NCBI GenBank assembly: GCA_023247195.1
Contig: JAHFGY010000008.1
Span: 1-33,561, forward strand
Direction: 5' to 3'
DNA length: 33,561 nt
Origin: Candidatus Omnitrophota bacterium
Lineage (GTDB): Bacteria > Omnitrophota > Gorgyraeia > Aquiviventales > Aquiviventaceae
Numbering within the stretch: the first letter of the stretch is position 1; each line of letters opens with the position of its first letter. The notes under the pieces were generated by a model. The model ran no database searches, was not told where the DNA came from, and was given only the letters and a program-made list of their open reading frames with translations. The position numbers were made by a program, and so were the translations under genes. Below, one piece after another: positions 1 through 33,561 of the stretch.

Positions 1-1
1 G

Positions 2-823
2 TACCTCGGGATCCGGACAACTCTTCAGACGCTGCCCCCGTTCATTTCCGCCTCGCTGCGTTTCCTCGCGGCCGGCCCGTTGCTTTACGCATGGGCGCGG
101 TGGCGCGGCGCGCCGAAGCCGACCGCCCGGCAGTGGCGCTCGGCGTTCATCATCGGCGGTCTGATGCTGGTTGGCGGCAACGGCGGGGTCGTGTTCGCGC
201 AGCAACATGTGCCGTCGGGAGTGGCAGCGCTGGTGATCTCAACGATTCCGCTTTGGATGGTTTTGCTCGACTGGCGCCTGAACGGTAAAAATCCGACCGC
301 AGGCATGTGGATGGGGATGGCGCTGGGAGCGGCGGGAATCGGCGCGCTCATCGGCCCGGACGCTGCCCGGCATACGGGCGCGATCGAGCCGGTGTGGGCG
401 CTGGTGCTCTTAGGCGCCGCGTTGAGCTGGGCGATCGGCACGCTCTTGACGCGCCGTTTAGACCTGCCGGATTCTGGCCCGCTCATGACCGGCATGCAGA
501 TGATCGCGGGCGGAACGCTGCTCGGCGGCATCGCCGGGCTGCATGGCGAGCCGGCGCATTTTTCTTTCAGCCAAGTGTCGGCCGCGTCGTGGTGCGCTCT
601 GGCTTATCTGGTTATCGTCGGGTCCATTATCGGTTTCAGCGCCTATTTTTGGCTGCTGCGGCAAACGTCCATCGCGACGGTGTCCACCTACGCTTTCGTG
701 AATCCGCTTATAGCGGTGGCGCTCGGCTGTTTGCTCGCCGGCGAGCCGCTGACGCCTCGTACGTTGATCGCCGCCGCGCTGATCATTCCCGGCGTTGCGC
801 TGATCGTCCGATTCCGGCGGTAA
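2..823 (+). CDS. DMT-superfamily (EamA) transporter, 5'-truncated by the window edge
   Basis: Frame is open from base 2 (YLGIRTTLQTLPPFISASLRFLAAGPLLYAW...), upstream of the track's GTG/TTG-type start at 80; EamA-like repeats and many TM segments. Confidence 0.88.
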   Translation, partial: YLGIRTTLQTLPPFISASLRFLAAGPLLYAWARWRGAPKPTARQWRSAFIIGGLMLVGGNGGVVFAQQHVPSGVAALVISTIPLWMVLLDWRLNGKNPTAGMWMGMALGAAGIGALIGPDAARHTGAIEPVWALVLLGAALSWAIGTLLTRRLDLPDSGPLMTGMQMIAGGTLLGGIAGLHGEPAHFSFSQVSAASWCALAYLVIVGSIIGFSAYFWLLRQTSIATVSTYAFVNPLIAVALGCLLAGEPLTPRTLIAAALIIPGVALIVRFRR

Positions 824-839
824 GTGTTAGAATGTTTCG

Positions 840-2249
840 ATGCGCCGCTCCGCCTGTTTACCTGTTTTGCTAGCCGTTGCCCTGACCGGCTTTGGGCCGT
901 CCGCCCGGGCGGCCATGAAGGACGACGCCTACAGCTACTACGCTTTTGCGGTCGGCTACCACGACATGGACGACTTTGACCAAGCCATTTCGAACTACAC
1001 CAAGGCCATCGAACTGAACCCCAAATATGCCAAGGCGTATTACGGCCGCGCGCTGGCTTACGCGCAGCAGGGAAAGCTCGATGATGCGCAGAAAGATTTC
1101 GATCAGGCGATCGCGCTCGATCCGTCGCTTTCCAAGGCCTATATGAACCGCAGCATTCTGTCGATGAGCCAGGGAAAATCCGACGCGGCCATCGCCGATC
1201 TGGATAAGGCGGTCGCCATGAAGCCGAAGAACCCGGACGTCTACATCTTGCGGGCCGAGGCCCGCCGTCGAGCGGGCAATGGTGCAGGCGCTTTAGAGGA
1301 TTACGAGCACGCGCTCGCAATCGATCCGTATTCGGGCGAAGCGCACGCCGGCAGGGGAATTATCCGGTTGAACGCGGGCGAGACCGACGCAGCCATCGCG
1401 GATTTCACCGAGCAGATCGAGCTCAAGCACGACGTTTCTGAGGCGCACAATCACCTTGGCCTGGCGCATGAGAAGATCGGCGATATTCAGCGGGCGCTTG
1501 AATCCTATTCGACCGCGCTCTCGCTGGATCCGGCCAATAGCGGCGCGCGTCGTAACCGAGCCGCTCTTTATGTTGCGCAAGGAGAGACTGAGGCTGCGCT
1601 CAAAGAGTATGACATGCTGCTCGCGAAGACGCCGCAGGATGCCCAAGCGCTGCTGGGCCGGGTGCAAGCGTATGAAACCGCTGGAAACACGGACAAGGCT
1701 TTGGAAGATCTATCCCGGTTGATCGATCTGGCGGCCTCGGAGCCGACGGAGAAGCGGGAGAGCCTGCTTCGGCGGCGCGCTCAATTGCGGGAAAAGACCG
1801 GAGACACAGCCGGCGCGCTTCAAGACTATGCGGCCATCGTCGAGCTCCGGCCGGACGCGGCTGACGCGCATGCGCGGCGGGCGTTTCTTGCGTGGCGCGC
1901 GGGCTTGCCCGATGAGGCGCTGGAGAGCTACAACCGCGTGCTCGCGCTCAAACCGCAGGATGCCGACGCCTGGTATAACCGCGGGCTGCTGCGGCTCGAA
2001 ACCGGCGATCTGGACGGCAGCATCGCCGACAGCACGCGCGCCATTGAATTGAGGCCCAAAGAAAGCCGCGCGTATGCCAACCGCGCCAGCGCGCGCGGCC
2101 GCAAGGCCGACCTGGCAGGCGCGGCGGCCGATCTGCAGCAAGCGATCCACTTTGCCGACCCTTCCTTTAAGCAGAAGCTTGAGCCGCTCTTGCAGCAGGT
2201 TCAGAAGCAGCGCCAAACCGCGAAGCCCAGCGACGGTGCAGGCGGCTAA
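840..2249 (+). CDS. TPR-repeat protein with N-terminal signal peptide
   Basis: About 11 TPR-like repeats (e.g. YAKAYYGRALAYAQQGKLDDAQKDFDQAIALDP); signal MRRSACLPVLLAVALTGFGPSARA. Confidence 0.9.
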   Translation: MRRSACLPVLLAVALTGFGPSARAAMKDDAYSYYAFAVGYHDMDDFDQAISNYTKAIELNPKYAKAYYGRALAYAQQGKLDDAQKDFDQAIALDPSLSKAYMNRSILSMSQGKSDAAIADLDKAVAMKPKNPDVYILRAEARRRAGNGAGALEDYEHALAIDPYSGEAHAGRGIIRLNAGETDAAIADFTEQIELKHDVSEAHNHLGLAHEKIGDIQRALESYSTALSLDPANSGARRNRAALYVAQGETEAALKEYDMLLAKTPQDAQALLGRVQAYETAGNTDKALEDLSRLIDLAASEPTEKRESLLRRRAQLREKTGDTAGALQDYAAIVELRPDAADAHARRAFLAWRAGLPDEALESYNRVLALKPQDADAWYNRGLLRLETGDLDGSIADSTRAIELRPKESRAYANRASARGRKADLAGAAADLQQAIHFADPSFKQKLEPLLQQVQKQRQTAKPSDGAGG

Positions 2250-2270
2250 ATCCGTGCTATGATCGCCGCC

Positions 2271-2705
2271 ATGCGGTGGCTCACCGGTTTTCTGGCGGTT
2301 GTTTACCTGGTGGTGGCGGTTGAGGTGCCTGTTTGGGCCCAAGCTCAGATTCAGTCCGCACCCCAAGCCGCGGCGGAAGACTACCCGTGCGCCAAGCACC
2401 GCTCTTGCGGCTGTCGCACCCGCGAACAATGTCTGCTGCACTGTTGCTGCAAAGGTCAGCATGGATCCCACGTAAAGGCTTCCGCGCAGCAACCGTCGCG
2501 CGTATCCTTTTTAGCGGCGCTGGCGTGCCAGGGCAAGCAGCCGGAAGCCGCATTGACCGTGGGACGTATCCTGGGCCCGCACCTGCCTCCTTCGGCCGCA
2601 GGATCCTATTCGCCACCGGCTTCGGTTTTTGACGCGTCAGGTGACAGTATTTCTCTTGATTCATTTCCCGCAGATCCTCCCGAGAAAGTCCCGCTGCTCG
2701 TTTGA
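2271..2705 (+). CDS. Small exported Cys-rich protein
   Basis: Hydrophobic N-terminus (MRWLTGFLAVVYLVVAVEVPVWA) then CAKHRSCGCRTREQCLLHCCCKGQHGSH. The track's ATG at 2259 lies inside a TATGAT -10-like element, so ATG 2271 is preferred. Confidence 0.6.
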   Translation: MRWLTGFLAVVYLVVAVEVPVWAQAQIQSAPQAAAEDYPCAKHRSCGCRTREQCLLHCCCKGQHGSHVKASAQQPSRVSFLAALACQGKQPEAALTVGRILGPHLPPSAAGSYSPPASVFDASGDSISLDSFPADPPEKVPLLV

Positions 2706-2776
2706 TCGACTATTCCCCTTTGATCGGCTGTTCGGTTATTTATCGATCCTTTTTCATCCAAACTTCAGGAGAATCC

Positions 2777-3775
2777 ATGTCTCTTTCACGATTCTTTTCC
2801 GCCGTGCTTTTGGCGGCGGTGATCGGCTCAGCCGCCGCGGCGCCGCGCGTCGAGGCGTGCGACACATGCGCGTGCGCTTTTAATCCAAAAAAAGCCAAGT
2901 CGGGCGGCGCTTCGAGCGCTTTTATTACCACGCCGACCGCGTCGACCATGGGCAAGGGAAGCGCATCAGTCGGCTTTCTGTTCGAGCACCAGCGGTATAA
3001 CAAGATCCCGGCGGCCGACGCTCACGCGCTGCACCACGCCGGGCATGATGTTCATGGGAAGAACCACGAAGAGTCTTACCAGTTAAGTCTGGGTTACGGG
3101 CTCTTGGATAATCTGGATGTGTTCCTCGTGGCCCCGGTTGTGTCCCGCTCTTCGACCGAGATCCATAGCCACAGCGGACTCGGCGCGGATGAGCGCGCGA
3201 CTGGCATAGGCGATGCGCGCCTTGTGGGAAAATACCGACTTTGGGATCAAGGAGCGGATGCCGCGCTCTTACTGGGCGTTAAAGCGCCCACGGGCGAAAC
3301 GTCGGACAAGAGCGGGACGGGCGGAAAGTTCGAGCCCGAGCTGCAGCCCGGTTCCGGGGCTTGGGACGTGCAAACCGGCTTCGCCATATCGAAAGGGTTC
3401 AACCGTTATATCAGCGCATCCGGCGCATTCCAGTATATTTACCGCGGAGAGGGAGCCCAGGAGTTCGATGCGGGCGACCTTTTCCGGTTCGATGTTGGGA
3501 TCTCGCACGCGCTGCGGCCGCTGGGCGAGTATCCGAACGCCAGCCTGGTTCTTGAATTGCACAACCAATGGGCGTTGCGCGATCGCAGCCGCGAGAGTGA
3601 CAGCGTTTTGGACAGCGGAGGCACCACGATCCTGCTGAGTCCGGGCATCTCAGCCGATCTCACGCCGAACGTGTCGGCTTTCTTCGCCCTGCCGTTTCCG
3701 GTCTACCAGAACCTCGGCGGCCAGCATGAGGAGCTCGACTACGAAGCCATTGCCGGCTTCTCCTTGCACTTTTGA
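2777..3775 (+). CDS. Outer-membrane beta-barrel (transporter-like) protein with DTCACAF and His-rich segments
   Basis: SD AGGAG before ATG 2777; signal peptide; CDTCACAFNPKK, HALHHAGHDVHGKNHEE; alternating beta strands ending in ...AIAGFSLHF (C-terminal F). Confidence 0.65.
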   Translation: MSLSRFFSAVLLAAVIGSAAAAPRVEACDTCACAFNPKKAKSGGASSAFITTPTASTMGKGSASVGFLFEHQRYNKIPAADAHALHHAGHDVHGKNHEESYQLSLGYGLLDNLDVFLVAPVVSRSSTEIHSHSGLGADERATGIGDARLVGKYRLWDQGADAALLLGVKAPTGETSDKSGTGGKFEPELQPGSGAWDVQTGFAISKGFNRYISASGAFQYIYRGEGAQEFDAGDLFRFDVGISHALRPLGEYPNASLVLELHNQWALRDRSRESDSVLDSGGTTILLSPGISADLTPNVSAFFALPFPVYQNLGGQHEELDYEAIAGFSLHF

Positions 3776-3800
3776 GGTCCGGCCGTTAAGATTCAAAGGC

Positions 3801-4682
3801 GTGAGGCCTTTATCCATACGTCGCCTGATTATCGCAACGCTGAGCCTGTCGCTTGTTTGCGCAGGCTCGGCGTTTCTTTTTGCGCATTCGCAGATATTAA
3901 CGGATATCTCCTCGGGCCAGGAGCCTTCGGCATATGTTTGCCCCATGCACCCGCAGCAGCGCTCGGACAAGCCAGGCCGGTGCCCGATCTGCCAGATGGA
4001 ACTGAAGCCCATCACCATCGAAGACGGCATCACCGTGGGCGCCGGAGCGCATACCATGCACCAGCCTCTGCATGGGGGATTCCTTATGATGGTCGGCGAC
4101 TACCACTTGGAGCTGGTCGAGCTGGCGAGCACATTTCGTCTTTATGTTTCCGATGCCTTCAGCAATCCCGTATCCGTCGAAAAAATGACCGGTTCGCTTA
4201 CGGCGCGGCGGCAAGGCGAGGTGGCGGAATCCGGCGCAAAGCTCGCGCTTGTGCCGGCCGCCGAAGGAGCTTACCTTTCTGCGGAAAAGCCGCCGGAAGC
4301 GGAATTCATCGAAGTCGACGTTGCGGTCGATGTGAACGGCCTGCCGGTGCAAATCAGCATGCCCTTGAGAATGACAGCCGAGGGATGGATCACGGATCTT
4401 GGGTGCTTTGCCCGCGGCGCGCCTCTGGACGACTGGGAGTGCACGCGGAGCGGCATCCGAGCCGGCTCGCCCGTGGCGCTGCTGGTGGGCGATGAAGAGC
4501 ACCCCATGCTGTACGTGCTTGTTTCCGGAACCAAAGGCCGCTGGGTCGGGGCCATAGCCGCGGAAAAACTCCTGCCGTGGGTCGACCAGCGGGTTCGGGT
4601 CACGGGAAAGCCTGTGCAGCGCGGCTCGGTCGCTCTCATCCAGGTTGAAAGCATCCTACCGGCGGGTTCTCCGCAGCAATAG
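3801..4682 (+). CDS. Membrane-anchored protein with heavy-metal-binding (HMBD/YHS-like) motif
   Basis: AYVCPMHPQQRSDKPGRCPICQMELKPI matches the HMBD motif seen in CusB-type and P-type ATPase proteins. GTG 3801 avoids the overlap implied by the track start at 3726. Confidence 0.7.
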   Translation: MRPLSIRRLIIATLSLSLVCAGSAFLFAHSQILTDISSGQEPSAYVCPMHPQQRSDKPGRCPICQMELKPITIEDGITVGAGAHTMHQPLHGGFLMMVGDYHLELVELASTFRLYVSDAFSNPVSVEKMTGSLTARRQGEVAESGAKLALVPAAEGAYLSAEKPPEAEFIEVDVAVDVNGLPVQISMPLRMTAEGWITDLGCFARGAPLDDWECTRSGIRAGSPVALLVGDEEHPMLYVLVSGTKGRWVGAIAAEKLLPWVDQRVRVTGKPVQRGSVALIQVESILPAGSPQQ

Positions 4683-4720
4683 GCTTCGTTCTTTCCCGCG
4701 GCAGCGGGTAAACTTGAGCC

Positions 4721-5944
4721 ATGTTTCGCAAAATCATTTTCTTTTTATTTTTTGTTTTTCTGCACGCGGCGTTCGTATCCGGATGCGCGGTGCTCACGCC
4801 GATAAATCCGCCGAAACTGTCGAATCCCTCGGTGCGAGAGCCTGAGCAGCTGCGCATGGGCGAAACCGGCTCGGACGAGACGGTTGTCTTGACGCCTCGC
4901 TGGCACGACTACAACGGCGTGATGCATGTCCATACAACCTACTCGCACGACGCCCACGGGCAGTTCGAGCACGTCGTCGAAGTGGGGCAGCAGCAGCACC
5001 TGGATTTCGTCGCCGTCACGGATCACAACACGCTTGCTCCGCTGCGCGAGGGAAGAGGCGGCCGCTATGGCGATCTGCTCGTGCTGATCGGCATGGAGAT
5101 ATCCGCGCAGGGCGGCCACTACCTGACCCTCAACGTCAAATCCGAAGTGGACCGCGAGAACCTGACGACTCAGGAAGTCGTCGACGCGATCGCCGCGCAA
5201 GGGGGGCTTGGTTTTATCGCGCACCCCTATTTTAAGAAGCGCCGTTGGACGGATTGGAGCGTGCGAGGCTTTACCGGTATGGAAATATACAACGCCGCCC
5301 ACGACACCTTTGATGAGAATTTCACTCGGCTCGCTTTTTGGACCTTGAGCGCATCGCCGGTATCGCTCTACCTTTCGCTGGTCGATCGGCCGTACGATCC
5401 GCTTCGCACGTGGGACGAGCTGATCCGCCGGCATGGGCGCGTGGTCGGCATCGGCTCCGTGGATGCCCATGAGGTGCACGCTTTCGGCGTCCGCTTCGCG
5501 CCGTATGAAGCCATGTTTGCCATGGCGCGCACGCACGTGATCGCGCCCGAGTCTCCGCTCACCCCGGAGGTCGTTTACAGCGCGCTGGCCAGCGGGCACG
5601 CGTACGTGAGCCTGGACATGGTCGCGGAAACGCGCGGGTTCCTTTTCAGCGTTGAGAAGGATGGAGAACAGCTGGGCATTATGGGCGACGAGCTCATGTG
5701 GAAGCCGGGCATGGAGCTATTGGTGTATGCGCCCGCTCAAGCCACCGTGGGACTTTACCGCGACGGGGAGCTCGTCGAAGAAAAGGAAGGCGCGAACCTG
5801 CGCTGGAAAGCGGATAGACCCGGCGTATACCGGGTGGAGCTTGAGCGCGGCAAGAAGCCCTGGATCTATTCGAATCCCATTTACCTGCGCGTGGGTTCGG
5901 AAAAACCTTCGGGCGCGGGCTCGGATTTCGGCTCGGGCTGGTGA
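4721..5944 (+). CDS. PHP-domain metallohydrolase (CehA/McbA-like), predicted lipoprotein
   Basis: HVHTTYSHDAHG..., VTDHNTLAPL, GSVDAHE; signal with lipobox-like FVSGC. Confidence 0.8.
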   Translation: MFRKIIFFLFFVFLHAAFVSGCAVLTPINPPKLSNPSVREPEQLRMGETGSDETVVLTPRWHDYNGVMHVHTTYSHDAHGQFEHVVEVGQQQHLDFVAVTDHNTLAPLREGRGGRYGDLLVLIGMEISAQGGHYLTLNVKSEVDRENLTTQEVVDAIAAQGGLGFIAHPYFKKRRWTDWSVRGFTGMEIYNAAHDTFDENFTRLAFWTLSASPVSLYLSLVDRPYDPLRTWDELIRRHGRVVGIGSVDAHEVHAFGVRFAPYEAMFAMARTHVIAPESPLTPEVVYSALASGHAYVSLDMVAETRGFLFSVEKDGEQLGIMGDELMWKPGMELLVYAPAQATVGLYRDGELVEEKEGANLRWKADRPGVYRVELERGKKPWIYSNPIYLRVGSEKPSGAGSDFGSGW

Positions 5945-5947
5945 GGC

Positions 5948-5976
5948 TTGACAGGTTCTTTTTTTTCGGGCATAGT
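5948..5976 (+). promoter_or_regulatory. Sigma70-like promoter for tetR gene
   Basis: TTGACA (5948-5953), 17-bp spacer, CATAGT (5971-5976). Confidence 0.55.
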
Positions 5977-5977
5977 A

Positions 5978-5997
5978 CATACCAACTGGTAGGTATG
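5978..5997. promoter_or_regulatory. Palindromic operator, copy 1 (overlaps tetR start codon)
   Basis: CATACCAACTGGTAGGTATG; arms CATACC/GGTATG; same core recurs at 6615-6640. Confidence 0.75.
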
Positions 5998-6594
5998 ATG
6001 AAAGCAGACGCCGATCCCTCAACAAAAGATAAGCTGCTCAACGCCGCCGAGGCGTTGATGCTGGCTAAGGGTTTTACGGCCACCTCTGTCGACGAGATCT
6101 GCGAGGAGGCCGGCCTTACGAAAGGCAGCTTCTTTCATTATTTCGAGAGCAAGGATGAGCTGGCCCGGGTGGTGCTGGAGCGGTTTTGCTGCGAGATGGG
6201 CACGGCGCACGCGAGCTGTTGCGGCAGCGAGGACAAGGACCCGCTCAAACGCCTGTACGCGTACGTGGACGGCATGATCCGTTATTCAAAGGAAGGCAAG
6301 GGCGGCTGTTTGCTGGGAATGTTCTCGCAGGAGTTGGCGAGCGAAGACGCGGCCATGCGCCGCGTATGCGATAAAGCCTTTGACGGGTGGCGGTCGCAGC
6401 TTACCAAGGAAATAACGGATGCCAAACGGCTGCATGCACCGAAGGCGGCGTTCGACCCGCAGAGCGTGGCCGACCATTTGATCGCGGTGGTGGAAGGGTC
6501 GTGGATTTTGGCGAAAGTCAGGCAGGATCGCGGGGTCGTGGCGGCCAACCTCAAGCATTTCCGGAACTACTTGGAGAGCCTTTTTGGCAAGTAA
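5995..6594 (+). CDS. TetR/AcrR-family transcriptional regulator
   Basis: N-terminal HTH: TKDKLLNAAEALMLAKGFTATSVDEICEEAGLTKGSFFHYFESKDELARVVLE. Start 5995 or 5998. Confidence 0.93.
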   Translation: MMKADADPSTKDKLLNAAEALMLAKGFTATSVDEICEEAGLTKGSFFHYFESKDELARVVLERFCCEMGTAHASCCGSEDKDPLKRLYAYVDGMIRYSKEGKGGCLLGMFSQELASEDAAMRRVCDKAFDGWRSQLTKEITDAKRLHAPKAAFDPQSVADHLIAVVEGSWILAKVRQDRGVVAANLKHFRNYLESLFGK

Positions 6595-6614
6595 GCGGTC
6601 TTTTTAAAGAAATG

Positions 6615-6640
6615 GAGGATACCAACTGGTCGGTATCCTC
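6615..6640. promoter_or_regulatory. Palindromic operator, copy 2 (upstream of Cys-rich gene)
   Basis: GAGGATACCAACTGGTCGGTATCCTC; 9-bp perfect arms around an 8-nt centre. Confidence 0.78.
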
Positions 6641-6674
6641 TGCGTAAGGTGAACGGCGCAACAAGGAGAGTGAA

Positions 6675-7037
6675 ATGTCGGGATCGTGTGAAGGCGAGAG
6701 CTGTGAGACAAGCAAGACAAGCTGCAGCAGCGAATCGTGTTGCGAGTCGTCGGGTTGTGAAGAGAAATGCGGCTGCGGCACGGCATGCGGCGGCGATCCG
6801 TTAGCGTGCGCCGAAGGTATGTGGAAGTCGGCGTTCTTTCCGGCGCTTAGAGCGGCACAGATTGAGACGTTGAAGGGCAAGATCCAGAAGGCATGGGGCC
6901 CGCGCTTGGACAAGGCTGCGGACATCATCCTGGAAGCCTTTGGCGCTAAGTGGCAGGAGATGCTGGCGGAAGCGGAAACCAAGAATGAAGTCCGAGAAAA
7001 ACTCCGGGCGCTTTACCGGGAGAGTCGTAAATCGTAA
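6675..7037 (+). CDS. Small protein with Cys/Ser-rich N-terminus and helical C-terminus
   Basis: AAGGAG SD; MSGSCEGESCETSKTSCSSESCCESSGCEEKCGCGTACGGDPLAC: 10 Cys in the first 45 residues. Confidence 0.75.
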   Translation: MSGSCEGESCETSKTSCSSESCCESSGCEEKCGCGTACGGDPLACAEGMWKSAFFPALRAAQIETLKGKIQKAWGPRLDKAADIILEAFGAKWQEMLAEAETKNEVREKLRALYRESRKS

Positions 7038-7080
7038 TTGTTAGGAGCCGATTCAGCAAGAAGAGGAGATCGGATGCGGT

Positions 7081-7104
7081 CCGACCGCCAACTTGGGCGG
7101 TCGG
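7081..7104. repeat. Inverted repeat in the intergenic region before pirin gene
   Basis: CCGACCGCC-AACTTG-GGCGGTCGG, 9-bp perfect arms. Confidence 0.7.
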
Positions 7105-7108
7105 GCCG

Positions 7109-7120
7109 TTGTCCGGACAA
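7109..7120. repeat. Perfect 12-bp palindrome just before pirin ATG
   Basis: TTGTCCGGACAA, 4 nt before ATG 7125. Confidence 0.6.
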
Positions 7121-7124
7121 GCCC

Positions 7125-7859
7125 ATGAGCAACCGATTGAACACAACTCGGCAAGGCGTGGATATTCGGCGGGCGAACGAACGCTTCGTGACCCAGGCGG
7201 GCTGGCTGGACTCCAAGCACAGCTTCAGCTTCGGGCATCACCATGACGCCGAAAATATCAACCACGGGTTGCTGCTGGTGAGCAATGACGACATCATCCG
7301 GCCCGGCACAGGTTTCTCAACGCACCCGCATCGCGACATGGAAATTGTCACGTGGGTGCTCACCGGATCGCTGGAGCATAAAGATTCGCAAGGCAACAGC
7401 GGCATTATTTATCCCGGCCTTGCCCAGCGCATGAGCGCGGGCACGGGTATTCTTCATTCTGAAATGAACCCGTCGGACAACGAATCAGTCCGACTGGTGC
7501 AGATGTGGGTGTTCCCGGACACGCTTCGGGTAAAGCCCGGCTATGAGCAGCTCGACATCAACCGCGAGCTGGAAAAGGGCGGGCTGGTGCCGGTGGCATC
7601 CGGCCGCGGGCATGACGCGGCCATCTCGATTCGGCAGAAAGGCGCGGTCTTATGGGCCGGACGCATCAAGCCCGGTGAAGCGCTCACGCTGCCGGATGCG
7701 AAGTCGAGCCACTTGTTTATTGCGCGTGGCGCAGCAAACTTGGAAGCCGCCGGACGATTGGACGAAGGCGATGCGGTGCGATTGACCGCGGCGGGCGCTC
7801 GGCGCATGGTAGCTGACGCGCAACAAGGCGCGGAGGTGCTGGTATGGGAGATGAACTGA
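7125..7859 (+). CDS. Pirin family protein
   Basis: HSFSFGHHHD..., THPHRDMEIVTWVLTGSLEHKDSQGNSGIIYPG..QRMSAGTGILHSEMNPS. Confidence 0.9.
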   Translation: MSNRLNTTRQGVDIRRANERFVTQAGWLDSKHSFSFGHHHDAENINHGLLLVSNDDIIRPGTGFSTHPHRDMEIVTWVLTGSLEHKDSQGNSGIIYPGLAQRMSAGTGILHSEMNPSDNESVRLVQMWVFPDTLRVKPGYEQLDINRELEKGGLVPVASGRGHDAAISIRQKGAVLWAGRIKPGEALTLPDAKSSHLFIARGAANLEAAGRLDEGDAVRLTAAGARRMVADAQQGAEVLVWEMN

Positions 7860-8836
7860 TCCGAACAACCGATCCGCAGAGTTTGAAGGCTGTTCCGGAT
7901 GCGGATCTGCTCGACGCCTACTCAAGCGCTGTCATCGCCGTGGTCGACTCGACCGGGCCCGCGGTGGTCAGCATCGCCGCCGGGTGGAAGCAAGAGCAGG
8001 GCGGCGAGCGCGGCGGCGCGGGATCCGGCGTTATCTTCACGCCGGACGGCTATATCCTGACCAACAGCCACGTTGTGCACGCGGCCCATAAGCTGGTGGC
8101 GACGCTCACCGATGGGCGCAGCTTTGAGGCGCAGCATGTCGGCGACGATCCCGCGACGGATCTGGCGGTCATCCGCGTGGATAACCCCGCATGGCTGCCG
8201 CACGCGCCGCTCGGCAACTCGCGCGCGTTGCGCGTGGGGCAACTGGCGATCGCGATCGGCAACCCGCTGGGGTTTCAGTCGAGCGTTGCAACCGGAGTGA
8301 TCAGCTCGCTCGGCCGCCACTGGCGCATGGAGAACGGCCGGCTCGTCGAGGATATCATCCAGCATACGGCGCCGTTGAACCCCGGCAACTCCGGCGGGCC
8401 GCTGGTCGACAGCCGCGGTCGCGTGGTGGGCATCAATACCGCTATGATAGCGGGAGCGCAGGCGTTGAGTTTTGCGATTCCATCAGCGACAGCGGAATGG
8501 GTCGTGTCGCAACTCCTGATGCACGGGCGGGTGCGGCGCAGCTACCTGGGCATCGCGGGCCGCTCGCGGCTCTTGGACCGCCGCCTGACGCGGTTCCACC
8601 AGCTGCCGAACAAGAGCGCGGTGGAAGTGGCGGTGGCCGAGCCCGGAGGGCCGGCTTATCGCGCGGGCCTGCGGGTCAACGACTGGATCGTCGCGGTCGA
8701 GGACAAGCCGGTTGAGCAGGTGGATGATCTTCACCGCTTCCTGGCCGAGTGGCCGATCGCCCGGTCCGTGACATTGACCGTCGTGAGCGGGATTGATTTG
8801 AAACGGGTCACGGCGGTTCCAACCGAGGCGCCGTGA
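7844..8836 (+). CDS. S1C trypsin-like serine protease with PDZ domain (HtrA/DegP-like)
   Basis: TNSHVVH, ATDLAVIRV, LNPGNSGGPLVD, C-terminal PDZ; overlaps the pirin CDS by 16 bp. No obvious signal peptide. Confidence 0.9.
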   Translation: MGDELIRTTDPQSLKAVPDADLLDAYSSAVIAVVDSTGPAVVSIAAGWKQEQGGERGGAGSGVIFTPDGYILTNSHVVHAAHKLVATLTDGRSFEAQHVGDDPATDLAVIRVDNPAWLPHAPLGNSRALRVGQLAIAIGNPLGFQSSVATGVISSLGRHWRMENGRLVEDIIQHTAPLNPGNSGGPLVDSRGRVVGINTAMIAGAQALSFAIPSATAEWVVSQLLMHGRVRRSYLGIAGRSRLLDRRLTRFHQLPNKSAVEVAVAEPGGPAYRAGLRVNDWIVAVEDKPVEQVDDLHRFLAEWPIARSVTLTVVSGIDLKRVTAVPTEAP

Positions 8837-8854
8837 GGCGCAAGACAGGAGAGC

Positions 8855-9427
8855 ATGGCGAACCAAGTGAAGCTCGCGGTATTCGCAGGCAGCCTGCGCG
8901 CAGGCTCGTACAACAAGCAGCTGGCGCGCGCGGCTGCGGTGGTCGCGGAAAAAGCCGGCGCATCGGTGACTTTGATGGATCTAAAAGACTACCCGATGCC
9001 GGTGTATAACCAGGACGACGAGACCGCCTCAGGCCTGCCGGAACACGCGAAGCGCTTCCAGGATGTGCTGCGCGCGAGCCACGGTTTTATCATCGCCTCG
9101 CCGGAATATAACAGTTCGATCCCCGGGGGACTCAAGAACGCGATCGATTGGGCTTCGCGCTCCGCGCCGACCGAGCCGCTGGTGGCTTTCCGAAAGAAAA
9201 CAGCGCTGCTCTTGAGCGCGTCTCCCGGAAATTTGGGCGGCATCCGCTCGCTGGCGACGCTGCGCTCAATTTTGAGCAACATTGGCACGCTCGTGCTGTC
9301 CGAACAGTTGGCAGTGCCGCGCGCGCACGAAGCGTTTGTGGACGGCGCGCTCAAGGACCCGAAGCAGCAGGCCACGCTCGAGCGCTTCGTAGCCGAATTG
9401 GTCCGAGTGACGTCCCGCCTGCTATAA
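8855..9427 (+). CDS. NADPH-dependent FMN reductase family protein
   Basis: AVFAGSLRAGSYNKQLARAA..., SPEYNSSIPGGLKNAIDWASR; SD AGGAGA. Confidence 0.92.
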   Translation: MANQVKLAVFAGSLRAGSYNKQLARAAAVVAEKAGASVTLMDLKDYPMPVYNQDDETASGLPEHAKRFQDVLRASHGFIIASPEYNSSIPGGLKNAIDWASRSAPTEPLVAFRKKTALLLSASPGNLGGIRSLATLRSILSNIGTLVLSEQLAVPRAHEAFVDGALKDPKQQATLERFVAELVRVTSRLL

Positions 9428-9432
9428 AGGTA

Positions 9433-9448
9433 CCGCCGTCCCCGGCGG
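9433..9448. repeat. Short GC hairpin after FMN reductase gene
   Basis: CCGCCG-TCCC-CGGCGG; no T tract follows on +, so terminator status is unclear. Confidence 0.4.
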
Positions 9449-9517
9449 CCAAAAAATAGGCTGCCCTCCACCTTACTATTCGTTTAAAATATCCCGATTA
9501 CCCCACAGGAGGCAGGA

Positions 9518-10591
<1,074 letters not shown>

Positions 10592-10598
10592 GGCGACC

Positions 10599-10991
10599 AT
10601 GCGAATCCAGCCGAATTTTCTTGTGCTGGCGGTTATTTGCTGCGGGTTAGTCTCTCCCACAGCTGAAGCGGCAACGGTCACGCATCGCGCCAACGCGCGC
10701 GGCGGCAGCAATTCAGGCCCGTGGCTGCGCGAGAAGGAATGGAGCGGACAGGCCGCCGGCAAGGCCGCTTATGGAGCCAAGAACATGCTCCTTGGCTGGA
10801 CGGAGCTGATCACCGAGCCTTACGCGGCCGCAACCGACAAAGGTAGGAACAGCAAGAGCTTTATTCAGGGCGTAGGCGAAGGCCTCTGGAATGCGACCGG
10901 CCAGACGATCGGCGGCGCGGCGGATGTTGTTACCTTCCCGTTTACGAAATCGGTCGTCCCTCTTCCTGAGGGCGGCACCAGCCTCTTCTAG
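10599..10991 (+). CDS. Exosortase system-associated protein, TIGR04073-like
   Basis: Signal peptide; KNMLLGWTELITEPYAA...GVGEGLWNATGQTIGGAADVVTFPF. Confidence 0.65.
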   Translation: MRIQPNFLVLAVICCGLVSPTAEAATVTHRANARGGSNSGPWLREKEWSGQAAGKAAYGAKNMLLGWTELITEPYAAATDKGRNSKSFIQGVGEGLWNATGQTIGGAADVVTFPFTKSVVPLPEGGTSLF

Positions 10992-11039
10992 TTCGTTCTA
11001 ATCTTGCAGTAAATTAAGCGGGTTTACGCAGGATTTAGC

Positions 11040-11068
11040 TTGCCTAAGTAGAATTTCGGGTCTAGGAT
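11040..11068 (+). promoter_or_regulatory. Sigma70-like promoter before 11082 CDS
   Basis: TTGCCT (11040-11045), 17-bp spacer, TAGGAT (11063-11068). Confidence 0.4.
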
Positions 11069-11081
11069 AATTGCATTCCTC

Positions 11082-12044
11082 ATGGCCTTGACCCGTAACC
11101 CCAATGCTGAAATCAGCGTCGACGAAGTCCGCAAGGTGATGGCCCAGCACGCCAAGCAAAGCCAGGCGGAAGTCGAATCCGGCGGCCAGGTCCGCAAGCT
11201 GGACCAGGTTAACTCCAGCCTTGAGCGCGTCAGCGAAGAACTCGATCTGCTCAACGCCGGCGTCGCCGAGCTCCAAGAGGCTGTTCGACAAGCCCGCGAT
11301 TCTCATGAGATGCTTACCCGCTCTCTCCGCTTTTATGCCCGGACGGTGACAATCGGCTCCGTGCTCCTTTTGATCACCGCCGGCGCTGTTTTATGGATTC
11401 TTGGCGGCGAAGCGGGAATGCTGCCCAACCTGCCTTCATTCGGAGCTTCGGCGCGCGTGGAAGAGAAGCCGGCAATCACTGTTGAGCGCCCGTGGTGGGA
11501 ACAAGTCAAACCCGTGGTTCCGTCTGATGCGCGTCCGTTAATCGAGCAAGGGCATGCTCCGGTGCAGCCATCCACGAAGGCAGCCGCTCCGATCGCCACC
11601 ATGCAGATTGTGCCGACGCCGGTTGTTGCCCCTAAGCCCGGCGCCACGGCTGAGCCCGCGCCGGCCAACACCGCGAAGCCTCAACCGCTTAAGACAACCC
11701 ATGGCCTTCTTTTTGATTCGGTGCGACGTTGGCAATTAGCCAGCATGAACACGCCAATCGGCGACGTGCTCCGAATCGCGGGCGCATCGCCCGCGCCGAT
11801 TCGATCCGTCGCGCCGCAGGTATCGATTTCCGCGCAGGCGTTACAGAAGCCCGCGGGTCTATCAAGCGACGATCCGGCCGCTTGGTGGGATGAATTCATC
11901 CGCAATCACCGCGGCGCGGATTGGTGGACGCCGCTGACTCCCGAGTCCGAGCCTGTTTCGCCGATCAACTTGTCCAAAGAGAATTTATCCAACGATCATT
12001 TGTCCAAAGGCCGGCGCTCTGCGCTTCCGGCTAGATCCCGTTAG
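11082..12044 (+). CDS. Hypothetical protein: coiled coil, one TM helix, Pro/Ala-rich C-terminal region
   Basis: Heptad-like N-terminus, TM SVLLLITAGAVLWILGG, low-complexity Pro/Ala region. Confidence 0.7.
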   Translation: MALTRNPNAEISVDEVRKVMAQHAKQSQAEVESGGQVRKLDQVNSSLERVSEELDLLNAGVAELQEAVRQARDSHEMLTRSLRFYARTVTIGSVLLLITAGAVLWILGGEAGMLPNLPSFGASARVEEKPAITVERPWWEQVKPVVPSDARPLIEQGHAPVQPSTKAAAPIATMQIVPTPVVAPKPGATAEPAPANTAKPQPLKTTHGLLFDSVRRWQLASMNTPIGDVLRIAGASPAPIRSVAPQVSISAQALQKPAGLSSDDPAAWWDEFIRNHRGADWWTPLTPESEPVSPINLSKENLSNDHLSKGRRSALPARSR

Positions 12045-12096
12045 TCGTTTTGCTTCCGGGCTTCGGCTTGCCGCTTTTCTTCTCGTCTTTATCCCC

Positions 12097-12711
12097 ATGA
12101 CACTGCGCGCTCAGGAAAACCGCGTTATCGTCGGCCTCGGCGATTCCATCACCGCCGGGAATCCGGGTTTTCATTCGCCGGTGGAAGACCCGCCGGAGGG
12201 CTCCGGCAATCCCGAGAGCCAGTACGCTTACTGGATGATGCGGGCGCATCCGGAGTGGCGCGTGCTCAACCGCGGCGTCGGCGGGGAGCGCACGGACGAG
12301 ATCTTGGCGCGCTTTGACCAAGATGTTCTGGCAAACAAGCCTGATGCCGTTATCGTCCTTGCGGGGATCAATGATCTCTATCAAGGCAACTCCGCGCAGT
12401 CGGCGATCGACAACTTGAGCCGGATCTACGCCCGCGCGGAAGAAGCCGGCATCCGCATCGTCGCATGCACCGTCATGCCATACGCTGGCATGGGTCCGCG
12501 ACTGCGCGAGCGACTGGAGCAAGTGAACGACTGGATCCGCCAAACCAGCACCGCAAAGCACTACGGCTTCTGCGACTTGCACGCCGTGATGCAAGACCCT
12601 GGCCAGCCCGGTACGCTCGCTCACACCGAAGACGGCGTCCACCCGGACGTGGTCGGCTACCGAGAAATGGCCGCTGCGCTGAGCGGCGTGCTGGAAAAAA
12701 CGCTTCACTAA
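12097..12711 (+). CDS. SGNH/GDSL hydrolase
   Basis: VGLGDSITAG (block I), GGERTDEIL, VIVLAGINDLYQG, DGVHPDVVGY. True start may lie upstream (see findings). Confidence 0.88.
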   Translation: MTLRAQENRVIVGLGDSITAGNPGFHSPVEDPPEGSGNPESQYAYWMMRAHPEWRVLNRGVGGERTDEILARFDQDVLANKPDAVIVLAGINDLYQGNSAQSAIDNLSRIYARAEEAGIRIVACTVMPYAGMGPRLRERLEQVNDWIRQTSTAKHYGFCDLHAVMQDPGQPGTLAHTEDGVHPDVVGYREMAAALSGVLEKTLH

Positions 12712-12741
12712 GTTCGCTCGCCGCTAAATTGCCCGGCTCCA

Positions 12742-12770
12742 TTGACGCTGCCTTCCGTCGAAGGTATTCT
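12742..12770 (+). promoter_or_regulatory. Sigma70-like promoter before TamB-like gene
   Basis: TTGACG-17-TATTCT; -10 ends 11 nt before ATG 12782. Confidence 0.55.
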
Positions 12771-12781
12771 GAATCGTTTCC

Positions 12782-14518
12782 ATGCGAAAGCGTTTCTGGA
12801 CCCCTTTTCGCGTTTTTCTCCTGGTGCTCGCGCTGGCGGTATCGTCGGCGCTGGCGGCGCTCCTCTTTACTCCTCAAGGCTCTGAGCTGGCGGTGCGCGT
12901 GGCCGCTCAGCATGCGCTCCAACCGGCAGCTTTGTCGATCGGCGGTGTCAGCGGCCGGCTGATCGACGTCCTTATTATCCGGGACGTCTACTTGGATTCG
13001 CCGCGTTTTGCGCCGAAAGCCAGCCGCATTTCCGCGCATGATGTCCGGCTCCGGACAAACGGCAGTCCGAATTTCCGCCGTTGGCAGCTGCAGGTCGGCG
13101 AACTCCAAGTGGCGCTACCGGCGCATGCGCGTCAGGTGAGCTGCGCGTATCTCGAAGGTTCTCTGGTCTCAGGCTTGCGGCTGTACGGTTTATCCATCGA
13201 CGATCTTGCCCGCCTTCCGGCCGGCTCGCGCGTCGAGATGCGCAGCATCGACATGGGAGCGCCGGCGCTGGCCGGACCCAAGCGCTGGCCGGTTCAGATT
13301 TACGGCATCAAAGCCCAAGCCCCGGGCTATGTTGATTTTCTCTGGGCGGAAAGAGCCGAAGGCAACTGGAACGAAGGCCTTGTTCTTCACGAGATCGAAA
13401 CCACGGGCTTGCGCTGGCTGCCTGAGGGCAGCGTGGTCCGGCTCCAGCGCCTGGTGCTGGCCCCGGGCCAAGAGCGCTTCAAGCCTGTTCGTGCGCTTAA
13501 CGGCCGCCTGCAGCTGCCCGACGCGGATCCTATTCTTTTTTCCGGCGGCCTGGATCCGCAGAAGCCGGACCTGCAGCTCTATGCCAAGCACATCGATATT
13601 GAAACCGCGGCCGCTGTTTTCCCCAAATGGCAGGCGATCCAGATCATGAACGGTACGTTGGGTGAGGTGCACTCAACGCTCACGGGGAACTGGCGCGAGC
13701 CCACGTTCACGGGACGGGGCATAGCCGAGCGGCTCTATCGCCGTGGCGTTACGATTTACAACAGCACCGTCGCGTTTGAGCTGACGCTCTCGAACATCGG
13801 CAAAGGCATTCGGCTGAAGGGCACGGTTGCCATCCAAAACGGCACTTTGAAGTCCAAGACAACGACGGTGGCGCTGCACCCGGGGCGCATCGTTTTCTCG
13901 GGCGATCCGAGGAATCCCGAGTACGACCTCAAAGGCTCTTCAGTCATTGAGGGCGTGAAGATAAACATCGCCATCAAGGGCACGCATCTCCTGCCGGATC
14001 TTCGCCTGAGCTCGGATCCGCCTATCCCCGAGGAATGGCTGCTCCTCATGCTGGCAAGCGGCCGCCGTTGGCGAGGCGCGGAAACAAGCGCTTCGGAAGG
14101 ACAGATTTCTCCGGACTTGGCACGGGACTTCATCGACTTCTTTATCTTTGGAGGGTTGGGCAGCCGCATCGCCCAGCGTTTCGGCATCAGCGACGTTTCG
14201 CTGATCTTCAATCCGGATGAAGGCCGCATGGGCGTTTCAACAACCATCGCCGACAAAGTGGAGGTGCGCTATGAAACCGATCAGCCGCACGTCCAGCAAC
14301 GCTCCGACCCGTCGCTTTCCAACACCGATCCCACCACCGTCTACCGCGTCGGTGCCGGCTACAAGATCACGGACACCAGCACCGTGAAAATCGAAGGTGA
14401 GCGGCAGCTACCCTCAACGGTTTCGCCGGCCGGGCAGGCGGCGGATACGCCCACCGATCTTTCGCCCGCCGCGAAGCCGAAGGATAGTATTTTTTTGAAG
14501 TTTCAAAAGAAATTCTAA
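12782..14518 (+). CDS. TamB-like (AsmA/TamB-type) protein, short form
   Basis: N-terminal TM, repetitive beta character, C-terminal ...SRIAQRFGISDVSLIFNPDEGRMGVSTTIADKVEVRYETDQ...TDTSTVKIEGERQ...IFLKFQKKF as in TamB C-terminal domains. Confidence 0.7.
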   Translation: MRKRFWTPFRVFLLVLALAVSSALAALLFTPQGSELAVRVAAQHALQPAALSIGGVSGRLIDVLIIRDVYLDSPRFAPKASRISAHDVRLRTNGSPNFRRWQLQVGELQVALPAHARQVSCAYLEGSLVSGLRLYGLSIDDLARLPAGSRVEMRSIDMGAPALAGPKRWPVQIYGIKAQAPGYVDFLWAERAEGNWNEGLVLHEIETTGLRWLPEGSVVRLQRLVLAPGQERFKPVRALNGRLQLPDADPILFSGGLDPQKPDLQLYAKHIDIETAAAVFPKWQAIQIMNGTLGEVHSTLTGNWREPTFTGRGIAERLYRRGVTIYNSTVAFELTLSNIGKGIRLKGTVAIQNGTLKSKTTTVALHPGRIVFSGDPRNPEYDLKGSSVIEGVKINIAIKGTHLLPDLRLSSDPPIPEEWLLLMLASGRRWRGAETSASEGQISPDLARDFIDFFIFGGLGSRIAQRFGISDVSLIFNPDEGRMGVSTTIADKVEVRYETDQPHVQQRSDPSLSNTDPTTVYRVGAGYKITDTSTVKIEGERQLPSTVSPAGQAADTPTDLSPAAKPKDSIFLKFQKKF

Positions 14519-14522
14519 CTTC

Positions 14523-14551
14523 TTGACGCTGAAAGACTTCTTGTTTATTCT
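14523..14551 (+). promoter_or_regulatory. Sigma70-like promoter before XRE regulator
   Basis: TTGACG-17-TATTCT; -10 ends 8 nt before ATG 14560. Confidence 0.6.
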
Positions 14552-14559
14552 GACCTGAC

Positions 14560-15117
14560 ATGAATCCTCTGGGCACGCGCATCCGGTGGATCCGTGGCAG
14601 CCAGCGGATGACGCTTAAGCAATTAAGCCGCAGTACCGCCCTTACCATCAGCTTCCTTTCCCAGGTTGAACGCGGCGCGGTCTTGCCGTCGGTTGACTCA
14701 CTTCGGAAAATCGCGCACTCCCTGGGTGTTCCGGTCGGACAGCTCTTCGACGAGGGCCTGGCCGCGGACAAGCCGCTCACGCTATTAAGAAAGTCCGAAC
14801 TCAAACAAGACCACGTGCGCAGCAAGGCGCCGATCGTTGAAGCTTTGGCCGGTGGTCTCTTGCACACGCGTATCGAGCCCCGTTTGATCACGCTGCGCCC
14901 GAAGATGATTTACCGTCCCGATTTACGCGACCAAGGTTGCGAGGCTTTCGGCATGGTCTGGCAAGGGCAGGTCGAGTTAGCGTGGGAGCCGGGAGAGACT
15001 ATCGCGCTCTCTTCAGGCGACAGTATCTATGTGCAGCCGCGCGGAGCGTATCGCATTACTTCTACAGGTACCGGCGAAGCATCCATCCTCTGGATCACCT
15101 TTTCAGCAGAACGGTGA
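14560..15117 (+). CDS. XRE-family regulator with C-terminal cupin domain
   Basis: HTH RIRWIRGSQRMTLKQLSRSTALTISFLSQVERGAVLPSVDSLRKIAHSLGV; cupin-like C-terminus. Confidence 0.88.
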   Translation: MNPLGTRIRWIRGSQRMTLKQLSRSTALTISFLSQVERGAVLPSVDSLRKIAHSLGVPVGQLFDEGLAADKPLTLLRKSELKQDHVRSKAPIVEALAGGLLHTRIEPRLITLRPKMIYRPDLRDQGCEAFGMVWQGQVELAWEPGETIALSSGDSIYVQPRGAYRITSTGTGEASILWITFSAER

Positions 15118-15126
15118 GGTGAAGCC

Positions 15127-15507
15127 ATGCCATCCAAACGCAAGCATGCAGTACCATCGATAGGTCCGCGGCTAGCCTGGTGCTGGATCATCGATCGGGG
15201 CGAAGGATTTCCCGTGGTGCTGGCTGCCTCCCGCGGCGACAGCACATTGCTTTACTCGGACGTTTCGCCCCCCTATTCATCGGCCGTTATCATCCAGTTT
15301 TATGCATCGAGCGAGGGGACGTCATCGTTTCAGAAACTGGTGCGCTTGCAGGGCTACATTGCTTCCATTGAACCGATTGCAAAGCGCCGCCGGGGCTGGA
15401 GCATCGGTACTTTTCGCTTAGTCGTCAAGAAACTGCCTGCCCGAGAACCGGCTTTTGCCGCCGCCAGCCGTCCTACAACTGCACGCCGCCGCGCGTCCTC
15501 AACCTAA
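15127..15507 (+). CDS. Hypothetical protein, 126 aa
   Basis: ORF in an operon-like position with SD-like GAGGTGAAG; no family recognised. Confidence 0.5.
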   Translation: MPSKRKHAVPSIGPRLAWCWIIDRGEGFPVVLAASRGDSTLLYSDVSPPYSSAVIIQFYASSEGTSSFQKLVRLQGYIASIEPIAKRRRGWSIGTFRLVVKKLPAREPAFAAASRPTTARRRASST

Positions 15508-15572
15508 CGGATTTTTTACTGCCTGCAAATTGCAGCTATACGTTACTGAATTGCATTGGTAGCACATAAAAC

Positions 15573-17342
15573 ATGCCCCCGATCCCAACCAGGCCTACGA
15601 CGATCACCTGGACGGTTTTACTCTTATGCGCGGCGGCAACGGGTTGGGCTTGGCAGACCGCGCGGTCCGACGAACTCAGCGACCTGCAATCGGTTTTCGG
15701 TCACGAAGCGGTCAGGGTTGCGGATGGCGCCCGCAATCGGATCGAGATTTACTCCGACATGCTGCATGGCGCGCGCGGTCTCTTTGCCGCAAGTAAATCG
15801 GTCGAGAGGCACGAGTGGCACGCTTATGCCGCCAGCCTCAGGATAGCCGAGCGATTCCCAGGCATCCGGGCGATGGGTTTTTTGGCAGCTGTGCCCAGGC
15901 AAAATCTGGACGCTTTTCTGAATGAAACGCGCGCAGACGGAGCGCCGGACTTCGCCATCCAGGGCGAGTCTGAGGGAGACGTTCTCTACGTTCTTAAATA
16001 TGAAGAAGTGTTTGAGCATATACCTTCGCCCCTGGGATTCAACATAGCTTCGGAGCCGAATCGGAGAGCCACCGCTGAGCAGGCCCGGGATACCGGCAAG
16101 CTGGCCGCAACGGCCCCCATCACTCTTATTGCCGATCAATCAAAAGGTTTTGTGCTTTTTCTTCCCGTTTACCGCGTCGGAATGCCGACGGCAACGGTGA
16201 ATGAGCGCCGGGCAGCCATCGAAGGTTTTGTCTGCGGCGTTTTTCGGGCCACGGACTTCATGCAAGAAGTGACGTCAGGGCAAGAGCCATCGCTCGTTTT
16301 TTTTGAGGTATTTGACGGGCCAATCATTGATTGCGGGCACCAGCTTCACGGCTCATGGACATGCGGTTATTCTGATGCCGGCTCCGGGGGCTCGCCGGCC
16401 GCTTTGGAAAAGAGCTTCTCGGTGCCGATCGGCGGAAGAATTTGGACGATCCTGGTCCGGCCAACGGTTGGATTTCTCCATAGCCGCAGCCCGGTCAAAA
16501 GCCTGTGGGTGCTGCTTAGTGGTAGCCTGATATCGCTCCTGTTGATCGCGGCTGTCTGGTCGCTGGTGAATACTCAAACAAGGGCCGTGACGATCGCCGA
16601 GACCATGACAAAAGAGCTGCGGGAAGCCCAGATGCAATTGACGCGGGCCGCTAAGCTCGAATCAACCGGCCGTTTGGCCGCGGGCGTGGCCCACGAAGTG
16701 AAGAACCCGCTGGCCATTGTAGTGATGGGGTTGGATTATCTGGAAACGCACCTCGAGCACCACACCAATCCGCAGGTCATCCAAGTTCTGCGCGACATGC
16801 GCGCCGCGATACACCGGGCGGATTTTATCGTCAAGGGATTGCTCAATTTTTCTAGCCAGCGGGAACTGGTTTTGAAGCCGCACAATTTGAACGAGATCGT
16901 TGAGCAGTCGCTGGTACTGGTCAAGCATGAGCTTCAACGCGCGCATATCCAGGTAGAGGCCCGCCTTTCGCCGCAGGTGCCGCAACTCAACCTGGATTGG
17001 ACGCGGCTGGAGCAGGTGTTCATCAATCTTTTCATGAATGCGATCCAGGCGATGAACCGCGAGGGCCAGTTGATCGTCACAACAGGCTTGCGGACGGAGT
17101 CCGGCCAAGAGCCTTCCGTATTCGTGAGCGTTGAGGACACGGGATCCGGAATTCCCGAGAAGCTCATTGGAAAGATCTTCGATCCTTTTTTCACGACAAA
17201 GCCGACGGGGCAAGGGACAGGTCTTGGACTCACCGTCACCCAGAAGATCATTGAGTTGCATGGCGGTAACATCATGGTCGCGAATCGTCCCGAGGGAGGA
17301 GCGATCATTACCATCCTGTTCGGTGCGCCGAAAGCGCGTTAG
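15573..17342 (+). CDS. CHASE-domain sensor histidine kinase
   Basis: Two TM segments flanking a CHASE-like sensor (IEIYSDMLHGARGLFAASKSVERHEWHAYAASL...FPGIRAMGF); H-box VAHEVKNPLAIV; G boxes GSGIPEK, GTGLGLT. Confidence 0.92.
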   Translation: MPPIPTRPTTITWTVLLLCAAATGWAWQTARSDELSDLQSVFGHEAVRVADGARNRIEIYSDMLHGARGLFAASKSVERHEWHAYAASLRIAERFPGIRAMGFLAAVPRQNLDAFLNETRADGAPDFAIQGESEGDVLYVLKYEEVFEHIPSPLGFNIASEPNRRATAEQARDTGKLAATAPITLIADQSKGFVLFLPVYRVGMPTATVNERRAAIEGFVCGVFRATDFMQEVTSGQEPSLVFFEVFDGPIIDCGHQLHGSWTCGYSDAGSGGSPAALEKSFSVPIGGRIWTILVRPTVGFLHSRSPVKSLWVLLSGSLISLLLIAAVWSLVNTQTRAVTIAETMTKELREAQMQLTRAAKLESTGRLAAGVAHEVKNPLAIVVMGLDYLETHLEHHTNPQVIQVLRDMRAAIHRADFIVKGLLNFSSQRELVLKPHNLNEIVEQSLVLVKHELQRAHIQVEARLSPQVPQLNLDWTRLEQVFINLFMNAIQAMNREGQLIVTTGLRTESGQEPSVFVSVEDTGSGIPEKLIGKIFDPFFTTKPTGQGTGLGLTVTQKIIELHGGNIMVANRPEGGAIITILFGAPKAR

Positions 17343-17351
17343 GAGCCAAGC

Positions 17352-17735
17352 ATGGCGAGTGCCGCTAAGCACCGTATCCTCGTTGTCGACGATGAAACCA
17401 CCTTTATCCGAATGGTGAAACTCAACTTGGAGGGCACCGGGCGTTTCGAGGTTCTTGGCGAAGCGAACGGCCTTCAAGCCGTGCGCACGGCGCAAACGTT
17501 CAAGCCGGACCTCATTTTGTTGGACGTGGTGATGCCGGACGCCGACGGGGGAGATGTCGCCAAGAAATTGCGCGAGGATCCATTGTTGAAGGATGTGCCC
17601 ATCATCTTCCTCACGGCTACGGTTTCACGGGAAGACGCCGGGCAAGAGCTCCGTCGGATAGGCGATTACCTCTATTTGGCTAAGCCTATCCCTTTGGAAG
17701 AGCTCTTGGCCTGCATCGAGCGCAACCTCAAGTAG
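17352..17735 (+). CDS. Response regulator, receiver domain only
   Basis: VVDDE..., LILLDVVMPDADG, LTAT, YLAKPI; AGGAG SD 10 bp after kinase stop. Confidence 0.93.
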   Translation: MASAAKHRILVVDDETTFIRMVKLNLEGTGRFEVLGEANGLQAVRTAQTFKPDLILLDVVMPDADGGDVAKKLREDPLLKDVPIIFLTATVSREDAGQELRRIGDYLYLAKPIPLEELLACIERNLK

Positions 17736-17745
17736 CGCTTGACTG

Positions 17746-17751
17746 TATAAT
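17746..17751 (+). promoter_or_regulatory. -10 element before amylase gene
   Basis: Consensus TATAAT ending 8 nt before ATG 17760; no strong -35. Confidence 0.5.
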
Positions 17752-17759
17752 GGCGCGTT

Positions 17760-19196
17760 ATGCGCCGGCACCCGCTTGTCATAGAGTTTCACGCCGCTCA
17801 CTTGCTGAGCGGGATCGCCGGCTTGGGCAAACGCCTGGCGGGGTCTGGATTCGACGCGGTATGGCTCATGGGCATTTGGGAGCGAAGCCCGGCGGGACGC
17901 CGCAAAGCGGTTGAAGAGCCTTCGTTGAAGCGCCGGTATGCCGAACTGATCCCCAATTGGTCCGAAGCGGACATCGCCGGCTCGCCCTATGCGGTCCATG
18001 ATTACCGGCCGGACGCGCGATTCGGGGGAGAGAAGGCGCTCGCCGAATGCCGAATGGGCCTTAAGAAACATGGCCTGGGCTTGATCGTTGATTTTGTTCC
18101 GAATCACCTTGCCATCGACCACCCCTGGACAAGCTTGCACCCCGATCGCTTCATCGAGCTCACGGCCGAGCAGCGCAAGAAGCATCCGGAGTGGGGATTC
18201 AGCACGGCGGCGGGCCGCTGGCTCGCGCACGGCCGCGATCCCTACTTTGCGCCGTGGACCGACACCGTGCAGCTGAACGTGCTGTCGCCGCAAACGCGCG
18301 CGGCCATGATCGACGAGCTTTTACGAATCGCGGGTTGGGCCGACGGCGTGCGGTGCGACATGGCCATGCTCTGCTTGAACCGCATTTTCGCCCAAACCTG
18401 GCGCGACGCGCTTCCGCCCGGACCGTTGCCGCAGACGGAATTTTGGCAGGACGTCATCGCCGCGGTACGGCAGGAACACCCGGATTTCATTTTTATCGCC
18501 GAAGCGTATTGGGATTTGGAATGGGAATTGCAGCAGATCGGTTTTGATTTTACCTACGATAAGATTCTGTATGACCGACTGCGCAACGCAGGTTCGCAGC
18601 AAGTCCGCGCGCATCTGCTCGCGGATATCGCCTACCAGGAAAAATCCGTGCGCTTTATTGAGAACCACGATGAACCGCGCGCCGTCGCGGCGTTCGGTAA
18701 AGAGCGGTCGCTGGCCGCCGCGGCGGTGGTTGCCACGCTGCCCGGCATGCGCTTCTTCCATCAAGGCCAAATGGAAGGGTATGCGCAACACGTGCCGGTG
18801 CAGCTAGGCCGATCGGTAAAGGAAATCACCGACCCCGATGTGCAGGCGTACTATGCCCGGCTGCTGCCGATCGCTTCCGACGCTGTTTTGCATGAAGGCA
18901 CCTGGACGCTGCTTCGGCCCTCGCCGGCTTGGGAAGGAAACGCCGCGCATCGCGAGCTGCTGGCCTGGCTGTGGCGCAAGGCGAATCAATGGGTCTTGGT
19001 CGTTGTGAACTATTCCGGCACCGAGGCTCAAGGGCGCATCCCGCTGCCGGTCCCCGATCGCGCGGCTTCTTCGATAGAGCTGAAAGACAAGCTGCAGGGT
19101 TCGACGTACGCGCGCGACTCGCATGACATGCGCTCGCCGGGTCTCTACGTGTCGTTGCCCCCGTGGGGCGTCCACATTTTTTCTTTTACCGCATGA
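17760..19196 (+). CDS. Alpha-amylase family (GH13) glycosidase
   Basis: GLIVDFVPNHLAIDHPW, GVRCDMAM (nucleophile region), FIAEAYWDLEW (acid/base region), FIENHDEPRA. Confidence 0.9.
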   Translation: MRRHPLVIEFHAAHLLSGIAGLGKRLAGSGFDAVWLMGIWERSPAGRRKAVEEPSLKRRYAELIPNWSEADIAGSPYAVHDYRPDARFGGEKALAECRMGLKKHGLGLIVDFVPNHLAIDHPWTSLHPDRFIELTAEQRKKHPEWGFSTAAGRWLAHGRDPYFAPWTDTVQLNVLSPQTRAAMIDELLRIAGWADGVRCDMAMLCLNRIFAQTWRDALPPGPLPQTEFWQDVIAAVRQEHPDFIFIAEAYWDLEWELQQIGFDFTYDKILYDRLRNAGSQQVRAHLLADIAYQEKSVRFIENHDEPRAVAAFGKERSLAAAAVVATLPGMRFFHQGQMEGYAQHVPVQLGRSVKEITDPDVQAYYARLLPIASDAVLHEGTWTLLRPSPAWEGNAAHRELLAWLWRKANQWVLVVVNYSGTEAQGRIPLPVPDRAASSIELKDKLQGSTYARDSHDMRSPGLYVSLPPWGVHIFSFTA

Positions 19197-20458
19197 GCCG
19201 GAGCCATCCGGTAGACAATGCTTCGCTTGCGGGTTTCCGCGTTGTATTTGCGGCGCTCATGCTGGCGGACTTATGGCCTTACTGGCGGCACGATTGGATC
19301 GCTTCGGACTACATTCAGCCTGCGTTCCGGTTTTCCTACTTCGGGTTCGAGTGGCTCAAACCGCTTCCTGGCATCGGCATGTACGTTGTTTTCGCGATTC
19401 TCACCGTTGCGGCGGTTTGCATGCTTTTGGGATTGGCCTACCGTTTCAGCGCTGCTGTTTTCTTTGTCGGCCGGACATACGTTTTCCTTTTAAATGAGCT
19501 GGAATATCAGAATCACCTGTATCTGATCTGCCTGCTGAGCCTGTTGCTAGCCGCGCTGCCGGCGCACCGCGCCTTCTCTTTGGATGCGCTCAGCAAGCCG
19601 TCGCTTCGCTCCTCAACCCTGCCGGCGTGGCAGCTGGATCTGCTTCGCTTCCAGATTGCGGTGGTCTATGTTTTTGCGGGGATCGCGAAGCTGAACGGAG
19701 ACTGGCTTCACGCGCTTCCGCTGCGATTGTGGATGCCCGATCAAACCCTTGCTTGGCTGTTCAGTTGTGGAGGGCTTTTTTTGGATCTTTTCATCGTTCC
19801 TTTTCTTCTCTACAAACCCACGCGGTTGGCGGCTTTTGTTCTCGGAATGCTTTTTCATCTGACCAATGCAGGGTGGTTCGGGCTGGGCGTTTTCCCCTGG
19901 CTCATGATCGCGGCGACCGCACTCTTTTTCGAGCCGGACTGGCCGCGCCGCCCGCTGAGGTTGAGTCCCACGCGGGCAGCCGCTCCGAACCCCCCTTCGG
20001 TTCCGGTGTCGCCCTTGGCGGCTGCGCTTGTCGGAACCTATGTTCTGATCCAGTGCCTGGTGCCGCTGCGGCATCTCCTTTATCCGGGCAACGTCTTGTG
20101 GACGGATGAAGGCTCGCGGTTTTCCTGGCGCATGAAAATACTTGATAAGCGGGGGCCGGTGCCGGTTTTCACCGCCAAAGATCCGGACACGGGAGAAACG
20201 GCGCGCGTGCCGCTCACGGATTATTTCACCGAACGCCAAGCGCAGTTGATCCAGGGAAGTACCGACCGGTTGCTTCAAGCGGCGCATTATATTGCCCGGC
20301 GATTCAGGGAAAAGGGACACGACAAGGCGGAGATTCGGGCGGATGTCTGGCTGTCGCTTAACGGCCGGAAGCTTCAACAGCTCATCGATCCGACGATTGA
20401 CTTAGCCGCTCAGCCGAGGACGCTGCGGCATGCTAAGTGGATCTTGCCGCTTCGCTAA
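19193..20458 (+). CDS. HTTM-domain (vitamin K-dependent gamma-carboxylase-like) membrane protein
   Basis: ASLAGFRVVFAALMLADLWPYW..., multi-TM; LNGDWLHALPLRLWM; ATGA overlap with the upstream stop. Confidence 0.8.
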   Translation: MSRSHPVDNASLAGFRVVFAALMLADLWPYWRHDWIASDYIQPAFRFSYFGFEWLKPLPGIGMYVVFAILTVAAVCMLLGLAYRFSAAVFFVGRTYVFLLNELEYQNHLYLICLLSLLLAALPAHRAFSLDALSKPSLRSSTLPAWQLDLLRFQIAVVYVFAGIAKLNGDWLHALPLRLWMPDQTLAWLFSCGGLFLDLFIVPFLLYKPTRLAAFVLGMLFHLTNAGWFGLGVFPWLMIAATALFFEPDWPRRPLRLSPTRAAAPNPPSVPVSPLAAALVGTYVLIQCLVPLRHLLYPGNVLWTDEGSRFSWRMKILDKRGPVPVFTAKDPDTGETARVPLTDYFTERQAQLIQGSTDRLLQAAHYIARRFREKGHDKAEIRADVWLSLNGRKLQQLIDPTIDLAAQPRTLRHAKWILPLR

Positions 20459-20472
20459 CCCCCTGTTATTCT
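20444..20472 (+). promoter_or_regulatory. Sigma70-like promoter with extended -10 upstream of uORF/fumC
   Basis: TTGCCG (20444-20449), 17-bp spacer ending TGT, TATTCT (20467-20472). Confidence 0.6.
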
Positions 20473-20478
20473 GTCTGG

Positions 20479-20510
20479 ATGAAAATTATCCGAGGATCGA
20501 CGGATCACTC

Positions 20511-20514
<4 letters not shown>
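20479..20514 (+). CDS. Putative leaderless upstream ORF, 11 codons (MKIIRGSTDHS*)
   Basis: ATG 6 nt after the -10; TGA stop overlaps fumC ATG (ATGA at 20511-20514). Confidence 0.4.
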
Positions 20515-21902
<1,388 letters not shown>

Positions 21903-21905
21903 GAA

Positions 21906-23696
21906 CTATGTCCTGCGAAACTGGCGCTCCAGCTCCTGGAGCGTTTGCAGGATCAGGGTGGGCCGGCCGTGCGGGCAGTTGAACGGGTTTTCGCACCGGG
22001 CGAGCCGCTCAAGCAGAGAAGCCACCGCTTGCGGCGCCAACGCCTCGTTGGCTTTGACCGATTTGCGTTTGCACGCGATGAGCGCTGCAATTTCCGATAG
22101 CTCTCGATCTTCGCCGGTTTCGATTCCTTCCTCTTTCTTGTCCAGAAAATCCCGCAGAAAACTTGCCGGATCGGCATGACGCAATACCGTCGGCAGGCTG
22201 CGAATCACGACGCTGCGCTCGCCAAAAGCTTCCGTCTCCATGCCCAGGCGCCGCAGCAAAGGCCGCGACTCATCCAACAGCGCTCGCTGGCCAGGAGAAA
22301 GTTCCAGCACAGCCTCGTGCAGGAGCACCTGGCGCTCAGGCTTGCCCGATCGAAGCTGGGCAAGCAGCTCTTCGAACACCACGCGCTCATGCGCGGCGTG
22401 CTGATCCACCATCGCAAAGCCGTCATCCGTTTCCGCGACAATGTATGTGCCATGCGCCTGCCCAAGCACGCGCACAAAGCGCAGCTTGTTTCGGAGAGAA
22501 ACCGGCGGGGCTGATGCGGCAGGGGATACCGCATAAGGAACCCGGGCCTCTTGCACGGAAAAGAGCGCTTCATTTGGGCCTGCTGTCGACGATCCGCCGG
22601 CCGAAGGCCCGCCGGACGACGATGCCTGCGCTGTGACGCGCGCGCTCGGCCACGCGGGGCGCATTGCAACGGGCTCCGGACGCGGGGCCCAATGGGGCGC
22701 CATGTCCGGCTCGCGCCGCAGCCTCAGGCGCACGCCGCTGAGCAATTGCGCTTTGACGTCTTGCTCGTTCGAAAGCTTCACCTGCTGCTTGGTCGGGTGC
22801 ACGTTCACGTCCACTTCGCGCGTGTCCACGTCGATAAAGATGAAGGCGGAAGGAAATCGCGCGTGCATGAGCAAGCCGCTGAACGCCTCTTGCAGCGTGT
22901 AGCTCAGCGCGGGCGCGCGCACCCAGCGCCGGTTGACGAAGAAGCTTTGCCCGGCGCGCGTGGCGCGGGCGAGCGACGGCTTGCCGAGGAGTCCTTGCAG
23001 CCGGATGCCGGCGCCGTCATGCGCAAAATCGATGAGCTGTTTCGCCGCATCCTCGCCGTATAGGGAGCTTGCGCGCTCGCGCAAATTCCGGGCCGGCCGG
23101 GCGTCGATGAGCGTCGAATTTCCTGAAATGAAAACAAAATGGACTTCCGGATGCGCAAGCGCCAGCTGGAAGACCGCTTCGGCGCAGTGCGCGGCTTCCG
23201 TCTGATCGGACTTGAGAAACTTGCGGCGCGCCGGCGTATTAAAGAAGAGGTCTTTTACTTCAACGGAAGTGCCGCGCAGCGGGGCGGCCGGCTGCGGCGC
23301 GGAACCGATGCCGCCATCGAGCTGTACCTCCGCGGCCGGGTCGCGGTCGTTCGTTCCCGTTGTCAGACGCGTGCGCGAAACAGCGGCGATGCTCGGCAGC
23401 GCCTCGCCGCGGAATCCAAAAGACGCCACGGTCCACAAGTCTTCGGCGCTGGCGATCTTGCTCGTGGCATGGCGTTCGAAGGCCAAGACCGCGTCTTCCG
23501 GCATCATGCCATGGCCGTTGTCCGCAACGCGGATCAAACTCTTGCCGCCGTGCTGAATGCGGACCTCGATCCGGCTCGCGGCGGCGTCCAACGCGTTCTC
23601 GACAAGCTCCTTGACGATGGACGCCGGCCGGTCAACCACTTCTCCGGCGGCGATCTTGTTCGCGATGTGTTCAGGCAAGACGCGGATGCGGCCCAT
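21906..23696 (-). CDS. mutL: DNA mismatch repair protein MutL
   Basis: HIANKIAAGEVVDRPASIVKELVENALDA, GFRGEAL, DQHAAHERVVFEE, CPHGRP. ATG 23696 overlaps the mutS stop (TGATG). Confidence 0.96.
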   Translation of the reverse strand: MGRIRVLPEHIANKIAAGEVVDRPASIVKELVENALDAAASRIEVRIQHGGKSLIRVADNGHGMMPEDAVLAFERHATSKIASAEDLWTVASFGFRGEALPSIAAVSRTRLTTGTNDRDPAAEVQLDGGIGSAPQPAAPLRGTSVEVKDLFFNTPARRKFLKSDQTEAAHCAEAVFQLALAHPEVHFVFISGNSTLIDARPARNLRERASSLYGEDAAKQLIDFAHDGAGIRLQGLLGKPSLARATRAGQSFFVNRRWVRAPALSYTLQEAFSGLLMHARFPSAFIFIDVDTREVDVNVHPTKQQVKLSNEQDVKAQLLSGVRLRLRREPDMAPHWAPRPEPVAMRPAWPSARVTAQASSSGGPSAGGSSTAGPNEALFSVQEARVPYAVSPAASAPPVSLRNKLRFVRVLGQAHGTYIVAETDDGFAMVDQHAAHERVVFEELLAQLRSGKPERQVLLHEAVLELSPGQRALLDESRPLLRRLGMETEAFGERSVVIRSLPTVLRHADPASFLRDFLDKKEEGIETGEDRELSEIAALIACKRKSVKANEALAPQAVASLLERLARCENPFNCPHGRPTLILQTLQELERQFRRT

Positions 23697-26323
23697 CAGG
23701 GATTTTCCAATCGTTTTTTCCATTCGGCTAAGAGGGTGAGCGCCTGCAGCGGCGTGAGCTGATTGAGATCCATGCCGCGCAATTCTTGCGCCAGGCTTTG
23801 CGCGCCGGGATCACGGTTCGCGCCGGCTGGCCGAGTCTCCGCCGCTGGGTTTTCCTGTGGCTCAATGATCTGGCTCGCGTGCCGGTTCTCGGCTTCCAAG
23901 ATGCGCAGGATCGCTTCAGCTCGCTGCGTGACCGAAGAAGGGATGCCGGCCAGCGCCGCGACATGCAAGCCGTAGCTCTTGTCCGATGCTCCCCGCGCCA
24001 CCTTTCGCAGGAAAACAATGCCTCCGTTAGTCTCCTTGACCGCCATGGTGTAGTTGCGCACGCGCTCGAGCCGCTCTTCCAACTGCGTCAGCTCGTGGTA
24101 GTGGGTGGCAAAGAGCGTGCGCGGCCTCACGCGCCCCTGGATCAGGTGCTCGCAGATCGCCCACGCGATGCTCACGCCGTCGAACGTGGACGTGCCGCGC
24201 CCGACCTCATCCAATATCAGCAGGCTGCGCGACGTGGCGCTGTGAAGGATCTGCGCGGTCTCGATCATTTCCACCATGAACGTGCTTTCGCCCGCGGCCA
24301 AATTATCGGACGCGCCGATGCGGGTGAAGATGCGGTCCACCAGGCCGATGCGCGCGCGCTTGGCGGGCACGAAGGAACCGATCTGAGCCAGGAGCACGAT
24401 CAGCCCGACCTGTCGGATGTACGTCGACTTACCGGCCATGTTCGGGCCTGTGAGGATCACGAGCTGCTGTGTTTGCGTGTCGAGCTCGGTATCGTTTGCT
24501 ACGAACTCGCCCAAGCCCAGCGCGTTTTCAACAACCGGGTGGCGGCCGGACTCGATGCAGAGTTCGGTGCTGTCGCTCACCGTCGGGCGCGTCCACTGCC
24601 GCTGCGACGCGGTTTGCGCCAGCGCATGGAGCGCGTCCACGCAGCCGATCGCCGCGGCCATATCCTGCAGCGGCCGCAGCTTCGCCAGGATCGTCTCGCG
24701 CAATTGCTGGAAAAGCGCGTACTCCTGCGCTTTGATCCGCTCTTCCGCGCCGGAAATCCGCTGGTCCCACTCGCGCAGTTCCGGTGTGATGAAGCGCTCG
24801 GCATTGGCCAAGGTCTGCCGGCGCACGTAGTCTGCCGGCACCAGCGGCAAATTCGGCGTAGTCACCTCGAGGGCATAGCCAAAGACGTTGGAGTATTTCA
24901 CGCGCAGCGACTTGATGCCTGTGCGCGCGGCCTCGCGCTGCTGGAATTCGACAAGCCAAGACTGGCCTTTGCGTACTAATTCGCGCAGCGCGTCGAGGTG
25001 CGCGTCGCAGCCGTCGCGGATCAACCCGCCGTCTTTCAGTCCCAGAGGCGGCTCATCCGTGATGGTTCGCGCAATAGCATCCCGCAGCTCAGGGAAGGCG
25101 TTCAGCGTGCCGGCTGATTCGCGCAAGAGTTCGCTTCGGCAAGCGCGCAGGAGCGCGTCCAATTCCGGGACGCGTTCCAAGAAAAGCTTGAGGTTCAGCA
25201 AGTCGCGGGCGTTGGCCACGCCGTAGTTCAAGCGGCTGAGCGTGCGCTCGATATCGCGTATGCCGTCAAGGAGCCGGCGAAGCGTTTGCGTGACCAATGG
25301 CTGCTCCGCGAGTTCCTCCACCGCGTCTTGCCGGCGAACAATCAGCGGAATTGAAAGCAGAGGGTGGGTGACCCACTGGTGAAGCGCGCGCGATCCCATG
25401 GCGGTGCGCGTGACGTCGAGGCACGCGAGGAGCGAATGCGCGCCGTTGCTTTCTTGGTTCGCGACAAGGTCCAGGCTGCGCTGCGTTTGCCGGTCCAGCA
25501 CCATGCCGGCTTCGCCGTCGACGAGGCGGGGCAGCCGCACGTGATCCAGCGCCGCGTGCAAGTGGTCGCGCAGGTAATACACGATCGCGCCGGCCGCGGA
25601 TGTGGCCAGCGGCAGCTCGGCGCAACCCAGAACCCGCTCAGAGCCCAGCCGGAAGGTTTCACGAAGCCGGTTCAGCGCCTCGCCTGCATCGAAGATCCAA
25701 TCGTCGTACGTGGTGATCGCGGCCCGGAGCTGTTGGCGGAACAGCGGCTGCAGCGACGCGTCCTCCGCGAGCGACCGCGGAAGGATGAGCTCCTTTGGAT
25801 CAATCAGCGGCAGCTCGTGCGGCAGCGCGTCAGGCCCGATCTCGCGCACGCAGAATTCGCCCGTTCCCAGGTCCAGCCACGCGAGGCCAAAGGCGTCTTT
25901 GCCACGAGCAACCGCCACCATGTATTCCGCGGCGTTCGATTTGGTTTCTTCATCCAGGTACGTGGCCGGCGTGATGATCCGGGTCACTTTGCGCTCAACC
26001 AAGCCGCGGCTTGCCTTGGGATCGCCGATTTGCTCGCAGATAGCGACTTTCACGCGGTGGTCAAGGAGCGTCTTCACGTAGCTCTGAAACGCATGGTAGG
26101 GGATGCCGCACATGGGAATCCGGCCGGCTTCGCCGCCGTCGCGGCCCGTTAAGGTGATGTCGAGTATTTCCGAGCCCCGCAGCGCGTCTTCGAAGAACAT
26201 CTCGTAGAAGTCGCCCAGGCGAAAGAAAAGAATCGTCTCTGGAGGCAGCGTGCGCTTGATCGCGCGGTACTGCTCCATCATGGGAGTCAGTTTGGGGATT
26301 GTAGCCGCCGCAGGTGAGGTCAT
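23696..26323 (-). CDS. mutS: DNA mismatch repair protein MutS
   Basis: FFRLGDFYEMFFEDA, TGPNMAGKSTYIRQ, LDEVGRGTSTFDG, FATHYHEL. Confidence 0.98.
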   Translation of the reverse strand: MTSPAAATIPKLTPMMEQYRAIKRTLPPETILFFRLGDFYEMFFEDALRGSEILDITLTGRDGGEAGRIPMCGIPYHAFQSYVKTLLDHRVKVAICEQIGDPKASRGLVERKVTRIITPATYLDEETKSNAAEYMVAVARGKDAFGLAWLDLGTGEFCVREIGPDALPHELPLIDPKELILPRSLAEDASLQPLFRQQLRAAITTYDDWIFDAGEALNRLRETFRLGSERVLGCAELPLATSAAGAIVYYLRDHLHAALDHVRLPRLVDGEAGMVLDRQTQRSLDLVANQESNGAHSLLACLDVTRTAMGSRALHQWVTHPLLSIPLIVRRQDAVEELAEQPLVTQTLRRLLDGIRDIERTLSRLNYGVANARDLLNLKLFLERVPELDALLRACRSELLRESAGTLNAFPELRDAIARTITDEPPLGLKDGGLIRDGCDAHLDALRELVRKGQSWLVEFQQREAARTGIKSLRVKYSNVFGYALEVTTPNLPLVPADYVRRQTLANAERFITPELREWDQRISGAEERIKAQEYALFQQLRETILAKLRPLQDMAAAIGCVDALHALAQTASQRQWTRPTVSDSTELCIESGRHPVVENALGLGEFVANDTELDTQTQQLVILTGPNMAGKSTYIRQVGLIVLLAQIGSFVPAKRARIGLVDRIFTRIGASDNLAAGESTFMVEMIETAQILHSATSRSLLILDEVGRGTSTFDGVSIAWAICEHLIQGRVRPRTLFATHYHELTQLEERLERVRNYTMAVKETNGGIVFLRKVARGASDKSYGLHVAALAGIPSSVTQRAEAILRILEAENRHASQIIEPQENPAAETRPAGANRDPGAQSLAQELRGMDLNQLTPLQALTLLAEWKKRLENP

Positions 26324-26332
26324 GAAGACCTC

Positions 26333-26338
26333 ATTATA
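26333..26338 (-). promoter_or_regulatory. -10 element before mutS
   Basis: Consensus TATAAT on the minus strand, 9 nt before ATG 26323. Confidence 0.5.
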
Positions 26339-26428
26339 CAGGGAGCATCTTCTGGTATCATCATTGGAACTGGATCGCTTCGTATGGTACCGTTTTTAGG
26401 AGTTTAATCGCTTTAACCGAGAGGGCAC

Positions 26429-26854
26429 ATGCCGCAACCCGCTTTAGCCGGAACGGTCCTGCTTATTGAAGATGAGGCCGATTTCCGCAACGTAATGCGT
26501 TGGCGTCTTGAAAAAGAGGGCCACTACAAAGTCTTGGACGCTGCAGACGGCCAATCCGGCATTGCCATGGCGATCCAGCACCATCCGGATGTTATTCTGA
26601 CCGACTATACGATGCCGCGCATGAACGGCCACGAGGTGCTGCAGGCGCTGCGCGCCAATCAGCAGACCGAGCACATCCCGGTCATTCTGCTGACATCGCT
26701 CGGTTCGGAACAGAAGGTGGCGGATTCGCTCGCGTTCGGCGCCGCCTGCCACGTCGAAAAATGGGCTGACAGCAAGATACTCTTAAAGGAAGTTCAGGTA
26801 GCGATCGTCAAGCATCGGCAATTTCACCCTTCACCGAGCAACCGCCCGTCGTAG
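26429..26854 (+). CDS. Response regulator, receiver domain
   Basis: LLIEDEADFRNVMRWRL, VILTDYTMPRMNGHEVL, LLTSLGS. Confidence 0.92.
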   Translation: MPQPALAGTVLLIEDEADFRNVMRWRLEKEGHYKVLDAADGQSGIAMAIQHHPDVILTDYTMPRMNGHEVLQALRANQQTEHIPVILLTSLGSEQKVADSLAFGAACHVEKWADSKILLKEVQVAIVKHRQFHPSPSNRPS

Positions 26855-26862
26855 GAACCCGC

Positions 26863-27801
26863 ATGCAGGTATTGGTGTCCGGATCGCATGGCTTGCTCGG
26901 ATCGGCTCTGCTCCCATCTCTTGCCAATGCAAACCACCGCGTTATTCGTCTTGTGCGCTCACGTCCTTCTCCGTCCGGATCCGAAGTCCTGTGGGATCCG
27001 GAAACACAGGCGATCGATGAAGCGGGGCTCAAGGGAGTCGAAGCGGTCATCCACCTGGCCGGAGAGTCGATTGCCAGCGGCCGGTGGACGGCGTCTCGCC
27101 GTCGACGCATCCAAGACAGCCGGGTGAATTCCACGCGATTGCTGTGCCGGGCTTTAAGCCGCATGAGCCGTCCGCCCAAGGTATTGGTTTGCGCGTCCGC
27201 CGTGGGTTTTTACGGGGATCGCGGCAATGAAACGCTCACCGAGTCAAGCCCGGCCGGGCAGGGGTTTTTGCCGGTCGTTTGCCAGCGTTGGGAAGCGTCG
27301 GCGGAACCCGCGGTCGAGCATGGCATCCGGGTGGTTTGGCTGCGTTTCGGCATAATCCTCAGCACGGCCGGCGGCGCGCTTGCACGGCTGCTCCCTGTTT
27401 TCCGTTTGGGATTGGGCGGCCGTCTGGGCTCCGGGAACCAGTACATGAGTTGGATTTCCATTTATGACGCGGTTGGCATCGTGCGCACCGTCTTGGAGCA
27501 GCCCTTGGCAGGGCCCTTAAACGCGGTCTCGCCAAATCCGGTGACGAACCGTGAATTCACCGCTACACTGGCGGGAGTGTTGCGTCGTCCCGCCTTCCTG
27601 CCGGTTCCGGCAACCGTGTTGCGTCTTGCATTGGGTGAGATGGCGGACGCGCTCTTGCTTTCCAGCGCGCGCGCGGTGCCTCAGCGGCTCGCGCAGGCCG
27701 GATTCGAGTTTCAGGACGCGGATCTTGTCTCCGCGTTGCGTGTATTGGTTTCGGGCGGACAACGGAAGATGAAGGAGAAAGTGCATGCACCCTTGGCATG
27801 A
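26863..27801 (+). CDS. TIGR01777-family SDR epimerase
   Basis: VSGSHGLLGSALLPSL, VIHLAGESIASGRWTASRRRRIQDSRVNSTRLL, SAVGFYGDRG. Confidence 0.93.
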   Translation: MQVLVSGSHGLLGSALLPSLANANHRVIRLVRSRPSPSGSEVLWDPETQAIDEAGLKGVEAVIHLAGESIASGRWTASRRRRIQDSRVNSTRLLCRALSRMSRPPKVLVCASAVGFYGDRGNETLTESSPAGQGFLPVVCQRWEASAEPAVEHGIRVVWLRFGIILSTAGGALARLLPVFRLGLGGRLGSGNQYMSWISIYDAVGIVRTVLEQPLAGPLNAVSPNPVTNREFTATLAGVLRRPAFLPVPATVLRLALGEMADALLLSSARAVPQRLAQAGFEFQDADLVSALRVLVSGGQRKMKEKVHAPLA

Positions 27802-28345
27802 CGTGCCGTTAGGGTCAAGACCCACTGAGCGCTTCCAGTGCGTGATCGAGATCCCGCGCGGCAATAAAACAAAGTATGAAGTGGACAAAGAGACCGGCAT
27901 GCTCCGCATGGACCGCGTGCTCTACAGTGCGGTGCATTACCCGGCTAATTACGGCTTTTTACCGCGTACCTTTTGCGAGGACGGCGACCCGCTCGACGTG
28001 CTGGTGCTGGCTCAAGAGTCTTTTGTGCCGCTGTGCCTCGTTTGGGCGCGTCCGATCGGCGTGATCACTATGATCGACGAGAAGGGCAAGGACGACAAAG
28101 TAATCGCGGTGGCGGAAAGCGACCCTGAGTTCAGCCGCTACGAAGAGATCTCCCAGCTGCCTCCGCACCGCCTTAAAGAGGTCAAGCGCTTCTTCCAGGA
28201 CTACAAAGTGCTGGAGAAGAAAGTCGTGAACGTCGATAAGATCCGCGGGCACCGCGATGCCTCGCAAGCGATCCGGCGCGCGGTCCGCTTGTACCAGAAA
28301 GTTATTCTTCCCAAATTGACGCGGCAGAACTGCGGTTGTGACTGA
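27785..28345 (+). CDS. ppa: Inorganic pyrophosphatase
   Basis: IEIPRGNKTKYEVDKETG, YPANYGFLPRTFCEDGDPLDVLVL, DEKGKDDKVIAV. Confidence 0.95.
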   Translation: MHPWHDVPLGSRPTERFQCVIEIPRGNKTKYEVDKETGMLRMDRVLYSAVHYPANYGFLPRTFCEDGDPLDVLVLAQESFVPLCLVWARPIGVITMIDEKGKDDKVIAVAESDPEFSRYEEISQLPPHRLKEVKRFFQDYKVLEKKVVNVDKIRGHRDASQAIRRAVRLYQKVILPKLTRQNCGCD

Positions 28346-28685
28346 CACCTCTTTCGCTGCTTATATTCAGGATCAGCTGAGCGCCTTGCCCAGCGTTTCA
28401 CTCCGGACGATGTTCGGCGGGCAAGGGATGTACTTTGGACACAATACCTGCTTTGGCATAGAATTCCGCAGCAGGCTCTATTTTAAAGTCGATACTCGAA
28501 ACCAGCCTGAGTATGAAGCCAAAGGAATGGCGCCGTTCCGGCCGTCTGCGCGGCAAACGCTGCGGAGTTTTTACGAGGTTCCTTCAAGCGTAATTGAAGA
28601 TGCGGATGAGCTTGTTTCTTGGGCGCGCAAAGCGATTGCCGCGGCTCAGGCCAATCCTCACAAACCGGTAAATAGGGAGGCACGG
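28338..28685 (+). CDS. TfoX N-terminal-domain protein (5' part of a longer ORF)
   Basis: MTDTSFAAYIQDQLSALPSVSLRTMFGGQGMYFGHNTCFGIEFRSRLYFKVD; GTG start overlaps ppa by 8 bp; no in-frame stop before the WG part. Confidence 0.7.
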
Positions 28686-29282
28686 ATGCGACGAGCGACA
28701 GGGTTGGTGTTCGCATGCGCGTTGGCTTGGTGTGGCGCTGTCTCCGCGGCGGAAGCCGAAAGCCAAGGGGCCGGGGGTGGGAAACAAGAACCAAGCCCCC
28801 AGTACATCATTCTCGCTCGCCGCTACGGTTATATTGACCAGAAGGGGAAAGTAGTCATTGAGCCGCAGTTCGAGTGGGGCGATCGTTTCGCGGAAGACCG
28901 CGCTGCGATCAAACTCGAAGGCCATTACGGGTATATCGACAAGACGGGCAAGATCATCGCGAAGCCGGAGTACGAAGCGGGGTGGGAGTTTTCTCAGGGG
29001 CTGGCGTCTGTGAAGAAGAACGGGAAGTACGGCTATATCGATACCAACGGCACCCTTGCCATCGCTCCGCAATATGATTTCGGCGGGCGTTTCGCCGAAG
29101 ACCGCGCCCGCGTCAAGGTCGGCGATTTCTGGGGATTCATCGACAAGACCGGCAAGATGGTTGTGCAGCCTGCTTATGATGAGGCCTGGGATTTTCAGGA
29201 TGGTCTTGGCCGCATCCAGTCGGCGGGAGCTATCGGCTATGTTAATGCCGAGGGTCAGGTAGTTTGGAAGCCCACGGAGTAA
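28686..29282 (+). CDS. Secreted WG-repeat protein (internal start within ORF 28338..29282)
   Basis: AGGGAGG 5 nt before ATG 28686; signal peptide MRRATGLVFACALAWCGAVSAAEA; repeated (R/H)YGYID..GK..I.P.FE WG-type units. Confidence 0.75.
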   Translation: MRRATGLVFACALAWCGAVSAAEAESQGAGGGKQEPSPQYIILARRYGYIDQKGKVVIEPQFEWGDRFAEDRAAIKLEGHYGYIDKTGKIIAKPEYEAGWEFSQGLASVKKNGKYGYIDTNGTLAIAPQYDFGGRFAEDRARVKVGDFWGFIDKTGKMVVQPAYDEAWDFQDGLGRIQSAGAIGYVNAEGQVVWKPTE

Positions 29283-29875
29283 CTCACGGCGAGCTTTACC
29301 TGGAAGCGCTCAAACGCTTCCAGGGCGCGCTGGAGCGCGTCCGGGAAAGCGGAGTGCTCAAAGAGCCAACCGCCGGGACGCTGGCTACCGCTGATAAGGT
29401 CGGCTGGCCTTCCGTGCGGACGGTTTTGCTGAAGGAAGCCGGGCTCGACGGCTTCGTGTTTTATACGAATAGCCGTAGCCGCAAGGGCCGACAGATCGCG
29501 CAGAATCCCCGAGCCGCGCTCGGTTTCTACTGGGATGCCGCCGGCGAGCAGGCGCTCATCGAAGGGCGCATTGAGCCGGTGAGCGCGGCGGAGTCCGATG
29601 CTTATTGGCGCACCCGTCCTCGGCAAAGCCAAATCGCGGCATGGGCTTCGAACCAGTCGTCTTCTTTGAAAAACCGCGAGGAGCTGCTGGCAAAAGTCGA
29701 GAGCATGACGGAAAAATTTGAAGGCAAGGTTGTGCCGCGCCCGCCGCATTGGCATGGCTATCGCCTGGTGCCGGATCGGATCGAGTTCTGGACAGCCAAA
29801 CCCCATCGCCTTCATGACCGCCTCGCTTACACCTACCACGCGGGGCGCTGGACTAAAACGTTTCTCTATCCCTGA
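29264..29875 (+). CDS. pdxH: Pyridoxamine 5'-phosphate oxidase
   Basis: ATADKVGWPSVRTVLLKEAGLDGFVFYTNSRSRKGRQIAQNPRAAL, PPHWHGYRLVPDRIEFW, RLHDRLAYT. Confidence 0.95.
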   Translation: MEAHGVTHGELYLEALKRFQGALERVRESGVLKEPTAGTLATADKVGWPSVRTVLLKEAGLDGFVFYTNSRSRKGRQIAQNPRAALGFYWDAAGEQALIEGRIEPVSAAESDAYWRTRPRQSQIAAWASNQSSSLKNREELLAKVESMTEKFEGKVVPRPPHWHGYRLVPDRIEFWTAKPHRLHDRLAYTYHAGRWTKTFLYP

Positions 29876-30801
29876 GTCGACGCGGTTGCCGCGGCATACA
29901 CCTGATCCAGCGCTTGCTGGACGCCGCGGGTTGGCACCATGCGGCATCCCCAGGCCGGCCGGATGTGCCAAGATTGCTCGACGCGCGCGATATCGATCCA
30001 AAAATCCTGCATGAGCGGCTCCTCGACCACCATCACCCGCACCATGGCCCGTTCACGCTTCGGGTCGTATAAATAGTCTTTGAATTCAATGGCGCAGGGC
30101 ATGCGCGCATTTTCAGGTTGGAACCGCTCCGGATCGAATCGGTCAATGTGGTGAGTGTTCAATTCACTATCCTCCTCTAAAGGGATGGCCCAGTTGTTTT
30201 CCTTAATTAGACGCAGCTCATGAAAAGCTTCTTGCCCTTGCGCGTGCCAGCGTCGCGCATAGAGCGTTTTTAAATTAGCCTCCGCCGGAAGGGCCGCGTC
30301 CTCCAATCGAAAGCCCGTGTCCAGGTGTTGCTCGGCGATCCAGTTCCGATAAGCTGAGGAATCCGTTACGATGCGCGCTTGCGCTCCTGGCATGAGCCGG
30401 CTGTTCAATAACCGCAAAAACGGGGCGGCGAACAAGCGGTGGCGCAGGTGAGGTGTTTTCGGCCAGGGGCAGGGAAACAAGGCGTAGGCATGCGCAAGGC
30501 TTTCCGGGCGGAAGCAACGCTGCAGGACCACGCGCGTGTCGCCGTAGAGGACGCGGATATTCGGCGGTCCGCCGGCTGCGATGCGCCGCAGCACGCGCAA
30601 AACCGCTGTCCAGGCTTGGTCAATCGCCACGATGTTCTGGTTCGGGTGCTCCCGGGCATACTCAAGCAGGTATTCGCCGTTCCCGCAGCCAATCTCAAAG
30701 GCAAGCGGCTGCTGGCGGCCAAAGGCCTGGCCCCAGTCGATCGGGCGGCCTACGGCTTGCCACTGGATAAGTGGATAGAGGGAGCGGTAGCGTCCTTTCA
30801 T
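29866..30801 (-). CDS. trmB: TrmB-like tRNA (guanine-N7-)-methyltransferase with atypical motif and C-terminal extension
   Basis: FEIGCGNGEYLLEYA (SAM motif), ALFPCPWPKTPHLRHRLFAAPFLRLLNSRL, IVTDSSAYRNWI; about 110 aa beyond the core. Confidence 0.8.
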   Translation of the reverse strand: MKGRYRSLYPLIQWQAVGRPIDWGQAFGRQQPLAFEIGCGNGEYLLEYAREHPNQNIVAIDQAWTAVLRVLRRIAAGGPPNIRVLYGDTRVVLQRCFRPESLAHAYALFPCPWPKTPHLRHRLFAAPFLRLLNSRLMPGAQARIVTDSSAYRNWIAEQHLDTGFRLEDAALPAEANLKTLYARRWHAQGQEAFHELRLIKENNWAIPLEEDSELNTHHIDRFDPERFQPENARMPCAIEFKDYLYDPKRERAMVRVMVVEEPLMQDFWIDIARVEQSWHIRPAWGCRMVPTRGVQQALDQVYAAATASTQG

Positions 30802-30828
30802 GCCTGCAAATATTATGTATACAGCGTC

Positions 30829-30858
30829 TTGACAGCAGAGTCGATGATCGGGTATAGT
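30829..30858 (+). promoter_or_regulatory. Sigma70-like promoter upstream of riboswitch
   Basis: TTGACA (30829-30834), 18-bp spacer, TATAGT (30853-30858). Confidence 0.6.
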
Positions 30859-30906
30859 TTTTATTGTAGTTGCTTTTTATAAACAATTTAGTAAGTTTAA
30901 GTTCAA

Positions 30907-31020
30907 CCCGAAAAGGCACACCCACTGTAAGGTGGGGTCGGGCGCGAAACCCGCGCCACTTGGGTGAAATGCCCAAGCGCAAAGCCACGGGTCCCTTCCA
31001 GGGATAGCCGGGCTGCCGAA
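30907..31020 (+). promoter_or_regulatory. Putative cyclic di-GMP-I (GEMM-I) riboswitch aptamer, expanded
   Basis: AAAAGGCACACCCACUGUAAGGUGGGG (GNRA-capped hairpin) and CGCAAAGCCACGGGUCCC...GGGAUAGCCGGGCUGCCGAA match GEMM-I conserved blocks. Confidence 0.75.
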
Positions 31021-31041
31021 GAGGCAGCCCGGCTTTATTTT
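31006..31041 (+). terminator. Rho-independent terminator overlapping the aptamer 3' strand
   Basis: AGCCGGGCTGCC-GAAGA-GGCAGCCCGGCT then TTATTTT; perfect 12-bp stem. Confidence 0.88.
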
Positions 31042-31065
31042 GCAAGCGCTTGCGGAAGCGCTTGC
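31042..31065. repeat. Inverted repeat with tandem AAGCGCTT palindromes
   Basis: GCAAGCGCTT-GCGG-AAGCGCTTGC; first half also lies in the 12-bp palindrome GCAAGCGCTTGC. Confidence 0.7.
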
Positions 31066-31114
31066 GTTACAAGGGGAAAGGGAGTAAATTGTGGCTTTGC
31101 AACAGGAGGCGGGT

Positions 31115-31729
31115 ATGAAGGTACGCATCGCGATTTTGAGCTTGAGTCTCGCGGCGTTTAGCGCGCCGTTAATCGCGCAGGCGGCTACGGTCACCAGCGG
31201 TCCGGTTCAGGTAAGCGCGAGCGTCAATGCGCTGCAGCAGTTCAACTGCACGATTTTGCAGCACAACACGCCCACGGACGCGGGTACGCTTGTGACGACG
31301 ATGAACTTCGGGCAGTTGGCACGACCGGTTGATGCGACAGGCACGCCGTTGGCATTGGCCTCGACATCGTTCTTCCAGGTGTCTTGCGCGATCAACACGT
31401 CAGGCAAGGGCTACACGCTGACGCAGACCGGTACGGCTCTGACCGCCGGCACGGCCACGCTTCCTGCCGGTGCTTACGTTTTCACCCCCCTGAACATCAC
31501 CACGGGCCCGGGCGCTTACCCCGCGGGTGGCACGGTTTCCGCGCGTGGTTCCGCGGTCCGCACCGCAGCTGGTTGGTACGCACACCCGACCGGCGCTGCC
31601 GGCGTGATTCAGGCTACCTACGGCATCACCAATGACGCTGCCAACGGTGCTACGCAGTTCATCGCCCCCGATCAGGCGGCCGGTGCGTACACTGGTCAGG
31701 TGACTTGGACGTTGACCATCAACCCGTAA
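31115..31729 (+). CDS. Secreted SCPU/spore-coat-U-like pilin-type protein
   Basis: AGGAGG SD; signal MKVRIAILSLSLAAFSAPLIAQA; two Cys (FNCTI, QVSCAIN); C-terminus AGAYTGQVTWTLTINP. Confidence 0.6.
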   Translation: MKVRIAILSLSLAAFSAPLIAQAATVTSGPVQVSASVNALQQFNCTILQHNTPTDAGTLVTTMNFGQLARPVDATGTPLALASTSFFQVSCAINTSGKGYTLTQTGTALTAGTATLPAGAYVFTPLNITTGPGAYPAGGTVSARGSAVRTAAGWYAHPTGAAGVIQATYGITNDAANGATQFIAPDQAAGAYTGQVTWTLTINP

Positions 31730-31744
31730 GGGTAAAAATACTGA

Positions 31745-32572
31745 ATGAGTCGCGGTCTGGCAAGTAAACGACTCATCGCGATCGTGGGCCTGGCCTCCAG
31801 CCTGTTGCTGGGGGCCAGGCCTGTTTTTGCCATTAACCTGAGCGCTAGCCAGCCGGTTGTGCGCGAGACCTTGAAGCCCGGCGCGGCGATTCAAGGCAGC
31901 ATTGAGTTGACCAATTCCGGCCAGGAGCCGGTGCAAGTGAAGCTGTATTTGGAAGATTGGCGATACACCGAAGCGGGCGATGGGAACAAAGACTTCGGTC
32001 CGCCCGGAACCTTTCCGCGATCCGCGGCTGATTGGATCCGGTTTCGCCCCCAGCAGGTGGAAATAGCACCCGGCAAGACGGCGATCGTTGATTACACGAT
32101 TACGGTTCCTCAAGACACAACGCTCGACGGCGGCTATTATGCGGTTCTCTTCTTCGAATCCATGATCGCCGATCCCACGCAGGCCGACCAGGATTCCGTT
32201 GCCGTGAAGTACGCGGCTCGGCTCGGGAGCCTTTTTCTGGTAGAAATTGATAACACCGTTCGACGAGAGGCGACCCTGAAGGATGTTCAAGTGACCGCTG
32301 CCGCGGCAACGCCGCTGCGGATACAGGGCAGCCTGTCGAATGAAGGCAACGTGTCTCTGAAATGCTCAGGCACCTTCCATGTGATGAGCGCTCAGGGAAT
32401 GGTAACCGCGCGAGGCGAACTGCCGCTCCGCTACGTTTGGCCAGGCAATCAAGTGCCCTTTGAGGCTGAATGGCCCGGAAAGTTGGCATCCGGGGCCTAT
32501 TCCACGGTTGCTACCTACGATTGCGGAGACGACCTCGTGCTTGTTGAGGAGGTAGCGGCGTCCGTGCCGTGA
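31745..32572 (+). CDS. Periplasmic Ig-like / pilus-assembly-chaperone-like protein
   Basis: Signal peptide; INLSASQPVVRETLKPGAAIQGSIELTNSGQEPVQVKLYLEDWRY...FRPQQVEIAPGKTAIVDYTITVP...GGYYAVLFFES. Confidence 0.55.
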   Translation: MSRGLASKRLIAIVGLASSLLLGARPVFAINLSASQPVVRETLKPGAAIQGSIELTNSGQEPVQVKLYLEDWRYTEAGDGNKDFGPPGTFPRSAADWIRFRPQQVEIAPGKTAIVDYTITVPQDTTLDGGYYAVLFFESMIADPTQADQDSVAVKYAARLGSLFLVEIDNTVRREATLKDVQVTAAAATPLRIQGSLSNEGNVSLKCSGTFHVMSAQGMVTARGELPLRYVWPGNQVPFEAEWPGKLASGAYSTVATYDCGDDLVLVEEVAASVP

Positions 32573-33561
32573 TGGCACGCGGACGCTCGTGCCTCGCTCT
32601 TCTGTTTGCGGCAGCTTGGATGCTCGTTCAGGCTGCTGCAGCCTCCGCTCAAACCCCTGCTTCGCCTCCAGGCGCCGCTCCTCGATCGCTCGAACTTATC
32701 GTCGGAGAGCCCGCGGACGTCAGTTTCGGCTCGGTTGAACGATTCCTCGTCGGCGATCCCGCCGTGCTCGATGCCGAGCAGTTGAATCCGTCGACGCTCC
32801 GTCTTACCCCTCTGGCCCCCGGAAAAACATTTGTCCTTGTGTGGGGCCCCGAAGGCCGCCGCACATCCGTCGTGCGCGTCATGCCCTTTCGGTTGGGCCC
32901 GATCTTGCCTGAGCCGGCGGTTGAGGAGGCTGTTAAGCATGCGCGGGCTCTAAAGGTCGGTTACACGTTTGATTACGAGACGGATCGAAGAGGCTCAACC
33001 TTTCGCGACACGCGCCTGGATACCACCAACCGGTTCAATCAACAGCTGAACACGGACATGGAAACGCCGTACGGTGATTTTACGTCCCAGTTCCAGATGC
33101 AGCGCGTCAACAGCGTCGAGGATCTCACTTTCTGGCAAACGCGTCTTGCCCACGGCCATTTAGGCCCTGTGGATGACTTCGACGCGATCGCAGGAGATTC
33201 CTACATTCCCTTTGCCCGCGGGTTCGCGGTTCCGTCCGTGGGCTATCGAGGCGCGACCCTGAGGCTCGATGACTTGGGCCCGTTTCATGCTGCCGGGCTC
33301 TGGGGGCGTGAGCGGTCATCCATCTACAGCTTGTCGAGCCAGGGCGGGTTTGGGGTGAAGCGGGACTCGTTTGTTTCCGGACTCAACGTCGGCTATGAAG
33401 ACCCGGCGAATCCTTGGCAGGTCGAAGCGTCCACGCTTTTCGGCCAAGGAGACGAGCGCCAGGCCAACACCAGCGACGAAATGGTCGATCTCAGCAGCGC
33501 TTATCGCGTGACGGAAGTTTGGTCGCTCAAGCAGGAGCTCGCGATGAGCGATGAAAGCTTT
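32572..33561 (+). CDS. Outer-membrane protein with secretin/pilus-formation-type N-terminal domain and beta-barrel region; truncated at window end
   Basis: TGATG overlap with the upstream stop; open to the last base (hand-translated 330 codons): MARGRSCLALLFAAAWMLVQAAAASAQ...SLELIVGEPADVSFGSVERFLVGDPAVLDAEQLNPSTLRLTPLAPGKTFVLVWGPEGRR... Absent from the ORF track, presumably for lack of a stop. Confidence 0.75.
   Translation, partial: MARGRSCLALLFAAAWMLVQAAAASAQTPASPPGAAPRSLELIVGEPADVSFGSVERFLVGDPAVLDAEQLNPSTLRLTPLAPGKTFVLVWGPEGRRTSVVRVMPFRLGPILPEPAVEEAVKHARALKVGYTFDYETDRRGSTFRDTRLDTTNRFNQQLNTDMETPYGDFTSQFQMQRVNSVEDLTFWQTRLAHGHLGPVDDFDAIAGDSYIPFARGFAVPSVGYRGATLRLDDLGPFHAAGLWGRERSSIYSLSSQGGFGVKRDSFVSGLNVGYEDPANPWQVEASTLFGQGDERQANTSDEMVDLSSAYRVTEVWSLKQELAMSDESF

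Follow-up and report, generated by a model that had tools for sequence, protein, structure and literature searches.

A likely c-di-GMP ON riboswitch of an Omnitrophota bacterium carries a two-hairpin insertion that recurs at one point of the c-di-GMP-I aptamer

The c-di-GMP-I (GEMM-I) aptamer is among the best-studied RNA folds, and its P1b helix is viewed as a simple GNRA-capped hairpin. The locus described here lies in a 33,561-nt stretch (hereafter the window) of a 2.16-Mb metagenome-assembled genome (G000) from the little-studied bacterial phylum Omnitrophota, and it raises the question of what such an aptamer is, and how it might work, when two further hairpins stand between P1b and the next conserved block. 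A first-pass annotation had proposed an expanded c-di-GMP-I aptamer with two extra hairpins and a built-in transcription terminator, and all of the elements it named were found where it had placed them. They are listed here together with the promoter; all are on the plus strand.

30829–30858, +, strong sigma-70-type promoter, TTGACA-18-TATAGT (11 of the 12 consensus letters match; 0.3 such sites in the region by shuffling)
30905–31020, +, c-di-GMP-I (GEMM-I) aptamer with expanded P1b (RF01051, 37.7 bits, cut-off 35, E 4.7e-4 over the window)
30914–30918, +, AGGCA block, with G30916 equivalent to Vc2 G20 (RF01051 alignment)
30921–30936, +, P1b hairpin CCCACU-GUAA-GGUGGG, 6 bp, GNRA (GUAA) tetraloop
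30940–30978, +, inserted two-hairpin module, 39 nt, between GUC and GCAAAGC (folding z −4.2; 2 stems, 3 unpaired nt)
30941–30957, +, inserted hairpin H1, GGCGCG-AAACC-CGCGCC
30959–30977, +, inserted hairpin H2, CUUGGGU-GAAAU-GCCCAAG
30979–30985, +, GCAAAGC block, with A30982 equivalent to Vc2 A47 (RF01051 alignment)
30986–31017, +, P2 hairpin and aptamer 3' strand, with C31016 equivalent to Vc2 C92 (RF01051 alignment)
31006–31041, +, intrinsic terminator, whose 5' arm AGCCGGGCUGCC is the aptamer 3' strand

The score against RF01051 exceeds the gathering score of that family, which bears out the assignment to c-di-GMP-I, and in the alignment the window has 57 nt against 18 model positions of P1b. 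The same alignment puts G30916, A30982, and C31016 at the pocket positions G20, A47, and C92, which were mapped through what we take to be the Vc2 sequence. These three nucleotides contact the ligand in Vc2 (PMC11218506). P1b itself is a 6-bp stem closed by a GUAA loop. The CUAAG/UAUGG tetraloop receptor of the type I form was looked for in P2 of the window (CCACGGGUCCCUUCCAGGGAUAGCC) and is absent; since class-I members without the receptor have been described (type II, with a GYRA loop; PMC11218506) and GUAA fits GYRA, a receptor-less P2 is no bar to RF01051 membership. The 148-nt element folds with z = −5.3, and none of its shuffles was as stable. Judged by its sequence, this is a bona fide riboswitch of c-di-GMP class I, with c-di-GMP as its predicted ligand.

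The first-pass annotation also suggested that the element may belong to the c-di-GMP-I-GGC variant class, a placement that we now consider very improbable. RF03167 does score the window slightly higher than RF01051 does (38.3 bits), the two classes share overall fold and clan, and several insert-free or P2-extended relatives from the family pass RF03167; however, its gathering score of 59 is missed, the window reads CGCAAA (the ordinary GEMM-I letters) where the RF03167 consensus is CGCGAA, and the window carries the extra module. The cGAMP riboswitches of Geobacter (GEMM-Ib) have the same scaffold, and ON-type regulation is known in that group, but they have A at position 20. An assignment to GEMM-Ib, which would need A at the G20 equivalent, was rejected because the window has G30916. 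A tandem-aptamer reading was rejected as well, the window not being among 11 ordinary tandem or neighboring GEMM-I matches of the search pattern given below. The tandem riboswitches Bc3-5 (PMC4759541) resemble the window in having extra structure within one leader, but they are complete aptamers in series, whereas the window's hairpins lie inside a single aptamer.

H1 and H2 are both perfect hairpins, as first described, and they lie after the end of P1b, GGUGGG-GUC (to 30939), and before GCAAAGC (from 30979). When the module is cut out, the sequence becomes GGGGUC-GCAAAGCC, which is how ordinary aptamers look in relatives. The core without the module, AGGCACACCCACUGUAAGGUGGGGUC-GCAAAGCC, matches the insert-free AGGCACACCCGGAGTAATCCGGGGTCGCAAAGC of G011:C22, and uninserted sister aptamers of the form GGCACAC...GGGGTCGCAAAGC are present in the same family. 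Because removal leaves an ordinary GEMM-I core, each insertion would make P1b a four-way junction: the 39 nt would enter the 3' side of P1b at a single phosphodiester bond and create a near-perfect junction of the P1b base, the P1b-GNRA arm, H1, and H2. The three-dimensional geometry that we infer for it includes coaxial stacking. The window's junction is less perfect than most, with 3 unpaired nucleotides flanking H1 and H2, and its two stems place it within the two-hairpin subclass as we propose it (≤4 unpaired nt from GGNC to GCAAAGC).

The same insertion, exactly between GGNC at the end of P1b and GCAAAGC, was found in at least about 90 distinct riboswitches, a count that is not one of independent events since the sequences are to some degree related. 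The pattern, applied to genomes of the GTDB species set, called for a 6-bp GNRA-capped P1b, then 28–58 nt, then GCAAAGC; given these demands on P1b and GCAAAGC, divergent forms will have been missed. Together with the family loci, the scan yielded at least 61 distinct inserted aptamers after filtering for P1b pairing and removing tandems, two of which (L131 and L136) look like chance matches. The 11 ordinary tandem or neighboring matches removed came from Clostridia, Bacilli, Sulfuritalea, Bipolaricaulota, and others, and their presence indicates that other phyla were indeed read by the scan. Among the matches listed, all are Omnitrophota except two Auribacterota (L161, L184), one Planctomycetales-labeled bin, and one other bacterium.

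Within the window's class (246 genomes), 34 matches with inserts of 28–58 nt were spread over 25 genomes and 26 with inserts of 59–89 nt over 22, while the reversed pattern gave none for inserts of 4–27, 28–58, or 59–89 nt in the same genomes. In the window's family a strict core pattern found 64 uninserted cores in 27 genomes versus at least 16 inserted ones, which makes the insertion a substantial minority form. Recurrence of the two-hairpin architecture at an identical point in dozens of riboswitches puts the insert far beyond chance, and in terms of sequence the window riboswitch is a member of a recurrent architectural subclass of Omnitrophota and neighboring Auribacterota. A search of the open-licence literature found no paper that joins c-di-GMP, riboswitch, and Omnitrophota, and no description of a four-way junction in a c-di-GMP-I aptamer. 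An ordinary ligand class and read-out would be housed in a new, recurrent aptamer architecture, its novelty being provisional because only open-licence papers could be searched.

Exactly two abutting stems, with ≤4 letters outside them, are formed by 57 of 59 inserts, compared with 4.7 predicted from dinucleotide shuffles. The end of each insert in this set was fixed by the search pattern, except in four cases, where a decoy GCAAAGC in the H2 loop was passed over by manual extension. Shuffled inserts mostly fold as a single stem (64%), and the median folding z-score of the set is −4.8. With longer inserts added, 88 of 93 parse as two stems when the end point is chosen to minimize unpaired letters; exceptions or unclear parses are L122, L194, and L199. 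No clear single-hairpin insertion was found in the 246 genomes, where the search for inserts of 4–27 nt gave six matches: four (L199, L200, L201, L203) are the beginnings of longer inserts that the pattern ended early at a decoy GCAAAGC, one (L204) consists of two miniature hairpins, and one (L202) becomes two stems if its end point is set later. Decoy copies of this ligand-pocket block in the loop or stem of inserted hairpins were noted at L087, L171, L172, L094, and L199–L201.

The first-pass annotation had put forward covariation of the inserted stems as a check, and it was found both with RNAalifold and by comparing loci that precede homologous genes. When 11 aptamers whose inserts are similar in length were aligned with plain MAFFT, RNAalifold recovered P1b, H1, and H2, and 14 of 22 pairs are changed on both sides; the window itself is poorly aligned within H1 and H2 in this set. 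Two hairpins are likewise kept before homologous genes while module sequence and length differ almost completely. At L086, L100, L173, and L194 they precede one protein that is 50–72% identical among loci (L194 also has a competing single-stem fold), and at L085, L094, L103, L154, L169, and L249 they all precede another shared protein. The pair that closes H2 is pyrimidine-purine (Y-R) in 84 of 89 modules, whereas that of H1 has no preferred orientation, and this bias suggests that H2 stacks on the basal helix. Kissing between the loops of H1 and H2, hinted at by L178, L194, and L118, was considered and rejected: across the 89 modules, loop complementarity equals that of shuffled partners (mean Watson-Crick run 1.67 vs. 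1.64, p 0.35).

The predicted terminator is present as a 12-bp stem (31006–31034, 10 of 12 bp G-C) followed by UUAUUUU. The overlap of its 5' arm with the aptamer, together with the computed folds, upholds the mutual exclusivity of the two structures proposed in the first-pass annotation, and an ON switch is its natural reading. Left unconstrained, the RNA folds into the terminator state (−75.2 kcal/mol); with the terminator 3' arm blocked, the aptamer forms (−54.8 kcal/mol), and at a nascent length of 116 nt, ahead of terminator synthesis, the RNA adopts the aptamer fold as well. Since equilibrium favors the terminator state by 20 kcal/mol, switching must be co-transcriptional, and as the aptamer forms before the terminator is transcribed, ligand binding should prevent termination. 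Without c-di-GMP, the terminator would capture the aptamer 3' strand and transcription would stop; with c-di-GMP bound, the folded aptamer would keep this strand, RNA polymerase would read through, and the pilus-like operon downstream would be made. The same overlap of aptamer and terminator was seen by eye in four sister riboswitches of the window's genome (L002, L006, L010, L012). We regard it as likely that the locus is a c-di-GMP ON switch acting by antitermination and a representative of a new four-way-junction subclass, with the ligand response and the ON sense in cells predicted from the modeled folds. A perfect inverted repeat, GCAAGCGCTTGC...GCGCTTGC, lies at 31042–31067, after the terminator and before the first gene.

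Three open reading frames follow the riboswitch on the same strand.

31091–31729, +, secreted pilin-like protein (by eye); no match in Pfam/NCBIfam
31745–32572, +, secreted chaperone-like protein (by eye); weak, sub-threshold match to the pilin subunit UpsA
32569–33561, +, continues past the window end; pilus formation protein N-terminal domain (PF13629, E 5.5e-10)

The operon resembles those of pilus or adhesin systems, and the riboswitch probably turns it on. Type IV pilins, response regulators, and secreted proteins are encoded downstream of other subclass members. A small conserved protein with the pattern HRVVxFLxRxExDFLDK occurs repeatedly after expanded Omnitrophota riboswitches, at the same six loci given above (L085 through L249); the three members compared with Pfam had no match. 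Elsewhere in the window, at 28338–29282, a single open reading frame combines a TfoX N-terminal domain with four WG repeats, which is either an unusual domain pairing or two fused genes.

What the module contributes is a separate matter. H1 and H2 are present in every computed state, terminator or aptamer, and since they fold in both, the module is not part of the switch itself. It is probably a structural expansion, one that maintains or tunes the stacking of P1b and scaffolds or tunes the aptamer. The strong constraint on its structure could also point to a second sensor, that is, a site for a protein, an RNA, or a second metabolite that would make this a two-input switch, and a dedicated module does invite a dedicated partner. 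We find this improbable: loop length and sequence vary, complementarity between H1 and H2 is at chance, the junction pairs are the sole conserved sequence that a ligand or protein could read, and the module folds identically in both states.

A further alternative is that the module is a neutral or selfish palindromic repeat, tolerated because it is folded away from the pocket. Rickettsia palindromic elements, like REPs, are small palindromes dispersed in the genome. For REPs this is documented in PMC3733652. Such a palindrome, CCCCnACGCTTTGCTTCGCAAAGCGAAGCnTCGGGG, is indeed dispersed in part of the window's family; its 12-nt core has 16 copies in G026 and 6 in G018 (1 and 0 for the reversed control), and copies lie inside functional RNAs, namely an RNase P RNA (L258:1457-1814), a cobalamin riboswitch (L262:1431-1640), a Moco riboswitch (L255:1424-1588), and a GEMM-I aptamer with hairpins at another position (type B, L267; see below). 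Module arms also share sequence across genomes (L087, L171, L172, L233, L199, L229). However, nearly all module look-alikes in 1.26 Mb of searched DNA sit in GEMM-I cores, and simple insertion gives no reason to expect exactly two hairpins, no linkers, a single site, and a Y-R closing pair of H2, or two hairpins kept before homologous genes despite sequence turnover. H1-H2 of the window has no second copy in its own genome, where other matches are the GEMM-I core or partial matches of 14–22 nt. A recent repeat, having zero copies in the genome, was rejected as the source of the window's module. In contrast to Rickettsia elements and REPs, the insertion is double, is confined to one fixed point, and keeps structure over sequence, and the window's module is single-copy; we hold the selfish reading to be possible but doubtful. 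On the shared sequence, some modules may have originated from a palindrome, which would leave the doubleness of the inserts unexplained. Structural expansion is the reading that we prefer. The REP-like palindrome (core GCTTCGCAAAGC) was also observed beside tRNA genes in some Omnitrophota genomes, and further sites are at L265-L283.

Set beside c-di-GMP-I riboswitches of the Vibrio Vc2 and Bacillus Bc1 type (RF01051), the window shares the AAAGGCA, GCAAAGCC, and GCUGCCGAA blocks, the GNRA-capped P1b, the G/A/C pocket letters, a site upstream of surface-appendage genes, and a terminator read-out as in Bc1 (PMC11218506). It differs in the 39-nt two-hairpin module with its four-way junction in P1b and in the short P2 that lacks the receptor of the RF01051 consensus. 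A strict, phylum-wide two-hairpin expansion means that the c-di-GMP-I fold accepts a four-way junction beside the binding site. It also provides many natural variants with which to probe how peripheral domains affect ligand affinity and folding speed, and the absence of single-hairpin inserts is a directly testable rule on the insertions that a helix tolerates.

Hairpin pairs were also found at other positions. In seven aptamers of the family, two hairpins interrupt the 5' strand of P1b (type B), and all seven fold as these two plus a GNRA-capped arm, so that the junction forms wholly or largely within P1b; type-B loci include L050, L053, L058, L065, L070, and L267. A further pair directly 5' of GGC was observed in carriers of the 3' module (L056, L057, L141, L162, L178, L232, L251, L253). 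Tentatively, and as a rather unlikely proposal, Omnitrophota may possess a transferable two-hairpin module with three sites (5' of GGC, in the P1b 5' strand, and 3' of P1b), which would create a four-way junction at each, may derive from palindromic repeats like those that invade RNase P, cobalamin, and Moco RNAs, and may confer something new, for example altered affinity, a different folding speed, or a site for a partner.

Expanded riboswitches are easily overlooked. When 20 expanded loci were scanned with RF01051, 8 reached the cut-off (36.3–43.5 bits) and 12 fell below it; current models thus under-call them, and the c-di-GMP regulons of Omnitrophota will be under-annotated. The window's genome contains a second expanded GEMM-I (L018/L020, G000:C197:31247-31402), with different, longer inserted hairpins, which RF01051 detects as two sub-threshold fragments. 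About 16 c-di-GMP-I riboswitches above the cut-off, and more below it, were counted in this genome (L001–L020), and its relatives have up to 29 matches.
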